Virus record (IMG/VR): IMGVR_UViG_3300003323_000626
Location: 1-62,608 of that record
Strand: one strand, 5' to 3'
Source: a virus
DNA length: 62,608 bases
Part shown: positions 1-62,608 of the stretch, piece after piece
How the letters are laid out: each line of letters opens with the position of its first letter
How positions within the stretch are numbered: the stretch's first letter is position 1
Notes under the pieces: generated by a model
Told to the model about the DNA's origin: nothing
What the model saw: only the letters and a program-made list of their open reading frames with translations
The model's database searches: none
Position numbers and translations under genes: made by a program

Positions 1-548
1 CGGGCCTGGCCGACCTGATGAAGGGATTGTCTGGCCCTGGTGATTCCGGGCTCAATACCTTCGGGCGTACACTGGGATCGGTGCCAGCCAATTTGGTTAT
101 CCCCTACAATCGCCTTCTCCAGCAAATCGACCAAGTGTTCGACCCCAAGCAGTACGAGGCTGGGCCGGTCAAGCGCGCTATCCCGTTCCTTCGTCGCGAG
201 GGCGAAGTTCGCACCGACGTCCAAGGCCGCCCCGAGACCTACAATCCATTCGATCGCTTTGGCTCCCCTGAGTCGAAAGACCCTCTGGACGTGCTCATTC
301 GCGACAAGCAGGTGTTCGTCCCCGACGTGGCCACAAGCCAAAAGATCGGCAACCGGACGATGACCGATGAGGAGAGAAACCGCTTTCGTCAGCTCTCGGG
401 CCAGCGCATTCGGGCGCGGCTCAACGGCATGGTTCCAACGCTGCGCGGCATGGATAAGGAGAAGGCACAGGACACGATTGACCGCATTTCCAGAGAGGAG
501 CGCGACCGCGCCAAGTCCATGATCGGGCGCATGTCGGTTAATCGTTGA
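1..548 (+). CDS. C-terminal end of the giant virion protein (gene continues from 62608)
   Basis: The frame is open from base 3 and ends with TGA at 546-548, giving 181 residues. It begins SGLADLMKGLSGPGDSGLNT when the last base of the window is placed in front of it. This style, a short hydrophobic stretch, then PG-rich residues, then a loop reading VPANLVIPYNRLLQQIDQ, is typical of the last 150-200 residues of large phage 'polyvalent' or internal virion proteins. The tail is rich in Arg and Glu. Taken alone it could be mistaken for a 176-residue gene starting at ATG 18, but there is no ribosome-binding site there and the frame runs out of the window. The portal gene follows after 34 bases. 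I infer, but cannot prove, that it is the end of the gene at 56419. Confidence 0.85.
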   Translation, partial: GLADLMKGLSGPGDSGLNTFGRTLGSVPANLVIPYNRLLQQIDQVFDPKQYEAGPVKRAIPFLRREGEVRTDVQGRPETYNPFDRFGSPESKDPLDVLIRDKQVFVPDVATSQKIGNRTMTDEERNRFRQLSGQRIRARLNGMVPTLRGMDKEKAQDTIDRISREERDRAKSMIGRMSVNR

Positions 549-582
549 TCCAATCTATTCACATTCCTAACAAGTTATTAAC

Positions 583-2925
583 ATGGCAGCCACTTCCAGT
601 TCAGAGGTCTCAAACTTCATCGCCGAAGCCGAGCGTGTGGCAGGCCCGCGCGATCCCGCGCTGAATAACGAGCCGCGCGTTCCTTTCCAGACGGCGCTGA
701 AGCTGACCCGTGAGCAGGAAACGAAGCTCATCGACCACGCTTTCAACCGGCTGCGGACGCTGATGACCGAGACTGGGCGAGACGTGACGATGACGCCGAA
801 CTGGTGGCAGAATTCGCAGGCTGGCATCAACGCGGTGCTTCAGAGTCAGGGTCTCGCGCCATACGATACGTTCATGGGAAAGCGCAGCCGGTTTGACGCG
901 ACATTTGCCAATGACGTCACTTGGCGCCCGTACACGGTCGGCCCGGACAGCATTTTCTACTCGTCCAATATCCCGGTGCCAGCGGTGCGCCGCGTGTGCC
1001 GGCAGACGATTGCTCGTGCCCAGAACGCTTTCTACGGGGTGGACCCTTGGCTATCCATCCGTCCGGCTCCGGTGCCTGAGTGGGACGAAGAGAACGACGG
1101 CGAGCGGGCCGACCGGATCGAAAAGTTCATCCGGTTCAAGCTGGGCGAGAGCCAGTCGAACTCAAAGGAGTCTGGGCGAAGAGCGATTCGTCGCGCGTTC
1201 ATCCTGGGCGAGTGCCCGGTGAAGACCAGCTACGTCATTCGCGACCAACTGTTCAACACGGAAGCTGTGGTGCTTCACTCGGTGGACGGCCCCGTGCGCG
1301 CCGCGGATGGCAACTTCATCACGCAGGAGGACGAATGGGTGGACGCGCAGGACGGCATGGGCACTCGCGTCCTCAAGCGCGACGGGCAGACGCCGGAGCC
1401 GATTGCGCCCATCTGGCAGACCGCGCCGCTCAATCGCCGGCAAGTGCTCTTTGAAGGCGCTCGCTCGGAGCCGATTTTCTACAAGGACTTTCTTTGCCCG
1501 CTGACGGCGACTGATGTGCAGAGCGCGGATTGCATCGTTCATCTGTACGATAAGCCCGTCTCGGTCTTCGTTGACCTCATCGTGAAGCGCGGCATGGTGG
1601 ACGACACGACGGATGAGCGACTGGCGACAACACAGAAAATGTTGTCCGTCGTGAAGGCGATGGCGTCGAACTCGCCGCAACCGAAGTCCGCGGAGAACGC
1701 GCAGCTTCGTCCTGGCGAGAACTTCGCTGCCGTGCCTCCGGTTGAAACGGGCGGCCCAGTTTCCGAGTTCGCGGAGTTCTACATGTGGTTCGACGCTAAC
1801 GGCGATGGCGTGAATGAGAACATCATGCTCATTTGTGACCGCGTAACGAAGGCTCCGATTTTCTACGACCACGTTGCGAACGTTACGACGGATGGGCTTC
1901 GACCCATTGAAATTGTGCGCGTGAATCCTGTTGAGGGGCGCTGGTACGGCATGGGAATAATGGAGCTTTTTGAGTCCTACGGAACCATCATCGACCTGCT
2001 GGTGAATCGGTGGAATTTCTCGCAGAGCCGGGCGGGTCGCGTGGATTTCTGGCGCGCGACGGACACGCAAGAAGGAGATCGGAATCCCAATCTGATTATG
2101 AACTGGGGCGGAGTGTACACGCCGAAACCTGGCGTGGACCCGGAAAAAATCCTGCACTCTGTCTATCTTGACGACGGAAAGTTTGACAAACTGGAGCGCC
2201 AATTCTCGTTCTTCCTCCAGCTTCTCCAGGCGGAGAGCGGCGTCACGAATGCGAATGACGCGCAGATTGCCGGCCTTGAAAGCTCGGAGCTTGCGACCGG
2301 GATTCTGAACATCGAACAGAGCGGTCAGGAATTGTTTGACCCGTTCCTTCAAGACTTGAAGCCGGGTCTTCAGAACGTCCTAGACCGAGAGGTTGACGTT
2401 ACGCTCTCCAACCTGAATCCGGTGGAAGCGTTTGAGTACCTGAATGGCGACACTATGGGGATTGATAAGATCACACCCAATGATGTCCGCGGCCTCAAAT
2501 TCAAGACTCAGGTGTTGCTCACTGCTCGCAACGACCAGAAGACGCTCCAGACTTCCGCGGCGGTCGCCGCACTAATTGAGAGGTTCTACATGCTCAGCCC
2601 GCAAGTGCAGGCGAAAGTGGCCGACGCCTATCGCCAGCAAATCCGCGTGCTTGATCCGCGTGTAGATACCCGAAAGGCGATTGATCCCGTGCAGGTCACT
2701 GGGCCTGAGCCGGAAGCGCCGCGCAAGAGCGTATCGGTGACAATAAAAGGTGAGCAGCTTTCGCCGGAGCAGCGCGACGAATTGCTCAAGGAAGATTTCG
2801 ACGTTCAGGCGGCAGGGGCTCCGAAGATTCAGAAAATCGGCTCCGTCGAGAAGCTTGGCGAGCGTGAGCCTGCCACCGAATTTACTGCCCAACTCAGTCA
2901 GCGGATGCGAACGAAGGCGAGCTAG
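583..2925 (+). CDS. portal protein
   Basis: A 780-residue protein placed directly after the giant virion gene and before the capsid block. The portal is the dodecameric ring at the special vertex through which DNA is packaged and ejected. Visible support: the size is typical of podoviral portals, the N-terminal half is Trp/Arg-rich alpha-beta (for example the WWQNSQAG, RVCRQTIARAQ and RRAFILGECPVK segments), a wing or crown-like middle follows, and the helical segment GIMELFESYGTIIDLLVNRW at about 457-476 resembles the stem and clip helices of portals that scan for a partner. The C terminus is charged and probably faces the capsid lumen. The ATG start has no clear Shine-Dalgarno site (the leader reads aacaagttattaac). 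A TTGATC sequence lies 38 bases before the start. The call rests on family style and context. Confidence 0.8.
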   Translation: MAATSSSEVSNFIAEAERVAGPRDPALNNEPRVPFQTALKLTREQETKLIDHAFNRLRTLMTETGRDVTMTPNWWQNSQAGINAVLQSQGLAPYDTFMGKRSRFDATFANDVTWRPYTVGPDSIFYSSNIPVPAVRRVCRQTIARAQNAFYGVDPWLSIRPAPVPEWDEENDGERADRIEKFIRFKLGESQSNSKESGRRAIRRAFILGECPVKTSYVIRDQLFNTEAVVLHSVDGPVRAADGNFITQEDEWVDAQDGMGTRVLKRDGQTPEPIAPIWQTAPLNRRQVLFEGARSEPIFYKDFLCPLTATDVQSADCIVHLYDKPVSVFVDLIVKRGMVDDTTDERLATTQKMLSVVKAMASNSPQPKSAENAQLRPGENFAAVPPVETGGPVSEFAEFYMWFDANGDGVNENIMLICDRVTKAPIFYDHVANVTTDGLRPIEIVRVNPVEGRWYGMGIMELFESYGTIIDLLVNRWNFSQSRAGRVDFWRATDTQEGDRNPNLIMNWGGVYTPKPGVDPEKILHSVYLDDGKFDKLERQFSFFLQLLQAESGVTNANDAQIAGLESSELATGILNIEQSGQELFDPFLQDLKPGLQNVLDREVDVTLSNLNPVEAFEYLNGDTMGIDKITPNDVRGLKFKTQVLLTARNDQKTLQTSAAVAALIERFYMLSPQVQAKVADAYRQQIRVLDPRVDTRKAIDPVQVTGPEPEAPRKSVSVTIKGEQLSPEQRDELLKEDFDVQAAGAPKIQKIGSVEKLGEREPATEFTAQLSQRMRTKAS

Positions 2926-2927
2926 TC

Positions 2928-2945
2928 TTTTCCGCTTGACGGAAA
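2928..2945 (+). promoter_or_regulatory. CTTGACG palindromic element, copy 1
   Basis: TTTTCCGCTTGACGGAAA forms a perfect 6-base inverted repeat (TTTCCG / CGGAAA) around CTTGA. It starts two bases after the portal stop codon and 37 bases (core to ATG) before the GT9 gene. The identical 18 bases recur at 54995. TTGACG resembles a -35 box, but no -10 box sits at the expected distance. A promoter-operator for the next gene is likely; a processing hairpin is possible. Confidence 0.55.
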
Positions 2946-2971
2946 CGGGCGCACTGGCCTGACTGCGGGCA

Positions 2972-4165
2972 ATGCACATCGTCGAAATCGAAAATCCAAT
3001 CGAACTGTCCTCGGAGGACGTGATTAAGCCGGGCGTTTACTTGGGGGAAGACGTCTTTGCCGCTCAGATGGTCGTCATGGCAAAGGGTGGGACGATGAGG
3101 CCGCTAGAGGAGGTGCGTGAGGTGCGGTTCTCCTCGGATTTGGACCTCGGACAACTGACGGTCGAATGGGCGACGAAAACGCGCATCGCGCAAAACCCAT
3201 ATGATACCGACGTCAGGGAGTGCCACTCCATCCTCATCGGCCGTACCGGCGGCCTTGGCGACCTGACGCTGCTCACGCCGGTCATCCGCGAGATCAAGCG
3301 CCGTTGGCCGTCCGTCAAAATCGCCGTCGCCTCCATTCGCGAACTTCAGCAGTCCATCCAGAATCTCCCGTTCATCGACGAACTGCTGGCGTATCCCGTC
3401 ACCAAGGAGAAGGCCGAGACTTACGACGGCTGGATTTGGCTGGAGAACGCGATCGAGAAGAACGAGGATGCCGCGACCCTGCACTCCGTCGATTGCGTGG
3501 CCAAGTTCATCGGCCTTCCGCTGCCGGACGATTGCGACAAAGTGCAGGCGTATGTCGTGACCGACAAGGAGCGCCAATGGGCGCAATGGGCGTATCCGAA
3601 GATCGCGGGCGTTCGCCGCCTCTGCGTGCAAGTCGGTGCCTCGGCTCGCTGCCGCACCTATCCGCAGAAAAAACTGGGCGAAGTCGTGGCCAAGATGCTG
3701 GAGAAAGGATGGGAGGTATTCCTGCTCGGCGCGCCCGGCGAGATCAAAGCAGACACGGCCCAGCGGCCAGGACTGCGCATCGTTTCGGACGGCGCCACCT
3801 TCCGGCAGCGCGCGGCCCTCGTGGAGACCGCGGACTGTTTCCTTGGGCCGGATTCGTCGCTCGTGCATGTTGCGGGAGCCTTGAGCGTCCCGGCTGTGGC
3901 GCTGTATGGACCTTTCCCGTGGCAGGTGCGGACCGCCTACAACAAGAACACAAAGGCGCTCACCCGCAAGGAAGGCTATTCGTGCGCGCCGTGCTTTTAC
4001 CATGCGCATTTGCGCGACCAGTTTCCTCGCCACTGCCCGACCGCGGGAAAGGGCTACTGTGGTGTGCTGGATGCGATTCCTCCGCAGCAGATCATCGACG
4101 CCATTGAGGAGATTGCGCGGAAGCCGGATGACGGTCTCGTGCCGTTTGAAAAGGAGGCGATGTGA
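2972..4165 (+). CDS. GT9 (heptosyltransferase-type) glycosyltransferase
   Basis: A 397-residue glycosyltransferase of family GT9, the ADP-heptose:LPS heptosyltransferase type (GT-B fold, sugar-nucleotide donor). Residues 86 onward are family-like. GRTGGLGDLTLLTPVIREIK at about 90-109 is the N-terminal acceptor-side loop. The segment around GPDSSLVHVAGALSVPAVAL at about 290-310 is the C-terminal donor-binding region, followed by YGP and a CAPC pair. The first 85 residues (a beta-rich piece) are not part of GT9 and have no recognised match. It lies between the portal and small head genes, an unusual place for an LPS enzyme. In phages such enzymes could modify host LPS or decorate virion proteins. 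The substrate cannot be deduced. Confidence 0.85.
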   Translation: MHIVEIENPIELSSEDVIKPGVYLGEDVFAAQMVVMAKGGTMRPLEEVREVRFSSDLDLGQLTVEWATKTRIAQNPYDTDVRECHSILIGRTGGLGDLTLLTPVIREIKRRWPSVKIAVASIRELQQSIQNLPFIDELLAYPVTKEKAETYDGWIWLENAIEKNEDAATLHSVDCVAKFIGLPLPDDCDKVQAYVVTDKERQWAQWAYPKIAGVRRLCVQVGASARCRTYPQKKLGEVVAKMLEKGWEVFLLGAPGEIKADTAQRPGLRIVSDGATFRQRAALVETADCFLGPDSSLVHVAGALSVPAVALYGPFPWQVRTAYNKNTKALTRKEGYSCAPCFYHAHLRDQFPRHCPTAGKGYCGVLDAIPPQQIIDAIEEIARKPDDGLVPFEKEAM

Positions 4166-4380
4166 GCGGTCTGGATTCAGGGGCATGCGCATCAATCATC
4201 CGCATTGCCGCCACCGCTCATGGTTGCGTGCAGACTGGCGTTGACCATTGGCAGAACTGGACCGCGACCAAGATTTTCACGGGGGCGGCCACCATTGAAA
4301 TGCTGGACCGATACGCCAAGGAAAAGATGGGGCCGAAGGCATCGTGGGATCAGCTAACGCTTTCGCCTGTGGAGGAATAA
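4162..4380 (+). CDS. small hypothetical protein
   Basis: A 72-residue product starting at GTG 4162, which overlaps the GT9 stop as GTGA. An excellent ribosome-binding site, AAGGAGG, lies at 4151-4157, so translation is both coupled and independently primed. The sequence (MSGLDSGACASIIRIAATAH at the start, IEMLDRYAKEKMG further on) is alpha-helical with a basic amphipathic C-terminal part. I recognise no family. The next gene starts on its last base. Confidence 0.6.
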   Translation: MSGLDSGACASIIRIAATAHGCVQTGVDHWQNWTATKIFTGAATIEMLDRYAKEKMGPKASWDQLTLSPVEE

Positions 4381-4463
4381 TGACCATGGGCCTCGCATTC
4401 GTCATCGCAGGCATCGCGCTCTTAGCGTGGTTCATATACTGGGATGACGATATAAATCTATGA
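4380..4463 (+). CDS. 27-residue membrane peptide
   Basis: The ATG overlaps the previous stop (TAATG) and the TGA overlaps the next start (ATGA). The product MTMGLAFVIAGIALLAWFIY followed by WDDDINL is a single transmembrane helix with an acidic tail. The double overlap argues that this is a real translated link in the operon. Function is unknown; a lysis or inner-membrane accessory role is only a guess. Confidence 0.5.
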   Translation: MTMGLAFVIAGIALLAWFIYWDDDINL

Positions 4464-4774
4464 CCGCTCCAGACCAAGTCCGCCGCCTTCAGATTGAGCG
4501 TCAGCAAGCCGGACAGGACATCGCCGACATTGAGTTCCTGCAAAAGTGTGAGCCGTTCAACCGCTATTGGGCGGCCCGGCTCAATGCGCTATTCCAGCGC
4601 GAGTGCTCCACGTCCAGAAAAGGCGGTGACGCCACCACGCGCGAGGAGGCCAGGATTAGGGCGAACCTCTTGGAGGAACTGGCGAGTATGCCTGGCAAGG
4701 ATAAGGCCGCGGCACAGGCGATGCTGGAGACCGTTCCTGCGGACGGGCAGATCAAGCCGAGGCAGGTGACTTAG
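4460..4774 (+). CDS. small helical protein, likely virion accessory
   Basis: 104 residues, translationally coupled by an ATGA overlap to the membrane peptide. The N-terminal half is strongly helical (DQVRRLQIERQQAGQDIADI) and carries a motif EPFNRYWAARLN of the sort found in short proteins encoded next to podoviral portals. The C-terminal half is Glu/Ala/Lys-rich. It ends convergently against the minus-strand tail cassette, sharing four bases with it. No named family is recognised. Confidence 0.55.
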   Translation: MTAPDQVRRLQIERQQAGQDIADIEFLQKCEPFNRYWAARLNALFQRECSTSRKGGDATTREEARIRANLLEELASMPGKDKAAAQAMLETVPADGQIKPRQVT

Positions 4775-5418
4775 CCGAAGATGCGGCGGCGATACGAGGT
4801 ATAGGCATCCTCTGCGGGCCGCTGAAACGAAGGCCGATAGATCGGCGATTGCGGGGCAGTTCCGCGCAGATTGTTGAACGTGCCGCGCATTGAGGAGGCG
4901 ATGTCGCTGTCGATCGTTTCGGTCGTTTTGACAGGAGCCGCATCCTGACCGCGGGGAATGGCCGAGCCGCGCTGGATGAACGGCGGCGGTACGGATGTCG
5001 TGGTGCTTTCGCGCGGGATATTGTTGGTGCCAGACAGCGGATTCGCGCGTTCAGTCTGCGCCGGAGCCACAATCCCAGTATCGCTCGTTCCCGGACTGGG
5101 GCGATAATCAGTGCCGTTCGCTCGGGCATTGATGTCACCTACCGATCCGGGGCGATAAACCCCGAGATTAGCCGCCTGATTAATGGCACCGAACGAGCCA
5201 GGCTGATATTGATCCAACGAACTCAGGTCTGGCCGAGCGCGGGCAACCACCGGCTGCGGACGCGGAGCGGCGGCGGGACGGGGAGTATAAGAGCTGACCG
5301 CGGGCTCATTCATCGGAGTTGCGTCAAGCCGTGGGCCGGACGTGAATCTCTGACGATCAAGGCCACTGCTGCGAAGGGTGCCGAGATTGCGGGGCGAACG
5401 CTGAAGGAAAGTGTCCAT
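4771..5418 (-). CDS. Pro/Ser/Arg-rich low-complexity protein of the tail cassette
   Basis: 215 residues from ATG 5418, the last gene of the minus-strand tail cassette. It is disordered in character: rich in Pro, Ser, Arg, Gly and Asn, with two adjacent imperfect repeats reading YQPGSFGAINQAAN and YRPGSVGDINARAN. Such proteins often act as flexible linkers, minor virion components or chaperone-like tails. I chose this start because it lies just after the stop of the preceding gene (5424); an upstream ATG at 5505 would add 29 residues. No family is recognised. Confidence 0.5.
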   Translation of the reverse strand: MDTFLQRSPRNLGTLRSSGLDRQRFTSGPRLDATPMNEPAVSSYTPRPAAAPRPQPVVARARPDLSSLDQYQPGSFGAINQAANLGVYRPGSVGDINARANGTDYRPSPGTSDTGIVAPAQTERANPLSGTNNIPRESTTTSVPPPFIQRGSAIPRGQDAAPVKTTETIDSDIASSMRGTFNNLRGTAPQSPIYRPSFQRPAEDAYTSYRRRIFG

Positions 5419-5423
5419 GGTCT

Positions 5424-5633
5424 TCAGGTAGTCGGTTTCTTTGGGGGAAGCGAGACGGAAAAGAGATTGTTGAGGGCCCGTTTGCGATTCTGGCATGGGC
5501 CGCATGCCTGAATTCTGGTGCCGGCAACCTTGTCGATCGCCTTGGCGGTAGGCTGGGCGATGAGGGCTACCGCGTCTCCGAGTCCGAAGCGGCGGGAGGC
5601 CCGCTGATCTCTTGTGATGATCTTAGGGGTCAT
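5424..5633 (-). CDS. short CxxC..RK..LN phage tail-cassette protein
   Basis: 69 residues. The middle reads ACGPCQNRKRALNN, matching a short protein type (C-G-x-C-x-x-R-x-x-x-L-N) that I have often seen encoded beside phage tail genes. The N terminus is basic and helical (GLGDAVALIAQPTAKAIDKV). The two Cys may bind a metal or form a disulfide. It overlaps the stop of the upstream gene by four bases, so it belongs to the same transcript. Function is unknown. Confidence 0.6.
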   Translation of the reverse strand: MTPKIITRDQRASRRFGLGDAVALIAQPTAKAIDKVAGTRIQACGPCQNRKRALNNLFSVSLPPKKPTT

Positions 5634-6814
5634 GGGCAGGAGTCGCCGCAGTTGAGGCGACCGGGGCAGTCTAATCCAACATCATAAAACGCCTGCACCT
5701 GATTGACGGAAAGCACGCCTGAAGAAGTAATCGCAATGGTCGCATTGGTCATGCTTGCCGGGAAATCCGAAACGATAGACAGTCGGCAAATATATCGCCC
5801 GGTATAAGGGAGCACGGCCGAGGTCAGCGGACTGCTGCCGCCGGATATCGACTCAACCAGCACGCCGGAATTGTCGTAAATGTCTACCGAGGCAGTAGCC
5901 GTACCTGGAACGTCATATGTAACGGACCAAGTGAAGACCAATGTTTCTCCTGTCTCTGCATTTACGGACCCCCAATAATTTCCGGTATTGAAGAATGAAT
6001 CGGGGGATGAAACCGACCGCGTGAACGTCAGTGACGTGCCCCCATCGGTTGCGGTATAATCAGTGGCGGAGACTGCATCGTTATAGCCAACGCAGTTACT
6101 AACGAACGTGCCGATGGCAGACGCCGCGTCCGCACAACTCGCATACCAATCTCCGGTGTTTTCCGTCAGTGCGGGAAGCAGCATCTTCGGGCACGCCTCC
6201 AACTGCCGGGTGGTCCCGCTGTCGTCCCAGAGGGCGATGACGGGATTGACCGCGAAATCCTCATCACCCATTAGCGTGAACTGGGAATCCACCGACGATT
6301 CTGATACCATGCCGATGTAATACGTGCCGGCTGCGAGAGGACCCACGAACAGCGTTCCAGAGGTTGGCCCCGTGTCTGAATCTGAGCCCACCAGTTCCCA
6401 CGAACATGAATAAACAAGAAGCGTGGCCGTCACATCGGGGGGCGGCGGCTCTTCAACCGTCATCTGGGTAAACGAATAATCCAGACTGAGCGTGGTTCCC
6501 TCGGGTACGGTTATCGAAATGTATCCTGTGAAAAACGCCTGAGTCTCTGGATCAAATACAACCTCTGAATCCACTTGGTTTTGGGCCGGATTGGAGGCGA
6601 CAAGGCTTGTCCACGGCGTATCAAATGCCTCCTTACCGAACAATATGCATGAGGCTACGCCTGATACAGCAGCTTGCGCCCCTGCGTAATCATATGTGCC
6701 ACCAAATACCGGCAAAAGTAACGCGCACGCACACTCTGTAGGAGCACTCCCGCAGCACGGCATGCACGCCGCCCGAACATCAAACAACGCTTGGTCGAAC
6801 GGATTGAAACTCAC
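5630..6814 (-). CDS. large beta-rich, Cys-containing tail or adhesion-like protein
   Basis: 394 residues from GTG 6814, which overlaps the upstream stop as GTGA; an in-frame ATG at 6925 inside the upstream gene is less likely. The N terminus (SFNPFDQALFDVRAACMPCC) has a Cys cluster that continues into TECACA. The rest is rich in Thr, Ser, Gly and Val, with many short beta-strand patterns such as SLTFTRSV, TLVFTWSVTYDVPGTATASV and GRYICRLSIV. The last third resembles pre-peptidase C-terminal or jelly-roll sandwiches, which bind sugars in many secreted proteins. A receptor-binding role is inferred from composition and position only. Confidence 0.5.
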   Translation of the reverse strand: MSFNPFDQALFDVRAACMPCCGSAPTECACALLLPVFGGTYDYAGAQAAVSGVASCILFGKEAFDTPWTSLVASNPAQNQVDSEVVFDPETQAFFTGYISITVPEGTTLSLDYSFTQMTVEEPPPPDVTATLLVYSCSWELVGSDSDTGPTSGTLFVGPLAAGTYYIGMVSESSVDSQFTLMGDEDFAVNPVIALWDDSGTTRQLEACPKMLLPALTENTGDWYASCADAASAIGTFVSNCVGYNDAVSATDYTATDGGTSLTFTRSVSSPDSFFNTGNYWGSVNAETGETLVFTWSVTYDVPGTATASVDIYDNSGVLVESISGGSSPLTSAVLPYTGRYICRLSIVSDFPASMTNATIAITSSGVLSVNQVQAFYDVGLDCPGRLNCGDSCP

Positions 6815-7311
6815 GCGCCTGTCTCCCAGATGTGGGGCGTACTGTCGTCCGTGCATGTGACAACGGATTGAGACCAACCAAATCCGTTTGTGACCGATGC
6901 AATCACGCCAGAATCCACGACGCATCGGCCAACGAGCCTGTAGCTATTATTTCCGTCGTCCGTTGGGACCGCGCCGCCAGAGGGGTCCTGCACAAGCTCG
7001 GCCGAGGTCACGCTTTTCCCGGAGATCGTGACATGGAAGTAGAACACCCATGTTCCGTCCGTGCCGCTCACGTCCAAGTCGGTATCAACGTCAGTGGGGA
7101 CAAATCCGGAGATCGTTCCGAGCGTCACCTTGACGTGGGTGTCATCTACCTTCACCAGCTTGAGCGGCCAGTCGGTATCCGTGGTGCCCCCGCCTCCGGG
7201 ACTACCGCCCGTGGGATTGGTGTCCACGCTTCGGTCGTAATACGTCGCCGGCTCCGAGCGTTTCGGATTCAGGTAGGTCCGCCTCGTTCCACCTGTATTC
7301 AGGTCGTCCAT
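6811..7311 (-). CDS. tail-associated beta domain protein
   Basis: 166 residues. After a Gly/Thr-rich linker (about 35-45) comes a compact beta domain containing LKLVKVDDTHVKVTLGTISG, then VPTDVDTDLDVSGTDGTWVF. This pattern, a KV.LGTV..F.P motif followed by alternating strands, is common in small phage tail proteins found next to fibres. ATG 7311 overlaps the previous stop by one base (TAATG). It is probably a capping or adhesin-type domain; this is inference. Confidence 0.5.
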   Translation of the reverse strand: MDDLNTGGTRRTYLNPKRSEPATYYDRSVDTNPTGGSPGGGGTTDTDWPLKLVKVDDTHVKVTLGTISGFVPTDVDTDLDVSGTDGTWVFYFHVTISGKSVTSAELVQDPSGGAVPTDDGNNSYRLVGRCVVDSGVIASVTNGFGWSQSVVTCTDDSTPHIWETGA

Positions 7312-9065
7312 TAGAACGTGTAGGTGATGACTGTGCGACGATAGACCTTCGTGCCATCAATCGCAGTCAGGTAGGGATCATTGTCCACCTTGATGGTAAC
7401 CAATCCAGTCGGAAACGTGGACGGGATCGAAGACAGAAGAGACGCAGACCAAGAATCGCAGAGCACGCCATTGTAGTTCGAGTTCGTTCCTGATATTCCG
7501 GACGCTTGCGCGAGATAGCCGCCGAGGCCGCGCTGTGTTTGAACGGCTACGCCAGTATCGGTTGGCGTGTACGTTTCGTAGAACGAAGCATAGGCTTCGA
7601 TTTCAAATGGGGCGGTGGATATTTTTGATGTGCCGTATGTCACCTCGACATCTACAAGGAGCGTGCGCTGCTTGGGAGGGCGGAGAACGAACTGTGGGGG
7701 CGAGCCGGTGAACTCTGCAATGCCTGGCTCCTCAAACTCCATGGTCTTTGGGTACGTGTCATCCGCCGGCGGCTTCTTGTACGTCGCCGTGTTCTTGGAG
7801 TATCCGCCGTCCGGACTCTGCTTGAGCGCGATGAGATAGTATCCGGCGCCCGGCGAAGAAGGAGTGGATGCAGCGGCGGTCAAAGTCGTCAACTGAACCA
7901 CGATTGCTCCGTCCGGTTCTCCGGAGGTTTCAATGCTCGCCTCGCCATTGGCTTCAGCCCAGCGGCGTTCGTAGACGTCGTATCCGTCCGCGTTCTTTAC
8001 GCTATCCTCAAACAGCGTGACCGTTCCGCCGATCGTAGCGCTCGGAGTGGCCGGCACTGCACCGAATTGAACCCGGTGATAAATGACGAGCGCGCCAGAT
8101 TGGACGATTGTCTTTTCGTCCACGACCAAACCTTTTGCGAAATATCCGGTCGCAGTCCACAGCCGGTATCCCGTGTCCTCCTCCATTTCCAATCCAACGA
8201 GGATGAATCCCGAAGGCATCGTAATGGGATTCGATGACGTCGATTGCGGCGTGACGTATCGGATGACAACCTTCGTCGCGCCGTCTCCAGAATTTGGCGA
8301 AGCGTAATTGAAATTCGTCGGGCCGCCCTGCGAGTTGTAGTATTCGATCGAAATTTGGCCGGCGGTTCCTGGGGTTCCGCCGCCCGCGGCTGCAACGTAC
8401 TTCGCGGAATACAGTGGAAGTCCCTCAACGTACTCGGTGCTCGTCCCTATGTACGTGTATCCAGAAGGGGCCGGAGGAACTTCGTTCAGATAGGTCAGTG
8501 TTCGCTCCAGAACTTTGCCGCCAAAACGCAGCTCAATGTTGTCGGACATCTCGCCGCTGTCGATGTATGTCAGCTTCCAGCGAATCAGCGTGCCATCATT
8601 TGGTGCTTCGAATTTTTGGAGCACGCATTCAGCGTTCGGGGCAGGTGCAGTGCTCGTTCCAACTACGTCTGAGTAGACAGTGGTGCCGTCTGAAAACTGG
8701 ATAAATTCATTAACGACGGTTTTCCTTCCGTACTGATCGTAGCTGATGTCGGTGCGGCCAACCTGCGTGCGATCGTTCTCATCAATCTGCTCGTATACGC
8801 GGAGCAAATACGGCGGCGGACTGTTGGGGGATTTATTCGGATTCTGCGTCTGTCCGATTATTTTTTGGTCGATTAGTCTCAGTCCGACATAGTCAGGGTC
8901 TTCTGATCCCCACGGAAGCTGCACATTCGCCTCAAGCTTCTCAATCGTCGGATACGTCGCCTGCCAGTCAGTGATGTCGTAACGTCTGCTGGAGCGACGG
9001 CGCAGGTCCGGCAATATTTCCAACTCCGCACCGCGATTGATCTGATCGAGAAATGCCACGCGCAA
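7311..9065 (-). CDS. large tail or adhesion-like structural protein
   Basis: 584 residues, first gene of the minus-strand cassette. Translation may begin at TTG 9065 or GTG 9059. The N terminus (RVAFLDQINRGAELEILPDL, then ITDWQATYPTIEKLEANVQL) looks like a virion-binding domain. The rest is repetitive beta: several copies of a block with Y.Y.GTSTEYVEGLPLYSAKYV-like and GFILVGLEMEEDTGYRLWTA-like strands, plus a YSDVVG/YDVYERRW type, as in trimeric fibres or baseplate-like plates built of repeated modules. It ends with YRRTVITYTF, like a terminal beta strand. It is likely a fibre or hub component; the family is unnamed. Confidence 0.5.
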   Translation of the reverse strand: MRVAFLDQINRGAELEILPDLRRRSSRRYDITDWQATYPTIEKLEANVQLPWGSEDPDYVGLRLIDQKIIGQTQNPNKSPNSPPPYLLRVYEQIDENDRTQVGRTDISYDQYGRKTVVNEFIQFSDGTTVYSDVVGTSTAPAPNAECVLQKFEAPNDGTLIRWKLTYIDSGEMSDNIELRFGGKVLERTLTYLNEVPPAPSGYTYIGTSTEYVEGLPLYSAKYVAAAGGGTPGTAGQISIEYYNSQGGPTNFNYASPNSGDGATKVVIRYVTPQSTSSNPITMPSGFILVGLEMEEDTGYRLWTATGYFAKGLVVDEKTIVQSGALVIYHRVQFGAVPATPSATIGGTVTLFEDSVKNADGYDVYERRWAEANGEASIETSGEPDGAIVVQLTTLTAAASTPSSPGAGYYLIALKQSPDGGYSKNTATYKKPPADDTYPKTMEFEEPGIAEFTGSPPQFVLRPPKQRTLLVDVEVTYGTSKISTAPFEIEAYASFYETYTPTDTGVAVQTQRGLGGYLAQASGISGTNSNYNGVLCDSWSASLLSSIPSTFPTGLVTIKVDNDPYLTAIDGTKVYRRTVITYTF

Positions 9066-9118
9066 TCACTGACGCTCTCGCTCGCTGATTTCAAGTTCGT
9101 ATCAGGTTTCTTGTTACG

Positions 9119-9129
9119 CTTGACACAAG
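9119..9129 (+). promoter_or_regulatory. CTTGACACAAG element in the divergent intergenic region
   Basis: The 90-base gap between the minus-strand tail cassette and the plus-strand capsid genes holds CTTGACACAAG, a palindrome (CTTG / CAAG) containing a perfect TTGACA. The core lies 37 bases before the scaffold ATG, the same distance as copy 1 before the GT9 gene. Being symmetric, it could serve both directions. No matching -10 box is visible. Confidence 0.45.
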
Positions 9130-9155
9130 TAGGTCATCACCCCATGCGGTGAATC

Positions 9156-10346
9156 ATGGAAAACGACCAGCGCGGGACTCCCGCTGTTCAGGCAGAAAGT
9201 GCAGCCCCGGCGGCGGCTCAACCCGCGGCCAGTTCTTCGACAGTTCAGACGACGGATATTAACGCAGCAGCGAAGGCGGCAAGGACGCCGGCCGAACTCA
9301 TGGCGCTCGCGAGGCAACTCCGCGAGAACCCGAAGGTGAGGCTCGACACGTCCAAGCCGACCGAAGCTCCGAAACCCGCCGCTCAACCGGCGGCCGAAAC
9401 CCAGCCCGCAGTCGAGGCAACTCCTGCGCCCGCTGAAGCGGCCACCCCTGAGGCCGAGACCCCGGAAACGGAGACGCCGGCCCAAGAAGAGACGGCACCA
9501 GCCGAAACGACTGCGGAGGAGACGACCGAACCCGAGGAGACCGAGGACAGTGGCGAAGGCCCTGTTACCCCGATCACCGGCAAACGGGCGCACCTCCGGC
9601 TCAATGAGGCCGATGAAGTAGGGAGGCTCGCGCTGGCGTATCAGAAGCGAAATCGCGACTGGACACTTTCTCAGGCATTGGAGGCAGCCCAGAGGCAACT
9701 CGGGGTGACGCCGGCCAAGACTGAGGCGGCGCAACCGGAAGCGATCGAGCAGGCCCCGAAGTTGCCGCAGTCTACGAAAGAGGCGGATGCCCTTATCTCG
9801 CAGACGCTTGCGGATTACAAAAAGGCCATGACGGAGGTTCGCTTCGAAGACGCTGCAGACCTTCAGGCGAAGCTGATTGAACTCCAGACGCATCGCACGG
9901 AACTCGTGCGCAATGCGGAGCGACAGCAGGCTCAGGCGGAGCAGAACTACCACAAAGAGTTCGACGCATCGCACGCCAAAGCTGTTGATATGTATCCGTT
10001 TGCCGCAGACCCGAAGAGTCCGGGCGGAAAACGCATGGCCGAGATCGACACCATTCTCAAGCAGAACGGCGACCCGCTTTTCGACCATCCGAACAAGCCG
10101 CTCAAGTTGGCTCAAATGGTTGCGGCTGAACTTAATATCGCGCCACGCAATAAGAATGCCGCGCCGGCAAAACCTGCCGCAGCGCCCGCGCCCGCACAGC
10201 CGAAGAAGGGCATCCTCCCCACGGGAGGTTCACGCACCACGCCGCCACCCGCAGCAGAAAAACCCGCGATTCAGCAGCAGATTCAAGCGGTTAAGAGCGT
10301 TCACGATCTGAGGAAAGTCCTCCGTTCCGTGGGCGTTCCGACCTGA
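9156..10346 (+). CDS. probable capsid scaffolding protein
   Basis: 396 residues immediately upstream of the major capsid gene. Layout: a long acidic Ala/Pro/Glu/Thr-rich low-complexity N-terminal half (about 15-135); a folded helical middle (RAHLRLNEADEVGRLALAYQ, QALEAAQRQLGV); a coiled-coil stretch at about 205-270 (ADALISQTLADYKKAMTEVR, LQAKLIELQTHR); a Pro-rich linker; and a short basic C-terminal helix (VKSVHDLRKVLRSVGV) of the kind that binds coat protein. Acidic, coiled-coil, helix-ended proteins in this position are scaffolds. A weak ribosome-binding site, GGTGA, precedes the ATG. No catalytic protease motif is seen. Confidence 0.65.
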   Translation: MENDQRGTPAVQAESAAPAAAQPAASSSTVQTTDINAAAKAARTPAELMALARQLRENPKVRLDTSKPTEAPKPAAQPAAETQPAVEATPAPAEAATPEAETPETETPAQEETAPAETTAEETTEPEETEDSGEGPVTPITGKRAHLRLNEADEVGRLALAYQKRNRDWTLSQALEAAQRQLGVTPAKTEAAQPEAIEQAPKLPQSTKEADALISQTLADYKKAMTEVRFEDAADLQAKLIELQTHRTELVRNAERQQAQAEQNYHKEFDASHAKAVDMYPFAADPKSPGGKRMAEIDTILKQNGDPLFDHPNKPLKLAQMVAAELNIAPRNKNAAPAKPAAAPAPAQPKKGILPTGGSRTTPPPAAEKPAIQQQIQAVKSVHDLRKVLRSVGVPT

Positions 10347-10410
10347 GTGAGTCGGCAGCCGATAGCCCTCCGCCGGTAGGTTACTGGCAGAATTCCAACT
10401 TTTTACGACA

Positions 10411-11904
10411 ATGGCTTGGGAAATCGGCACACCGAATACCGCGACCGCGCTAGCCGCGATGTCGCCCGAATCAGTTCGAATCCTCTGGCAGAAGACGGTG
10501 GACGTCTTCGAACAGACGGAGGACTTCTTTGCCCAGTTCGAGGGTTCCACCAAGGACTCCCCGATCATGGTTATCAATGACACCTCGGCCGACAAGGGCC
10601 TGAAGTTCCGCGTCACCTCGCGCGCCGGCTACTATGGCCGCGGCAAGTCCGGCGATGCTCTGTTCACCGATCAGGACGACTTCGAACAGGATGTCATCAA
10701 CAACAACGAGTTGCAGGCCGACTACCTGCGCAACGCCACCTCTGCGACCAAGCGTACCGACGAGTACATGGGCATGCAGGGCGAACTCGTTGACGGCCAA
10801 GCGGCCGAACTCGGCAAGTGGATGGGCCGTGAAAAGTCGGCCCGCATCGGCATGATGTTCGTCCTCCAGGGTGGCCCCGAGAACCTCCTGATCGGCGGCG
10901 GAAAGGCCACTGAAGCGGACCTCGTGACCGCAGATGGCCTGTCGTACAACGACGTGCTGTTCATGGGTCAGGCGCTCAAGCCCATGGGCGGTCGCCCGGC
11001 TGAAGTCGGCACGATCCGCGGCACGCCGGTATACAAGTACATCCTCGCCGGCACCACGCCGGGCCTGTTCTCGCTCAAGCAGGACGATGACTACAAGCAA
11101 ATCCTGCGCGACGCCGGCCCCCGCGAGAAGTACGACGAGAATCCGCTGTTCACGGGCGGCTACATGGAGCTGGACGGCCACTCCATCCGCGAACTCAACC
11201 CGATCGACCCGGATGGTTATGCGTGGTCCGGCTCGTGGTGGAACGCCAAGGCTTACCTCGGTGCTGCCATCACCGCTGGCACCTCGACCTTCGCCATCAA
11301 AGGCGGCGGTTCGGCAGCTGCCGCGGCCAAGACCAACATCGACTACTTCCGGTTCTTCCCGAACTTCGCTTTCGAGTTCACGCCGGAGGACATCTATGTG
11401 CCGGGTTCCACGGTGCAGTACCTCCTCGTGGTCGCCCCGCGCGGTCCGGTCACGGCGAGCAACCCGACGCCGGGCGGCATCGGCATGTACTCGTACACCA
11501 CGGGCAACAACGGCAACCAGATCACCATCGTCAATCGCCTCGGGCCGGCCAATGCCGGTGCCATGGTCTCGACTCTCGGCAGTGTGACCTGGAACACGGG
11601 AGTCTGGGCGGGTCGCCATGCGGAGAACTTCCCCATCGGCTCCACCATCGTTCTCTGCAACGCCAAGGGCGTGCCGATCGGCGACACGGTGATGATGGGC
11701 GCCATGGCCGCCATCCGCGGCTACGGCATGTACCGCAACTGGCGCACCCAGTGGGATGTGGACGGCCAGTTCGAAACCCGGAAGTACATCACCACGGTCT
11801 TCGGGCAGAAGCTCCGCAAGAACGTGAATGATAAGTACCCCGGTTACGTTCGTTTGCGCTCGGCCATCAGCTATCCTGAGCTGGGCCTTCCGACCGTCAC
11901 CTAA
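10411..11904 (+). CDS. major capsid protein, N4 gp56-like / DUF4043-like
   Basis: 497 residues, the shell protein of the head. N-terminal features fit the N4-gp56 type: ALAAMSPESVRILWQKTVDV, then FFAQFEG, a strand pair GLKFRVTSRAG and a loop with GDALFTDQDDFEQD. The spine-helix region follows (LGKWMGREKSARIGMMFVLQ), then RGTPVYKYILAG. The later half (about 270 on) contains GGYMELDGHSIRELNPID and DIYVPGSTVQYLLVVAPRGP. The high-GC, strongly biased codons fit a highly expressed gene. There is no Shine-Dalgarno site before the ATG. A long antisense frame in this gene is a codon-bias shadow. Confidence 0.8.
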   Translation: MAWEIGTPNTATALAAMSPESVRILWQKTVDVFEQTEDFFAQFEGSTKDSPIMVINDTSADKGLKFRVTSRAGYYGRGKSGDALFTDQDDFEQDVINNNELQADYLRNATSATKRTDEYMGMQGELVDGQAAELGKWMGREKSARIGMMFVLQGGPENLLIGGGKATEADLVTADGLSYNDVLFMGQALKPMGGRPAEVGTIRGTPVYKYILAGTTPGLFSLKQDDDYKQILRDAGPREKYDENPLFTGGYMELDGHSIRELNPIDPDGYAWSGSWWNAKAYLGAAITAGTSTFAIKGGGSAAAAAKTNIDYFRFFPNFAFEFTPEDIYVPGSTVQYLLVVAPRGPVTASNPTPGGIGMYSYTTGNNGNQITIVNRLGPANAGAMVSTLGSVTWNTGVWAGRHAENFPIGSTIVLCNAKGVPIGDTVMMGAMAAIRGYGMYRNWRTQWDVDGQFETRKYITTVFGQKLRKNVNDKYPGYVRLRSAISYPELGLPTVT

Positions 11905-11966
11905 TCGGTGACGCTTCCTCTCGGGGTCGGCGCTGAATAAGCCCGGCCCCCTTGGGGACACTTTTT

Positions 11967-12332
11967 ATGTCAGCCAAACTCATCATCTGGTGCTCGGGGC
12001 GACCCGCGCTCAACGGCCACAAGCGCCGCTCGTTCCTCTGGAACACGGAATTCAACTGCTACGTCCACGAGAACAAGGTTCTGGACGAGCGAGAATTCAA
12101 CGCAGTCGTCGAAGCCGTGTTCAAGAAGAACTCCGACTTGCGGCCCTGTGTGCGCGTCGTCGGATTCTCTGATGGCACCGCGGCCCCGGCTCCGGTGACG
12201 ACGATCACTGCGGCACGCGAGGTGACACTGGATGAGGCATTGGCCGTGGTGCAGCGCATGGCACCCGAAAAATTGCGCAAGACAAGCCAAGGGCGACCGC
12301 CCGCCGCCGCGAGGGCGATGGAAGTCGCGTAG
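11967..12332 (+). CDS. small head-completion-like hypothetical protein
   Basis: 121 residues. The N-terminal half is a compact beta-alpha unit (MSAKLIIWCSGRPALNGHKR, then SFLWNTEFNCYVHENKVLDE). The C-terminal half is an Ala/Thr-rich linker ending in a basic stretch (EKLRKTSQGRPPAAARAMEV). A position between the coat and adaptor genes is where decoration or head-completion proteins usually lie. ATG 11967 is preceded by gacacttttt, so there is no Shine-Dalgarno site. No family is recognised. Confidence 0.6.
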   Translation: MSAKLIIWCSGRPALNGHKRRSFLWNTEFNCYVHENKVLDEREFNAVVEAVFKKNSDLRPCVRVVGFSDGTAAPAPVTTITAAREVTLDEALAVVQRMAPEKLRKTSQGRPPAAARAMEVA

Positions 12333-12344
12333 GAATGAACCGTT

Positions 12345-13052
12345 GTGCAAATCGTAGCCGTCCGAAACGACCTGCTGAGTAAGCTGGGGATAGACGATGC
12401 CGCGTCCGCCGATGCGCTGACGCTGCAAGACGTGCTCGTCGCCATCAATGGCGCGGGCCAACTGCTCCAGACGGCGGGGCAGGATTATTTCACGCGCGAA
12501 GAGATCACGGTAGGCATCTACGCCGGCACCTCCATCTACCCGATCTCGCGCTCGGTCCAGGCGGTCCTGGGGCCGGTTCGGCTGGATGATGAAAAGCCGC
12601 TGCGCGGGCTGGAAAGCCAAGGCCAGTACGACCAGTTTGATCGCATCTTCATGGGCGGTTCGGATTACGGCCCTGGCGACGGCATCCCGGAAGCGTACTG
12701 GGTGAAGTATCTCCGCGAGGGCACGACGGGCGACATCTGTTCAATCGAACTATTTCTAGCACCGAAGCCGGTGGACTCCGGAAGCGTTGTAATAGAGGTG
12801 GTCAACGACTGGACGGAGTACGAGATCGCGGACCTGGATTCGACGGAGGAATTGCCGGTCGCCCAAAACTACTGCGAGTCAATCTTCCTCCCCATCGCTC
12901 GCATGCTCGTCATGCGCTCGCGCCTGTTCAGCCGGCCAGACCTCGGCGCCCAGTTGCAGGCTGATGGCGAGGCGGCGCTGGCAAGACTCGGGGTTTCCGG
13001 CGGATTCCCGAATCAGGAGCAACCTTATCCGCCGCGGAGGACTGAAGGATGA
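12345..13052 (+). CDS. head-tail adaptor-like protein
   Basis: 235 residues from GTG 12345. The C-terminal third reads LPVAQNYCESIFLPIARMLV, then RSRLFSRPDLGAQLQADGEA and LARLGV: the helix-loop-helix ending of phage adaptor proteins that bind below the portal (residues of the type P..Y...I.....AR..ARS..F.RPDL..QL..D...AL). The N-terminal part has helical QDVLVAINGAGQLLQTAGQD and beta segments. It overlaps the next gene by four bases. Function is inferred from family style and position. Confidence 0.65.
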   Translation: MQIVAVRNDLLSKLGIDDAASADALTLQDVLVAINGAGQLLQTAGQDYFTREEITVGIYAGTSIYPISRSVQAVLGPVRLDDEKPLRGLESQGQYDQFDRIFMGGSDYGPGDGIPEAYWVKYLREGTTGDICSIELFLAPKPVDSGSVVIEVVNDWTEYEIADLDSTEELPVAQNYCESIFLPIARMLVMRSRLFSRPDLGAQLQADGEAALARLGVSGGFPNQEQPYPPRRTEG

Positions 13053-14227
13053 GCACGCAAGCACTCCAAGGAAAGATTCCGTTGGTCGCCGGCCAGCAGA
13101 GCTACGACATCACGTTCTCGCCCAATTTCCCGGCGCTCCCGACCGGACTGGAACTTTCGCTCGCGATGCCAAGCGATTCGGGCGAGATTTTCTCCGTAGC
13201 TGCGGCGTGGAATACCCTCTCGGTATCCGGCGTCACGGTCTGGCTCTCTGGCGTTCCGACGTCTGCATCGGACGGCGGCTACATTCTCTGGTCTGCGTCC
13301 GGCCCAGTCCCCACCATCTCCTCCGGCCCGAGTCGCGGAATCAAAGTGGTTCAACTCTGCAATCGAATCGGGCGCCGGGCTCGCGGAGGCGACTTCACGA
13401 AGTTGTCGATGAACGAGCAGGAGGACATTCTGGAGGCCGCGAACGCGGCACTCCAGCGGTTGTATAACGCGCTTCCGACGTACTTCAAAGAGCAGACACA
13501 GGGGTTCGTCCTCCCCGCTCCGATTGCGGCCACCGGCATCGGCGTTCAGCAGTACGGGAAGGCTGTCACTGGAATCACGTTCACCGACGCGCAATTCGGC
13601 CAGTCCATTGTGCTGGAAGGCGATCCCGCGTGGAACCAGATCATCGGCGAGGCCGAGCTTTTGAATCCATACATGGGACCGACCGGCACGGTGGGCGCAA
13701 CGATCTACGGCGACGCCATCCACTCCGACACGTATCCGCTTGACCGGATCATCGGCAACCCGCAGTTCGCGAACCAGAATATTTTCCCGCTCGCGAATTT
13801 CCAGATGGTGAATGTCAACAACGGCGCGGGATCGAACTGGCTGTGGCAGCAGACGGTCGGCGTCCCTCAAGCGTGGTGGCCGCAGGTGTTCGGAAATTCC
13901 CAAGGGAACAAGCCGATCATGGTGCTCAAGTTCGCGCCCGCTCCCGAGCAGGCGTATTCGGTAAACGTGCGTATCGGCTTCTGGCCGAAGCGACTGACGC
14001 TCGCGGACTACAATGCCAACACGGAATTGCCGGTGCCTGATCAGTTCATTGAGAAGGCGCTCATTCCCATGTGCCTCCAGGAGTTCATGTCGTCGCCCGC
14101 CTGGGAGGCGAGCAAGAATGACGACAACGTGGTTACGCGAGGTGAAACCGGAGAGGTGTTCGCTCGTAATCAGCTTGGACAAATCGGAGCGCCTCAGAAC
14201 CGAGTCTACTGCCCGATTGGTTACTAG
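13049..14227 (+). CDS. second adaptor or tail-base protein
   Basis: 392 residues, coupled to the previous gene by an ATGA overlap. It has an N-terminal beta sandwich (PLVAGQQSYDITFSPNFPAL, VTVWLSGVPTSASDGGYILW), then a helical segment with a connector-like signature (LSMNEQEDILEAANAALQRL, YNALPTYFKEQ), an insertion, and a final helix pair (LPVPDQFIEKALIPMCLQEF, SSPAWEAS). The P.P..F.E......C..EF..SP.W pattern matches phage adaptor or tubular-protein ends. It probably forms the ring between adaptor and tail tip of a short-tailed virion. Confidence 0.55.
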   Translation: MSTQALQGKIPLVAGQQSYDITFSPNFPALPTGLELSLAMPSDSGEIFSVAAAWNTLSVSGVTVWLSGVPTSASDGGYILWSASGPVPTISSGPSRGIKVVQLCNRIGRRARGGDFTKLSMNEQEDILEAANAALQRLYNALPTYFKEQTQGFVLPAPIAATGIGVQQYGKAVTGITFTDAQFGQSIVLEGDPAWNQIIGEAELLNPYMGPTGTVGATIYGDAIHSDTYPLDRIIGNPQFANQNIFPLANFQMVNVNNGAGSNWLWQQTVGVPQAWWPQVFGNSQGNKPIMVLKFAPAPEQAYSVNVRIGFWPKRLTLADYNANTELPVPDQFIEKALIPMCLQEFMSSPAWEASKNDDNVVTRGETGEVFARNQLGQIGAPQNRVYCPIGY

Positions 14228-14254
14228 CACTTTAACCCTCAATCCAAACTCACC

Positions 14255-14554
14255 ATGGCCTCACCCTTTCGTTTCGGCTCTCGCACCCAGCAGTCGCGCG
14301 CCGTCGTCGCAATCAACACCCCGATTCCGGACCTCGGAGGCATCGTCATCTCTGACACCAATGCTCACGACCTGACGGCAAAGCCGGCTATCGCGATTCA
14401 GGCGCTCGCGGCTGCGGTGGCAAATCTCACGGGCTCCAATCTAGACGGCACCGTGACGTCAGTCCCGATTCCGGTTGGTGTCACCATCTACGGATACTTC
14501 CCGAAGGTGACCCTCGCCTCCGGCACGGTCATCGCGTACTACTCAAAGGACTAA
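14255..14554 (+). CDS. small beta-rich structural protein
   Basis: 99 residues, mostly strands and short Ala-rich helices ([56 protein letters not shown]). The pattern is compatible with a small decoration, cement or tail protein. The ATG has no Shine-Dalgarno site (leader ccaaactcacc) but its gene lies among structural genes. The next gene starts two bases after its stop. No family is recognised. Confidence 0.55.
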
Positions 14555-14555
14555 C

Positions 14556-16415
14556 ATGCGCACGCTGCTGTTTATTCTGCTGGCCACGCTGGCGCTCAGC
14601 GCGCCGACTACGCCGATAAATAATTTGATCGTGCAGAACAACGGCACGGCGCAGACTGGCGTGCTGCTCGGGAACGGCGCATCGCCCGTGAGTGTTGCTA
14701 CGGGGCTGAGCGGAGGCACGACGGGACAAGTTCTCGCCAAGGCGTCGAATTCCAATTTCGACTACACTTGGTCCACTGCCTCGACGGGAACGGTCACATC
14801 GTTCAGCGCGGGCAATCTTTCGCCGCTGTTCACGACCAGCGTAGCGACGGCAACCACGACACCCGCGCTCACGTTTTCGCTGTCCAATACGGCGCAAAAC
14901 TCGGTGCTCGCTGGACCGTCTTCCGGCGGTACTGGCGCGCCGACGTATCGGGCGCTAATGGGCGCAGATATTCCGGCCATAAGCCTCGCCTCTTCCGGAA
15001 ATGGCGGCGTCACCGGAAACCTTCCAGTCGCGAATCTTAACTCGGGAACGTCGGCATCAGCCACTACATTCTGGAGAGGCGACGGCACTTGGGGAACGCC
15101 GACAGGAACCGGCGCGGCCTCAATCACCGGCACCGCCAATCAGGTGTTGGCGAACGGAACTTCTGGATCAGCGCAGACCGGCGCGATTACACTGACCACG
15201 CCACAAGATATTGCGACCACGAGCAGCCCGACCTTCGCGAATCCAACAGTCACCTCGCTCAATCTCGGCGTGGCCACGCCAGGCGTGGTCGGCGGCAGCT
15301 CGGGCGCGATTTCGCTGACGGCCGCTGGTACCAACCAGAACGTGACGATTACGCCGAGCGGGACTGGCCGGGTGAATATTGCGACCGGCATCACATTCCC
15401 ATCCGTTGGAAATATTGGACCGGACGGCAGTAGTGTTCTGACAATCGCGGCCATAAATGGAGGAAACGGTATCAACCTGAACCCCAGCGGGACCGGCACG
15501 GTAGTGGTTAATGGATCGAATGCCTTTGTCACGGCGAATACATCCGGGACATTCGGAGGATTCCGGTTTCAGACCAATGGCAACGATCGTTGGACGAATG
15601 CGATAAACGGTAGTGCTGATCTCATCATCAGCCGATTCAATGCCAGTGGCGTTTTTCAGGATAATATCATCTCCGTATTTAATGCGTCGGGCACGGTCGC
15701 GATTGGTCCGAGCGTAACCGCTGGTGCGCGTCTGAAGATTGGAGGGGCATTGTCGTCTTCTGCCTGGGGTACTGCCGGGCCAGGCATTCAGGTAATCGCA
15801 ACGACATTCACCGACACCAACTCCTCTGGCACCGTCGCCACCGCCGTCGCCAACAGCTTCGCTGCCCCGACGTTCGCAGCATCGAGCGCAACCACGTTTA
15901 CTGACGTTTTCAATGGATATTTTGCCGGCCCCGTTGCCGCCGGAACGAACGTAACTCGAACAAGGCCGCATACGTTGGGGGTAGTCGATTCTACATCCGC
16001 ATCTTCTTCTATAACTGGTGGATTTATTGTGGCCGCCACGTTGGGAACGGCGGCAACTTCAACGGGAATTGGCGGAGGAAACATTAACACGGGTGCCAAT
16101 ATCACATTCGGCGGAATCATGGTCGTATCGACCGACACGCTTTCCGGCGCCGGCGCAGTATCGGTTACGAAGGATACTACCAAACTGACGTCCACCGGCT
16201 CCGCACAAGCCATCACGCTCGCTGATGGGACTGATGGCCAGATTAAACGAATCGTGCACGACGTCGACGGTGGGAGCATGGTGCTCACCCCGACGACGAA
16301 GACCGGATTTTCCACGATCACATTCACCAATGCCGGCGACACAGTCACGCTGGAGTTCGTCACGACCCGCGGCTGGATGGTGATGGGCAGCTACGGTGTA
16401 ACGATCGCTCCCTAA
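14556..16415 (+). CDS. tail-fibre-like repeat protein with a signal peptide
   Basis: 619 residues. The first 16-18 residues, [18 protein letters not shown], look like a Sec signal peptide (n-region R, hydrophobic core, ALSA cleavage box). The mature part is rich in Gly, Thr, Ser, Ala and Asn, with repeats typical of fibres: [57 protein letters not shown] or GTGTV motif recurs every 60-100 residues. The C terminus ([20 protein letters not shown]) looks like a trimerisation or adhesin domain. A secreted leader on a fibre-like virion protein is unusual. Alternatives are a phage-encoded surface protein or a misassigned start, but no other start suits the overlap. Confidence 0.6.
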
Positions 16416-16705
16416 TGCCCCTCCCCCGCTACAGTCCCGGCCCTGTGGATTACTGGCTCGCTGAGGCAGCCACGCAGTTCATCAATGGAGCGATTGCGGG
16501 ATTCAAGACCGCCGCGACCGGGGGCCTTGTTATCGGCGGCGGCGTCGCGGCGAGCGAGCTCGGGAATAAGGTCTCGCCCGTCATGAATGCGCTCCTAGCG
16601 ATCGGCTCGATCGCGGCGACCTGCGGTGGCGCCGGACTGACCCGCGTCGTTGACTGGCACAAGACAAACGAATTCCCGAATCCCTGGCCTCGCCCCAAAG
16701 AATGA
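16415..16705 (+). CDS. holin-like small membrane protein
   Basis: 96 residues, start overlapping the previous stop (TAATG). Two hydrophobic segments are visible, about 23-50 (FINGAIAGFKTAATGGLVIG then GGVAASEL) and about 56-76 (PVMNALLAIGSIAATCGGAG), separated by a short polar turn. The C-terminal tail is Trp/Pro/Lys-rich. A two-helix small protein placed in front of DUF1353 and a lipoprotein fits a class II holin. The evidence is topology and context; there is no named family. Confidence 0.5.
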   Translation: MPLPRYSPGPVDYWLAEAATQFINGAIAGFKTAATGGLVIGGGVAASELGNKVSPVMNALLAIGSIAATCGGAGLTRVVDWHKTNEFPNPWPRPKE

Positions 16706-17082
16706 CAGCCCAGGAACAGTTTCCTAACCGGCCTTGCGTCACGGCCTATTTGCCGTGGGAATCCAAGGCGGGCCTGTGGTATTTCGACAAGGAATTCTCG
16801 TACAATTCGCCATTCGGTTCCGGCATCATTCCGGTCGGATTTGAGACCGACTTTGGAAGCATTCCTCCGTGGCTCCGAGGCATCGCGGATGACGACGATC
16901 CGATGGCTCTTTGCCCGTTCATTCGGCACGACCATCGCTACTCGCTTGGCATCGGCACACGCGAGGACGCGGATCAGGAGTTGTACGACGGCTGCATTGC
17001 TTGCGGCATGTCCAAGTGGAAGGCGTGGCTCATCTATCGCGCGGTGAGATTTGGAGGAGCTTCGCATTGGAAGCAGTCTTGA
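16702..17082 (+). CDS. DUF1353 family protein, lysis-block neighbour
   Basis: 126 residues. The family signature is visible: PVGFETDFGSIPPWLRGI at about 46-63 (F.TD..SIP..), then LCPFIRHDHRYSLGIGTRED and AD. The second motif holds conserved His and Asp residues spaced like a metal site. DUF1353 proteins are common in phage lysis regions and are of unproven function; a peptidase-like activity has been suggested. It overlaps the holin-like gene by four bases. No other cell-wall hydrolase is recognised nearby, so this is the leading candidate for a wall-active enzyme, though weakly supported. Confidence 0.75.
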   Translation: MTAQEQFPNRPCVTAYLPWESKAGLWYFDKEFSYNSPFGSGIIPVGFETDFGSIPPWLRGIADDDDPMALCPFIRHDHRYSLGIGTREDADQELYDGCIACGMSKWKAWLIYRAVRFGGASHWKQS

Positions 17083-17106
17083 CGAAATGGGGGTGAATAC
17101 CCCATT
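17078..17106 (+). promoter_or_regulatory. CTTGACG element followed by a 7-bp hairpin
   Basis: CTTGACGAAA (17078-17087) overlaps the DUF1353 stop and lies 38 bases before the lipoprotein ATG, like other copies of this element. It runs into a perfect inverted repeat, AATGGGG at 17086-17092 and CCCCATT at 17100-17106, with a 7-base loop and no U-tract. An operator or mRNA hairpin is likely. Confidence 0.45.
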
Positions 17107-17115
17107 GTAATATCC

Positions 17116-17385
17116 ATGAAATCCCGACTGCCATTGGTCATTTTTGCGGTCGCGATGGCCGCCCTCTCCGGTTGCGCGCTGCCGTCATTCCAGAAGCTTG
17201 ACGCCCAGATTCCTGACGGAAACTGGGAGCAAGCTAGGGTTGGAGTGGCCGGAAAGTTCACCTCCACCACGCTTGATGCGAAGGGGATCAAAGAGAATGG
17301 CAAATGGCAGAAGGGCGAGATTCACTTCTCGCACACAAATCCGTGGGTAACGTCGGCAACGATTGACCTGAAGGTGCGCCAATGA
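17116..17385 (+). CDS. small lipoprotein, possible outer spanin
   Basis: 89 residues. The N terminus MKSRLPLVIFAVAMAALSGC is a lipoprotein signal peptide with lipobox LSGC and Cys20 as the acylated residue. The mature part is 70 residues, with strands such as ARVGVAGKFTSTTLDAKGI and HFSHTNPWVTSATIDLKVRQ and no long Pro-rich segment. Placed between DUF1353 and a membrane coiled-coil protein, it could be an outer-membrane spanin, but the fold looks beta rather than the usual short helical form, so another envelope role is possible. Confidence 0.6.
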   Translation: MKSRLPLVIFAVAMAALSGCALPSFQKLDAQIPDGNWEQARVGVAGKFTSTTLDAKGIKENGKWQKGEIHFSHTNPWVTSATIDLKVRQ

Positions 17386-17663
17386 GCCTCATCGCCCAGA
17401 TGGCTGCAGAAAATCCGCTCGCGTCCTACGGAATTGTCGGCGTGGTGATGGGATGGTTGATGTGGCTCGTCTCCGCGTTGAGATCAGACATCAAAGACTT
17501 CCGCGCAGACATTAAGGATAGCGCCCACCGGCTGGACGGGCTTTCTCGAACCATGCTTGTCGATATGCTTGAGAGGGAAAACACGGGCGCGCACACGAAG
17601 CAGTATTGCCGCGAGGCCATCGCAAGGATCGACGCTAGAGCGAGCAAGGACGCCGAGAAATGA
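17382..17663 (+). CDS. membrane-anchored coiled-coil protein (spanin or holin-like)
   Basis: 93 residues, coupled by ATGA overlap. One hydrophobic segment at about 13-32 (SYGIVGVVMGWLMWLVSALR) is followed by a heptad-like coiled coil (SDIKDFRADIKDSAHRLDGL, SRTMLVDMLERENTG) and a short basic tail with a single Cys. N-terminal anchor plus coiled coil is the inner-spanin layout and also that of type III holin-like proteins. Its neighbour is the lipoprotein, favouring a spanin pair. Confidence 0.5.
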   Translation: MSLIAQMAAENPLASYGIVGVVMGWLMWLVSALRSDIKDFRADIKDSAHRLDGLSRTMLVDMLERENTGAHTKQYCREAIARIDARASKDAEK

Positions 17664-17746
17664 AATACCTCACACTCACCGGAAAGATCGCCGTGAGCGT
17701 CCTTATCCTCGCCTTCATGGTGGCGTGCGTGCTGCTCCGATCCTAG
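17660..17746 (+). CDS. 28-residue membrane peptide
   Basis: ATG overlaps the previous stop (ATGA). The product, MKYLTLTGKIAVSVLILAFM then VACVLLRS, is one transmembrane helix. The stop codon overlaps the end of the minus-strand helicase gene by four bases. It resembles other tiny membrane peptides in this genome (4380, 26700). Function unknown. Confidence 0.5.
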   Translation: MKYLTLTGKIAVSVLILAFMVACVLLRS

Positions 17747-19434
17747 TCTCCGCGCTTGGCCTTCAGTGTTGCGTCGATGGTGGCGGTGGCTTCCTGGATG
17801 GTAAGGGTTGCGCAAGTCTCTTCGTCCAGACCGAGCTGCTTCATTAGTGAAAGTTGCTGCGGGGTAGCCAAGTGGGACTTCATTCGCGTAAGCAGGCGCC
17901 CGATGACCTTTGAAGCGAGGCCCTTGCTTGTTATCCCATCCGTCTTCATGCCCTGTTTCTCGATGAACTGGAGCTGTCCCGGTGTCGGCTTTTCCGACTC
18001 CCATTTGTTTTCCGGCACATAGTTTGCCAGGGCCGCGTCGCCAAGGCTAACAGCGAGCGCCAAGGGATCAATCGTCTTAGCCGCTTTCCGTGCGTGTTTT
18101 CTCGCTTCTTTGGCCAATGCCGCGAGCATATCTCGCTCGGCTTGACGCTCGCCTTCCTCAAGGTCTGGATTGGCCGCGGATTTCATTGCCTCCTTAACCG
18201 CAGGCTTGTCTGTAACCAGGTCATAAGCCTCGCAAATCTCAATACGCTCGTGAATCCAGAGCGGGTCCAGGATGAGCAAGTCGGGCTTGGCGGACGCGGC
18301 GATCGCCGCCCGCCGTTCAGCCGGCGTAGGCAGACCGTCAACAACGCCGGGAAGTACGCGCGTTCCCCGTCCAACCATTTGTCGATAGAATCCGCGAGAC
18401 TTGGTTGCGCGTGCGACGACCACGCAGTTGACGTCAGGGAAGTCGGCCCCTTCGACGTATAGCGCACAGTTACAGAGAACGGTTCCGGTCCCGGCAGTCA
18501 CGAACGCCTCCGTCTTTTCATCCACATCCAAGCACTCTCCCGATACAAATATTCCACGCAGTCCTTGTCGCTCCACGGCGTCAGCGAGCATTCGGGCGCA
18601 TTCGACCGATGGGGTGAATGCGACGGTCTTCCTGTCCGATGCGTGTTCGGCAATCTGCTGAGCAAGCGCCTCGATCACCGGAATCAGCTTTTCCGAAATA
18701 TCTTCTGGTTTGAAATCGGAGCCATTGGTTGATCGGCCGGTGCGCAGTCCTTTCAGGTCGATCTTAAGAGCCATTGATTTCATCGTGGGCTTCACGAGCC
18801 AACCGTCAGAGACGGCCTGAAGCAACAGGTAGGGGTCAATGGCATATTGGAATATCTCACCCAAATCATCATCGGGCGTTGCGGTAACGCCGAGAATGAG
18901 GGCCTTCATCTCATACGGAATTCCAGGCTCTGGCATCAGCCAATCTTCCGCGAGCGACTGTGCCCCGAAATGGAAGTAGCAAAGGATGCGCCTCCAGCCA
19001 GCGGCGAGCGAGTGATGGCATTCATCCGCGATCACGAAAGAAAAATGATCGTCCGAAAATCCAGTCAGGCGACCGACGCGCATGAGCGTCTGCACGGAGG
19101 CAACAACGATTGAGGAATGCGGGCTGGCATGTTGACCAGCCATCTCGATGTCCACCTCAAGGCCTGTCTCTTTCCGGATGCGCCCCGCCGCCTGATTCAC
19201 CAGTCGTTCGCGGTTGACGATGATGAGCGTCTTGCCGCCTGCGTTGTAGTTGTCTCGCGCTATCGCTGCAAACAGGGTGGTTTTGCCCGTGCCCGTCGCC
19301 CCTTCTGCAAGGACGCGGCCGTATCCATCAGCCCAAGCCTTGTGAATCTGCTGGCGTTGACGCTCTTGGTAATCGCGGAGGATGATGCCGGTGGAGGGCG
19401 AATCAAACTCCACCTCAAAATCCTCAACCTCCAT
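17743..19434 (-). CDS. SF2 DEAD/DEAH-type DNA helicase
   Basis: 563 residues, superfamily 2 helicase of the type found in phage recombination and replication modules. RecA-like domain 1: motif Q-like RDYQERQRQQI; Walker A GATGTGKT at about 45-52; Ia region LIIVNRERLVNQAAGRI; Walker B DECHH; motif III GVTATP. Domain 2: TVAFTPSVECARMLADAVER and motif VI QMVGRGTR. The last 110 residues are a helical domain with LQFIEKQGM and ATPQQLSLMKQLGLDEETCA segments, a phage-helicase type of DNA-binding tail. ATG 19434 was chosen because the upstream gene ends at 19424; a longer frame to 19614 would overlap it fully. It sits with nucleases and RecT in one operon. Confidence 0.85.
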   Translation of the reverse strand: MEVEDFEVEFDSPSTGIILRDYQERQRQQIHKAWADGYGRVLAEGATGTGKTTLFAAIARDNYNAGGKTLIIVNRERLVNQAAGRIRKETGLEVDIEMAGQHASPHSSIVVASVQTLMRVGRLTGFSDDHFSFVIADECHHSLAAGWRRILCYFHFGAQSLAEDWLMPEPGIPYEMKALILGVTATPDDDLGEIFQYAIDPYLLLQAVSDGWLVKPTMKSMALKIDLKGLRTGRSTNGSDFKPEDISEKLIPVIEALAQQIAEHASDRKTVAFTPSVECARMLADAVERQGLRGIFVSGECLDVDEKTEAFVTAGTGTVLCNCALYVEGADFPDVNCVVVARATKSRGFYRQMVGRGTRVLPGVVDGLPTPAERRAAIAASAKPDLLILDPLWIHERIEICEAYDLVTDKPAVKEAMKSAANPDLEEGERQAERDMLAALAKEARKHARKAAKTIDPLALAVSLGDAALANYVPENKWESEKPTPGQLQFIEKQGMKTDGITSKGLASKVIGRLLTRMKSHLATPQQLSLMKQLGLDEETCATLTIQEATATIDATLKAKRGD

Positions 19435-19696
19435 CTTCGGCCTCCAGTGAAGGAAGTGGCGTATCGCCGATGAGCCACGATAGCACCATGTCGCGGTCTT
19501 CCGCAGTCTCGAATTCGGTGCCGTTGCTCGGAAGCTGGAGCGGAATCCATCCGTAGCGACCGCGGACCTCAATCGTCGCGAGTCCCTTGCGCATTTGCTC
19601 GCTGTCGCGGACAACTGCCTCGCGAACAGAATGCAGCCACTTCGGGGAGAAATCCGAAGCCCGCATTCGAGTGGGCGTGTATTTGAGTGGATTCAT
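19424..19696 (-). CDS. small hypothetical protein upstream of the helicase
   Basis: 90 residues. A basic N terminus (MNPLKYTPTRMRASDFSPKW) is followed by a helical and beta part (LATIEVRGRYGWIPLQLPSN). It overlaps the helicase start by 11 bases and the gene upstream by four, so it is co-translated. No family is recognised. The overlap and context suggest a helper of the recombination module. Confidence 0.55.
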   Translation of the reverse strand: MNPLKYTPTRMRASDFSPKWLHSVREAVVRDSEQMRKGLATIEVRGRYGWIPLQLPSNGTEFETAEDRDMVLSWLIGDTPLPSLEAEDGG

Positions 19697-19935
19697 TTCT
19701 TGTGCTTGCGCGCGTAGTATTCTCGGGATCGCTTGGCGTCAGCCGAGGCTGGGAATTCCCAGCGAGGTGTGATTGTCTCGCTGTCAGAGAGCGGTGTTTC
19801 CTGCCACCAAGGCGTCGTGAGATCAACCGTGTGAAAACGGATGTCGCTGGCGAATGCCCGGCGCTGGAAGCGCGCCAATTCGATCACCGTGTCACCGATG
19901 CGCGTCATCAGGCGCGTTTTGTAAGGGAGGGTCAT
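19693..19935 (-). CDS. small hypothetical protein
   Basis: 80 residues from ATG 19935, which overlaps the VRR-NUC stop (ATGA). Composition: basic and Trp/Thr-containing, ending in a Lys/Arg-rich helix (ADAKRSREYYARKHKK). The early part reads LMTRIGDTVIELARFQRRAF. It may bind nucleic acid, given the charge, but no motif proves it. Confidence 0.5.
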   Translation of the reverse strand: MTLPYKTRLMTRIGDTVIELARFQRRAFASDIRFHTVDLTTPWWQETPLSDSETITPRWEFPASADAKRSREYYARKHKK

Positions 19936-20441
19936 GTTAGGTACTTGGTGATAACATACACGCACTGCTCAAAGCTCCGGCACACTTCAACTCGGTAGCC
20001 CTGATGACGCAGGATTTCGTGATACACTTCCTGCTCTGGACTGACGCGGCCTTCGGGGGTCTTGAGTTCCAAAAATAGACCGTGGTAACTGTCGGCCGTA
20101 ACAACCCCTTCGACCATCTTGTTTCTCATTCTCCCGCAGGCCAAAAACAAATCTGGCGCACCCTTGCGAAGCCCCTCGGCCTTGAGGATGGAGCCGATGA
20201 CTGCACCGGAGCGACCTCCGCCATTTGGAATGGACATCAGGCATAGGATCGGAACGCCAAATTCACGGGCCTTGTACTGCCACCATCTTATCAGGCACCG
20301 CTGCATCCTAGACTCCTCCTGCTTTCGCCGTTTCCTCGCCTTCGGATCAGCTGGACGCGGCCCGAGCGTTTCAAGTGATTCGCCCTGCTGCTTTCGGATG
20401 TCCCAGAGGCGGGCGTCGGAGATGGGGGTGGACGTGGGCAT
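19932..20441 (-). CDS. VRR-NUC domain nuclease
   Basis: 169 residues. The C-terminal 100 residues carry the VRR-NUC pattern: IPNGGGRSG, then LKAEGLRKGAPDLFLACGRM, then GLFLELKTPEGRVSPEQEVY, and CRSFEQCVYVITKYL. In this PD-(D/E)XK subfamily the D of PDLF, the E and K of ELKTP and a downstream Q form the metal-dependent active site. The N-terminal 60 residues are basic and helical. Stand-alone VRR-NUC proteins occur in phages as junction- or flap-type DNA nucleases. ATG 20441 overlaps the next upstream stop by one base (TAATG). Confidence 0.9.
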   Translation of the reverse strand: MPTSTPISDARLWDIRKQQGESLETLGPRPADPKARKRRKQEESRMQRCLIRWWQYKAREFGVPILCLMSIPNGGGRSGAVIGSILKAEGLRKGAPDLFLACGRMRNKMVEGVVTADSYHGLFLELKTPEGRVSPEQEVYHEILRHQGYRVEVCRSFEQCVYVITKYLT

Positions 20442-21706
20442 TATGAGATCACTAGCAAACGTCGTTCGCCCTGAACCGTCAACGGCTCCAGATGCGCCGA
20501 GTAAACCCCCGCCGCCGAGTCGCCTTTCTTGGACTCCTTGTGGATGCCACGCGCCTCCGCGATCTCGTCTATCAGCGTGGACTTCGACCACGAGATGCAG
20601 CGATCTTGGCGCTCGCGTTCCGGCAAAATGACTTCGACCGCCTCGCGGAACTTGGTCTTGTCCGGAATAGAGATGTCGCCCTTGCGGATGATGCGCGTGA
20701 TCCGGCTGCCGCACCCTGCATCCACGTAACCCTTTTCGTCGATTCGCTTGTGCAGCATTTCAGTCGCCTGCTTCACGGGGTCGGCGAGAATTCGACCAGA
20801 GATAACGAAATCGCCAAGCACGGCGTCCGTGACCGGCTCTTTGAGGGCGGCCAAGGCCGCGGGTGTAAGCGTTGCTTTCATGTCGTTGAATTGAACTTTA
20901 GATTGAACCTCGGATTGAATGGAAGGACAGAGCGGCCCGGCGACCGGGCAGTAGCGGCACGCCTTGGGTGCAGAGTTGGTGGTGTAGCGATCTTCAAGCG
21001 CCTTGTTCACTTCATCCGCTAGGACGGAGTTGAGGCGATCCAGAGCTGCGCCTTCGAGCGTCACATCCGATACCCGTTTAATCCCCGTCGCCTCTTCATC
21101 AATGCGCGGCTGGGCGAGAATGAACGTCATTTTCTGGATAGTGGGCCATGACAGCTTCGCGAGGCCGGTATACTGCGCGGCCTGCCAGTTGGATTCGGCA
21201 GGGTCGGCACCAACGGTTCCGGACTTCCAATCGACTCCGATGGCCTCAGTGGCATCGGGAGATAGAGCCAAGATGTCGGCGTGGCCGGTGAGAACGACGT
21301 ATTTGATACAGACTTCGTTCCCGCGCTGCTCGTGGTCGCCGGGAATCGGTCCTTCGATTTCGGAGACAGGCACCCAGACGTGGCGCGGCAGCTCGTATCG
21401 CTCCTCAAAAGAGACTTCCACCATGAGCGACCAGTCTGCGGGAATCTTCTCACGGAGAAGGTCGATCGCCCACTGCGGAATCCATTGAGAGAATCGCGGC
21501 AGCTTGAAATCGACTGGTTGTAGACCGTCCTCGGCGGTCGCGCCCAACTCTTCAACGGCGCGCTTCGCGATCTGGTAGTGAATGGCAGAGCCCTCAAGGC
21601 CGTCGTCGCGTTCGGAGCGGGGAACGAGTGGAACGGCGAGGAGTGAACCGTGGCAGGTGAATACACGGTCGGATTCGGAGGCGCGGAGGCTTAATGGCAG
21701 CTTCAT
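20441..21706 (-). CDS. DUF2800-like PD-(D/E)XK exonuclease (Cas4/RecB-like)
   Basis: 421 residues. Signs of the family: an N-terminal CHGSLLAVPLVP cysteine segment, a Gly-His pair (EGSAIHYQIAKR), the catalytic core ILALSPDATEAIGVDWKSGT (D...D.K) followed by QAAQYTGLAKL, and a Cys cluster CRYCPVAGPLC at about 272-282 that with the N-terminal Cys could hold an iron-sulfur cluster, as in Cas4 and AddB-like nucleases. The last third has a basic region and an uncharacterised domain. It probably resects DNA ends for RecT. ATG 21706 overlaps the upstream stop by four bases. Confidence 0.8.
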   Translation of the reverse strand: MKLPLSLRASESDRVFTCHGSLLAVPLVPRSERDDGLEGSAIHYQIAKRAVEELGATAEDGLQPVDFKLPRFSQWIPQWAIDLLREKIPADWSLMVEVSFEERYELPRHVWVPVSEIEGPIPGDHEQRGNEVCIKYVVLTGHADILALSPDATEAIGVDWKSGTVGADPAESNWQAAQYTGLAKLSWPTIQKMTFILAQPRIDEEATGIKRVSDVTLEGAALDRLNSVLADEVNKALEDRYTTNSAPKACRYCPVAGPLCPSIQSEVQSKVQFNDMKATLTPAALAALKEPVTDAVLGDFVISGRILADPVKQATEMLHKRIDEKGYVDAGCGSRITRIIRKGDISIPDKTKFREAVEVILPERERQDRCISWSKSTLIDEIAEARGIHKESKKGDSAAGVYSAHLEPLTVQGERRLLVIS

Positions 21707-21960
21707 GCTGGTCCGTATTGATTGATTGCGTGGTCGAGGCAAAGCCAGCCACCACCTTTGAAGTGCACGAAATACATGCCGTAGAAAGAATCGCTGGTAA
21801 TCTTAACGACCACGGCAAGTTCGCCGCTCTTGCGATCCTTGAGTTTTATCCCGCGCTTGGGAACTGGCTTATCCGGGTCAGGCCAGCCACCATCGCGAAT
21901 CGCCTGATTAACGTCGAACTTCTTGGCGGTCCCTTCGCCGAAGTATTTTACGATGCTCAT
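21703..21960 (-). CDS. small hypothetical protein
   Basis: 85 residues: MSIVKYFGEGTAKKFDVNQA at the start and a core of alternating strands (LAVVVKITSDSFYGMYFVHF, then KGGGWLCLDHAINQYGPA). The final GWL..D.A segment resembles small phage proteins with a single-strand or zinc-free beta barrel, but I cannot place it. Four-base overlap with the nuclease start. Confidence 0.5.
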   Translation of the reverse strand: MSIVKYFGEGTAKKFDVNQAIRDGGWPDPDKPVPKRGIKLKDRKSGELAVVVKITSDSFYGMYFVHFKGGGWLCLDHAINQYGPA

Positions 21961-22023
21961 AAATTAAGTGCGGGGTTCAGGCCATTACCCGCTCACCGAT
22001 GCTACCAATGAAAGGATTAACGA

Positions 22024-22152
22024 GTGTCGCGACACTGCCCAGGATGCGCGCTGTGCTTTGAGCCCGAAGCTCGGTGTGACTGCGGCCTGAATTCCGTTCA
22101 TCATCGTATATTGCCCCGTGAAGGGAAAGTTAGGAAGCGCGCACTCCGCTAA
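22024..22152 (+). CDS. candidate 42-residue Cys-rich (zinc-like) peptide on the opposite strand
   Basis: A plus-strand frame inside a minus-strand operon. It has a good ribosome-binding site, AAAGGA at 22011-22016, 7 bases before GTG 22024. The product includes CPGCALCFEPEARCDCGLNS, a C..C..C......C.C arrangement suited to a zinc site, then HH and a basic tail ending RKRALR. It overlaps the end of the minus-strand gene at 22130 by 23 bases. A competing minus-strand frame of 39 residues covers 21985-22104. Support is only the ribosome-binding site and the Cys spacing. Confidence 0.35.
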   Translation: MSRHCPGCALCFEPEARCDCGLNSVHHRILPREGKVRKRALR

Positions 22153-23065
22153 TGATCTGATGCCCGTTGCTGATCATGGTCGGAGCCAAGCCAGGGCCGT
22201 GGATGAATCTTAGCCAGCCGTATCGGTCGGTGTCACGAGTTATGCTTCTATCGTTAGCCACCATCCAGTCGGCCAATTCTTCTGGCGTGGCGAACACGGG
22301 AGATATTGGTGAGCCTTCACTGACAGTTTCCCAAATCTGATAGCCATCACCTTTCGGCGGTTGCTTCGGCCTCCACCGTTCGTACTGACGCTTCACTTTT
22401 GTCGATGGCCATGTATGTGACTCGCCCTTGCAGTGAGCGCAGGTCAATGGTTGACCGAGGCGCTTAAGCTCTGCCTTCAGCACTATATAGCAGTTTGATG
22501 AGTCGTGCGAGAAGCCTTGGAGACTCCAGTCGTTCACCTCTTTCGGGGTCGGAACGTAACCATTATTGCGAGGGAGCCAGCTATTGTGCTTCCCGGTGGC
22601 GACGCGCTTGGCAACCAGCTTGCGCTGGGCCTCGGTGCGCGGGACTCGCGTGAAATCCCAAAGACGATCGGCTTTTAGTAACGCGGCTACATCCAGTTCG
22701 TTTAGATGGTGAGCCCACGCATTGTTCCATATTTCGCACATGCGGATTGCTTCGCGCATGATTCCGGCCTCATCTGTTCCGTAGAACAGGCGTGAATCCC
22801 GGTCTCGATTTACCTTGGCGCGGATTATCCGCTGAACCAGTTCGTCTTCCGGTCTGTATGGCGCGCTGCCGCGCATCTCCGGTCGGAACCCTCCACCAAG
22901 ATGACTGTACCACATTGAATGAAGCGTGGTATATTCGGCGCTCCATCCTCCCTCACAATGAGGGCATTTGATGCGCTGCTCCCAAAAGGGATTCAGGAAC
23001 CCCTCGTAAACCTTATCAAGCGGCCAATCGAAATCGAGCGGCACTCGTTTTAGTTCTCGTCCCAT
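22130..23065 (-). CDS. conserved phage protein with zinc-ribbon pairs
   Basis: 311 residues of a type widespread in phage genomes and still uncharacterised. Features: CPHC at about 34-37 and CAHC at about 210-213, each part of a ribbon; an internal helical stretch (ELDVAALLKADRLWDF); and the recognisable segment GDGYQIWETVSEGSPISPVF then ATPEELADWM near the C terminus. The two CxxC pairs suggest zinc binding. It sits between coiled-coil and nuclease genes of the recombination module. A 170-base gap follows on its 3' side. Confidence 0.7.
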   Translation of the reverse strand: MGRELKRVPLDFDWPLDKVYEGFLNPFWEQRIKCPHCEGGWSAEYTTLHSMWYSHLGGGFRPEMRGSAPYRPEDELVQRIIRAKVNRDRDSRLFYGTDEAGIMREAIRMCEIWNNAWAHHLNELDVAALLKADRLWDFTRVPRTEAQRKLVAKRVATGKHNSWLPRNNGYVPTPKEVNDWSLQGFSHDSSNCYIVLKAELKRLGQPLTCAHCKGESHTWPSTKVKRQYERWRPKQPPKGDGYQIWETVSEGSPISPVFATPEELADWMVANDRSITRDTDRYGWLRFIHGPGLAPTMISNGHQIISGVRAS

Positions 23066-23067
23066 GG

Positions 23068-24093
23068 TTAGAATATGTTTCTCCCGGTCGAAACCGGCGT
23101 TCTGGATACCTCGAACTTCACGCCATCAAGCACCGGCAGCGGATCGCCATCCTTCCACCCGTCGCATAGGGCTGCCCGGATGGCTTTCATCTTAGGCACG
23201 CGGTCCACGAAAATGTCGGGGAGCTTGCTGGCGTCGGTGACGGTAGCCACGAGCAGGGCGCGGAATGATACCCCCGCCGGCTTCGGAGCCACAACCGCGG
23301 GCGCATGCTGCAACTCCTCAATGCGCTTCTCTGTTTCTGTCTTCTGGGGCGGAGTGGCTGGCATCTCTGGAGCATCGTCAAACTCCATGATCTCGACGTT
23401 CGCAGTAGTATTCCGTCCGAAGTTGCGCGCAGCCGCTACGATCTCCTGCGCCTGTTTCTCGGCAGCGGCAGCGGTTATGAAAACCGCAGGGCCATCGTAG
23501 ATAGGCGACGTATCCGAACAGCCGACACGAGGAGCATATAAATCGCCGACCTTCTGATAGCCGGCCACGAGTTGCGTCGGATTGTAGTTGGCTATCAGGG
23601 CCACGGTCTCGTCTGGAATTTGCGCCAAGGGGGCAGCCTTCGCGGCCAATTCCGCTGCGACCCGTTGGCGCTCCCGCTCCTCCGCTTCCGCCTTCAGGCG
23701 CAACTGCCGTAGCTCCTCCTGCCGCTTGGCCTCGGCCTCTCGCGCGATCCGCTGCTGTTCCTGGTCGTAGGCAGTGAGCAGGCGCTTGACCGCACCCTTC
23801 GCGGCCTCAATGCGAGCAGCCGGAGCCTTGGCGGCCTCGTCAATCTTCCGCCCGGCTTCGAGGAACGGTTCCTTCAGAGCCTTGCGTTGTTTCTCCAGCG
23901 CGTTGCCAGCGGTCGTTAGTCGGCTCTGGAGATTGGCCGCCGCCTGGGCATCCTGCGGCGTCTCGACCACCATCGCAGCGATCTCGGCCTCGACTTGCTG
24001 GAGTGTTGCGAGAAAGCCGGACGAGGCCAGTGCGTAGGGCGCGGGCGGAAGGACTACCTCGACGTGGAGGGGTTGGGTTTCGGGGGTGCTCAT
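23068..24093 (-). CDS. coiled-coil protein of the recombination operon
   Basis: 341 residues. Residues about 25-150 are a long charged coiled coil (QSRLTTAGNALEKQRKALKE, DQEQQRIAREAEAKRQEELR, QLRLKAEAEERERQRVAAEL). The C-terminal 90 residues form a small compact domain (AGVSFRALLVATVTDASKLP ... VLDGVKFEVSRTPV). Proteins with this layout are found next to RecT-type genes in many phages and may load or bridge DNA ends. No enzymatic motif is seen. It overlaps the upstream stop by four bases. Confidence 0.6.
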   Translation of the reverse strand: MSTPETQPLHVEVVLPPAPYALASSGFLATLQQVEAEIAAMVVETPQDAQAAANLQSRLTTAGNALEKQRKALKEPFLEAGRKIDEAAKAPAARIEAAKGAVKRLLTAYDQEQQRIAREAEAKRQEELRQLRLKAEAEERERQRVAAELAAKAAPLAQIPDETVALIANYNPTQLVAGYQKVGDLYAPRVGCSDTSPIYDGPAVFITAAAAEKQAQEIVAAARNFGRNTTANVEIMEFDDAPEMPATPPQKTETEKRIEELQHAPAVVAPKPAGVSFRALLVATVTDASKLPDIFVDRVPKMKAIRAALCDGWKDGDPLPVLDGVKFEVSRTPVSTGRNIF

Positions 24094-24347
24094 GCTTCAA
24101 ATGGGCGTTCAATCGGAGGATGTCCGCTCAGATTATCAACGACGGAAAGCATCTGATTTTTGTATTCGGAGCGAGTGAACAACAGGAAGTGGCCTTTGGT
24201 GTTCTCAACGACCACGACGGCACCCGGCGAAAACTGCTTGTTGTATTCTATCCAGTATTCGTAAGCAGCCTGCATCAGTTTCGCGCCCTTCTTGTGGAGC
24301 GGATTACTGCGGGGAATTACCCCGTTGGTTTGGAATTGCGGAGTCAT
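24090..24347 (-). CDS. small hypothetical protein
   Basis: 85 residues from ATG 24347. Helical N terminus (GAKLMQAAYEYWIEYNKQF), then a strand pair (GAVVVVENTKGHFLLFTRSE) and a polar tail. It is coupled by ATGA overlaps on both sides. No family is recognised. Confidence 0.5.
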   Translation of the reverse strand: MTPQFQTNGVIPRSNPLHKKGAKLMQAAYEYWIEYNKQFSPGAVVVVENTKGHFLLFTRSEYKNQMLSVVDNLSGHPPIERPFEA

Positions 24348-24574
24348 GCGCGCGGAACCCACTCCTCGACAGAAACCATGGCCGACCGTCCACATGGATA
24401 TCCGCTGGTGATTGGCCAGTGGACACCCATTACCCTTCCAGTGTGGTCGTCCACAGTTAACCGTTCTCCGATTGCCGGAACTTGGGTCATGTGAATCTCG
24501 CGTTCATATCCGCTAATGTCGAAGATGAAGCGCGTGGCGATTTTTCCGTCTGGAGGCGGGATATGCGTACTCAT
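24344..24574 (-). CDS. small hypothetical protein
   Basis: 76 residues, beta-rich: KIATRFIFDISGYEREIHMT, ERLTVDDHTGRVMGVHWPIT, RSAMVSVEEWV. It resembles small SH3-like or OB-like barrels by strand pattern only. Four-base overlaps with both neighbours. No family is recognised. Confidence 0.5.
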   Translation of the reverse strand: MSTHIPPPDGKIATRFIFDISGYEREIHMTQVPAIGERLTVDDHTGRVMGVHWPITSGYPCGRSAMVSVEEWVPRA

Positions 24575-24843
24575 AGAATTCGCCCCTGTTCGTCAATGAA
24601 CACAGCCTTGGGCACAGGCACATTGCACAACGCCTGCACCCACGCCTTCCCAAGCGCAGTAGTCTTGTAGGTCTTCGCCGTGGCGATCGATGCTCCGAAT
24701 GGCTCGTGTGGCTCAATTATACCAGCCTCAAGCCAAACGGGGATTAGCTCCTGATAAACCGGCGCGTCCAATCGCTCGAACGAATCAAAGCGAGTGTGGC
24801 AGTGAAGCAGGAACTCGATATGCGCTGGACACTGAGCAGTCAT
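24571..24843 (-). CDS. small hypothetical protein, possible winged-helix
   Basis: 90 residues: CPAHIEFLLHCHTRFDSFER, then YQELIPVWLEAGIIEPHEPF, TTALGKAWVQALCNVPVPKA. The helix-helix-ALG.A.V pattern looks like a winged-helix domain with the last helix before a wing; this is a guess from periodicity. It starts one base after the RecT stop and shares four bases with the next gene. Confidence 0.5.
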   Translation of the reverse strand: MTAQCPAHIEFLLHCHTRFDSFERLDAPVYQELIPVWLEAGIIEPHEPFGASIATAKTYKTTALGKAWVQALCNVPVPKAVFIDEQGRIL

Positions 24844-24844
24844 C

Positions 24845-25978
24845 TTACACCTCCATCTCCGCCGCCTCGGCGCCCACTGCCTCGACCGACTGGACGAAGA
24901 CCTGGACCTTGTTGACCTTGGAGTTGAGCTTGCCCTGGAGCTTCAGTTTCAGGACCGCGCCCTGAGCCCACGGAGCCGCGAGGCGGGGCTGATCGCCTTC
25001 GGTGACACCACCGCCGATGTGGTAGACCGTGCCGACGTAACCGCCCTTGAGCACAGCCTGGATTGAGGGACGAGTGCCCTCGGGTGTCTTGATGTTGAGC
25101 GGAGACACCTCGGAGACGGTAACCTCGACAGTGACCTCCTCTTTGTCTTTGAGGAAGGCGCGGGCCTGCTGGACTTCCTGCTTTGGGGCTTCCTTGACGG
25201 GCTCAGGCTTCTTTTCTTCAACGGGCGCGGGATCGGCCTTCTTTTCGGCGGGAGCGGCGGACTCAGTCTTCGGAGCTTCAGCCTGTTGCGGCGGCACATC
25301 CTCCACGACAGCATCAACCACCTTTTCATCCGCAGCCTTCTGCGCGCCTTTCTTCTCGCGCTTGGGCGGGGCCGGGCGATCGACCTTCGGGGCTTCAGCC
25401 TCGGGCGTTACGTTCTGCATCTGCTGGATTTCGTACTCGTCCGCATCCATCGGAAGGCCGTGGATCACTTGGCGGGCGGCCTGCTTGATGGCTCTCACCC
25501 ACAGCATGTGCCGCGGGCGCGCCTGCCAATTCGGATTTGATGTGACTGCCCATTCGGAGTAATAGGCGTCGTACTTGGCCGGAATCTGGTCGCCCGTGCG
25601 ATGGATGATCGCGTGAGCAGAGACGGGCTTTCCGTCAGCTCCCATTTTCACTTCGCATTCGTAGCCGCGGAGTTTGCCACTGGCAATGAACTCGTCTAGC
25701 TTCTTGAAAACGCCGTCCGGACCGAGGATGGGAGTGATTCCGCCGTTGCGCTCGGGGTAGGCGTAGAGAAACCCCGGTAGAAGCGGATTAACCTGAAGCG
25801 CGTTCGCCGTGGAAACGAAAGCGGCGAGTTGCGCGTCACTCACCTCCTCGGGCCGCTTCCCCTTGAAGCATTGGGCCTTGAGGGTGTCGAGCATCATGCC
25901 TTTCTCGATACCGAGAAATCCGGCGAGTTGATCGGAAGCGCGCACAGGCGCGGAGACTGCGAGTTGGGTTTCGGACAT
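24845..25978 (-). CDS. RecT/Bet-like annealing recombinase with a C-terminal beta domain
   Basis: 377 residues. The first 190 follow the Bet/RecT family: DTLKAQCFKGKRPEEVSDAQ, then LAAFVSTANALQVNPLLPGF, YAYPERNGGITPILGPDGVF, and RPRHMLWVRAIKQAARQVIH. Residues 190-270 are a Lys/Glu/Pro/Ala-rich linker. The last 100 residues form a separate beta-rich domain: FLKDKEEVTVEVTVSEVSPL, IQAVLKGGYVGTVYHIGG, GAVLKLKLQGKLNSKVNKVQ. That strand order resembles an OB-like nucleic-acid domain. RecT proteins anneal single strands; a fused nucleic-acid domain would be notable. ATG 25978 was preferred over an upstream ATG at 26044. Confidence 0.8.
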   Translation of the reverse strand: MSETQLAVSAPVRASDQLAGFLGIEKGMMLDTLKAQCFKGKRPEEVSDAQLAAFVSTANALQVNPLLPGFLYAYPERNGGITPILGPDGVFKKLDEFIASGKLRGYECEVKMGADGKPVSAHAIIHRTGDQIPAKYDAYYSEWAVTSNPNWQARPRHMLWVRAIKQAARQVIHGLPMDADEYEIQQMQNVTPEAEAPKVDRPAPPKREKKGAQKAADEKVVDAVVEDVPPQQAEAPKTESAAPAEKKADPAPVEEKKPEPVKEAPKQEVQQARAFLKDKEEVTVEVTVSEVSPLNIKTPEGTRPSIQAVLKGGYVGTVYHIGGGVTEGDQPRLAAPWAQGAVLKLKLQGKLNSKVNKVQVFVQSVEAVGAEAAEMEV

Positions 25979-25995
25979 ATTGGTATGGGTTGAAA

Positions 25996-26223
25996 TTAGC
26001 TCCCGCTGCCGTCCTTCCACGGCTTTGGCCTGCGGGCGGCCCACTCTAACGCTCGACGGTTACCGGCTGCTCCGAGTGTGCGCCTTACCGGACCCAGTGC
26101 AATATTGCGGCCATGCACGGCCCCGTATTTCTCATAGTTTACGTCGCGCAAAATACGGTCATTCGACGTCCGGCTTGCGGGCCGAAAGTTATTCCGCCTC
26201 CGCCTTGTCAAACGTCGGCGCAA
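25996..26223 (-). CDS. possible small basic protein before recT
   Basis: The longest frame (75 residues) starts at ATG 26223 inside the end of the previous gene. The last 50 residues (ILRDVNYEKYGAVHGRNIAL then PVRRTLGAAGNRRALEWAAR) look protein-like and fill an otherwise empty 210-base gap. A TTG start at 26151 would give a 51-residue form. There is no good ribosome-binding site for either. It ends 17 bases before the RecT start. Confidence 0.35.
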   Translation of the reverse strand: MRRRLTRRRRNNFRPASRTSNDRILRDVNYEKYGAVHGRNIALGPVRRTLGAAGNRRALEWAARRPKPWKDGSGS

Positions 26224-26641
26224 CCAAGGTCTTCAGGCCGGCCTTTTCGGCGGCCTCGTGCAGCGCCTCGGAAATCTCCTCGGCGTCAGCTTCTTTGTTC
26301 AGGGCGCGAAGCATGATCTTTTCCGAGGCGCGGGAATACGCCTCGACCTTGCGAGACCGGCTCCCCTCATAAGCCTCATACTGCTTCATCTCGCCCTCGT
26401 ATCCGTTGCAGGACGCAAAGACCTCATGGAAATTGAGCGTGCGATCCGAGTGGTATCCACCGGCAATGATTTTGGCGCGGGCCGCTTCGGAAATCTTGGC
26501 GACCGGCTTTATCTTGGGGATTTCACCGGAGGTAAGTGCCCGCATGACGTGGTACTGAAGGGACGGCTTCTTGGCCGCGCCGAGTTCGCGCAGGTTGTTA
26601 TCGAGCTTGCGCAGCTCGTCCATCTGTTTTGAGCGAATCAT
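26189..26641 (-). CDS. helical hypothetical protein at the head of the recombination operon
   Basis: 150 residues from ATG 26641 (MIRSKQMDELRKLDNNLREL). Mainly helical and charged (EAARAKIIAGGYHSDRTLNF, KVEAYSRASEKIMLRALNKE, ALHEAAEKAGLKTLVAPTFD). A longer start at 26692 would overlap the promoter-like element at 26681-26700, so 26641 is preferred. It is the first gene after that element and probably opens the transcript for the recombination genes. No family is recognised. Confidence 0.55.
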   Translation of the reverse strand: MIRSKQMDELRKLDNNLRELGAAKKPSLQYHVMRALTSGEIPKIKPVAKISEAARAKIIAGGYHSDRTLNFHEVFASCNGYEGEMKQYEAYEGSRSRKVEAYSRASEKIMLRALNKEADAEEISEALHEAAEKAGLKTLVAPTFDKAEAE

Positions 26642-26680
26642 ATTATTCAGGATTGAGATTATCGGTCTGTTTGATAGCGC

Positions 26681-26700
26681 ATTTCCCGTCAAGCGAAAAT
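26681..26700 (-). promoter_or_regulatory. CTTGACG element in front of the recombination operon
   Basis: On the minus strand the 20 bases read ATTTTCGCTTGACGGGAAAT: the same core CTTGACGG as copy 1, with one base removed on the left arm and one added on the right. It directly follows the stop of the 25-residue gene at 26700 and lies about 50 bases before the ATG at 26641. Confidence 0.5.
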
Positions 26701-26777
26701 CATTCTCTTTTGGAACTTTTCTTCATCCGCCAAGCGCAAATGAGCACCCAGCCGAGCGTGATCCACAAGGCGATCAC
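26700..26777 (-). CDS. 25-residue membrane peptide
   Basis: GTG 26777 overlaps the upstream stop as GTGA. The product MIALWITLGWVLICAWRMKK then SSKRE is one transmembrane helix with a basic tail. Its TGA lies at the edge of the promoter-like element. It matches the genome's habit of overlapping, tiny membrane genes. Function unknown. Confidence 0.45.
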   Translation of the reverse strand: MIALWITLGWVLICAWRMKKSSKRE

Positions 26778-27010
26778 AGGAGCCCCCGCTTTTTCGCTTC
26801 GGTCTTCAGCGTCTTCTTTAGCCTGAGACCACCGTTGGGGAGGCCGATGATGCCGCTCGCGTAGTGGAGGGCCGCGCGGATTTCATCGTCCAGAAGGCCC
26901 GATGCTGTTCCGGTTCCGAGTCTGGAATTGAAGACCAGATGGCCCCTTGCGGTCCACTCCGGATGCGGGTCGTGTTTGCGGTTGTGGCGCTGGAAGGACT
27001 TATTCTGCAT
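26774..27010 (-). CDS. small basic hypothetical protein
   Basis: 78 residues rich in Lys, Arg and His: MQNKSFQRHNRKHDPHPEWT, LGTGTASGLLDDEIRAALHY, LRLKKTLKTEAKKRGLL. The charge suggests nucleic-acid binding; no motif is named. It is coupled to the upstream gene by an 11-base overlap and to the next by GTGA. Confidence 0.5.
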   Translation of the reverse strand: MQNKSFQRHNRKHDPHPEWTARGHLVFNSRLGTGTASGLLDDEIRAALHYASGIIGLPNGGLRLKKTLKTEAKKRGLL

Positions 27011-27182
27011 AAGGGAGTCTCGGTTTTATGGGTTGCTGTTGCTGGCGCTTCTTGCGCCTGAAAGAGGCGAGGATCGAGCAGGCATCGGAATAATCTTTCG
27101 CCTGTTTTGACGAGCAGAGATAGGCTGCCTTCTGAACGAAAGAAAGCCGGCTCCAGAAATACGGCAATCGCAGGCTATTCAT
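27000..27182 (-). CDS. small phage protein (coil/basic tail)
   Basis: 60 residues: MNSLRLPYFWSRLSFVQKAA, LCSSKQAKDYSDACSILASF, then a RRKKRQQQQP tail. The combination SF.QKAAYLCS...AKDYS.AC..L is a phage small-protein style I have seen elsewhere without function. It sits in a chain of overlapping genes. Confidence 0.55.
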   Translation of the reverse strand: MNSLRLPYFWSRLSFVQKAAYLCSSKQAKDYSDACSILASFRRKKRQQQQPIKPRLPYAE

Positions 27183-27354
27183 AAAGCGAGTAGAGGATGA
27201 TCGCCCCGCAGACCAGCCAGCAGATAGCGGTCAGCGCATAGAGAAATCCCATCGACCACTGGCGAGGTTGCTTCTTCGCCAAGATTCGATCGACATGGGC
27301 CGCGTAGTTTTCAGGCAACCGCGGGGATTGATTGGATTTGAATTCGGTGGTCAT
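27175..27354 (-). CDS. 59-residue single-pass membrane protein
   Basis: ATG 27354 to TAG 27175. The first 34 residues are polar and basic (FKSNQSPRLPENYAAHVDRI); residues 35-57 (MGFLYALTAICWLVCGAIIL) form one membrane helix followed by YSLYE. It overlaps the next gene by 8 bases and lies one base after the previous stop. It is short but well formed, and its topology (cytoplasmic N domain, one anchor) recurs at 34264 and 45181. Confidence 0.55.
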   Translation of the reverse strand: MTTEFKSNQSPRLPENYAAHVDRILAKKQPRQWSMGFLYALTAICWLVCGAIILYSLYE

Positions 27355-27355
27355 A

Positions 27356-27781
27356 TCAAACTCCTGGGCCGTGCTCGCCCTCGATGGCGGCAGAATCCTT
27401 GCCTAGAGATTTCTGGGCGGCCGGTTGCGGCTGGGGCTTGGCAGATTCCTCAAGAAGTTCATTGTAACGGTCAGCGTATCCGACGACGCGCGGTTGTTCG
27501 CTGTTGTTTCCTGGAGGCTTATTCACGACGCCATGTTGGAAATCGCGCACCTTCATCTTCAGTGTGTGGAGCGCGAGCGAACAGTTGGCAGCCCACGAGC
27601 AAGCGCGTTCAACGTTCCTCTCCGCCTCCCCCTCCCTCTGCTGGGCGAAGGAGTCGATGAGGTGGGCGAGCCGGATGGGATCGTTAAACCCATTGGCGAC
27701 GGCTTCCATGAATTTGGTGGCCGTCTCCATTGCTTCTTTCGTGGGCGGGGGCTGGGGGTTGTCAGAAGTAGTTGTCATCAT
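27356..27781 (-). CDS. hypothetical protein
   Basis: 141 residues: a Thr/Pro-rich start, a helical core (TKFMEAVANGFNDPIRLAHL, CSWAANCSLALHTLKMKVRD), then a polar Pro/Gln tail. A TGA stop overlaps nothing; the gene begins inside the upstream gene by 20 bases. No family is recognised. Confidence 0.5.
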   Translation of the reverse strand: MMTTTSDNPQPPPTKEAMETATKFMEAVANGFNDPIRLAHLIDSFAQQREGEAERNVERACSWAANCSLALHTLKMKVRDFQHGVVNKPPGNNSEQPRVVGYADRYNELLEESAKPQPQPAAQKSLGKDSAAIEGEHGPGV

Positions 27782-27956
27782 CGTCGAAAGGGGCGGATGC
27801 CCGTGGATTGTTTAAGCAAATTGCGGCGCACCAATCATCGGCACGCGGATTGTTGTCCCAGACTTGATGCACCCAGTGCCAGGCAATCTTAAAGGAGAGG
27901 AAGCGTTTCCCCTCGAAATAAATCCTCCACCTGCGAGTGGCGTCCCAGTCCTTCAC
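27762..27956 (-). CDS. small Trp-rich hypothetical protein
   Basis: 64 residues with five Trp in MKDWDATRRWRIYFEGKRFL, FKIAWHWVHQVWDN and the following ADDWCAA, and an acidic end (APFDDDDNYF). It overlaps the next gene by 20 bases and the upstream one by four. No family is recognised. Confidence 0.5.
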   Translation of the reverse strand: MKDWDATRRWRIYFEGKRFLSFKIAWHWVHQVWDNNPRADDWCAAICLNNPRASAPFDDDDNYF

Positions 27957-28414
27957 TTGCTCCCTCCTTCTTTGGGTTGGGTGGCGAGGTGATAGACTCC
28001 CGACTTAATGATACGGTAGCTTTCGAGGCAGGACCGTTCACTTAGAACGGCCAATCCTTCTTTGAGCCGGGCTGGGTTTACCTCGCGGTCGATGTAGGAC
28101 ATGAAGCGGTCTCGGTCGATGAAGTAGTGTTCGCCGGTCTTGGCCTCCTCTGGAGTCGGGACGCACGATAGATTGTGGCGCTCGATAAGCTTGCAGATGT
28201 GTTCGGCGGTTTCTGGAATCGAGTTCCCCGATTGCCCCAAAAGCCAAATCAGGTCTTTTTTGAACTGGTCGGCCCCTTGGAATTGGAGTGCGACCTCCCC
28301 CTCCCGCAAGATCGGTTCCAGGGCGGCGAGGATGCGGTCAATATCGGCAGGGCTCCATGCGTTATCGACATTCGCTTGTTCGATCGCCTCCCTGGCGCGT
28401 TGGGTGGTGGTCAT
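27953..28414 (-). CDS. hypothetical protein, helical
   Basis: 153 residues from ATG 28414, overlapping the upstream stop (ATGA). Composition: amphipathic helices (RAREAIEQANVDNAWSPADI, DRILAALEPILREGEVALQF, HICKLIERHNLSCVPTPEEA), then RLKEGLAVLSERSC. It resembles phage accessory proteins that bind host factors, but there is no recognised domain. Confidence 0.5.
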   Translation of the reverse strand: MTTTQRAREAIEQANVDNAWSPADIDRILAALEPILREGEVALQFQGADQFKKDLIWLLGQSGNSIPETAEHICKLIERHNLSCVPTPEEAKTGEHYFIDRDRFMSYIDREVNPARLKEGLAVLSERSCLESYRIIKSGVYHLATQPKEGGSK

Positions 28415-28761
28415 TGGGTGGGCTCCCATTTGCCGATGGTCCGGAGGAAGGCTTCGGCTCTTTGGGCGGCGGTGGCATGCGTGATAGCCCACCATACACC
28501 GTTTTTTGTTACCGATACCACGCAGATTGACGCTAGTTTATCGGTGTAAGAAATTCTGGCATCGTGTAGCGGTAATAGTTTCTCCACCTCGTGCATGGCG
28601 TTGAGGTCGTTGAGTGGGTCAATCTCCTCGCCTTCGGGTCCCGCTCCGGCTCTAACCAAATAAACCCGATGCGAGGCCGAAACGTAATCCCATGTGCTGT
28701 ATCGGTGAAACAGTTGCGGGCACGCATCCGCAATGGCGATCCGTTGTGCTTCGGGCTTCAT
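28411..28761 (-). CDS. hypothetical protein
   Basis: 116 residues: alternating strands and helices (RVYLVRAGAGPEGEEIDPLN, AMHEVEKLLPLHDARISYTD, SICVVSVTKNGVWWAITHAT). The last helix reads AAQRAEAFLRTIGKW. It belongs to the chain of overlapping genes (ATGA on both sides). No family is recognised. Confidence 0.5.
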   Translation of the reverse strand: MKPEAQRIAIADACPQLFHRYSTWDYVSASHRVYLVRAGAGPEGEEIDPLNDLNAMHEVEKLLPLHDARISYTDKLASICVVSVTKNGVWWAITHATAAQRAEAFLRTIGKWEPTQ

Positions 28762-29681
28762 TTGTCGTTCCCCTCCTTGCGGGCGGCGCGGGCCAAACGC
28801 ATTGAGTCAACCCCGCCACGCGTTTCGGGAAGATAGTAATTTCCCGTCGAGCGTTGGTTCATTTCATGATTCAGGCGCAGGCATGCGTCCAATCTCTCCG
28901 TGTCCTCCAAACTGGGCGCGGCGGGGGCGTGCTTGGCGATCTCCTTCGTGACCAGATCAGCCAGTGCTTTAACGTTGGGCGCCTTATCGAAATCGGCCTG
29001 CGTGGTTGACCTATCGCGGCCCCATATCCAAGCGCGAGCGACAGCCAAACCGGTTGCCTGAATCCACTCCGCAGGCTGTGCCCTTTGGGGCGGGCTCGGG
29101 GAGTCGGTGGCGTGCTTACGGGTTAACTCGGCAGCGTACTCCAAAATCATTGTGGCATGCGCCCTAATAGTCGGCACCCAAAGCGGGTCTTTGGGAACGC
29201 TCCACTTCTCATCGTCTATGTTGATGTGGATGCAGACCGCGCATTGCATGATCTTCGTAAGCAGGTCGTCTCCCATCCACTCCGCAGGCTTCGGGGAGTC
29301 GGGGGCGGGCGCGTTGTTCTTGGCGATCACCCGATCACGAATCCGGTTTTGTTCGTCGGATGTGCGCGTTGCGAAGCCGGGATCTTCGGCCAAGCAGGCG
29401 ACGTGCAGCGTGGCATGCTTCCATTGGTCGGCGCCCTGCTGTTCCCCACTGCCAGTCTCCTCCACCATGCGATTGCTGGTACGTAAATCGTAAGCGATCT
29501 TCTGTAGGTCCGCACCCTGCCGTTCGGAGAGGAGCGGCGTGAGAGCGGACACAATACGGGCGACGAGTTCCTTTTGGTTGCGGACCGATTCTATGGCGGG
29601 CACAAGTTCCGCGTAGGCGTCATGGTGTTGTTGAATGGCGCGTTCAATCGCCTCGCGCACGCGGGTGAGGTAGGGGGTCAT
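28758..29681 (-). CDS. large helical hypothetical protein
   Basis: 307 residues from ATG 29681. Long helical segments (RVREAIERAIQQHHDAYAEL, NQKELVARIVSALTPLLSER), a middle with CAVCIHINIDDE and repeated PAEW motifs, and an Arg/Ala C terminus. It may be a modular host-takeover protein; repeats such as PKPAEWMGDD and RAQPAEWIQA suggest two copies of a small unit. No named domain. Confidence 0.5.
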   Translation of the reverse strand: MTPYLTRVREAIERAIQQHHDAYAELVPAIESVRNQKELVARIVSALTPLLSERQGADLQKIAYDLRTSNRMVEETGSGEQQGADQWKHATLHVACLAEDPGFATRTSDEQNRIRDRVIAKNNAPAPDSPKPAEWMGDDLLTKIMQCAVCIHINIDDEKWSVPKDPLWVPTIRAHATMILEYAAELTRKHATDSPSPPQRAQPAEWIQATGLAVARAWIWGRDRSTTQADFDKAPNVKALADLVTKEIAKHAPAAPSLEDTERLDACLRLNHEMNQRSTGNYYLPETRGGVDSMRLARAARKEGNDK

Positions 29682-29682
29682 G

Positions 29683-29868
29683 TTAGTCTGCCCGGTAGTC
29701 GGGTTCTTGGGTTGAAGGGAATTGTTCGTCGAAACTCGTTCCATCCAGGCGGAGCTTGAGGCAGTAGGTAAACGCCATGAGAAGCGACTTGTGTGCATAC
29801 GGGACACGCTTCCAGTGCTCTATCTCTTCGCGGTAGGCGTCGAGAATGGTGTAAGGCTTGTGGCTCAT
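29683..29868 (-). CDS. small hypothetical protein
   Basis: 61 residues: YTILDAYREEIEHWKRVPYA, HKSLLMAFTYCLKLRLDGTS. One helix plus an acidic tail. Four-base overlap with the upstream gene. No family is recognised. Confidence 0.5.
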   Translation of the reverse strand: MSHKPYTILDAYREEIEHWKRVPYAHKSLLMAFTYCLKLRLDGTSFDEQFPSTQEPDYRAD

Positions 29869-30983
29869 TTGCTGTCCCTGCTGTCGTCCGGCTTGGCGGG
29901 TGGGGTGAGGAGGGCGCGGATGCGGTCCCGCACGTGTTCGATGAGGGGACCGTCCGCTTCGGCATCTGTGATCCCTTGGAGGCGCTCCAATTCTGAATCG
30001 GCCTCCTCCAACGCCCCGCGCAGGCGTTCGTTCTCGGCACGGAGGGAAACCAGCGTTGACGGAACGTGGTCACGCAGGAACTTATCGGCTTCGTCGGAGG
30101 GGTTCACCTCGCCATCTCGAATCTCACGCAGGAGTTCCTTGGCGTCGTTGAGTTGCCTTCCGTTTGTTTCCGATAGCGAACGGAGTTCCGCGCACACCTT
30201 TTCGGCATCTCGCCATTGATCGTGGAATCTGTCCCGCTCCTTCGTAATTCGCTCCACCTCCTCCGTGAGGCGGGCGACCTCAAGCGTGGCAGCGGACCAT
30301 TGCGACGACAGTCCCCGATTGGATTCCTCCAACTCCTGCAGTTGCGAGGTGAGGCGGGCGACCTCGGCGCGGGATTCCGTGAGCGCGTCTTCGTTTTGGT
30401 CGCACAGCTTGGAGACGACTTCGTGATGACGCATCAGTGTTTCGTGGGCGTCCTTCATCTCGCGGAGTTCGCCCTGGCTGAAATCAATCGCGTCCTCCAA
30501 CTCCCGCACCTGCGAGGTGAGGCGATCCCGCTCAACGGACATGTCGAATAGTTTTTGTGACTGGGCCTGGCCTAGTGAGGTGAGGCGGGCGAGGTCTTCG
30601 ACGCTCTTTCGGGCGGCGGCCACGATTTCGGCACGAACCTCCGAAACCTGCCGCGTTCCTTCAGCCAGCGGGTCGCACAGAATCATGTGCAGTTCGTTCA
30701 TAAAACCGCCCACCGCTTCGGTGTGGCGATTGAACAACGCAGACGCCTCCCGTCGTTCCTCGTCGAGGGCGGACTGGAGGAGGGCGACGACCTTGTCACG
30801 CTCGATAATGCCGAGCGTGACGATCTCGAAATGGATCTCTTCAGCCAGCTTCGCAGCCCGGCTCGGGGTGGGTGGTGATTGCGTCTTCAAATGAGGCGCG
30901 ACGTAGTGATCAAACTTCTCCAGTTCTTCTGGGGTGTCCGGGCGGTCGCCGCTCGGGGTGGGCGATTGATCGGGTGGGGTCAT
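29865..30983 (-). CDS. long coiled-coil protein
   Basis: 372 residues from ATG 30983. From about residue 45 to 350 it is one coiled coil: LEEANS..-type heptads such as EVARLTSQLQELEESNRGLS, EVARLTEEVERITKERDRFH and SLRAENERLRGALEEADSEL. The ends are Pro/Ser-rich. Phage coiled-coil proteins of this sort can be structural, spacer or antihost proteins; nothing distinguishes them here. A four-base overlap with the Cys-rich gene upstream. Confidence 0.6.
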   Translation of the reverse strand: MTPPDQSPTPSGDRPDTPEELEKFDHYVAPHLKTQSPPTPSRAAKLAEEIHFEIVTLGIIERDKVVALLQSALDEERREASALFNRHTEAVGGFMNELHMILCDPLAEGTRQVSEVRAEIVAAARKSVEDLARLTSLGQAQSQKLFDMSVERDRLTSQVRELEDAIDFSQGELREMKDAHETLMRHHEVVSKLCDQNEDALTESRAEVARLTSQLQELEESNRGLSSQWSAATLEVARLTEEVERITKERDRFHDQWRDAEKVCAELRSLSETNGRQLNDAKELLREIRDGEVNPSDEADKFLRDHVPSTLVSLRAENERLRGALEEADSELERLQGITDAEADGPLIEHVRDRIRALLTPPAKPDDSRDSK

Positions 30984-31279
30984 GGTGAAATCGGTTTGGT
31001 TACAACGCGGATGCAGACTTTGGTTTCGCATGAGCCGGTGACGCACCAGTAATTGCCGCCTTCGCCGCCACACTGGGTGCAGGTGACGTCTTCGCCGGGT
31101 GCGTACCAATTTGGGTCTTCCTCGTATCCATCAAAGAAGCCGTCGCCCCCGCAGGCACCACAGTCCTCCCACTCCATTTCGCAGTCGCAAAGAAAACAGG
31201 TCATTGCTCCGTCGCTTCCACGATAACCGAGGCCGATCTTGTCGGGTTCGCTTCCGCCCTTTCGTTCTAGTGAGGGCAT
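30980..31279 (-). CDS. Cys-rich zinc-ribbon-like protein
   Basis: 99 residues from ATG 31279, or 74 from ATG 31204. Cysteine pairs: CFLCDC, CGACGGDG, CTQCGGEGGNYWCVTGSC, with acidic EEDP between. This DnaJ-type spacing (C.xC.G.G) is common in small phage proteins encoded in host-takeover regions. A zinc-binding role is likely, function unknown. Confidence 0.6.
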   Translation of the reverse strand: MPSLERKGGSEPDKIGLGYRGSDGAMTCFLCDCEMEWEDCGACGGDGFFDGYEEDPNWYAPGEDVTCTQCGGEGGNYWCVTGSCETKVCIRVVTKPISP

Positions 31280-31283
31280 AAGG

Positions 31284-31499
31284 TCAGGGGGTGGGCGGGT
31301 AATCCGCGTAAATTTCTTGTCCGTCTTTTTCCCAGTATTCAGGGCGCGCTGTTCCGCCCACATCCTTGGACGGATGAAACGTCCAACCCGAAGCTATGGC
31401 CGCGTTGAATCGGGCTTTGTGTTCAGCAGTTAAAATCCCGCCAATAAGCTGTTCAGCAGGCGGACAACTTTCCGTCTGGTCGTAGTTATCTGAGGTCAT
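31284..31499 (-). CDS. small hypothetical protein downstream of an operator pair
   Basis: 71 residues from ATG 31499: ESCPPAEQLIGGILTAEHKA, ASGWTFHPSKDVGGTARPEY. A repressor-sized operator pair lies directly upstream (31503-31561), so this gene heads a regulated transcript. The sequence looks like a small enzyme-less domain; no family is recognised. Confidence 0.5.
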   Translation of the reverse strand: MTSDNYDQTESCPPAEQLIGGILTAEHKARFNAAIASGWTFHPSKDVGGTARPEYWEKDGQEIYADYPPTP

Positions 31500-31502
31500 G
31501 CT

Positions 31503-31561
31503 TGTATCGTATGGAATACATTTTCGGTTGAGTGGGCGGCGCGTGTATCGGTTACGATACA
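31503..31561 (-). promoter_or_regulatory. two 18-bp palindromic operator-like sites
   Basis: Site 1 at 31503-31520 is TGTATCGTATGGAATACA (arms TGTAT and ATACA). Site 2 at 31544-31561 is TGTATCGGTTACGATACA, a perfect 7-base inverted repeat around GTTA. Centres are 41 bases apart, about four helical turns, on the same face. They lie between the PAPS-reductase-like gene and the gene it precedes, so a transcription factor probably controls the downstream block. Confidence 0.6.
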
Positions 31562-31562
31562 T

Positions 31563-32399
31563 TTACATGCCGCAGAGTCCTTCAGCGGGGCATTGTCTGC
31601 GGAAAGCGGCGCGGTTGTCGGATGATTTAAATTGAACTTGGTCCAGCGGGACCCGGCTCGGATGGAAGAAAGGCTTGCTGTCGATTCGGGAACACTGGGC
31701 TAGCGCGGCTTGGTGGCGGCGCTCTACGTCCACGGCGAAAGCAAACTCATCCGGCGTCTCGGTCTTGATGCGAAGCCATTCTTCGTCGCTGTGGAATGGG
31801 CAGTAAATGCAGGCAGATCGGGGCGGCTCAGGATACCCATTGACCAGCGCCCACTTGATGCAGTCCTCCCGGGACATGCCCAATTCAATCAGCGGATAAC
31901 GATGCTCAATTCGCGGGTCCTTGCTGGGCTTCATGCGCTCGGGCTCATCGGTGGAGATGCCAAGCCACATGATAATGTTTCGACCCTTTCCGGCCTGCTT
32001 CTTCGCCTCCCGTTTTATCAGGTCGATTTTGAAGTCAGCGGAGCAATGACGCGGCATCTTGCCTGGCTTCCTGCCGTCGCCTTCGGGATATAGCGTGAAC
32101 GCCGGGAGTTGCGGCTTCGTGTAATTTAGGCCGGTCTTCTTGGACGTGCGAACCGTGGTAGCGGCATCTGATAGGCGAACTCCCCTATGGACCGTGATGA
32201 CTGGAAAAGAAAGCTGCGTCTTCAACCATTCAATCCAGCGATAAACGGCCTTCGGTTCATCGCCCGTATCTGCGAAGATTGCTAGATCGGGACGCCCTAA
32301 GGGGCTCTTGCTCTTCAGGAGCGCCAACACCGAGGATTGAACGCCCCCGCCAAGGCTGAGGACATTTAATGGCTCCAGGATTTCAACCGGCTTATTCAT
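31563..32399 (-). CDS. PAPS-reductase / adenine nucleotide alpha-hydrolase-like PP-loop enzyme
   Basis: 278 residues. PP-loop SLGGGVQSSVLALL at about 15-28 (pattern SGG.QSS), GDEPKAVYRWIEWL, a Lys/Cys region KMPRHCSADFKIDLIKREAK, and a C-terminal RQCPAEGLCGM. This is the phage type of the PAPS-reductase superfamily, which activates an acid group with ATP; members include sulfonucleotide reductases and DNA-sulfur and queuosine-pathway relatives. Which chemistry it does cannot be told here, because no partner (dndD or queuosine genes) is visible. ATG overlap with the upstream gene (four bases). Confidence 0.8.
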   Translation of the reverse strand: MNKPVEILEPLNVLSLGGGVQSSVLALLKSKSPLGRPDLAIFADTGDEPKAVYRWIEWLKTQLSFPVITVHRGVRLSDAATTVRTSKKTGLNYTKPQLPAFTLYPEGDGRKPGKMPRHCSADFKIDLIKREAKKQAGKGRNIIMWLGISTDEPERMKPSKDPRIEHRYPLIELGMSREDCIKWALVNGYPEPPRSACIYCPFHSDEEWLRIKTETPDEFAFAVDVERRHQAALAQCSRIDSKPFFHPSRVPLDQVQFKSSDNRAAFRRQCPAEGLCGM

Positions 32400-32707
32400 T
32401 TGCGCCTCCCCTTCCCCTTAGCGCCGGCCTGCGGTTGCTTGGGGGCGATGACGGAGAGGAAACGATCAACGGTCGGCTCCACATGGGCGCGGCTTAGCGT
32501 GTGCGGAACCGGCCACTTGTAGACCACCTTCATCTCCATTTCGATCAGTTGCTCCTTCAGCTCCGCAAGGCCCTCGGGGCTGGCGGGAATAACGTAAACC
32601 GGGATGAAGTGCATGGCCGAATATTCGGGACGAACAAAGCCGGATTCGTTCATCCACATCACTTGCGGGCGGGTGCGCTTGGCGGGTTGCAGTTTCTGTG
32701 TTTTCAT
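32396..32707 (-). CDS. hypothetical protein
   Basis: 103 residues from ATG 32707, overlapping the next upstream gene by four. MKTQKLQPAKRTRPQVMWMN start, then a strand-helix fold (AMHFIPVYVIPASPEGLAEL, KEQLIEMEMKVVYKWPVPHT). The C terminus is basic (GAKGKGRRK). No family is recognised. Confidence 0.5.
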   Translation of the reverse strand: MKTQKLQPAKRTRPQVMWMNESGFVRPEYSAMHFIPVYVIPASPEGLAELKEQLIEMEMKVVYKWPVPHTLSRAHVEPTVDRFLSVIAPKQPQAGAKGKGRRK

Positions 32708-32919
32708 CGGGCGTTCGGGTTGAGGTGGGCCGGCAGCTGCGGTGACGGGTGTGTGATGTAGTAATCCACGAGGAATGAGAGCGCGGCGTTGAGGGTGCGC
32801 CGACTGGTGCATCCGTTGAGAGCGCGAGCGGCCCCTTTGAGGGCTTTGATGTCGCGGTCCATGGCGCGGGATTTGCGGGTGCGCTTGCCGGGCTTGGCGG
32901 GGTGGAGGTTGAAATTCAT
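32704..32919 (-). CDS. small basic hypothetical protein
   Basis: 71 residues: MNFNLHPAKPGKRTRKSRAM, then DIKALKGAARALNGCTSRRT and LNAALSFLVDYYITHP. A helical-basic protein, possibly DNA-binding by charge. Coupled to both neighbours by four-base overlaps. Confidence 0.5.
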   Translation of the reverse strand: MNFNLHPAKPGKRTRKSRAMDRDIKALKGAARALNGCTSRRTLNAALSFLVDYYITHPSPQLPAHLNPNAR

Positions 32920-33104
32920 TTCCCATCCTCCGAGAGCATGGAGAGCGGGCCTAATAGCATGAACGAAACAACCCCTAGCAGGGCCGCCGAAATGTTCACG
33001 TAATCAGGCGAAGGATTTCCTGTGAGGATAATCCGAATGGGGACAAACAGGGCGAGCGCCCCGGTGATGCTTCCGACGATGCGAATGATGGCGGATGTCT
33101 TCAT
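32916..33104 (-). CDS. small two-helix membrane protein
   Basis: 62 residues from ATG 33104: helices at about 4-25 (SAIIRIVGSITGALALFVPI) and 38-55 (ISAALLGVVSFMLLGPLSML). Short loops, acidic tail. It may be a holin-like or inner-membrane host-exclusion protein. Confidence 0.5.
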   Translation of the reverse strand: MKTSAIIRIVGSITGALALFVPIRIILTGNPSPDYVNISAALLGVVSFMLLGPLSMLSEDGK

Positions 33105-33135
33105 GTCAGTTCGTTGCTGGGCTGGGGGTGGCGGG

Positions 33136-33354
33136 TTAAGCACGCACGTTGGAGCCGAAAGGGACTGTCGCGTTGAAAACGGCGGATTCCCCCGAGGCGT
33201 ACCAGTCGGGATATTTCTTGAACATGCGGTTGCAGAATTTCATCTCCGCCGGAGAGACGCGCCCTCCCTTCTTGGAACACTTGCGGATTTCCATGCAACG
33301 GGCGGCATCTTCGGGCGTGGGCGTCCCCTTGCGGGTCGGTTCTGGGTGGGTCAT
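33136..33354 (-). CDS. small hypothetical protein
   Basis: 72 residues from ATG 33354: EDAARCMEIRKCSKKGGRVS, PAEMKFCNRMFKKYPDWYAS, then a strand GESAVFNATVPFGS. Three Cys. No family is recognised. It ends 31 bases before the membrane protein start. Confidence 0.5.
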   Translation of the reverse strand: MTHPEPTRKGTPTPEDAARCMEIRKCSKKGGRVSPAEMKFCNRMFKKYPDWYASGESAVFNATVPFGSNVRA

Positions 33355-33358
33355 GATT

Positions 33359-33565
33359 TTAAAAACGAAAAAGAATCCATGTGTAAGTGGTGACTGTGGC
33401 TGATCCAGCGCGGCGTTCCGTGTAATAAACCTTGAACACCGAGAGACTGTGGCGATCCAGTTCAATCACGCGCAGCGTTCTTCCGTTTGTCATCGGCCAA
33501 GGCGTGATGAAAACGCCGAATAAAATCAGGCATGCTAGAATCAGGAGAAGGCATTTCATATTCAT
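33359..33565 (-). CDS. small membrane or secreted protein
   Basis: 68 residues: signal- or membrane-type N terminus MNMKCLLLILACLILFGVFI, then a beta-rich part (RTLRVIELDRHSLSVFKVYY, TVTTYTWILFRF). It lies 23 bases after the CTTGACGG element at 33579. Probably a membrane-anchored small protein, no family. Confidence 0.5.
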   Translation of the reverse strand: MNMKCLLLILACLILFGVFITPWPMTNGRTLRVIELDRHSLSVFKVYYTERRAGSATVTTYTWILFRF

Positions 33566-33578
33566 CTGCGGCCATTTT

Positions 33579-33593
33579 TGCCGTCAAGCGGCA
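33579..33593 (-). promoter_or_regulatory. CTTGACGG palindromic element (minus strand)
   Basis: The 15 bases read TGCCGTCAAGCGGCA on the plus strand, that is TGCCGCTTGACGGCA on the minus strand: perfect 5-base arms TGCCG and CGGCA around CTTGA. The core is the same as copy 1 but the arms changed together, which suggests that pairing, not just sequence, matters. It overlaps the stop of the gene upstream. Confidence 0.5.
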
Positions 33594-33835
33594 GGGTGTG
33601 GCAAGCGTGAAGTTTGGTTCAGTTTTGTAACAGCTTCTCTGCCCTCCGCCGAGCCACGCGCAGCCAGTAGCGGCGGTGACGGGATCGGATGGAGCGAAGG
33701 CCGCGCAGCATTGCGACATGCCTGCAAAAGCTTCGGGTCCTTGGTGATCTCGGCTGCGAATCGCAGGCCCAATGGCGTAAGGATCGGCCCACGTTCAACA
33801 GCGGCCATTTCTCGGCGAAGGTCACGGAGGGTCAT
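33584..33835 (-). CDS. small hypothetical protein
   Basis: 83 residues: LRREMAAVERGPILTPLGLR, FAAEITKDPKLLQACRNAAR, then Pro/Ala/Gly-rich end. The first part looks helical and basic. Its stop lies within the element at 33579-33593. Coupled to the next upstream gene by four bases. No family is recognised. Confidence 0.45.
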   Translation of the reverse strand: MTLRDLRREMAAVERGPILTPLGLRFAAEITKDPKLLQACRNAARPSLHPIPSPPLLAARGSAEGREAVTKLNQTSRLPHPAA

Positions 33836-34212
33836 GGGGCTGCCTCCGGCTGTACGATAAGCCCGGGATCATACGGCGTCGGCCCCGGTATCGGGTAGCC
33901 GGCGATTCTCCAGATACCTAGGTAGGATTCCGGCCCCATCAGGCCGTCGTCCTGCCTGCGACAGTTTATGCCGCGCGTGACCCAGCCGCGACCCCACCGG
34001 CAGACCGCTACATGCGTCAGAATCCTGTTTCTGCGCGCATCAAAGCGCAGCACGCGGTCGCCTGGTTTCAATTCCGAATAGGACTTCGCTTCCGGAATCA
34101 GAACCTCGCCACCCTTCAGCTCCGGCCACATGCTGCCAGTGTAACCGGCGGACATGGTTGGGGGCAGAGCAGCGAGCCTCGCAACCAAGAGCAGAAAGAA
34201 TAGTGTCTTCAT
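33832..34212 (-). CDS. exported S26 signal-peptidase-like protein
   Basis: 126 residues. N terminus MKTLFFLLLVARLAALPPT is a signal peptide. The next part reads TGSMWPELKGGEVLIPEAKS, then YSELKPGDRVLRFDARRNRI, then LTHVAVCRW..GWVTRGINC: the G-S-M-x-P box, the GD-strand and the H-x-V strand of S24/S26 serine proteases, with a downstream basic segment where the catalytic Lys would lie (TRGINCRRQD). A secreted small protein of this type may be a processing enzyme or a pseudo-enzyme acting in the periplasm. The exact Lys is uncertain. Confidence 0.6.
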   Translation of the reverse strand: MKTLFFLLLVARLAALPPTMSAGYTGSMWPELKGGEVLIPEAKSYSELKPGDRVLRFDARRNRILTHVAVCRWGRGWVTRGINCRRQDDGLMGPESYLGIWRIAGYPIPGPTPYDPGLIVQPEAAP

Positions 34213-34263
34213 TTGAAAGTGGGGACAAAACCCGGCCCTCCGAAGAGAGCCGGGCCGGCATTG

Positions 34264-34437
34264 CTACCGATTGATGAGCGCCCAGATTAGGGCGGTTCCA
34301 ATCAGCCCGAGGACGATGCCGATTAGCAGAAGCGAGCGCTTCCGATAACCGCCAGCCCGTTGCTCGGCCTGATGCAGCCTATGGCCTTCTTTCGTCAGCC
34401 ATTCCTTTTCTGGTATCTCATCTTTTTTGTGGTCCAT
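34264..34437 (-). CDS. 57-residue single-pass membrane protein
   Basis: ATG 34437 to TAG 34264. A basic cytoplasmic part (MDHKKDEIPEKEWLTKEGHR) is followed by one membrane helix (LLLIGIVLGLIGTALIWALI) and a two-residue end. A charged N-domain plus C-terminal helix (tail-anchored) fits a small membrane effector. Unknown function. Confidence 0.55.
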   Translation of the reverse strand: MDHKKDEIPEKEWLTKEGHRLHQAEQRAGGYRKRSLLLIGIVLGLIGTALIWALINR

Positions 34438-34466
34438 GTACCTTGTGCCCTTTCGGGCGTTTCTCC

Positions 34467-34504
34467 CCGCTTGGTCCGCCCCACGTTAGAGCGGGCGGCG
34501 GGGA
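34467..34504 (-). terminator. nested GC hairpin, possible terminator
   Basis: CCCCGC at about 34467-34472 pairs with GCGGGG at about 34499-34504, and inside it CCGCCC pairs with GGGCGG. The stem sits in the 70-base gap between two minus-strand genes. A short A/T flank (TTTCTCCCC and GGGGAAAT) resembles a bidirectional terminator, but no long U-tract is visible. Position and pairing are the evidence; direction is uncertain. Confidence 0.35.
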
Positions 34505-34509
34505 AATGG

Positions 34510-34704
34510 TTAGCGCGGCGCGTATCCTTTTTCAGCCAGAGCGCGAGCAACAGCATTGGTCGCCGCGATCATCTGATATGGCTCCTCCTTGTTGGCAGGA
34601 TCGCTCAGGCGCTCGCATTGGAAATAGGTGATGCGCTTGCAGAGCTGAGCCAGCGCCCAGGCGTGATTCTCGGGCAGTTCAACAGTAATGGTGATGGTTT
34701 TCAT
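34510..34704 (-). CDS. small hypothetical protein
   Basis: 64 residues from ATG 34704: MKTITITVELPENHAWALAQ, LCKRITYFQCERLSDPANKE, then MIAATNAVARALAEKGYAPR. Starts with a beta strand, then a long helix. Coupled by a four-base overlap. No family is recognised. Confidence 0.5.
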   Translation of the reverse strand: MKTITITVELPENHAWALAQLCKRITYFQCERLSDPANKEEPYQMIAATNAVARALAEKGYAPR

Positions 34705-34847
34705 AGTTTGAAGACCAACCTTGATCCCATGCGCCGGGTGAGAGTTGCGCCGACCGACCGAAGCCATAGCGCCGCAGCCATGTTCGACTTAAACCGGGCA
34801 AACGGCTCGCCGGCCGTGTAGAGGACGGAATTGATAACGATAATCAT
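34701..34847 (-). CDS. 48-residue hypothetical protein
   Basis: ATG 34847 to the stop at 34701: MIIVINSVLYTAGEPFARFK, SNMAAALWLRSVGATLTRRM. Coupled by four bases on both sides. No family is recognised. Confidence 0.45.
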   Translation of the reverse strand: MIIVINSVLYTAGEPFARFKSNMAAALWLRSVGATLTRRMGSRLVFKL

Positions 34848-35056
34848 TGGACGATCTCTCCCGTCGACCTGATTTCCAGAATGCGCTGCCAGGCGGCGAC
34901 CAAAGCCCAATACTCCCTGCATTGCGCGTCGCCATAGTAATGCGATCCCTCGCCGCGCATGAGGACGGAGCCGACGTAGGTCATTACAGCAAGCCCGAAC
35001 TCGCCGCGGATGCAGCGTTGAATGAGGGCGCGTTTGTGGATGGAGAAATGTTTCAT
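34844..35056 (-). CDS. small hypothetical protein
   Basis: 70 residues: MKHFSIHKRALIQRCIRGEF, VMTYVGSVLMRGEGSHYYGD, AQCREYWALVAAWQRILEIR. Helical, basic at the N end. No family is recognised. Confidence 0.45.
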   Translation of the reverse strand: MKHFSIHKRALIQRCIRGEFGLAVMTYVGSVLMRGEGSHYYGDAQCREYWALVAAWQRILEIRSTGEIVQ

Positions 35057-35059
35057 GGG

Positions 35060-35620
35060 TTATTTTTGGAGGACGGCGCGGGCGAGTTGTTTGACGGCAT
35101 CGCAGGCGCTGGGGGTGAAGCAGTCCAGCGCGGCGGCGGCTTTAGCCAACGCTTCGAGCCGTTGAATCCTCTCTTGGTCGGCCTCGTGGGCGTTGCAGGC
35201 GGCGACGATGAAGGCGGCGTTGGCCTTGAATTCGGCGTAGTCCGTGACGTTGGGGTAACCGCAATCGCGTGAGCGGTAAACCACCTCCGCGATGATTCGA
35301 TCATCCTTTGCCACATACAACGATGCGGCGATAAATTCGGGCGTGTCCTCACCGGTGACGGAGAACGGTTCGCCATCATAGGCGCGGTGCAGATTCCAAG
35401 GCGTCGGCGTGTGCGCAGCTTTTCCGGCAGCAATCTCGCGCTCAACCGCATCAAGCTCGTCCCGCAGCCGCGCCACTTCGGAACTGTCAACAGGGGATTC
35501 GTTTTCGGCGAGGTGAATCAGGCCGATAAGGACGCGCCGGGAAGCTTCCGGCGTGGATTCGGCTACCGTGCTCTTGTGGGCACCGGCGGCGGGCGGGGTG
35601 GAATTGGATGAAGTGCTCAT
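35060..35620 (-). CDS. hypothetical protein with the phage NAAFIVAACNA motif
   Basis: 186 residues from ATG 35620. The first 40 are Ser/Thr-rich, the next a coiled coil (SSEVARLRDELDAVEREIAA), then a strand-helix domain containing PWNLHRAYDGEPFSVTGEDT, IIAEVVYRSRDCGYPNVTDY and KANAAFIVAACNAHEADQER. The ANAAFIV.ACNAH segment is often seen in phage accessory proteins (Ea22-like style) of unknown role. Confidence 0.6.
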   Translation of the reverse strand: MSTSSNSTPPAAGAHKSTVAESTPEASRRVLIGLIHLAENESPVDSSEVARLRDELDAVEREIAAGKAAHTPTPWNLHRAYDGEPFSVTGEDTPEFIAASLYVAKDDRIIAEVVYRSRDCGYPNVTDYAEFKANAAFIVAACNAHEADQERIQRLEALAKAAAALDCFTPSACDAVKQLARAVLQK

Positions 35621-35624
35621 AGGA

Positions 35625-35864
35625 TCAAACAGGATAGCGTTTTTGCAGTTCCTCCGGGCTGAGTTTGCCCAGGTCATTCTCCGGATGGTCGATCCGCGTG
35701 GAATAGGCCACAGTGCGGTAGCCGACCAAGTCAGCATACCGCGCGCGCATCGGCGCTTCGTCATTCACATGGAACGGATAAGCGTCGGCAAGCAGCACGG
35801 CATGCGACCAGTCGGAACGGCTCGCGAGATAGCGGCCGGATTTGATGTGTTGGAAGGTGATCAT
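35625..35864 (-). CDS. small hypothetical protein
   Basis: 79 residues: beta and helix mix (MITFQHIKSGRYLASRSDWS, HAVLLADAYPFHVND, YADLVGYRTVAYSTRIDHPE), ending in an ENDLGKLSPEELQKRYP helix. It overlaps the next upstream gene by four. No family is recognised. Confidence 0.5.
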   Translation of the reverse strand: MITFQHIKSGRYLASRSDWSHAVLLADAYPFHVNDEAPMRARYADLVGYRTVAYSTRIDHPENDLGKLSPEELQKRYPV

Positions 35865-36067
35865 TTGAGGGGGTAGCCGACAAAGCTGATGTGATGGCGA
35901 AACCAGCGGGCGCGCTCGAAATTAGCTGGCCCATGCGATCCGGAGGACCGCCAGGCTCGCAATGCATAAGCGCAGGCCGCGCGAGCAATCGGACCGGGCT
36001 GGTGAATCAAAAGTCCGCAGGCGCGGGACTCCAGGTTGTAGCGGTAATCGATGCAGGGAGAGTTCAT
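35861..36067 (-). CDS. small hypothetical protein
   Basis: 68 residues: Cys/Ala-rich (CIDYRYNLESRACGLLIHQP, AACAYALRAWRSSGSHGPAN, FERARWFRHHISFVGYPLK). No ribosome-binding site is obvious and no gene lies right upstream, so the start is uncertain. The 71 bases up to 36139 hold no gene I can support. Confidence 0.4.
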   Translation of the reverse strand: MNSPCIDYRYNLESRACGLLIHQPGPIARAACAYALRAWRSSGSHGPANFERARWFRHHISFVGYPLK

Positions 36068-36138
36068 GGGAGAGATCGGACATATGCAGCGGACTGGGAC
36101 TCAGCCTTTCGGCGCTGCCTCCTGTCACGGAGAGGGGG

Positions 36139-36498
36139 TTAGAGATATGGAAGCGCGTCACTCCGGTCCAAACGCTCTTGCGCGCGACGGACCCGAGTGG
36201 CAGCGATAGCAACATCAAACGGCGCGGCATCCCCACACTCGCAAAGCACCTGATGGCGGTCCGTCGCCTCCACAAGTTCAGCGTTGGCATAAAGCACTTC
36301 CTGCAACCGCTCGTGAAGGTCACAGCTTTCCATGAACGCGGCAGCGCGGGCTTTGATGGCGGGCGCACGGGTCGGACTGTTGAGCGGCCGCGCCTCAGCT
36401 TGTTTAAGCAGCTCGTGCTTTTTGAAGCTGTCCTCATAGATGGCGGTGCAGAGAGCTTGAAGCTCATTCTGGGTGAATGACAGGGTGAACGTTTTCAT
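36139..36498 (-). CDS. hypothetical protein, helical
   Basis: 119 residues: MKTFTLSFTQNELQALCTAI, YEDSFKKHELLKQAEARPLN, CDLHERLQEVLYANAELVEA, then CECGDAAPFDVAIAATRVRR. A Cys pair and helices; no family. It begins in a 58-base gap after the upstream gene. Confidence 0.5.
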   Translation of the reverse strand: MKTFTLSFTQNELQALCTAIYEDSFKKHELLKQAEARPLNSPTRAPAIKARAAAFMESCDLHERLQEVLYANAELVEATDRHQVLCECGDAAPFDVAIAATRVRRAQERLDRSDALPYL

Positions 36499-36556
36499 TT
36501 GTGACAGGAGTTGTCTCGGGCGGGATTGCCTTTCGACGGGTTGTTATTGTGCGGGG

Positions 36557-36820
36557 TTAAATTCCAAAGTGTCTGAGAAGGATTTCTTCGAGTCGTCCGT
36601 ACGTATCAATGACTGTGACGTTGCGCCTGATTTCCGTCGCGCAATCGCTTATCTTCTTTGCCCGCTTGGCGGCTGCCTCGTCATATCCCCCAAGCCAATG
36701 GAGCGACCGCGCCCGGCTCAGGTTGTCGCGCCCCTGATAGGGCGACACGCGGGGCTTACCTGCTTCGAATGCGGCAAAGCCTTTTTCGGCCACGCGCAGA
36801 AGATGAGGAATGCGGTTCAT
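36557..36820 (-). CDS. small hypothetical protein
   Basis: 87 residues from ATG 36820 (overlap ATGA). NRIPHLLRVAEKGFAAFEAG, RARSLHWLGGYDEAAAKRAK, CATEIRRNVTVIDTYGRLEE. Mainly helical and basic. No family is recognised. Confidence 0.5.
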   Translation of the reverse strand: MNRIPHLLRVAEKGFAAFEAGKPRVSPYQGRDNLSRARSLHWLGGYDEAAAKRAKKISDCATEIRRNVTVIDTYGRLEEILLRHFGI

Positions 36821-37359
36821 GGCGCCCAAGAGCCGCAACCCGGCCGGAGGTCGCTGCTGCCTGCTGGATAATCCGCGCGCGGATCAGACCAATGCACGCC
36901 GTTCTCGAACCCTGTCTCGCCGTCATCCAAGCCGGCCTGAAACACTGACTCCGGGCCGTTGATGCCGGGGCCGTCGCAGCCCAACGCATGATCTTCCGTT
37001 TCATACTTGCACGAATCACACGCAGTCCCGCGCAGGTCCGCGTTGTGATAATCGAGGAAATGGCCGCCACAAAACCGACAATGCGCGCCCGCGTCGCAGC
37101 CGTCCTCAATGCATCTCCGCGCCTCCTGAGCGGCAGAGCGGCGACAAACCGGCTTAGGCGGAAACACGTCAGCCAGCTTAAAGCCGACCAAGCGAAACAC
37201 GCAGTAGTCGTTGTGGAACGTCGCTGGACCGTCCTGATACTCGGGGCCCTGCCAGCGGTCTTTGACGTACTGAGCAGCGTCAGCTAACGAGGCAAAGCGG
37301 TGAGTCGAAACCGGACCGCGGCCAAATTCCTGAGCGGTGACTTTAAGTGAAGTAGGCAT
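36817..37359 (-). CDS. Cys-rich protein (zinc-like) at the end of the small-gene block
   Basis: 180 residues from ATG 37359. CRRSAAQEARRCIEDGCDAG, AHCRFCGGHFLDYHNADLRG, TACDSCKYETEDHALGCDGP: several CxxC-type pairs fit one or two zinc sites. The first 60 residues (AQEFGRGPVSTHRFASLADA and AQYVKDRWQGPEY) are alpha-beta. It is the first gene of the minus-strand small-gene block read from the control region at 37360-37599. Confidence 0.55.
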   Translation of the reverse strand: MPTSLKVTAQEFGRGPVSTHRFASLADAAQYVKDRWQGPEYQDGPATFHNDYCVFRLVGFKLADVFPPKPVCRRSAAQEARRCIEDGCDAGAHCRFCGGHFLDYHNADLRGTACDSCKYETEDHALGCDGPGINGPESVFQAGLDDGETGFENGVHWSDPRADYPAGSSDLRPGCGSWAP

Positions 37360-37599
37360 GACTTGGGTGGGCCCGCACTCTCCCGCAGAGCGAAAGCATT
37401 TGCGAGCACAAAAACACAAGTCAGAAACTCTGTCGTTGAATATCAATATAGTTATGATTTTCTTTTACATATGCCTGTTTATTGAGATTGGCGTAGTCTT
37501 TTTGGAGTAAGCGAGCATACTCCGTTTGGGGTATGAAGGATGGAAAGGGCTGACAAAAAGAGGGACCTTTCGCGTGCGCCCTAGCGCGAACCAAAACCC
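37360..37599. promoter_or_regulatory. divergent control region with an operator and hairpin
   Basis: 240 bases without a gene, between divergent genes. AT-rich (37430-37500) then: an inverted repeat GGAGTA at 37504-37509 and TACTCC at 37518-37523 (8-base gap) with a half-copy GGGGTATG a few bases later, and a hairpin TTCGCG (37569-37574) with CGCGAA (37585-37590) directly in front of the ATG at 37600. It probably holds promoters for both directions and a regulator site. Confidence 0.5.
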
Positions 37600-38085
37600 A
37601 TGGACACAGACACGACTGCCCAAGACCTCCGAACAATTGCGCAAGTAGCAACGCTTGCTCCGGCCGCTGGTGCCGGCATCGGCAAAGTGCTAGCCGAAGT
37701 TTTGACCGCAGACTCCGAACTGCTGCCACTCATGGTTGCCGCGGCCAAGGACGGCCTGAAGGCCAATCGCTCGTTTTGGGTGAAGGATTCTCCGGGTGGT
37801 GGCGGACACCTCGAAACGGAGCCAGACATGCGCATCCGCACGCAAACTCTGTTTCAGTTGCTCGCCCACATGGAAGGCGAACCCGTCAAGCGGATCATTC
37901 ACCAGCACATCGGGCCGCAAGGCGGTGTCGATCTTGGCGCGGTCCTGGCAGAATCGCCTGAGCTGCGGGAGGCAATGGCGAAGGAGCTGCAAAAGGCGAA
38001 TTGGAAGACCTCTGGCCAGCAAGCGCACAAGCGGCCTAAGAAAGTCGAGCCGGCGCCGAAGGATGGGCCGGCGGATGCGTTTTAG
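37600..38085 (+). CDS. unknown protein isolated between control region and origin-like region
   Basis: 161 residues, plus strand, flanked by noncoding DNA on both sides. Helical N terminus (AQDLRTIAQVATLAPAAGAG, IGKVLAEVLTADSELLPLMV), a middle with PDMRIRTQTLFQLLAHMEGE and VKRIIHQHIGPQGGVDLGAV, and a Lys/Pro basic tail (KRPKKVEPAPKDGP). It could bind DNA (origin or packaging, for example a small-terminase-like or initiator role) but I see no conclusive motif. No Shine-Dalgarno site precedes the ATG. Confidence 0.55.
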   Translation: MDTDTTAQDLRTIAQVATLAPAAGAGIGKVLAEVLTADSELLPLMVAAAKDGLKANRSFWVKDSPGGGGHLETEPDMRIRTQTLFQLLAHMEGEPVKRIIHQHIGPQGGVDLGAVLAESPELREAMAKELQKANWKTSGQQAHKRPKKVEPAPKDGPADAF

Positions 38086-38127
38086 CCTGTTCACTGACGC
38101 TATCCCGTTCGTCCCTGTTCACTGACG
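38086..38127 (+). repeat. two direct repeats CCTGTTCACTGACG
   Basis: The 14-base sequence occurs at 38086-38099 and 38114-38127, with the first copy beginning inside the end of the preceding gene's downstream flank. The core TGTTCACTGA occurs a third time at 38721-38730, just before the recombinase. Copies are 28 bases apart, consistent with protein binding on one helix face. Confidence 0.6.
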
Positions 38128-38288
38128 GGCGTTAGTGGACTGATTTCTACGGCCCTAGAAGCCCCGAAGTGGGGTTTGGTGGCTGTCATGACACGCGCAG
38201 CGGGTGGATCGCCACGCCTAGGGCATGCAGCGTGGCAGCATTGCGGCGCTGCGCGCGTTGCGTGGTGCTCGTTAGCGGGCTGCGTTTA

Positions 38289-38470
38289 AAATTCCGACCA
38301 CCCCCTATGCCCGCTTCCCCAGCGGGCTACGGGCCGGCGGGGCGCAGCGCGTTGGGCTCTCTTCCCTCGTCATCCATCTCGCGGATGACATCGGTCCCGC
38401 CGAGGTCATCTCAAATTCCGACCACCCCCTATCCGCTTCTTTTGGGTCCCGTTATCGGAATTCCGACCAC
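38289..38470 (+). repeat. iteron-like repeats ATTCCGACCAC
   Basis: AAATTCCGACCACCCCCTAT is found identically at 38289-38308 and 38413-38432; AATTCCGACCAC again at 38459-38470. The first two copies are 124 bases apart. They lie in a GC-rich noncoding region with no gene on either strand and resemble replication-initiator iterons or recombinase sites. Confidence 0.55.
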
Positions 38471-38513
38471 GGGGCATGCGATTGAAATTTCCCATTGTTC
38501 ATCGTTCACCATA

Positions 38514-38615
38514 CCCTGCGCTAACCTCGGTATCCGCGCTAACCCCGTTTTTCTCCCCTGCGGGACAACCCCGTAGTTTTAACTAGGGGTTTCCGCAGGG
38601 GGGGTTAGCGCAGGG
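38514..38615. repeat. 102-base nested inverted repeat (possible origin or structured RNA)
   Basis: The outer arms CCCTGCGCTAACC (38514-38526) and GGTTAGCGCAGGG (38603-38615) are perfectly complementary, 13 pairs. Inside, CCCCTGCGG (38555-38563) pairs with CCGCAGGGG (38593-38601), and AACCCC (38567-38572) with GGGGTT (38586-38591), closing a TAGTT..AACTA loop. GCGCTAACC is also repeated in direct orientation at 38518 and 38537. A structure with three stacked stems fits an origin, a recombination site or a large hairpin terminator. Confidence 0.6.
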
Positions 38616-38684
38616 TGCAGAAATTGAATTTCCGCATGGTTTCCGCAGCCTTTGTGCATGGCAAATAAGCGGTATGATAAACGT

Positions 38685-38740
38685 GTTCATAATTCAATGT
38701 TGACTGAATGTTCAATATACTGTTCACTGATTTTATGAAC
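38685..38740 (+). promoter_or_regulatory. control region of the serine recombinase, possible res-like site
   Basis: GTTCATAA (38685-38692) and TTATGAAC (38733-38740) are inverted copies that bracket the start codon. Between them ATTCA (38693) and TGAAT (38705) flank ATGTTGAC with a TTGACT, and TGTTCACTGA occurs at 38721. This density of symmetric sites directly before the recombinase gene is what small serine recombinases use for autoregulation and for their recombination site. Confidence 0.5.
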
Positions 38741-39337
38741 ACCATTATATACACGCGAGTGTCCACCGAAGATCAAACCGTAGAACCGCAGTTGCTTGAA
38801 GCCCGTGAATTCTGTCAGCGCATGAAGTGGTCGGTGGAGTCTGAGTATTCCGACGTCATCTCCGGCGCCCGTGCGGAGCGACCAGGATTGGACGCCATGG
38901 TGGATCGCTGCTCGCTCGGTGGCGTGGATGCGGTTGTCTGCGTGAAGCTCGACCGGCTGGGGCGCTCAGTGCTCAATGTGGTCGGGCTGATCGAGCGGCT
39001 TGAGAAAATGGGTGTCGCCGTCGTCTGCTGCTCCCAAGGCATAGACACGCGGGCGGACAATCCATGCGGTAGAATGCAGTATCAGATCATCGCCGCGGTG
39101 GCTGAGTTTGAGCGCAACCTGATTCGAGAGAGGACGCGGGCTGGGCTCAGGTTTGCTAAGTCAAAGGGAGTCACGCTGGGTCGGCCGTCTCGGAAACTAT
39201 TGCCGGAGGCGGAGCGGGCCGCGGTCGTCGCGACATGGATCATGGACGGTAAGCCGGGCGGGGTGCGCGAACTCGCGCGCAGACTCGGCGGATGCTCGCC
39301 TACGACCGCTTGGAAACTGGCCTCTCAGTCTGGCTAA
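38735..39337 (+). CDS. small serine recombinase (resolvase/invertase family)
   Basis: 200 residues from ATG 38735. The catalytic domain begins IIYTRVSTEDQ (nucleophile Ser10), then DVISGARAERPGLDAMVDR, VVCVKLDRLGRSVLNVVGLI, and MQYQIIAAVAEFERNLIRER, with GRPSRK and a C-terminal helix-turn-helix-like end (GGVRELARRLGGCSPTTAWK) that binds DNA. Size is that of resolvases or invertases, not large integrases. Role: resolving genome multimers, switching a DNA segment, or site-specific integration. The 56 upstream bases hold inverted repeats. No att site was found. Confidence 0.85.
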   Translation: MNTIIYTRVSTEDQTVEPQLLEAREFCQRMKWSVESEYSDVISGARAERPGLDAMVDRCSLGGVDAVVCVKLDRLGRSVLNVVGLIERLEKMGVAVVCCSQGIDTRADNPCGRMQYQIIAAVAEFERNLIRERTRAGLRFAKSKGVTLGRPSRKLLPEAERAAVVATWIMDGKPGGVRELARRLGGCSPTTAWKLASQSG

Positions 39338-40932
39338 GAAGCTGCGGGGAAATGACTTTGGCCAGGCACGTTCAGGAAGTAGACAAAGCCATGGGAACGC
39401 TGGCGGCGCTCAAGATTCCCCTTATCGACTGCCTCGTGTAGAATTTCCCGAAACGCCGTCTCCTTGATGGGCGCGATGTCCGCGGCGTAGCGAAGGAGGG
39501 CCTGCTTGGTCATCGCCTTGTCTTCCGAGCGCGGGAAAATGGAGATGAATTTGTCGAATGTGTATGTCTTCGGCTTGCCGCCCATCTTGCCGGAGGAAAC
39601 TGATTCGGTGGAGCAGGTGACATGCCGCTGAAGCGTGTCATCCCAGCGGAACGCCACCCCGTCCTTCTCCGTGATCGGTGCCTTGCGCTGCTTCTCGGAG
39701 GTGATGGTCGTGATCTCGCCGACCTTCTTCAGTAGCAGGTTGGATTCCGCCTTTCGTGTAAGCTGCTTGCCTAGGTGACCGCGGCCGTCGTCGCCGGACT
39801 TCTGCGCCTCGTTCGAGTGGATCACGCAAATGATCGGGCAGTTGTTGTCCACCGCCAAGGCCCGCAGCCAAGTGATAAAGTCGTTGCACTCAGCCTCGTC
39901 GTTCACGGAGGCTACGAAGTCTGCCACGCCGTCCAGGATGACCGTGAAGATGCCCTTGTGGGCGGTCTTGGCCTTGGTAATGGCGCGAGGAAGGGAAGCG
40001 CGGAGATCAGCGGCGCTCATGCCGACCATGGCATAGTGGTGCAGCCACGCGGGGTCGTCACTCTGGCCGGCCCGGGCCATTGAGCGGGAGTGGCAGGTCC
40101 ATGCGTCGTATGGGCTCTGCTCGGTGTCGAACAGAATCACCGCCTCGTCCGTGTGCGGGGCCGTGAACTTCAGAGTGTCCATATCGTGCCTGTCGTGGTG
40201 AGCGGCGACGATGGCGGCCACCGCGGCGCCGAGAGTAGCGGTCTTGCCTGTCTTGGCCCTGCTGATGATCGTCACTAGGTTGCCTGGTGTCGCGATCGGC
40301 TTGCCGGCGAGGAACAGGCGCGTCGTCGGCTCGGGCGGCGGGGACTGGAGTTTGACCCGGCGGCTGTCGAGATCGGTGGTCCTCTGATCCGGCGGTTGGA
40401 TCGACCGCTGAAGCTTGGCCCTGATTTCTTCGGGGTCGACGCCAAGCTTGATCTGTTCCTGGGCCCGTGCCGTCGCCTCTCGCAGGGAGCGCATGGCAGC
40501 CAAGTCCCGGACCCGGCGGATGAAATACTGGGCGTGCGCCGTCGTCGGAACCTTGCTTGTGACTTGGATGAGGTAGGCAAAGCCTCCGACCGCATCCAGC
40601 ATCCGGTTGGACTTCAGTTCCTCGGCCAAGGTGTCGAGGGTGAACGGCAGTTCCGCAGCAAGCGCGTTCAGGCCGTACTCAAAAAGCAGCCGCGCCGCGG
40701 GGAAGTAGAATGAGGCTGGAGTAAGCCCTGCGTCCTTTGCCGCGCGCAGCGTTGCCCACCCTTCCTCGGCGATTCCGTCCAGCAGGCAGCAGGCGATGAC
40801 GTGTTCCTCGGCTTCGGCTGAATGCGGAAGAGCACTGTCGGATTGGGGCGCTGCCTTGGGTAGGACAGGCGTGGCCGTCTCAAAGGATTCGGGGGCGGGC
40901 CCGTCGTCGAATTCCATGTCGGGGGGGGTCAT
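39334..40932 (-). CDS. replicative DNA helicase with DnaB-N and RepA-like domains
   Basis: 532 residues. Residues about 38-170 resemble the DnaB N-terminal domain (LPHSAEAEEHVIACCLLDGI, FTLDTLAEELKSNRMLDAVG, AYLIQVTSKVPTTAHAQYFI). Then a RecA-like ATPase domain: Walker A SRAKTGKT at about 224, DEAVILFDTEQSPYDAWTCH, Walker B FTVILDGVADF at about 330, IICVIHSNEAQKSGDD, GKQLTRKAESNLLL. This is the AAA_25/RepA hexameric helicase type. The C-terminal 90 residues are a winged-helix-like domain (KAMTKQALLRYAADIAPIKE). The protein should unwind the fork; no primase domain is present. ATG overlap with the gene upstream (four bases). Confidence 0.8.
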   Translation of the reverse strand: MTPPDMEFDDGPAPESFETATPVLPKAAPQSDSALPHSAEAEEHVIACCLLDGIAEEGWATLRAAKDAGLTPASFYFPAARLLFEYGLNALAAELPFTLDTLAEELKSNRMLDAVGGFAYLIQVTSKVPTTAHAQYFIRRVRDLAAMRSLREATARAQEQIKLGVDPEEIRAKLQRSIQPPDQRTTDLDSRRVKLQSPPPEPTTRLFLAGKPIATPGNLVTIISRAKTGKTATLGAAVAAIVAAHHDRHDMDTLKFTAPHTDEAVILFDTEQSPYDAWTCHSRSMARAGQSDDPAWLHHYAMVGMSAADLRASLPRAITKAKTAHKGIFTVILDGVADFVASVNDEAECNDFITWLRALAVDNNCPIICVIHSNEAQKSGDDGRGHLGKQLTRKAESNLLLKKVGEITTITSEKQRKAPITEKDGVAFRWDDTLQRHVTCSTESVSSGKMGGKPKTYTFDKFISIFPRSEDKAMTKQALLRYAADIAPIKETAFREILHEAVDKGNLERRQRSHGFVYFLNVPGQSHFPAAS

Positions 40933-41183
40933 CCTTCGCTCTCCTCGTTATCTTTGCGCTCTGCGATTCGCTCGCGTTCGTCGGATGCGATCTTCCGTTG
41001 CACAACCTGACCGTAGCGCGCGTACCAGTTGCCGGCCCCGAAATTGATCGTGCGCGTCCCTTCCAGCTCCGCTGGCATGTGGCGGGAGACGAATATCTGA
41101 ACCGTGTCGAAGTGTTCAGATAGTTGGTTGCAGTGCGCCTTGACCATTTCGATGTCGGCTTGGCGTTGGGTGTCGTCGGTCAT
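40929..41183 (-). CDS. small hypothetical protein
   Basis: 84 residues from ATG 41183. QADIEMVKAHCNQLSEHFDT, VQIFVSRHMPAELEGTRTIN, and a GNWYARYGQ segment with a charged tail (ERERIAERKDNEE). Strand-rich centre. It overlaps both neighbours by four bases. No family is recognised. Confidence 0.5.
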   Translation of the reverse strand: MTDDTQRQADIEMVKAHCNQLSEHFDTVQIFVSRHMPAELEGTRTINFGAGNWYARYGQVVQRKIASDERERIAERKDNEESEG

Positions 41184-41452
41184 CGACTCCTCCTTTTTTT
41201 TGCGCAAGCATCACACCCCGCCCCAAACCCGATCTCCGGCCCGTAGTAGTGCGCTGGGACCAGTCGGCAGTATATACAGAGGCCGGTGGCGCGAGCCTCT
41301 CGGACAGACGCGCGTTCTGCTCGCGGCTTCGGAAACGGTCGCTGGAGGATCAGCTTCTCGCCAGGCGTGGATGTCTCAGCCGGCAGGGCGACATGCCCGA
41401 AATACTGGAGCAGCGCCAGGTTTGGGCGGTCTTTTTTGCGGAGCTTTTTCAT
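41180..41452 (-). CDS. small zinc-ribbon-like protein
   Basis: 90 residues. CIYC and CDAC, 20 residues apart, form a ribbon (ARATGLCIYCRLVPAHYYGP). The N half is basic (MKKLRKKDRPNLALLQYFGH). Overlaps both neighbours by four bases. Likely metal-binding, function unknown. Confidence 0.55.
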   Translation of the reverse strand: MKKLRKKDRPNLALLQYFGHVALPAETSTPGEKLILQRPFPKPRAERASVREARATGLCIYCRLVPAHYYGPEIGFGAGCDACAKKRRSR

Positions 41453-41976
41453 GCGACCTCCATTTCACGCTGCGCAGGTTCGCGCGCCTCCGGCATATCC
41501 TTCGTGAGTAACTGGAGCGCCCATAGCCCCCCCCGTGTGAATCCAACGTGCGTGAATCCCGCTTTCCGATAGCAGCGACCGGGGTCGCGTTTGTGTCGCG
41601 TCTTCTCCGCGTCCACAAATGTCATCATGCCGTGCGCGGGCTCCGGCTCAACAGCCCACTTAGGATTCGTTGCGTGATACCAGCGAGTGATCGCCACGGC
41701 CTCGCGAATCAAATCAGACGAAAGTATGTCTGATTCATTTCGGAATATCGAATTCATCCACGCACCAGCCCACTGATGCTTCACGTATTGCGCGTATGGG
41801 AATGACGTGGCCCATACGGCCGTGGCCCTGTCTCCAAGAGTTCCGCCCATCACTATCAACGCAAAGCATCGCCCTGGAGGAAGAAACTGCGGACTCCCTA
41901 TCTTCTGTCGGTTGTAATGCCTGTCAGCCAACGGCAGGGCACGCGCGTCCGCTCTGTGTGAAAGAAACCAGTTCAT
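41449..41976 (-). CDS. GNAT-fold protein, Mom-like candidate
   Basis: 175 residues. ALPLADRHYNRQKIGSPQFL, then GDRATAVWATSFPYAQYVKH, WAGAWMNSIFRNESDILSSD, LIREAVAITRWYHATNPKWA, GMMTFVDAEKTRHKRDPGRC and YRKAGFTHVGFTRGGLWALQ. The order (strand, SS.LI.EA.AIT helix, strand with FVD, CYRKAGF) is that of GNAT folds, and resembles phage proteins related to the Mu Mom base-modifying enzyme, which adds a carbamoylmethyl-type group to adenine. No Mom-specific helper gene is visible, so substrate is open. Coupled by four bases on both sides. Confidence 0.6.
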   Translation of the reverse strand: MNWFLSHRADARALPLADRHYNRQKIGSPQFLPPGRCFALIVMGGTLGDRATAVWATSFPYAQYVKHQWAGAWMNSIFRNESDILSSDLIREAVAITRWYHATNPKWAVEPEPAHGMMTFVDAEKTRHKRDPGRCYRKAGFTHVGFTRGGLWALQLLTKDMPEAREPAQREMEVA

Positions 41977-42194
41977 TCCCCCACTCCGCTAAGGATTGGG
42001 GTCAAGGGCGTGGGTGTCGTGTCTGAGGGGGTGAGGCGGGCTGAAAAATAAACACGCGCTACGGCTCTCCCGACGACAGCAATCGCCGACCGTAGCGCGT
42101 GGGCGGTTGACTGTTGCCAGCCGGCCGCCAAATGAAAAGCGCCCGGCATCCGGAGACGCGCGAGCGCAAAAGTGGTTTGTAGTGCTGTCTTCAT
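41973..42194 (-). CDS. small hypothetical protein
   Basis: 73 residues from ATG 42194, 43 bases after the CTTGACGG element. ALQTTFALARLRMPGAFHLA, AHALRSAIAVVGRAVARVYF. Ala-rich helices. A longer start at 42236 overlaps the promoter-like element, so it is unlikely. No family is recognised. Confidence 0.4.
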   Translation of the reverse strand: MKTALQTTFALARLRMPGAFHLAAGWQQSTAHALRSAIAVVGRAVARVYFSARLTPSDTTPTPLTPILSGVGE

Positions 42195-42224
42195 CGGGAG
42201 AATTCCGACAAAGACGAGCGGGTT

Positions 42225-42250
42225 ATCTGCCGTCAAGAGTCAAGTAGGTG
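42225..42250 (-). promoter_or_regulatory. CTTGACGG element (minus strand)
   Basis: On the minus strand the region reads CTTGACTCTTGACGGCAGAT: two overlapping TTGAC boxes, the second in the shared CTTGACGG core. The right arm GGCA is conserved with copies at 33579 and 45863; the left arm is not. It sits 43 bases before the start at 42194. Confidence 0.45.
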
Positions 42251-42277
42251 AAAACGGAAAATAATTGGGGTATGGAC

Positions 42278-42595
42278 CTACTTCCGAGGGCGACCGCCTT
42301 TCTTTCCGTTTCGCCTCGCCGCCGCCGCTTTCTTTTCGCTTTGCGCGGAACCGATCAGCGATCCCGGAGAAACCAGCCAGCAGCGCAAGTGGCCGTAGCC
42401 AAATGAATCTTTTCCTGCTGCTCTGGCCTCGTGAAGCAGCAGCTTCACCGGCCCTTTGCCTTTGTAGCGCCTTGCGATTACGAAGCACAGCTGGCCATCT
42501 TCAAAGTCTTTCAGGGAGCCCGAGAACTTCATTGGCTTTTCCTTTCTCGGAGCGGCGGGAATCGTGCCGGAGCAATGATAGGTGAGTGTTTTCAT
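42278..42595 (-). CDS. small hypothetical protein with a basic tail
   Basis: 105 residues from ATG 42595: MKTLTYHCSGTIPAAPRKEK, FSGSLKDFEDGQLCFVIARR, YKGKGPVKLLLHEARAAGKD, ending AAAARRNGKKGGRPRK. The AAAARRNGKKGGRPRK tail recurs in many phage small proteins and resembles an AT-hook-like RP.K basic end. It follows the 42619 inverted repeat. Confidence 0.55.
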   Translation of the reverse strand: MKTLTYHCSGTIPAAPRKEKPMKFSGSLKDFEDGQLCFVIARRYKGKGPVKLLLHEARAAGKDSFGYGHLRCWLVSPGSLIGSAQSEKKAAAARRNGKKGGRPRK

Positions 42596-42618
42596 GGTGC
42601 GTCCATGAAAACCCATCG

Positions 42619-42637
42619 TTGGGTTATGTCAACCCAA
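42619..42637 (-). promoter_or_regulatory. perfect inverted repeat TTGGGTT / AACCCAA
   Basis: TTGGGTT at 42619-42625, ATGTC, AACCCAA at 42631-42637: seven perfect pairs with a 5-base centre. On the minus strand the centre contains TTGACA. It lies 24 bases before the ATG at 42595, so the repeat can act as an operator over a -35-type box. The pattern, an inverted repeat around TTGAC, is shared with the CTTGACG elements but the arms differ. Confidence 0.5.
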
Positions 42638-42644
42638 CAGGGGG

Positions 42645-42905
42645 CTACGCCGGACTCAAAATCCAAATCGCCCGCGCGTGAATATGCGGCGCGCAATAGC
42701 GGCCCTTGCCCGGGCGAGCGATGAAGCCGCGGCGATGCCAGTATGAGAGCTTGTGCGAAATCCACTCGCGCTGACAGAAGCCGTCGTTGGTCGCGTCGAA
42801 AATAGGAGAGAGCGCCTTCGCCGTCATCGGATCGCGTTGCGTTGCGATCAACTCCCACAGGCGAGTCTCGTTGAAGCTCAGGTGATAGAAGCGGGAGAGT
42901 TTCAT
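42645..42905 (-). CDS. small winged-helix-like hypothetical protein
   Basis: 86 residues: FYHLSFNETRLWELIATQRD, PMTAKALSPIFDATNDGFCQ, REWISHKLSYWHRRGFIARP. Helix-turn-helix-like spacing followed by a wing (GKGRYCAPH) suggests DNA binding. Coupled by a four-base overlap. No family is named. Confidence 0.5.
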   Translation of the reverse strand: MKLSRFYHLSFNETRLWELIATQRDPMTAKALSPIFDATNDGFCQREWISHKLSYWHRRGFIARPGKGRYCAPHIHARAIWILSPA

Positions 42906-43210
42906 GCGGCCCTGTTCATTCTGCGCGCGATGGCCTCAAGCTGGTCGCGGTAGTAGCGGCTGGGCTGTCCGGCGATCATGCGCTCAAGTGCCCTGATTGT
43001 ATGCTGGCGACGGATGATGGTGTCCTGACGTCCCCGCCGAACGCCGCGCTTGCTCGTGTTGGCAGCGCAGAATTTCCGATACCAGGAACAGTTCTTTGAC
43101 ACCGCGACCCGGATCATGCCGCACTCGTTCGTGTATCGCTTCTGTGGAACGAGGATGACTTCCAGTTGCGAACTCTGGAGTTCGGCGAGCATGAGTTCGA
43201 GCGGGTTCAT
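42902..43210 (-). CDS. small hypothetical protein
   Basis: 102 residues: LMLAELQSSQLEVILVPQKR, MIRVAVSKNCSWYRKFCAAN, TSKRGVRRGRQDTIIRRQHT, and a basic helix MIAGQPSRYYRDQLEAIARR. Basic and possibly nucleic-acid-binding. Coupled by four bases on both sides. Confidence 0.5.
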   Translation of the reverse strand: MNPLELMLAELQSSQLEVILVPQKRYTNECGMIRVAVSKNCSWYRKFCAANTSKRGVRRGRQDTIIRRQHTIRALERMIAGQPSRYYRDQLEAIARRMNRAA

Positions 43211-43407
43211 CTCCCCACCTGAATCCCCGGCTTCTTGGAAGCAACAACCTTGTAACCCATGAACTCAAAGCCAATGACATTGCGCTCAAGCTCTTTCTCT
43301 AATTCGCGTTGCTTGACCGGACCGAGATAGATGCGCCTCACTGGAATGCCGTTCATGTGCGCCTCATAAATCGCTTCGGCAATCAGAACAAGGATGGGCG
43401 CAGTCAT
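43207..43407 (-). CDS. small hypothetical protein
   Basis: 66 residues: PILVLIAEAIYEAHMNGIPV, RRIYLGPVKQRELEKELERN, then VIGFEFMGYKVVASKKPGIQ. Helix then strands. The 51 bases before the next gene (43408-43458) hold no gene. Confidence 0.5.
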   Translation of the reverse strand: MTAPILVLIAEAIYEAHMNGIPVRRIYLGPVKQRELEKELERNVIGFEFMGYKVVASKKPGIQVGR

Positions 43408-43458
43408 GGCTTATGTGAGTCGCGCCGCACGCCTCCGGTCCTAATCCTATGATTCGGC

Positions 43459-43674
43459 TTAGTCATGCGGCTCCGGATTAAACACGACCCACCTCACCTG
43501 AAAACTGGCATACTCCGTGCGCCCGCAACGGCATTGAATCAGATTCTCGCATTCCTTCGTCCATATATCGCATTCCGGCGAACAGTCCGCGTGCATGGAC
43601 ACTACGCGATGACGCACGCATTTCCAATGCCTGTGGCGGCAGAATTTGCGGAGGATGTATTGGAGGATGGACAT
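43459..43674 (-). CDS. small Cys-rich hypothetical protein
   Basis: 71 residues from ATG 43674: MSILQYILRKFCRHRHWKCV, then CSPECDIWTKECENLIQCRC and GRTEYASFQVRWVVFNPEPH. Cys/His-rich: suited to one zinc ribbon. A short phage protein style seen in many genomes. Confidence 0.55.
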   Translation of the reverse strand: MSILQYILRKFCRHRHWKCVRHRVVSMHADCSPECDIWTKECENLIQCRCGRTEYASFQVRWVVFNPEPHD

Positions 43675-43685
43675 GCGGGTACAGG

Positions 43686-43970
43686 CTAAAACGCCAAATA
43701 CGCCATCGTCCACTTCATCTCGTTTCTCCCGGTTGCGTCGCACGTCGTGGTCTCGCATGCAGGCGGCCAAAGGAGTGCCAGCGGCTCGCCGTCCAGCAGA
43801 AGCATCTTTTCTGCTTTGTCCGGGTGGATTTCCCAGCGCAGCCGAGGAATGAGCACGGCATCGGAGGCTGGGAATTTCAGGCGCGCGTGCGCCAACCGAC
43901 GAATCAGGTCGTCCTGATCCTGAGCTATTTTGCGGGCAATGTCGGTGGTGATTGAGGTGAGCGGGTCCAT
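43686..43970 (-). CDS. small hypothetical protein
   Basis: 94 residues: TSITTDIARKIAQDQDDLIR, RLAHARLKFPASDAVLIPRL, WEIHPDKAEKMLLLDGEPLA. Helix then beta. No family is recognised. Confidence 0.5.
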   Translation of the reverse strand: MDPLTSITTDIARKIAQDQDDLIRRLAHARLKFPASDAVLIPRLRWEIHPDKAEKMLLLDGEPLALLWPPACETTTCDATGRNEMKWTMAYLAF

Positions 43971-43973
43971 GGG

Positions 43974-44231
43974 TCAGGGCTTGTAACCATCCAGTAGTTT
44001 CCGAAACGCCTGCTCGGTGGACATATTCCCTTCGACGGCGACGCTGATTTCCGTGCGACTGTCGCCAATCCAGAAACGCTCAACGCGGTAGTGGGAGTAT
44101 TTGATGACGGAATGCATGTCCATTTCCGCATCCGGATCGCGGGGCTCGGTCGCGGCAAAGTCCCGCCGCCCCCTATGGTCGATTCGCTGTCCGTCCGCGG
44201 CTCCGCCGATGCAGAGGATTTTGTCAGTCAT
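43974..44231 (-). CDS. small hypothetical protein
   Basis: 85 residues: MTDKILCIGGAADGQRIDHR, MHSVIKYSHYRVERFWIGDS, RTEISVAVEGNMSTEQAFRK. A CIGGAADGQRI start is common in small phage proteins. Overlaps the upstream gene by eight bases. Confidence 0.5.
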   Translation of the reverse strand: MTDKILCIGGAADGQRIDHRGRRDFAATEPRDPDAEMDMHSVIKYSHYRVERFWIGDSRTEISVAVEGNMSTEQAFRKLLDGYKP

Positions 44232-44586
44232 GGCGCACCTCTTGGCCGTGGGCTCGAAGCAGGGCGATCACGGCGGCATGGGGGAAGGACTCGGTTTCCC
44301 CGCTGCTTCTTCCGGCCCATTCAAGAGGCATGTCATGGCGATGAATCTCAACCGTGACTCCAAATCCCGGAAGGTGGCGCTGGGCCCGCCAAATCCACTT
44401 GTCCAGCCATGACAGCACTGCATCGGCGTTTCGGCAGAAGTCGGTCGGTCGCATCTGAAAGCACCCATTGTCATCGCGCCACCCGTCCATGACGAACCCT
44501 CTTGTGCGATGCGGCATCCACCCTGCCACTTTTTCCGCGAAGCGCGCATTCAGCGCGTCGAGGTTGGTTGATTTTATTGGGGTCAT
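44224..44586 (-). CDS. hypothetical protein
   Basis: 120 residues from ATG 44586: NLDALNARFAEKVAGWMPHR, RGFVMDGWRDDNGCFQMRPT, DFCRNADAVLSWLDKWIWRA, and FGVTVEIHRHDMPLEWAGRS. The DALNARFAEKVAGW...W and DFC...DAVL pattern is known in many phage accessory proteins of unknown function. Coupled by four bases. Confidence 0.6.
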   Translation of the reverse strand: MTPIKSTNLDALNARFAEKVAGWMPHRTRGFVMDGWRDDNGCFQMRPTDFCRNADAVLSWLDKWIWRAQRHLPGFGVTVEIHRHDMPLEWAGRSSGETESFPHAAVIALLRAHGQEVRHD

Positions 44587-44909
44587 TGTTCCGCTCCCAG
44601 TAACACAAAGCATTCGATTCTCCATTTTCCAGGACCGTATCCGTTCACGCGAAACACGTAGCGATCGTGCGGATACGACGTGTCCGTGTGAAGAAATCCG
44701 GTCGGAAAAATCTCCTTCAGAACATCAATCAGTTGTTCAGGCGTAAGCATGCCGCTCTTGCTGTGCGGGTACACGATTATGTCCAAATCCTTTTCGGATG
44801 ATCCAGCGTGTAGCACGCTTCCGGCGAGGGCGCAGTGCGCGTGCCTTGGGATTAGCTGCTGTTCCAGCCAGCGCGCAAACGGGATAGCATCTTCAAGTTC
44901 GATTTTCAT
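44583..44909 (-). CDS. nucleotidyltransferase-fold protein
   Basis: 108 residues from ATG 44909. ALAGSVLHAGSSEKDLDIIV, then YPHSKSGMLTPEQLIDVLKE. The GS-x7-SxxDLDIIVYP pattern is the active-site strand of the pol-beta-like nucleotidyltransferase fold (two Asp), preceded by a helix. It is short for a full enzyme, so a truncated or minimal member is possible. Overlaps its neighbour by four bases. Confidence 0.6.
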   Translation of the reverse strand: MKIELEDAIPFARWLEQQLIPRHAHCALAGSVLHAGSSEKDLDIIVYPHSKSGMLTPEQLIDVLKEIFPTGFLHTDTSYPHDRYVFRVNGYGPGKWRIECFVLLGAEQ

Positions 44910-44914
44910 AAAAT

Positions 44915-45184
44915 TCAGTCTTCCCACCATCCCCTCCCGACCGGCTTGCTCTCCTTCTCCTTGCGCCGCCCTGCCGCGCAGTCATCGAGATACGCTCGCA
45001 GCGTGGCCGCGTCCTTCTCTGCTGCATCCTGGGTCTGGTGCTCAAAAGCGATGTGCGGGTATGGTGCTGCACGGAATAGGCGAGGGCCGACCGGCATGAC
45101 TTGGCCGTAGCTGGAGGCGAGGAGGTGGAATCGCTCGCTCTCCATGTCGAATTCGACGGAGATGGTGGGGACGATGGCGGTCAT
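44915..45184 (-). CDS. small hypothetical protein
   Basis: 89 residues from ATG 45184 (ATGA overlap): VPTISVEFDMESERFHLLAS, SYGQVMPVGPRLFRAAPYPH, TQDAAEKDAATLRAYLDDCA, basic end. Beta then helix. No family is recognised. Confidence 0.5.
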   Translation of the reverse strand: MTAIVPTISVEFDMESERFHLLASSYGQVMPVGPRLFRAAPYPHIAFEHQTQDAAEKDAATLRAYLDDCAAGRRKEKESKPVGRGWWED

Positions 45185-45327
45185 CTCCTGTCTCTCCACA
45201 TGCAGCCGAGTATAATGGGCCAGATAAACGGCAGCGCGATCATCATGAATACGGAGTTGTGCTTCTTTTCAACAGCGCCAAGCGTGAACAGGTAGCCGAT
45301 AAGCCAGGTGGTGAGGGCCGTGCTCAT
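45181..45327 (-). CDS. 48-residue two-helix membrane protein
   Basis: ATG 45327, overlapping the upstream stop, to TGA 45181, overlapping the next start. MSTALTTWLIGYLFTLGAVE then KKHNSVFMMIALPFIWPIIL and GCMWRDRR: two membrane helices with a charged loop and basic end. A compact membrane protein of unknown role. Confidence 0.55.
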   Translation of the reverse strand: MSTALTTWLIGYLFTLGAVEKKHNSVFMMIALPFIWPIILGCMWRDRR

Positions 45328-45530
45328 AACAACCAATGCTTGAGCCCGGAGCGCACGACCAAATCCTCAAGAGCAGCAACCTCGCTCTCCCCGCTTCCCA
45401 CGAGGTCTTCAGTGATAATCGCGAACCACTTCCCTGCCTCGTTCTTTCCGGTGACGACATCGTGCCGCTTCATCCACGCGAGGCGCGGCGAGAGCTGAGT
45501 CACTTCTGATTCCGGGAAGAGTTCGGGCAT
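45324..45530 (-). CDS. small hypothetical protein
   Basis: 68 residues: MPELFPESEVTQLSPRLAWM, KRHDVVTGKNEAGKWFAIIT, EDLVGSGESEVAALEDLVVR. Strands and a helix; a phage protein style. No family is recognised. Confidence 0.5.
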   Translation of the reverse strand: MPELFPESEVTQLSPRLAWMKRHDVVTGKNEAGKWFAIITEDLVGSGESEVAALEDLVVRSGLKHWLL

Positions 45531-45531
45531 A

Positions 45532-45822
45532 TCAGGCCTCCGTGCGAGAGGTAATATCCTCCAAGCGGAGCGTCAGATTGCGCACGCGACGGAATTGGCT
45601 GCGCAGGAAATCGGCCGCTGGCACGAGGGCTGAATCTGGGGCGCATTCGCCCTTTTCTCCTGGTGCTGGAATCTCTGATCTCACGACGCTCTTAATTTTT
45701 TCTGCGTGCGCTTCGATTGCTGCGTGCAGATTGTCGATGGCGCTAGAAAGTTGGCTCTGCATCTCTTCGACTTGAGTGGATTGGCGAGCGACGGCATTTT
45801 TGGGGGAGGACTGATGGTTCAT
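45532..45822 (-). CDS. small coiled-coil hypothetical protein
   Basis: 96 residues from ATG 45822: QVEEMQSQLSSAIDNLHAAI, EAHAEKIKSVVRSEIPAPGE, FLRSQFRRVRNLTLRLEDIT. Coiled-coil pattern. First gene of the minus-strand block read from the divergent region that also serves the regulator. Confidence 0.5.
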   Translation of the reverse strand: MNHQSSPKNAVARQSTQVEEMQSQLSSAIDNLHAAIEAHAEKIKSVVRSEIPAPGEKGECAPDSALVPAADFLRSQFRRVRNLTLRLEDITSRTEA

Positions 45823-45862
45823 GCGCGTATCCTGCACGTCTCCATTTTCCGAATCAAGTCCA

Positions 45863-45880
45863 TTTTCCGCTTGACGGCAA
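45863..45880 (+). promoter_or_regulatory. CTTGACGG element in front of the HTH regulator
   Basis: TTTTCCGCTTGACGGCAA is almost the same as copy 1 (one arm base changed). It lies about 58 bases (core to ATG) before the regulator at 45928, in the 105-base divergent gap to the minus-strand block. A likely site for a regulator acting on its own gene. Confidence 0.5.
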
Positions 45881-45927
45881 AGAATCAGCGGGACTTGCTG
45901 CGGCGGCATGAAGTCAGTCTTTAACGC

Positions 45928-46209
45928 ATGACCGCCTCCGCCCAAATCAAGAAAGCTGCCACGGTGTTACGCCGCGAGCACCGCAACCATCACACGGTTT
46001 CATCCAAGAAGGCCCTCCGCCTGTTCGCTGCGGCCCTCGGCAAGCGCCGCGAGGAAATGCGGATGTCCAGGACCGAGTTGGCCGAGGAGGTTGGCGTATC
46101 CTACTTCACCATGGCCCACATTGAACTGGGCGAAAATTGGCCGTCCATCCCTGTGTACCTCGCGATCTGCAAGGCGCTTCAGGTGGGCGTGCCGCCGTTG
46201 ATGAAATGA
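45928..46209 (+). CDS. Xre/Cro-type helix-turn-helix regulator
   Basis: 93 residues. The C-terminal part, LGKRREEMRMSRTELAEEVG then VSYFTMAHIELGENWPSIPV and YLAICKALQVG, is a five-helix HTH_3 domain (R-x3-L-A-E-x-V-G-V-S, then E.G...P....L..I...L). The N-terminal 35 residues are basic (KKAATVLRREHRNHHTVSSK). A phage repressor or Cro-like switch protein is expected; it stands opposite the minus-strand block and directly before a Cys-rich gene. Coupled to the next gene by four bases. Confidence 0.8.
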   Translation: MTASAQIKKAATVLRREHRNHHTVSSKKALRLFAAALGKRREEMRMSRTELAEEVGVSYFTMAHIELGENWPSIPVYLAICKALQVGVPPLMK

Positions 46210-46457
46210 GTGGAGAGCTTATCACATGCCCCGCCTGTTACGGAAGGGGCGAATGGGAGACTGAGTGCTGCAATGGAGCCGGCGGGTGTGACTGCCGCGG
46301 CCAGGTTGTTCCTATGGGGCTATGTCGCGTTTGCTGTGGATCGGGCCAAATTAAGGAAAGCGCCCCGTACTGTCAGAGGATGGCCAATATAAATTCCATT
46401 CGCGGTCGCTGTTTCATTGGGAGCGGGCCGACTTTTGGGTATTGGGCTGGAAAATGA
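46206..46457 (+). CDS. Cys-rich DnaJ-type zinc-finger protein
   Basis: 83 residues: CPACYGRGEW, then CCNGAGGCDCRGQ, CRVCCGSGQIKESAPYCQRM. The C..C.G.G type repeats match the zinc domain of DnaJ-like proteins without a J domain. Such small Cys-rich proteins occur in phage early operons. Coupled to the HTH gene. Confidence 0.6.
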   Translation: MSGELITCPACYGRGEWETECCNGAGGCDCRGQVVPMGLCRVCCGSGQIKESAPYCQRMANINSIRGRCFIGSGPTFGYWAGK

Positions 46458-46666
46458 CCGACCGAATCCAATTCATGGGAATAGAGGCCGACCGCAACGG
46501 ATGGCGTCTGACCGTTCAGATGGAATCGGGATCATTCTCTCAGCAATTTCTTCCGGTGGACGAGGTGCCTGACGTGGTGTTTCGTCTGCGGAGGCTGGCT
46601 GAATTGATTGATAGCGGGACCGAAAAGGATGCCCGAGCACCTGTCTCGCGACCCGAAGAACCATGA
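46454..46666 (+). CDS. small hypothetical protein
   Basis: 70 residues from ATG 46454: [60 protein letters not shown]. Beta then helix. Four-base overlaps on both sides. No family is recognised. Confidence 0.5.
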
Positions 46667-46953
46667 AAATCCGCCCTCTTTTTGCGTGGTATGATTTCTG
46701 GGCCGGCCTGTTTTGGGACGCCAAGAAACGCCGGCTCTACGTTTTCCCAGTGCCCATGCTGGGGTTTTATTTGGATTTCAGGCGCGTGGTTAAGGCCATG
46801 TGTCCGACATGCAAGGCCGAAGGCGCACTTCATGTAACCATCAATAACACGGGGTCGCATCCCGATGAGTGGGGTACGAATTACTGGTTTGATGGGGATG
46901 CCGAATGCAAGTCTTGCGGCGACAAAATGTATTACGCTGACTGCTCGCACTAA
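46663..46953 (+). CDS. small protein with a zinc-ribbon
   Basis: 96 residues: membrane-like or hydrophobic start [20 protein letters not shown], then [20 protein letters not shown], and a ribbon [13 protein letters not shown] ... [15 protein letters not shown]. The CPTC and CKSC pairs and the ADC end fit one zinc site. A recurrent phage protein style. Precedes the methyltransferase gene by one base overlap. Confidence 0.6.
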
Positions 46954-47639
46954 TGAACATCCCTGCCGGCATCCTCCGAACTCCGCAAGGCATCTACGTG
47001 CTTGAGAAAGACAGCCATCTCAGTCGATGGATCGAGAACCACGGTCGGCTTGATTTGGCTGACGGCCAGATAGCTTTCTTCCGTCAGTATATTCCTCCCG
47101 GTGGCACCGTCCTTGACGCCGGAGCCTGCATTGGCGACCACACGGCGACTTACGCGCGTCTCGTCGGGGCAAGCGGCACCGTTATCGCCTGTGAGCCTAA
47201 CCCGCTTGCCTTTGAGTGCCTGAAGCGTAATTTTGAGGATGATCCACGAGTGCGGATGCTGAACTTCGCCCTGTCCGACGCGCTCGATCAACTCTCGTTT
47301 CATTCCGAAGAAAACGCTGGGGCCTCGCACGTTTCCGATAAAGGCGAGATCGCGGTCAGGTGCATTACAATCGACTCGCTCTCTCTGACCCATCTCAATC
47401 TGATCCACCTCGACTGTGAAGGCTTTGAACCGCGTGTTCTCAAAGGGGCCGAGAATACCATTCGTCGGCTCCGGCCGGCCATCGTCCTTGAAATCAACCA
47501 CGCCTGCTTGGCGCGATACGGCTCCAGTGAATCTGCGGTCCTCGGGATTCTGGCTGAACTCGGCTATGAGCACAGAGAACTGGAGCCGCATTTGAATTCG
47601 ACCTATCCTCAGCGCGACATTATCGCCCTCCCGAAATGA
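46953..47639 (+). CDS. FkbM-family methyltransferase
   Basis: 228 residues of a class I SAM-dependent methyltransferase of FkbM type. Motif I reads TVLDAGACIGDHTATYARLV at about 51-70; then IACEPNPLAFECLKRNFEDD, ITIDSLSLTHLNLIHLDCEG, FEPRVLKGAENTIRRLRPAI. FkbM enzymes methylate sugar hydroxyls or small molecules. Its neighbours are glycosyltransferases, so methylation of a glycan is the natural reading. Start overlaps the previous stop by one base. Confidence 0.85.
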   Translation: MNIPAGILRTPQGIYVLEKDSHLSRWIENHGRLDLADGQIAFFRQYIPPGGTVLDAGACIGDHTATYARLVGASGTVIACEPNPLAFECLKRNFEDDPRVRMLNFALSDALDQLSFHSEENAGASHVSDKGEIAVRCITIDSLSLTHLNLIHLDCEGFEPRVLKGAENTIRRLRPAIVLEINHACLARYGSSESAVLGILAELGYEHRELEPHLNSTYPQRDIIALPK

Positions 47640-49912
47640 CCATCCAGACGGAACTGAAGAACTTTTCTCACCGCACCCAGTTGGGCGATTTCCTGAACGG
47701 GCGCGGACTAACCGGGAAAGGAGTCGAGGTCGGAACGCTGTTCGGAGCCCACGCGACCGATATCCTGAAGACATGGAAGGGTCATCTCTACTGCGTGGAC
47801 CCGTGGGAGAATCAGCCGGAGTCGGTGTATTTCGACGGCGCGAACAAGCAGGACATGAATCAAGTGTTCTCGCAGGTGTGCAAGACCATAGGCAAGCATC
47901 CTCGCTGCACGCTGTACCGGATGATGAGTCTCAACGCGGTGGGCATGTTTGATGATGAGGAACTGTCGTTCTGTTACCTCGATGGCAATCACGGGCTCCA
48001 ACACATCCGCGCCGACATCGCCGCATGGTGGCCCAAGGTGAAGATCGGCGGCCTCGTCTCGGGTCACGATTACTTCACGCGCTATGACAATGACACGGAC
48101 TCCGATGCCGGAACCGCAGTAGCGGAATTGGCCGAGGCGCTTGGAATCCGCGTGCATGTGACGTGGGATACGAGTTGGTGGTTCATCAAGACCAAGGAGG
48201 CGGACGATGCCTTTAGAAAGGCGAACATCGCATCCATTCTGCCGCGACCTGTTTACACGGACAACTCTCGCCTGCCCCTTGCGGTTGTCATCCCGGTCGC
48301 CAAGTTCGATTGGAACCTGGCGGTCAAAATGCTGACCTGGTGGAAGCTGATGCTGGGCGGTCATCCGAATCCGTTCCCAACCATCGCCTACTGTACGCAC
48401 GAACTGGAGCAAGAGCACTTGGATGCGCTCGGCGACTCGGGCCTCCCGAATCTTTCAATCGTGGTGGCGAAGGATTTGAAGGAGCTGGGCTATTTTGGGT
48501 CGCCTAATCAGGTCATCAAGGGTGCGCTAGAGTACGTCGAAAAGACCCTCCCTGGCCACGCGATGCTCTGGGCCGAGGCCGACACTGTGCCGATGTGCGC
48601 GGATTGGGTTCAGCGCATCTCGGCGGAATACAAAACCTGCGGCCGTCCTTTCATGGGCGACGTTTTTCGGGCCGAGGGTGCCGTTGCGCATCTCAGCGGC
48701 AACGCCGTGTATCATCCGAACTGGCGCAAGCTCGCTCCCTCACTTGCGGCCCTCGGCCAAGAAGAGTGCGGCTGGGATACGCTTTGCGCGCACGATACGC
48801 TGCCGCGCTCTCACAAGGCGAAGACGATTCAGCAAATTTGGCGCCCGGCGCTTCCGATAACGGCTGAGTGGGCAGCGAAGAACATCCGCCCCGATTGCGC
48901 CCTGTTTCATCAGGTGAAAGACGGGTCGCTTATCGATGTTCTTTGTGCGCGAGATGGAATAGAAGTTATTCCGCTCTCGCCCGCTCTCTGCAAATCAACG
49001 TATGAGACGCAAAAGGTTAATCTGAGGAATATCGGCCCATCGGTCGGGCGCGGGGTCATCGTTCAAGGAATTGGCAGTTCAGCCCCGCTCGCCGCTGACC
49101 CCGACATCGATCCGGTCGAAATCCTCATTGTAACTTTCGCTCGCGACATGGATTTCCTTCGCTACTGCCTGAAGTCCATAGAGAAGTTCTGTCGCGGGTT
49201 CTCGGGCGTGACTATTGCTGTTCCGGAGCATGATCGCGGCAAGTTCGACTGGGCTGCGCGCAGGACTAAGGTCGTGTATTTCAACGAGCCGGAAGGAAAG
49301 GGTATGCTCGCGCACGAAATCCAGGTCTGCCGGGCGGACGAGCTTTGTCCCTATGCCGCCGCCGTCTTGCACGTCGATGCTGATTGCATCTTCTGGCGCA
49401 ACTGTACGCCGAAGGATTTCGCTCCGGGTGGCAAGCCGCTTATGGTGCGCGAACGTTATGCGGACCTACTGAACTCAAATCGGCGCATTTGGCAGAAGTG
49501 CGTGGAGAGCGCCATCGGCCTGAAGCCGGAATATGAGTGCATGGTGAGGCACCCGAACATCCATCTGCGCGGTGTTTATGAGAGGACGCGATGGCTTGTG
49601 GAGAAGCACACGGGAAAGGCGTTTGATGACTACGTGCTTTCGTGCGACAACGCCTTCCCTCAAGGTTTCGCCGAGTTCCCGCTATTGGGGGCAGTTGCGA
49701 TTTCGCACTATCGAGATCAATACACCTGCGTTGATTACAGCCCGCAGAGGGATGCTTCGGAATGCGGTGCGGCACTTGGGTCATTCCAGTATATCTATCG
49801 CCGCGACCGAGATTTTCTGGCTGAATGTTGGTCTCATGGCGGCATTGAGCGCTACAAGTCTGATATTGAGGCGTGGCTGAATGGGAAGACGCCGGCCTAT
49901 TTCGTGAAATAG
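47636..49912 (+). CDS. methyltransferase-glycosyltransferase-glycosyltransferase fusion
   Basis: 758 residues in three parts. About 1-190: a Methyltransf_24-type fold (GKGVEVGTLFGAHATDILKT, then YCVDPW and FCYLDGNHGLQHIRADIAAW). About 205-480: a GT-A-like domain starting LPLAVVIPVAKFDWNLAVKM, with AEADTVPM at about 313 as the metal-binding DxD-type site. About 490-758: a second GT-A-like domain starting EILIVTFARDMDFLRYCLKS, with HVDADCIFWRN at about 578. Fusion of methylation and two glycosylation activities suggests a capping machine for a glycan. Coupled to the FkbM gene by four bases. Confidence 0.7.
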   Translation: MTIQTELKNFSHRTQLGDFLNGRGLTGKGVEVGTLFGAHATDILKTWKGHLYCVDPWENQPESVYFDGANKQDMNQVFSQVCKTIGKHPRCTLYRMMSLNAVGMFDDEELSFCYLDGNHGLQHIRADIAAWWPKVKIGGLVSGHDYFTRYDNDTDSDAGTAVAELAEALGIRVHVTWDTSWWFIKTKEADDAFRKANIASILPRPVYTDNSRLPLAVVIPVAKFDWNLAVKMLTWWKLMLGGHPNPFPTIAYCTHELEQEHLDALGDSGLPNLSIVVAKDLKELGYFGSPNQVIKGALEYVEKTLPGHAMLWAEADTVPMCADWVQRISAEYKTCGRPFMGDVFRAEGAVAHLSGNAVYHPNWRKLAPSLAALGQEECGWDTLCAHDTLPRSHKAKTIQQIWRPALPITAEWAAKNIRPDCALFHQVKDGSLIDVLCARDGIEVIPLSPALCKSTYETQKVNLRNIGPSVGRGVIVQGIGSSAPLAADPDIDPVEILIVTFARDMDFLRYCLKSIEKFCRGFSGVTIAVPEHDRGKFDWAARRTKVVYFNEPEGKGMLAHEIQVCRADELCPYAAAVLHVDADCIFWRNCTPKDFAPGGKPLMVRERYADLLNSNRRIWQKCVESAIGLKPEYECMVRHPNIHLRGVYERTRWLVEKHTGKAFDDYVLSCDNAFPQGFAEFPLLGAVAISHYRDQYTCVDYSPQRDASECGAALGSFQYIYRRDRDFLAECWSHGGIERYKSDIEAWLNGKTPAYFVK

Positions 49913-49913
49913 C

Positions 49914-50729
49914 ATGACCACTCCTCGCATAGTCCTAGGTGCAGGTGCGCGCAACAATCGGCGTGTTCCTAATCGCTGGAAGCTGCCAGTCGTTAAGCGT
50001 CAGCCGCCGACATTCTCGCTCCTCCACGCCACGCGCGGGCGGCCCGAGAAGGCCGTTGCTGCCATGCGCCTATGGGCCGATCGGTGCAGCAAGCCGGAGA
50101 CCGTGGAATACATTCGCGTGTGCGACTCTGATGACGAGACTGCGGCACAGATTGCAATGACGCTGGATCGGCGGTTCTCGTTCTGCATCCACAAGTGTGT
50201 TGAGCCGCGTGGCTCGGCTCCTGCGTGGAATGAGGCTTACAAACTTTCAAGCGGGCACACCCTAATCCAGGTCTCGGATGATTTTGAGCCGCCTCTGGAA
50301 TGGAATGCGAAGCTTCTGGAGAGAATTGCTGACAGCATAGAGCCATGCGTTGAGCGATTCGTTGTCGCGGTCGGAGACGGCTTCCGAAAAGACCGGCTGC
50401 TGACCATGCTTATCGCCAGTCGTCGGTATTGCGAAATGGAAGGGCATTTCATCTGCCCGGAGTATCAGTCGATCCACAGCGACGGGGATGCCACGATTCG
50501 GGCCTACAAGAACGCCGCGTCCGGTCGCACCACTGTCATTGAAGCCCGTGATCTCGTATTTGAGCACCGGCACGCATGGCGTGACAAGACCGTGAAGTGG
50601 GACCGGACGTACGAGATGCAAAATGATCCGCGGCGCTACGAGGGAGGCGGGAAGCTATTTCAGATTCGCAATCCTGATTGGGAGACGGCGAAGACGGCGA
50701 GCGGGGAGAAAATTGTAGACTGGTTATGA
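49914..50729 (+). CDS. GT-A glycosyltransferase-like protein
   Basis: 271 residues. FSLLHATRGRPEKAVAAMRL, then VEYIRVCDSDDETAAQIAMT, SAPAWNEAYKLSSGHTLIQV, SDDFEPPLEWNAKLLERIAD: the SDD site at about 119-122 is the metal-binding motif of GT2-like enzymes. Family style is phage and environmental GT-A. It starts one base after the fusion gene. Confidence 0.75.
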   Translation: MTTPRIVLGAGARNNRRVPNRWKLPVVKRQPPTFSLLHATRGRPEKAVAAMRLWADRCSKPETVEYIRVCDSDDETAAQIAMTLDRRFSFCIHKCVEPRGSAPAWNEAYKLSSGHTLIQVSDDFEPPLEWNAKLLERIADSIEPCVERFVVAVGDGFRKDRLLTMLIASRRYCEMEGHFICPEYQSIHSDGDATIRAYKNAASGRTTVIEARDLVFEHRHAWRDKTVKWDRTYEMQNDPRRYEGGGKLFQIRNPDWETAKTASGEKIVDWL

Positions 50730-51430
50730 ACGAGCGCCTCATGATCTGCATCCCATGCAAGGACCGCCGAGAGGTGGTCGAGCAATGCCTGCCGACGATG
50801 TTTGCCAGCAAGTACGAGGGCGACTACGTGCGATGCTATAACGACGGGTCATCGACCTATGATGCCGCGTGGCTGGAATCGCTCGGCGCTGACTGGGCGA
50901 TGAACTTCTCTGGCATGGGCGTCGATGCGCAGCGGCGGATGCACATTCTGGATTTCATGGAGCGCGCGGATGAGTTCACGCACCTATATTTTACTGATTC
51001 GGACACGCTTCACGACCCCCATTGGCGCGAGCGACTGCTTGAAATCCACGCTAGGACTGGTGCCATCACCTGCGGCTACAACACGGACACGCACGAGAAG
51101 TATGAGAAGAACACATTCAAGCGAGAGCCGGGTATCATCTGGCGTCGCTTCGCTCCCGGAGTTTCCATGCTGATGTCGCGCGAGCAAGTGAAGAAGATCG
51201 CTGATTCGCTTCCCTCGCGCTGGTCCTTCGATTGGCACATTCCAGGGCTGTTCAATTATCGGTGTGCGATCTCGGAAGTCAGTTTCGCCGATCACATTGG
51301 GGATCGCGGCATGCACGACCTATCGGAACCGGGACACGTCAGCTCCGAGCGCGCCGTCAATCCGACGTCATTCTTGGTCCAGAAGCGCATGGAAGTGCTC
51401 GCCAATCTGGGCCTGAAGGAGCATGAATAG
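50726..51430 (+). CDS. GT2-like glycosyltransferase
   Basis: 234 residues from ATG 50726, which overlaps the previous stop by four bases. RLMICIPCKDRREVVEQCLP, then AWLESLGADWAMNFSGMGVD, LYFTDSDTLHDPHWRERLLE with TDSDT as the DxD at about 88-92, and a SWSFDWHIPGLF-like acceptor region. A family 2 type enzyme. With two other GTs and a methyltransferase it forms a glycan-building cluster. Confidence 0.75.
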   Translation: MNERLMICIPCKDRREVVEQCLPTMFASKYEGDYVRCYNDGSSTYDAAWLESLGADWAMNFSGMGVDAQRRMHILDFMERADEFTHLYFTDSDTLHDPHWRERLLEIHARTGAITCGYNTDTHEKYEKNTFKREPGIIWRRFAPGVSMLMSREQVKKIADSLPSRWSFDWHIPGLFNYRCAISEVSFADHIGDRGMHDLSEPGHVSSERAVNPTSFLVQKRMEVLANLGLKEHE

Positions 51431-51465
51431 TACCGCCCGCCTCGCCCGTCGCCTCCGCATCCCCT

Positions 51466-51909
51466 ATGTCATCGCCAGACCCATCTACCGTCGTCGCGCC
51501 AGAGTCCGTATCATATTCAACGGACAAAAGCCGACTGGATCTCGATTGGGTGTGCCGATCGCTAAAGAGCGCGCACTGGGGCGGGTGGCTTCGTGAGGAG
51601 CAAATCCGAAAGGCGTGCTGGAATAGCATGTGTTTCGGGGCCTATGCTGACGGCAAGCAGGTGGGAATAATCCGCGTTGTTTCGGACGGCAGCATTTTCA
51701 GTTCGGTCTGCGATGTCTTCGTGGATGAAAAGTACCGCGGACGTGGAATCGGCTCCGAACTTTTAAGGCAGGTTGTGGAGCATCCCGACGTGCGCGGGAC
51801 CATCTGCATTTTGAAGGCGAGGCCGGAGGCGTGGCTGTTCTATTTCAAGAATGCGGACTTCCATGTGGTTGACCGCAAGAGTGGTTTGATGCAGAGGATG
51901 CCGAGATGA
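51466..51909 (+). CDS. GNAT acetyltransferase
   Basis: 147 residues. SLKSAHWGGWLREEQIRKAC, GAYADGKQVGIIRVVSDGSI, SVCDVFVDEKYRGRGIGSEL, LRQVVEHP: the V.V...YRGRGIG motif (acetyl-CoA loop) is the GNAT signature; then WLFYFKNADFHVVDRKSG. It may acetylate a sugar or an amine. Start is the first good ATG after a 35-base gap. Confidence 0.85.
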   Translation: MSSPDPSTVVAPESVSYSTDKSRLDLDWVCRSLKSAHWGGWLREEQIRKACWNSMCFGAYADGKQVGIIRVVSDGSIFSSVCDVFVDEKYRGRGIGSELLRQVVEHPDVRGTICILKARPEAWLFYFKNADFHVVDRKSGLMQRMPR

Positions 51910-52508
51910 ATGACTCCGCTCGCAGTTGGCTTGCTGCTCAAAACCTAAAGCCAATCCCAGCCCTGAAAGAAAAACAGAAAGAAAGATTCTGGAGGAAGGT
52001 CGATATTCGTGGAAAGAAAGAGTGCTGGAATTGGATAGGGTGGCATCAGGGCGGATACGGAAACGTTAATATAAATCGCAGAACATACAGGGCTCATCGT
52101 GTTTCGTATTCAATAGCCAAAGAAACCGACGCGGCCAACGTGTGCGTATTGCACAAATGCGACAACGGTTTATGCGCAAACCCAAATCACTTATTCGCCG
52201 GAACCATCTTGGATAATATAGCGGATATGGTTAGTAAGAGGCGACACGGGCACGGTGCCACCCATTCTTCGGTCACTCGTCCGGAGTGCCGCCCATTCGG
52301 GCGCAGGAACGGTGCCTACACGAGACCCGACAGGAAGCCAATGGGGATTAGCCATGGAATGCACAAGCTTACTGAAAAAGAGGTTAGGCGGATCAGGCGT
52401 CTCTCAAAATCCGGCGTAAGCAGAAAGGAACTCAGGGTTAAATTTGGGGTTACTAAGAGCAATATTGCCTTCATTGTTAATAGAGAGACCTGGAAGCATC
52501 TCAAATGA
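51906..52508 (+). CDS. HNH endonuclease with a helical DNA-binding tail
   Basis: 200 residues. HNH core: ECWNWIGWHQGGYGNVNINR, AHRVSYSIAKETDAANVCVL, HKCDNGLCANPNHLFAGTIL, DNIADM. Catalytic His in VLHKCDN and the N/H of NPNHLF are present. The C-terminal part LTEKEVRRIRRLSKSGVSRK, FGVTKSNIAFIVNRETW is HTH-like. Codons are markedly AT-richer than the neighbours, a sign of recent arrival. It fits exactly between two genes with four-base overlaps, as seen for homing endonucleases in phages. Confidence 0.85.
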   Translation: MNDSARSWLAAQNLKPIPALKEKQKERFWRKVDIRGKKECWNWIGWHQGGYGNVNINRRTYRAHRVSYSIAKETDAANVCVLHKCDNGLCANPNHLFAGTILDNIADMVSKRRHGHGATHSSVTRPECRPFGRRNGAYTRPDRKPMGISHGMHKLTEKEVRRIRRLSKSGVSRKELRVKFGVTKSNIAFIVNRETWKHLK

Positions 52509-54343
52509 AGCAACTCGACGTAGTAAATGCGGTAATTCGTAAGTCCACGTCGGCGTGGTTCGAGACGCACGGGAAAATCTTCACCAAGGATCGCGCAGCC
52601 GGATTGCAGACCCCGAAATGCAATTACCTTCAAAAGAAAGTCCAGCGAGTCATCGACAAGTTTGCTGATCTGGAGCTTCCTGCAAGGATCATCATCCTGA
52701 AGCCGCGTCAAAAGGGATCGACGACTTATGGATGCGCTTTGGACTACACGATGCTCCGGCGCTCCCCGACCTCTGCCGTTGTGATTGGTGGGCAGGTATC
52801 GCAAGTCGGGGAAGCATGGGGTATGTTGCAGACATATTCCAAGTCGGATTCCTTTGACTGGAAGAATACCGGAGAGATAAATTCGAAAGTCGGAACGTGG
52901 TCAAATGGGAGCAAACTGATTCAAGAAACGGCCGGTGACGCGCGCGCCGGAATTGGAGGTACCCATCAGTGCCTCCACTGTTTTGAAGTTGCGCGCTGGG
53001 GAGAGCACGGCGTATCAAACAGCGCGGAAGTTCTCACGAATATCATGAAATGTGTGCCGCTTCTCCCTGGCACTCTTATCAATCTGGAGAGCACGGCAGA
53101 AGGTCAGACCGGAGCATTCTACGGTCACTGGGTCGGCGCAGTTGATGCGGAAGACTTTCTTTCTGGCGCGGTTGAGATCAAGCCGGGCCAGTTCATTCGA
53201 TGCTTCGCAGCATGGTTTCAGTTTGAGGATTCCGCAATTCGCCTCACGGAAGACCAAAAAAAGGAAATAGAAAACACGCTTGACGCGGAGCCGTGGTACG
53301 ACGGTGAAAAGGAGTTAATCGAGAAATATGGATCAGTGACAGAGGATGGGGTGCGCCGATTGGGTGACATCGTTGAAGGATTTGACCTCTGGGAGCAGCT
53401 TTGTTGGCGCCGCTGGAGCATTGAGGTGGAGTGCAAAAAGGACCGGGGAAAATTTGAGCGTGACAGTCCTCATAGCTGGCGCACGGCATTCCAGAAGTCT
53501 GGCAATCAGCGTTTCAGTGCGTCCGGATTGGCTACAATACGCAAGCGTGCGTCTAGGGTTCTCGCTCAGTACGGCATACTTGAAGAAACAAAAGAAGCCC
53601 TTGTTTCATTTCGACCAACCTCCGAGCAGGAGGCGAAAATCATTTTGTTTGAGAAGCCAATTCGCGGATGCCGATACATTGTTGGCGTTGATCCAATGAC
53701 CGGCGCAACGCAGGCGGGCGGCGTGGACCCTGATTACCATGCGGTGTTTGCGATGAGGGATGGATATTATGACGGGAAAGGCGTGTGGCATCCACCTGCA
53801 ACGGCGGCGCGCGTGGTTCCGTGTCGATGGGATATTCCGATTCTTGAGCCAGAGATTTTTAAACTGGCAAGATTCTTTGGGCCGGCGAACGGGAGGGGGT
53901 GCACGATTGTTGTGGAGATGAACCAGGATCGTGGCGTGACGGAGCTTTTGAAGCTTCGATCGGCTAATCTGTATCTGCGCGAGCAATTCAATCATGCAGA
54001 ACAGAAGACAACGAAAGCATATGGCTTCATGACCAACGAGCGCACTCGCGAGAACCTGATTGAGCGATTAGCGGGAGCTATCAGAAACGTCGGTGAGGCC
54101 GGAAACGGAATCGACATCTACGACACGACTGCGCTGGACGAGTGCGACAACTTCGTGCTGAAACGCAATGGTCGCTCAGAGGCATCGGAAGGAGGGCATG
54201 ATGACTCGGTGTTCGGGATCGCTCTCCCGCTGGAGGTCATCGCTCACGGCACTACGTGGTATCCTCCGGTTGTGAATAACTGGTACACCCCTCCCGACCT
54301 GCGACGCAATACCGCGCAGCGCATGCCTTCGGCCTACTCTTAA
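52505..54343 (+). CDS. terminase large subunit
   Basis: 612 residues, the ATP-driven packaging motor. ATPase: RIIILKPRQKGSTTYGCALD at about 61-80 (deviant Walker A), Walker B-like CLHCFEVARWGE, and coupling motif LESTAEG. Nuclease: VGVDPMTGAT at about 393, IVVEMNQDRG at about 471, SEGGHDDSVFG at about 560, the acidic triad of TerL RNase H folds. A conserved phage TerL pattern with no intein. Small terminase was not identified upstream. Start overlaps the HNH stop (ATGA). Confidence 0.9.
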   Translation: MKQLDVVNAVIRKSTSAWFETHGKIFTKDRAAGLQTPKCNYLQKKVQRVIDKFADLELPARIIILKPRQKGSTTYGCALDYTMLRRSPTSAVVIGGQVSQVGEAWGMLQTYSKSDSFDWKNTGEINSKVGTWSNGSKLIQETAGDARAGIGGTHQCLHCFEVARWGEHGVSNSAEVLTNIMKCVPLLPGTLINLESTAEGQTGAFYGHWVGAVDAEDFLSGAVEIKPGQFIRCFAAWFQFEDSAIRLTEDQKKEIENTLDAEPWYDGEKELIEKYGSVTEDGVRRLGDIVEGFDLWEQLCWRRWSIEVECKKDRGKFERDSPHSWRTAFQKSGNQRFSASGLATIRKRASRVLAQYGILEETKEALVSFRPTSEQEAKIILFEKPIRGCRYIVGVDPMTGATQAGGVDPDYHAVFAMRDGYYDGKGVWHPPATAARVVPCRWDIPILEPEIFKLARFFGPANGRGCTIVVEMNQDRGVTELLKLRSANLYLREQFNHAEQKTTKAYGFMTNERTRENLIERLAGAIRNVGEAGNGIDIYDTTALDECDNFVLKRNGRSEASEGGHDDSVFGIALPLEVIAHGTTWYPPVVNNWYTPPDLRRNTAQRMPSAYS

Positions 54344-54345
54344 CC

Positions 54346-54576
54346 ATGAAAACACTAGAATCGAAATTCGAGATCGGCGAACTTGTGGAGGTTGCCCTTA
54401 CTGGGCAGTCTCCGATTTACGCCTTTGTCCGAGCTATCACTTTCACGTCATCCAAGGTGCGGTATGCGCTGTGGGTGAGAGAGGCCGAGACTACGCTGCA
54501 CAATGTGGATAGTGCATTCGTTAAGGCCGTGGAGCCTCAACTGGTGACCGAAATGCCTGAAGATAATTACTCCTGA
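54346..54576 (+). CDS. small hypothetical protein
   Basis: 76 residues: KFEIGELVEVALTGQSPIYA, FVRAITFTSSKVRYALWVRE, LHNVDSAFVKAVEPQLVTEM. Strand-rich (KVRYALWV; SH3-like in pattern). Two bases after TerL, three bases before SSB. No family is recognised. Confidence 0.55.
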   Translation: MKTLESKFEIGELVEVALTGQSPIYAFVRAITFTSSKVRYALWVREAETTLHNVDSAFVKAVEPQLVTEMPEDNYS

Positions 54577-54579
54577 GTT

Positions 54580-54993
54580 ATGGCAAACCTCAACAAAGTC
54601 ATGCTCATCGGCAACCTTACCCGTGATCCTGAGTTGCGGGTCCTGCCGAAAGGAACCGCCATCTGCCAGTTCTCGCTGGCCGTTAATCGCAAGTGGAGAA
54701 ACGAGGCAGGTCAGGATCAGGAGGAAGTGACATATGTGGATTGCGAGGCGTGGGCGAAGGGCGGCGAGACCATTGCCAAGTACTGCACCAAGGGTCGCCC
54801 GCTGTTCGTCGAAGGCCGTCTGCGCCTCGACCAGTGGGAGGACAAGACCACCAAGGAAAAGCGCAGTCGCATGAAAGTTGTGGTCGAGAACTTCCAGTTC
54901 CTTGGCTCCGGGCAGGATCGTCCGGCGCAGGCTCCGGCCACAGCAGGGCACAAGGGGCATGCCGACGATGGAGATCACGACATCGAATTCTAG
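54580..54993 (+). CDS. ssb: single-stranded DNA-binding protein
   Basis: 137 residues. MANLNKVMLIGNLTRDPELR is the classic OB-fold start; then CQFSLAVNRKWRNEAGQDQE, VDCEAWAKGGETIAKYCTKG, LFVEGRLRLDQWEDKTTKEK, VVVENFQFLG. The C-terminal tail ends DDGDHDIEF, an acidic tip like bacterial SSB (which ends DDIPF) that recruits partners. The tip lacks the usual final Pro, so binding to host partners may be altered. It is followed directly by the element at 54995. Confidence 0.9.
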   Translation: MANLNKVMLIGNLTRDPELRVLPKGTAICQFSLAVNRKWRNEAGQDQEEVTYVDCEAWAKGGETIAKYCTKGRPLFVEGRLRLDQWEDKTTKEKRSRMKVVVENFQFLGSGQDRPAQAPATAGHKGHADDGDHDIEF

Positions 54994-54994
54994 C

Positions 54995-55012
54995 TTTTCC
55001 GCTTGACGGAAA
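54995..55012 (+). promoter_or_regulatory. CTTGACG palindromic element, copy identical to 2928
   Basis: TTTTCCGCTTGACGGAAA, the same 18 bases as at 2928, two bases after the SSB stop. It stands at the head of the noncoding RNA region. An identical element after two unrelated stop codons suggests a functional promoter or processing site. Confidence 0.55.
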
Positions 55013-55420
55013 CGGCGCTCCTATTACGGTGCCTGTGTTCTTTGAATTTCTCCGCTTTGCCCACGTCGTCGGAAAGGCCCACAGGTCTTGTCCAGAACCT
55101 TAAGCGTGCAGGTGGGGCGGGAAAATATTTCCAGCCAACTAGCAGGGTGCGCCTGCACATGGTGGGAGCAAACTGAACGCTGACGGGTGGACCCCGTTCG
55201 GCGCCATGTCTAAGGCAATAACCCGGAAACGGGCCGCGCCCCACTCGGTCGTAGTTCCGCAACAGCGGTGCGAATACCACGCGCAAGGTACTCCGTTGCG
55301 CGCATGGGCCTCTCGGTGCTGGAATACTCAGGCTGGCGGTGACGTCAGCCGACCCCGCGATGGTAGCGCCTACGCTTCCCCTAAAAAGGTTAAATGCGGC
55401 GCGAGAGTGCGGGGAATAAT

Positions 55421-55498
55421 GTCGGGATAGCTCAAGCGTAGAGCCGGAATGGGTAACACCAAACCGAGATTCGGATTCACAAACCGATCCCGACGCCA
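55421..55498 (+). tRNA. tRNA-like element with odd anticodon arm
   Basis: 7-bp acceptor stem GTCGGGA (55421-55427) with TCCCGAC (55488-55494), then G and CCA (55496-55498). D-arm GCTC/GAGC with loop AAGCGTA. T-arm TCGGA/ACCGA, loop TTCACAA, with an A-A mismatch at its closing pair. The anticodon arm has no standard 5-bp stem and 7-base loop: CGG..TGG pairs with CCA..CCG around GTAACA. Length 78, including CCA. An amino acid cannot be assigned. It may be decayed or a non-decoding tRNA-like RNA. Confidence 0.45.
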
Positions 55499-55592
55499 AT
55501 TTCATGTTCCATGGGCGGTCGGTATCGAGCGGCGTGGATTAGCTACCCGCGCTCGCCCTGAAGTCTTGCGCAAAGATCAAGGGCCGCACAAA

Positions 55593-55620
55593 GCGGGTTC
55601 GACTCCCGTATGGTTCACCA
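55593..55620 (+). tRNA. isolated tRNA T-arm with CCA end
   Basis: GCGGG, TTCGACT, CCCGT form a canonical T-arm (with a G-U), then ATGGTTC, A, CCA at 55618-55620. The matching 5' acceptor strand, GAACCAT, is not found upstream in the 200 bases searched. It is either a fragment, a tmRNA-type end, or a split RNA. No tmRNA start (GGGG...TTCGAC) is seen. Confidence 0.35.
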
Positions 55621-56038
55621 CTTTCCCTTGCTGCATTGAAAGTCATCTATCATGATGTCGCCGGAAACGGCTTAGGTTCAGTCGGGGCGTTCTTTGATTT
55701 TGGGTCTGCGCGGGTGAGCGCGGAGAACTGGCTTAGGGGCGCATATTCTGCACCTGCTCGTGGGGAATCACGAGTGCTCCGAAGCCACTTTTCCGCCCTC
55801 ATCCAAGGTGAGCGCGGAATTGAGAGGCGGCAGACGTGCCGTAATTGTGTGACCTTAAACGCAGTGGGTGCAAGCGATGTGACCGTAACGCGGCGCGGGC
55901 GGCTTGCGAATAGATCAAAGCCATGATCCCTCTCAATCCTGCCCTTACCCCCTGAGTGGGGCGCAGACTTTGCCCTGCCTACCCGATGACGTTCACGATC
56001 ACTTGTGGATATTAGGCGCCTGGTGGGGCAATCCTTTT

Positions 56039-56139
56039 GGGGAGGCGGCGTGGATTGGACACGCACTGAAACGTATCCGTGCCAGCAATGGTCTATGTGG
56101 TAAATCGGTAGCCGGTATCAAGCCCGGCCCTCTCCGCCA
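56039..56139 (+). tRNA. long tRNA-like element
   Basis: Acceptor GGGGAGG (56039-56045) pairs with CCTCTCC (56129-56135, one G-U), then G and CCA (56137-56139). D-arm GCGT/ACGC, loop GGATTGGAC. T-arm GCCGG/CCGGC with an 8-base loop TATCAAGC. Between D- and T-arms 46 bases: GCAC..GA pairs with TC..GTGC around AACGTA, not a standard anticodon arm. Total 101 bases. No anticodon assigned. Confidence 0.4.
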
Positions 56140-56151
56140 ATTTCGGATCGC

Positions 56152-56227
56152 GATGCAGTGGCTCGAATGACTAGGCTTCTGGCCGCAAACCAGACTTATG
56201 CCGGTTTGATTCCGGCCTGCATCTCCA
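56152..56227 (+). tRNA. tRNA-Cys (anticodon GCA)
   Basis: Acceptor GATGCAG (56152-56158) and CTGCATC (56217-56223), discriminator T and encoded CCA (56225-56227). Anticodon stem TCTGG/CCAGA around loop CCGCAAA, anticodon GCA. T-arm GCCGG, TTTGATT, CCGGC. D-stem short (GCT/GGC). The U73 discriminator is the Cys identity base, which supports the call. Odd point: position 33 is C where U is nearly universal. A 76-base element. Confidence 0.75.
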
Positions 56228-56343
56228 ATGATCTTCCCTAAACCACAGTTCACGAACTCGGATCAGCGATTGTAGTGACAGGTGCAGGCGGTAACGCCCA
56301 GAAGGTCTGATACACCGGATGGACTAATGCTCGCTGGGGATTG

Positions 56344-56379
56344 AAGGCCGCTCTCTCACGGGGGCGGCCTTTTCCTTTT
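56344..56379 (+). terminator. rho-independent terminator of the RNA locus
   Basis: AAGGCCGC (56344-56351) and GCGGCCTT (56364-56371) form an 8-bp stem with a 12-base loop, followed by TTTCCTTTT. The T-run and high-GC stem are typical. It lies 40 bases before the giant gene and closes the RNA locus. Confidence 0.8.
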
Positions 56380-56418
56380 GACACTGGGTTATGCGCCCCA
56401 TAGCCACCTGCAATCGCC

Positions 56419-59400
56419 ATGCCGCCCACACCATATGGGGCGCCGCGCCGAGCGGCCCCGTCCTACATTGTTCCGCCCGACGAAGAGGACAATGTGGAGT
56501 CGCCGGAGGAAGTGGTTCAGCGGCGCTCGCCGGTCCCAACCGGAACAACTGGGGGCATCACCGTGCAGCAGGCCGGAACTTGGGATCGCCCGGCGCCGGG
56601 CCGATTGGATGATGACCCCGAAGTTCGTGCCGCGCAGTCAGCCGAGCGTGCTCAGCAGGCGTTTGAAGACAAGCAGCGTGCGGACAATCCGTTCATTTAC
56701 TCGGGTGCCCTGAAGTCTCTCGCGAAAGAGGGTGGTCGTCGCTACATCGACGCCGCGGTTCGCCAAGGTGATCGCCAGTATCAGCAGCAGGTGCAGTCTG
56801 AGCGCCAAGCGGCCAAGCTGGATACGGCGGCGTACAACTCCAGAATGGAGGCCCGGTTTCGCGGCAATGGCCAGCAGTTCTATACCGATCCGCTGACCAA
56901 GCGGGTCATGCCGGTCATTGAACCGGATACCGGGAAAGCCCTGTATCACCAGACCGATTGGGCACCGTCCACTCATCCCAAGACAGGGCTCGCCGTATTT
57001 GAGCGGCGCGACAAGTATGGGCAGCGCCAGTACAAGCGCCCGACTCTCAGCGACTCGGTGGACCCGAGTGACGAGTACCTGTACGCGGACATGGGTGACG
57101 GCGAATCCACGCCGTACATCACGAAAGCGGAAGCAGCGAAGTCTCGGGATGTATCTCTCGCCAAGATTGGGCTCGCTGCGCTGAAGAAACAGCGGACCAC
57201 GCAGGCCCAAGAATCACTCGCCCGGATGTCCGCCGTCGATCAGGCTATAGACGCCGAGGTGCTGGAGCACAATCAGGCGAAGGATGACATTCAGCGGCAG
57301 ATTGATGAACTCTCGGCCAAGGCCACCAATTCGGGTGACACTGATATTAATCGTCAGGCTTACCAGTCTCGCATCGAGCAACTGAACGGTGAACTTCAGA
57401 AGCACATCGACGCGACGCACGCCGGATCGGAATTGATGCGCCGGCAGCGGTTGTCAAAGAAGTCGATCGCGCTCCATCGCGCGCAGTCGGCATTGGATGC
57501 GTACCAGATTCAAAAGCAGGAGATTGAGGCACGGCTTCGCGGTCAGGGCGTTCCGGAGTCGGATTTTGAAAAAGACCCGGTGTATCGATCGAACCTGGAG
57601 GGCATGCGCGCGATGGAGGAAGGTGTGCGCGGGGGTCAATCGGCGCTGAAGCAGGAGGAGGCGCTTAATAATCGCCTGTCCGGTGCGCGTTCTTTTGACA
57701 CGAAGCTTTCTCCGGCCGAGGAGCAGGCTTTCCAGCAGTGGAGGGCGCGCATGGCCCCGAATGATTCCGGGGCTGACTATGATCTTCGCGGCGCATTCAA
57801 AGCGGGACTATCTCCCGGTCCTGACGGACACTGGCCAGACACATTCAAGAAGCCGAATCATCCGACTTTCTCCAATGAGTCGGTGTACGCCAAGGACGCG
57901 CCGGAGCGGGCCGGAAGATGGAATGGCAATCAGTTTGTTCCTCCGAATGACTTGGCTGCTGGCGAGCCCGGAGCGGCAGCAGCGCGAGGCGTAGATAGAA
58001 TCGGCGGCGTAGGCATTCAGGAATTCGCTCGCCGATACGGCTCCGGAGAGGGCGAGGTTCGCCCCGATTCATTGCTGAGGCTCAATCAGCGTTCTCGCGA
58101 GATTGATGAAACGCTCGCCTCCGACCAGAGCACGATCGACGACAAGCTGCGTAATTCGCTCACGCAGGAGAAGCAGTACGTCGATGCTCTCTACAAGCAG
58201 CGCCTAGCGCGGCTCCCTCCCGAGGATCAGCAGCGGGTGCAAGACGCGGTGGCGCTTGCGAATGAGGGTGGCGCAAAGACTGCCGCCAAGTCATTCGCCC
58301 GCGGCGCTTCTGCTGAAGGACTATACGCTGCATCAGAAGGACTTTCCCGATTCCTTGAAATGGCCGGCAACCTCGGTGCAACTCCCGCTGGTGTCGGCGC
58401 AGCCGGAAAGTGGTACGCAGACGCCACCAAGAAGGTGCGCGAGGACATCCGCAAGGCGCTGCCGATTGACGAGAAAGTGGCCCAAGGTCTCAACAGCCAG
58501 ATTTCTCAGGGCCTCGGGCAAGCCGCAGGAACGCTTCCATTGGCGGCTCTTGGCCCCGAAGCGTTGGCGGGTGCTTCCGTTGGCCAGATTTACGACGAGG
58601 CATATCAGGATGCCAAGCAGTCGGGAGCCTCGGATGAGCAGGCTCATTCGGCTGCGGTGAAATATCTGCCGGCGGCGGCTCTGGATTATCTGTCCAACGA
58701 ATTGATCGTCGGTCGGATTATGAAGCCGTTGGTTGGCCGCGCCACGGTTGGGATGATCCTGAAGGACATTCTCACATCGGCTGCTTCCGAGGGCATTACC
58801 GAAGGTGCTCAGCAAGCCTACCTGAATCAGATCGCGTCAAAGCTGGAGGGATACGACCCGAACCGGCCATTCGACCAAGAGGTGTATGACTCAATGCTCG
58901 TTGGCGCGGTCACGGGTGGCGTTGCCACTGCGGCAGGACAAGCCGGACATGCTGCGATGGAGCGCGACACGCAGGGCGGCAACGTAGAGAATCCGCGGCA
59001 GCCAGCGCCGCCATCGGACCGTACTGGCGACGCTGGCGACGTCTCCGAGATTCAGGCGGCGGAAGCAGAATTCCAGCGCCGACTCTCAGAGCTTACACCT
59101 GCAGAGCGTGCACAGGTTGAGGCCATGGCGGCGGAACCTGTCGCGACCCCTCCGAAGACTGCGGCCGAAGCGGCGCGTGAACTCGGGCAGCCGCGCGTGG
59201 CGCGATCGGCGGAGGATGTGGCCGGAATTTTTGAGCGCAATGCCCCGCAGGTTGAAGAGCCACGAGCGCCCATCAAATCAGCCGCCGATGCGGCGCAGAC
59301 GCTTGAGCAGGTGCGCGCTACGGAATATTCGCCTGGCGAGCTTCGTCCATCAACGGCTGAAGAGGCCGCGGCCGTTCTCTCGCGCGAAGTTCCGCAGGTG

Positions 59401-62400
59401 GAGCCCGATGCGCCGGCTCCGGCCCGAGAATCCGCCGCCGCCCTTCTTGAGGCGCAGGCACGTCAGAGGCCGCCGGAGATTGACCCCGCTGCGCGTGCTA
59501 TGGCCGGCCCAGAGGAAGGCGGTCTATCGCCCGAGCAGGTCGCTCGCCAAGAGGCTCTTTTCCCAACCGAAACCCCAAATGAGCAAGTCACACGACCAAT
59601 CTCTGATGAACGTTCTCGTCCAGATGCCGAAGTTCCGGCGCGCGAATCGCAGCAACCGACACCTGATGTTTCTCAGGGTGAGGTCGTGGCTGCGGGGCGC
59701 CCGCCGGTAACGACCGACCCTGCGGCCATCGCCAAGGATCGGCGGGAATACGACGTCCTCAACCGTCGAATGCAGGCCCTCATCAAGCAGGGCAAGGTCG
59801 GGTCTCCTGAATTCCAGTCCGCATGGGGCAAGCTGGAGGCCATCAAGAACCGCCATGGCGGAATGCCGCCCGGCGAGGTTTCAGCGGAGTCCGCTTCAAC
59901 CAAAGGAGAATCAACCAATGCCATACAAGAGCGAAGCCCAGCGGCGCTGGGCGAACAGCCCGAGCGGCCACAAGGCTCTCGGGAACAAGGGAGCGGCCGA
60001 GTGGAACAGGGCCAGCAAGGGCATGAAGCTGCCCGAAAAGGTGTCGTACAGCCGAGCGATATTCAGCAAGCGGAAAGGGTAGCCTCGTCCGAGCTGAAGA
60101 AGAACAACGCCGGCCTCGGCATGAAGCCGGTTTCAGCGCTTTCTCAGGAAGAGAAACGCGCCGAACTCTCCGCCGCCGGGATCACAACCTACAACGGCAA
60201 GCCGATCGCGGAAGCGAATCCCGCCCAGCTTTCCAATGCGGTCGGCAAACTGCGACGGGGTGAACTCACGGCTGAAGGCGAAAAGCCGGGCGCGACTCAG
60301 CCGCTCCTGACCGAACGCGCCGAGGCCGCGCTGAAGAAAATGAAGCTCCAGAAACCGGGAGAAACGTTCGCACACACGCCGTTCTCGCTCGCCTATGATT
60401 CGGCCATCGACTTGGCCATTCTTGGAGTCCGCGCCGCGCGTCCGGTTGAGCAGGTCATCCGCATCGCGGTTGCGCGGTTCAAGGCCCAGTATCCGAAAGC
60501 CACTGAACAGGAAACGGCGAAGCTCGAATCGGACATCAGAAAGGCCATCTCGGCGCAGCCCACTCCGCCTTCCTCGCCCAAGAAAAAGGAATCGCTCCTC
60601 ACTCAGTCGGCCAAGGCTGCGGGCGCTCCGGTTGCTCCCATTGAGTACGAAGTCCGACGTCAGGAGGAGCGCAAGCAGGAGGCGTCCGACTTCATCAAGA
60701 AGAACGGCAAAGAAAATGCCGAGGCGGCACTGAATGACAAGTCTCTCCCAGGTGATACCCGCGTCGCAATCGGTGGGCAACTCATCAACGACAAGATGTT
60801 GGAACTGCTGGAGGCCAAGACGGCCGCCGAGACCGCCAAGGCCACGCAGGACATTCGCCGCATCACGGCAGCCATGCAGCCTTCGCTCGCGACCGAGGCA
60901 GGCCAGCAGATTTCCATGTTCAGCGCGCTCTACAAGGATATGCGCGTTGCCTCGGCCATGGAATACACCCGCGACATCAATCGTGCCCGCGCCGAGAAAC
61001 TGGGCGGCGAGGATGGCCTGAAAGCCGCGGATGAGGCGGCTCAAATCTTCAACAACAAGGAACTCACGCCGGAGCAGCGCGACAAGGAGATTGAGCGCCT
61101 AAAGGAGCGGTTCACCACCAAGCCCGTGCGCAAGATGCTCAACGAGTTCAAGCGCATGGAGACGGCCAAGAAGTTGAATGAACTAGACGTCCTCACGCGA
61201 GACGACATGATCGAGGTTGCCGGCAACGCGCTCGGCATTCCCGGCATCTCCCAGCAGAAACTCAAGCACCTGTCGGAAATCGCCAACCGAATCGAGACGG
61301 CCAAGAATCCAGCGGAGCGCGTGAAGGCAGAACTGGAGTTGGCTGACACGCTCTCGGCGTACAAGGGAATCAACCCACTGGATTTGGAGTCCTCTATCCT
61401 GACGCTCAACATTCTGTCAGGTCCGACCACGCAGCTTGCAAACTTGGAGGGCAACGCACTCAACTCCATCGCGCAGTTGGGTACGACTGCGCTGGCGAAC
61501 CCGACCAAGCTCCCGCAACTGGTTTCCGGCCTGATTGACGGCATGGGGCTGGGAAAGACGGAGGCCCGGTCAATCCTTCAGACGGGTCGTGGCACGCGCG
61601 ATTTTCAGGACAAGACAAGCCTAGCCGGGTCCGCGCTTGCGACCGTGGACTACGCGCGGGATTTCCCGAAGACTGGTCCGGCTGCTAATGCACTCACGGC
61701 CCGCGCCCGCTTCATCGAAAAGATCAGCCGGTTCATGCGCGCCGCCGACGCCGTATTCTATTACCCGGCGCGGGAGGCTTACGCCCGCCTTGTCACGACC
61801 AAGCTCCTCGAATCCAAGTTCTCGGGCAAAGAATTGGACGAGCAGGTGCGCAAGTATCTGCACATCACTCCGGAGCAGTTGAAGTCCGCCGAAGCGGCTG
61901 CGAAGGCCGAGGGATATGAGGGCATTGATCTCGCGCGCCGCACATCGGACATCATTGAAGAGCGTCGCGCGCAGACTCCGGTTGGCGCTCAGGCGGTCAA
62001 GGAATCCGAACGCTTCGCCGCCGAGGCGACGTACAACCAAGAGCCGGAGGGGCTGGCGGGCGTGATCTACCGCAATGCCGCAAACCTAGTCCAGCAGGCT
62101 CGCATTGGCGGCGTGCCCGTCCTCAAGCCGTGGCTGATGTTCTTGCGCGTGCCGGCTAACGTCTTCAACGCGACCACGAATTTCACGCCCATGGGGGCCA
62201 TTCGCGCCGAGTTCGGGATGCAGGGAGCCAAGCCCGGCGAGCGGCGAAACTTCACAAAGGACGAGCGCAACCGGCTGTATCTCCAGTCGATCATCGGTTC
62301 CTCGCTCATGGGCGCCCTCATTTACCGCGTTCTGGAGAAGGACGACATCGACGTGACGGCGGGCGGTCCGGTGAACCCAACCCAGCGCAAGCAGCTTCAG

Positions 62401-62608
62401 ACGGGCGGCTGGATGCCGTACTCCATCAAGGTGGGAGACAAATACTATTCCTACAAGGATAGCCCGCTTCTTGTCCCGCTCTCCATTGTCGGAAATGTCG
62501 CGGACTCGGTGAAGTACCAGAAGGCCAAGCAGGACATGCTGCTGGAGTCAAAAGTGGCAAACGCCGTGGCGCAAGCCCCGCAGGTGATCTTCCAGACCTC
62601 CATGCTGT
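56419..62608 (+). CDS. giant internal virion / large polyvalent-type protein (continues at base 1)
   Basis: Frame open from ATG 56419 to the end of the window: 2,063 codons plus one base, about 2,245 residues with bases 1-548. Regions: Pro-rich disordered N terminus; helical, Gln/Glu-rich 80-400; coiled coil (VLEHNQAKDDIQRQIDELSA); hydrophobic patches about 700-850 (AAGTLPLAALGPEALAGASV, LVGAVTGGVATAAGQAGHAA); a Pro/Glu/Ala repeat linker about 870-1,230; helical domain about 1,230-1,650; membrane-seeking C-terminal parts (TLNILSGPTTQLANLEGNAL, SIIGSSLMGALIYRVLE, GGWMPYSIKVGDKYYSYKDS). The style and position before the portal match large phage polyvalent or ejection proteins, packed in the head and injected. 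No protease, lysozyme or polymerase motif is recognised. Confidence 0.8.
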   Translation, partial: MPPTPYGAPRRAAPSYIVPPDEEDNVESPEEVVQRRSPVPTGTTGGITVQQAGTWDRPAPGRLDDDPEVRAAQSAERAQQAFEDKQRADNPFIYSGALKSLAKEGGRRYIDAAVRQGDRQYQQQVQSERQAAKLDTAAYNSRMEARFRGNGQQFYTDPLTKRVMPVIEPDTGKALYHQTDWAPSTHPKTGLAVFERRDKYGQRQYKRPTLSDSVDPSDEYLYADMGDGESTPYITKAEAAKSRDVSLAKIGLAALKKQRTTQAQESLARMSAVDQAIDAEVLEHNQAKDDIQRQIDELSAKATNSGDTDINRQAYQSRIEQLNGELQKHIDATHAGSELMRRQRLSKKSIALHRAQSALDAYQIQKQEIEARLRGQGVPESDFEKDPVYRSNLEGMRAMEEGVRGGQSALKQEEALNNRLSGARSFDTKLSPAEEQAFQQWRARMAPNDSGADYDLRGAFKAGLSPGPDGHWPDTFKKPNHPTFSNESVYAKDAPERAGRWNGNQFVPPNDLAAGEPGAAAARGVDRIGGVGIQEFARRYGSGEGEVRPDSLLRLNQRSREIDETLASDQSTIDDKLRNSLTQEKQYVDALYKQRLARLPPEDQQRVQDAVALANEGGAKTAAKSFARGASAEGLYAASEGLSRFLEMAGNLGATPAGVGAAGKWYADATKKVREDIRKALPIDEKVAQGLNSQISQGLGQAAGTLPLAALGPEALAGASVGQIYDEAYQDAKQSGASDEQAHSAAVKYLPAAALDYLSNELIVGRIMKPLVGRATVGMILKDILTSAASEGITEGAQQAYLNQIASKLEGYDPNRPFDQEVYDSMLVGAVTGGVATAAGQAGHAAMERDTQGGNVENPRQPAPPSDRTGDAGDVSEIQAAEAEFQRRLSELTPAERAQVEAMAAEPVATPPKTAAEAARELGQPRVARSAEDVAGIFERNAPQVEEPRAPIKSAADAAQTLEQVRATEYSPGELRPSTAEEAAAVLSREVPQVEPDAPAPARESAAALLEAQARQRPPEIDPAARAMAGPEEGGLSPEQVARQEALFPTETPNEQVTRPISDERSRPDAEVPARESQQPTPDVSQGEVVAAGRPPVTTDPAAIAKDRREYDVLNRRMQALIKQGKVGSPEFQSAWGKLEAIKNRHGGMPPGEVSAESASTKGESTNAIQERSPAALGEQPERPQGSREQGSGRVEQGQQGHEAARKGVVQPSDIQQAERVASSELKKNNAGLGMKPVSALSQEEKRAELSAAGITTYNGKPIAEANPAQLSNAVGKLRRGELTAEGEKPGATQPLLTERAEAALKKMKLQKPGETFAHTPFSLAYDSAIDLAILGVRAARPVEQVIRIAVARFKAQYPKATEQETAKLESDIRKAISAQPTPPSSPKKKESLLTQSAKAAGAPVAPIEYEVRRQEERKQEASDFIKKNGKENAEAALNDKSLPGDTRVAIGGQLINDKMLELLEAKTAAETAKATQDIRRITAAMQPSLATEAGQQISMFSALYKDMRVASAMEYTRDINRARAEKLGGEDGLKAADEAAQIFNNKELTPEQRDKEIERLKERFTTKPVRKMLNEFKRMETAKKLNELDVLTRDDMIEVAGNALGIPGISQQKLKHLSEIANRIETAKNPAERVKAELELADTLSAYKGINPLDLESSILTLNILSGPTTQLANLEGNALNSIAQLGTTALANPTKLPQLVSGLIDGMGLGKTEARSILQTGRGTRDFQDKTSLAGSALATVDYARDFPKTGPAANALTARARFIEKISRFMRAADAVFYYPAREAYARLVTTKLLESKFSGKELDEQVRKYLHITPEQLKSAEAAAKAEGYEGIDLARRTSDIIEERRAQTPVGAQAVKESERFAAEATYNQEPEGLAGVIYRNAANLVQQARIGGVPVLKPWLMFLRVPANVFNATTNFTPMGAIRAEFGMQGAKPGERRNFTKDERNRLYLQSIIGSSLMGALIYRVLEKDDIDVTAGGPVNPTQRKQLQTGGWMPYSIKVGDKYYSYKDSPLLVPLSIVGNVADSVKYQKAKQDMLLESKVANAVAQAPQVIFQTSML
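59918..60082 (+). CDS. small SEAQRRW-type phage protein embedded in another frame
   Basis: 54 residues from ATG 59918. A strong ribosome-binding site, AAAGGAGAA at 59902-59910, precedes it. The product starts MPYKSEAQRRWANSPSGHKA and contains NKGAAEWNRASKGMKLPEKV. The start MP(Y/F)KSEAQRR is a known short phage protein type encoded elsewhere as a separate gene. Here it lies wholly inside the giant gene in the +1 frame; the giant protein reads there as a Gln/Gly/Glu-rich linker with no fold pressure. Both frames stay open, so both are probably translated. Confidence 0.75.
   Translation: MPYKSEAQRRWANSPSGHKALGNKGAAEWNRASKGMKLPEKVSYSRAIFSKRKG

Follow-up and report, generated by a model that had tools for sequence, protein, structure and literature searches.

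Comparative sequence analysis identifies positions 55130-55338 of the window (the whole 62.6-kb virus record analysed here) as one member of a previously uncatalogued family of phage RNAs, which are about 130-200 letters in size with a core of about 140 nt. Comparison of its members shows the family and its fold, a single copy per carrier record, a varied location and a patchy presence among phages. A search of the window and its relatives against Rfam 15 gave no family match apart from tRNA and, in L132, an int-alpA unrelated to this RNA; in the window this covariance search, proposed as a check in the original prediction, returned tRNA alone. Relative to Rfam 15 and the literature searched, the RNA family is new.

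The RNA lies within a noncoding locus (54994-56418) bounded by SSB, which ends at 54993, and by a giant frame starting at 56419; a terminase-like gene (52505-54343, with a weak PHROG terminase match) is immediately upstream of SSB. The original prediction saw no support for coding between SSB and the giant gene, and we agree, as neither gene families nor syntenic frames support coding in this interval. A coding reading of the RNA is rejected: no conserved frame was found, and the family motif falls within a clear ORF only in L075. It had also been proposed that the locus could be a new RNA with tRNA-like parts. A new structured RNA is indeed present, but as a compact module and not as a 1.4-kb molecule: the conserved part is 55130-55338, which elsewhere stands without the rest of the locus. 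The locus is thus not one single RNA, and since most carriers have no tRNA nearby, the tRNA-like elements are separate neighbours. Searches by blastn revealed no similarity of the window locus to INPHARED or PLSDB, or of three family members to INPHARED.

Recovery and distribution of the family

Phage B (L004) encodes a giant protein up to 64% identical and a terminase-like protein 55% identical to those of the window, and the corresponding slot ahead of its giant gene contains 53 nt that are 81% identical to 55064-55116, with a tRNA-Thr inside. When portal relatives were searched with the phage B slot a third copy (35 nt, 89%) was found in phage C (L024), at a genome position unrelated to the slot in the window and phage B. 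The three sequences have in common a GTGCG hairpin loop and the words CTGAA, TCTAAGGCA and GGGCCTC, with helices in which both strands have changed. Further portal relatives, identified by a profile search, added L053 and L054, in which the RNA directly follows the portal stop codon, and L064, in which it is one gene further. Covariance model R1 was built from these six copies, those of the window, B, C and L054 being entered with variable inserts trimmed for structural alignment. Given the untrimmed sequences, R1 recovers each of the six (47-136 bits), and it also finds an untrained seventh member in G024 (phage D; 46 bits, E 1.8e-8).

A motif based only on sequence (CTGAA, TAAGGCA and GGCCTCnCGG with free gaps, without helix information) matches at least 120 viral contigs, and the family is larger than the matches listed. 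Of 77 viral motif contigs put to R1, 76 are confirmed, all except L144, and so are none of seven motif matches in bacterial and archaeal genomes (L197-L203); by the model, L144 and these seven are chance matches. L163 and L170 were confirmed separately as members. Matches from the first motif scans lay in coding DNA by chance, except for phages B and C. Among the matches listed, the extracted cores form 21 groups at 90% identity, including the false L144, and about 24 lineages when the window, B, C and D are counted. The window copy is among the weaker members (47 bits with R1 and 59 bits with model R2, unfiltered; it was in the training of both), although by far the best match in its region, and its homology to phage B is independently backed by synteny and blastn. 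A possible second copy in the window (GCGGCGTGG..CTGAA near 55528 and 56045) is unsupported by the unfiltered model.

Each carrier record examined contains a single copy. The largest clade and several others carry the RNA upstream of terminase genes, in sense orientation. An extended -10 word of its own, TGnTAnnnT, is present 2-6 nt ahead of its start in at least six lineages (the L089/L087/L081 clade, L080/L096, L117, L136, L137 and L085), where 0.003 would be expected per locus. In L053, L054, L064, L163, L170 and probably L083 it starts a few nt past a stop codon, the preceding genes encoding portal, major head protein, a protease-like protein and others. The tRNA-Thr of phage B has its CCA end 4 nt ahead of the RNA, and a terminator is directly behind the RNA. 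Each of these three arrangements would place the ends of the RNA at helix P1 or close to it. The positions of these signals strongly suggest that the RNA is its own transcription unit, from about P1, in several lineages and directly follows a late-gene stop codon in others.

Other neighbours include endolysin genes (L132 and L136) and HNH or methyltransferase genes (L136, L137 and L075); HNH endonuclease genes directly adjoin the RNA in L136 (8906-9379) and L137 (5228-5803). In phage D the RNA is in frame within an open frame (L075, 1911-2594), situated like a linker between two parts of a 228-aa product for which a homologue was sought and none was found. The large terminase gene of L117 (1105-2973, minus strand) appears to contain an insert resembling an intein (CHPAGTPVLMADGSEKPIEQIQ...VHNC).

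Presence is patchy. A convincing R2 match is lacking in 31 of 38 portal-relative records, many of which are fragments (G037, counted among the 31, has a marginal score of 14.6 bits with R2), and the RNA is absent from whole genomes of database phages whose terminase is 69-71% identical.

Layout of the window locus

The features of the locus, all on the plus strand, are as follows.

54995-55015, +: promoter-like palindrome with CTTGAC (21-nt TTTTCCGCTTGACGGAAACGG), repeated in the window
55037-55044, +: boxA-like GTTCTTTG, with an identical word at the matching place in phages B and C
55064-55116, +: element shared with phage B
55130-55338, +: the new-family RNA, with a conserved core that closes near 55323
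55131-55135, +: P1 5' strand CCAGC, pairing with GCTGG at 55318-55322 (from the comparison with B and C)
55142-55156, +: P2 hairpin GCAGG-GTGCG-CCTGC; loop (A/G/T)TGCG near-invariant
55162-55166, +: P3 5' strand GTGGG, pairing with CCCAC at 55240-55244 and enclosing CTGAA and TCTAAGGCA
55173-55177, +: CTGAA, invariant in the family alignment
55209-55217, +: TCTAAGGCA (TAAGGCA invariant), with AGGC as a possible partner of the GCCT within 55306-55312
55280-55303, +: S2 hairpin CGCGCAA...TTGCGCG (family alignment)
55306-55312, +: GGGCCTC (GGCCT invariant in the family alignment)
55421-55498, +: tRNA-like element A, with a perfect 7-bp acceptor, GCCA end and abnormal anticodon arm
55507-55620, +: tRNA-like element B, with a perfect T-arm and a CCA end; its 5' half resembles a tRNA only if an insert of 42 nt is assumed
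55621-56038, +: strongly folded stretch, no relative found
55689-55696, +: second boxA-like GTTCTTTG (word match)
56039-56139, +: tRNA-like element C, CCA-ended, with a Leu-like D-arm and distorted T-arm
56152-56227, +: tRNA-Cys (GCA), found by ARAGORN and Rfam
56343-56376, +: terminator-like stem and T-run (terminator scan)

The identical promoter-like palindrome noted earlier at 54995 was confirmed: TTTTCCGCTTGACGGAAACGG, which includes the -35-like word CTTGAC, recurs exactly at 2928-2948 and with 3 mismatches at 45863-45883, with 0 copies expected. A (C/T)TTGAC word is found at the corresponding place in phages B and C, ahead of their boxA, and phage B contains four further copies of its own version of the palindrome (TTCCCGCTTGAC...). 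The repeated palindromes are probably a phage promoter set. The two boxA-like GTTCTTTG sites (55037 and 55689) had been overlooked; the boxA of rRNA leaders is GCTCTTTA. At the end of the locus, where a strong terminator had been predicted, there is a terminator-like stem with a T-run (56343-56372), the number of terminators in the scan not being above chance.

The locus had been said to contain four CCA-ended tRNA-like elements, of which only the tRNA-Cys is standard, and both statements hold. Only 56152-56227 is accepted as a four-arm tRNA fold by ARAGORN and Rfam, and elements A-C were run against tRNA models with none accepted. Four CCA-ended elements (55421-55498, those ending at 55620 and 56139, and tRNA-Cys) reach the threshold of at least 12 in a custom score of acceptor, T-arm and CCA, compared with 0.41 expected, and none of 300 dinucleotide shuffles reaches four. 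The three aberrant elements therefore exceed chance, and we read them as decayed or unusual tRNAs, element B resembling a tRNA whose anticodon region holds a 42-nt insert. In the window they and the tRNA-Cys are downstream of the RNA, and in phage B a normal tRNA-Thr is just upstream. In L018/L019 a tRNA-Met (2602-2676) is located between the terminase-like and giant genes, the slot of the RNA locus in the window and phage B.

Two stretches, 55013-55420 and 55621-56038, had been described as unexplained and rich in stems. The first now contains the new RNA, and its folding differs from that of dinucleotide shuffles by a z of only -1.3. The description as rich in stems is apt for the second, which folds far below shuffles (z = -7.45), has the second boxA-like site near its start and may be another structured RNA, although relatives of 55338-56150 were looked for and none were found. 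Noncoding sequence upstream of the phage C RNA (L024, about 2170-2480, minus strand) also has stems (CCTGCC..CCAGC / GCTGG.CAGG).

The order of promoter word, boxA, untranslated RNA, tRNAs, second boxA and terminator is like that of rRNA and tRNA operons with boxA antitermination, and suggests, by analogy, Nus-type antitermination of an untranslated transcript. The window RNA is not an rRNA, however, and most family members have no boxA-led transcript; boxA-like words are present in the window, and any action of NusB/NusE is putative. The window member would lie within a presumed boxA-led transcript together with tRNA-Cys and the decayed tRNAs.

Fold and covariation

Alignment of relatives, the other comparative check proposed at the outset, revealed conserved stems with compensatory changes. 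In an alignment of 29 members fitted to the structure, 95.3% of paired cells are standard pairs, and 248 cells are double-changed (compensatory) compared with 78.6+-8.4 after shuffling. Changes on both sides occur in 25 of the 29 pairs, and covariation scores 0.741, compared with 0.21 when shuffled and at most 0.13 with partners slid. Because the alignment was fitted to the structure, the count was redone on 16 lineages (less than 85% identical) outside R1, in which pairing is 94.2% compared with 67.4+-1.5% for shuffles. An unguided MAFFT alignment analysed by RNAalifold recovered P1, part of P2 and P4.

The window contains all the family words (the RTGCG loop, CTGAA, TAAGGCA and GGCCT). Its P1 is poorly scored by the model itself; P1 covaries in the family. 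The P4 hairpin, which precedes the P1 3' strand, is found in most members and is absent or poor in the window and phage B. RNAalifold also proposes, from the unguided alignment, an invariant AGGC/GCCU pairing of TAAGGCA with GGCCTC. This candidate core pseudoknot is plausible but unproven, because the letters never vary. An H-type pseudoknot formed by a strand S1 looked convincing by eye in the window, B, C and several lineages, and was discarded since its best-match sum was not above shuffles (69/500). The core of phage C (AACTGAAAC-TCTAAGG) resembles the AACTGAAACATCTAAG motif of 23S rRNA domain I (L044, 2649) within a similar stem. Mimicry of 23S rRNA, from the match of AACTGAAAC-TCTAAG to AACTGAAACATCTAAG, was not adopted and is kept as a lead: the match was noticed post hoc and scores 14 compared with 10.3 for shuffled queries, 0.5% of which reach it.

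Possible roles of the RNA

We consider a trans-acting, protein-binding accessory structured RNA to be the best explanation, and slightly favour it on the comparative evidence. The compact RNA closed by P1 and bearing P2, P3, S2, mostly P4 and a likely AGGC/GCCU pseudoknot (UAAGGCA/GGCCUC) would mature to a discrete molecule that acts in trans by its shape. Its most likely partner would be a host or phage protein or ribonucleoprotein, for which it may serve as a decoy, inhibitor or cofactor, giving an optional advantage and not an essential step. In the window phage it would be made in a boxA-led, rRNA-type antiterminated transcript with tRNA-Cys and the decayed tRNAs, and freed through tRNA processing and the terminator. 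An accessory trans-acting RNA is favoured because one would expect an essential packaging part to be less patchy and a cis-regulator to have a constant target. Counting against it, members are often near head and packaging genes, a location that could reflect a specific role, phage D has an in-frame copy and, as noted, many of the RNA-less records are fragments.

It is possible, though we think it unlikely, that the RNA acts in cis, as a processive antitermination, mRNA-stabilising or riboswitch-like element situated upstream of late operons or within 3' UTRs. HK022 put and Bacillus EAR are antitermination RNAs that act in cis and are likewise compact, structured and near operon starts. The sense orientation before terminase genes or right behind portal and capsid genes would fit such a role, as would the upstream boxA in the window and phages B and C. 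However, neither the downstream gene nor the terminator is constant, promoter words place the transcription start at the RNA itself in several lineages, and the RNA of L132/L136 adjoins lysis genes and an opposite-strand HNH gene.

A packaging or head-assembly RNA acting on the portal/terminase motor, like the small phage pRNA of phi29, is more doubtful. Most lineages have terminase, portal or major head neighbours, yet the RNA is absent in phages with close terminase or portal proteins, and it also occurs by lysis, HNH and methyltransferase genes. Carriers possess small-terminase-like genes and ordinary large terminases, and the family has no Rfam match. We regard as improbable that the RNA is self-processing or mobile, in the manner of a small ribozyme or an intron-like element passing from phage to phage and perhaps capable of self-cleavage or self-splicing. 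Varied insertion places, the in-frame copy of phage D, the HNH genes adjoining the L136 and L137 copies and the invariant, ribozyme-like unpaired words are what it would predict, but in most lineages neither a target duplication nor an encoded mobility gene is recognisable, and own promoters in several lineages point to a gene and not an insertion.

That the whole 1.4-kb locus is a giant ornate RNA resembling the GOLLD/ROOL cages, with tRNAs as cargo, is very improbable and this identity was rejected: the locus is phage-borne and structured, its 55621-56038 stretch is very stable, the RNA is near tRNA genes in the window and phage B and tRNAs can occur in the GOLLD linker (PMC12286853), but the GOLLD model (RF02032) has no match in the whole window record at E<=10, no Rfam 15 family other than tRNA, ROOL included, has one in the window, and the family core measures about 140 nt compared with 400-800 nt, usually without tRNAs nearby.

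Taken as a whole, the broader reading is one that we judge evenly balanced: a new virus-borne class of functional RNA, widespread in uncultured tailed phages as a single-copy accessory, whose three-dimensional fold would enable it to act in trans on the host, on host defences or else on phage assembly. The window phage may have brought this RNA into a boxA-led tRNA transcript. To our knowledge few structured RNA classes are mainly phage-carried, namely GOLLD, ROOL and pRNA. The family described here is small, sharply conserved and strongly covarying, is present in more than 100 viral contigs and about 24 lineages among the matches listed, and is absent from Rfam 15. It offers a defined molecule for studying how accessory RNAs serve phages. 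Both the motif and the model allow others to find further members, ideally in a cultured phage.
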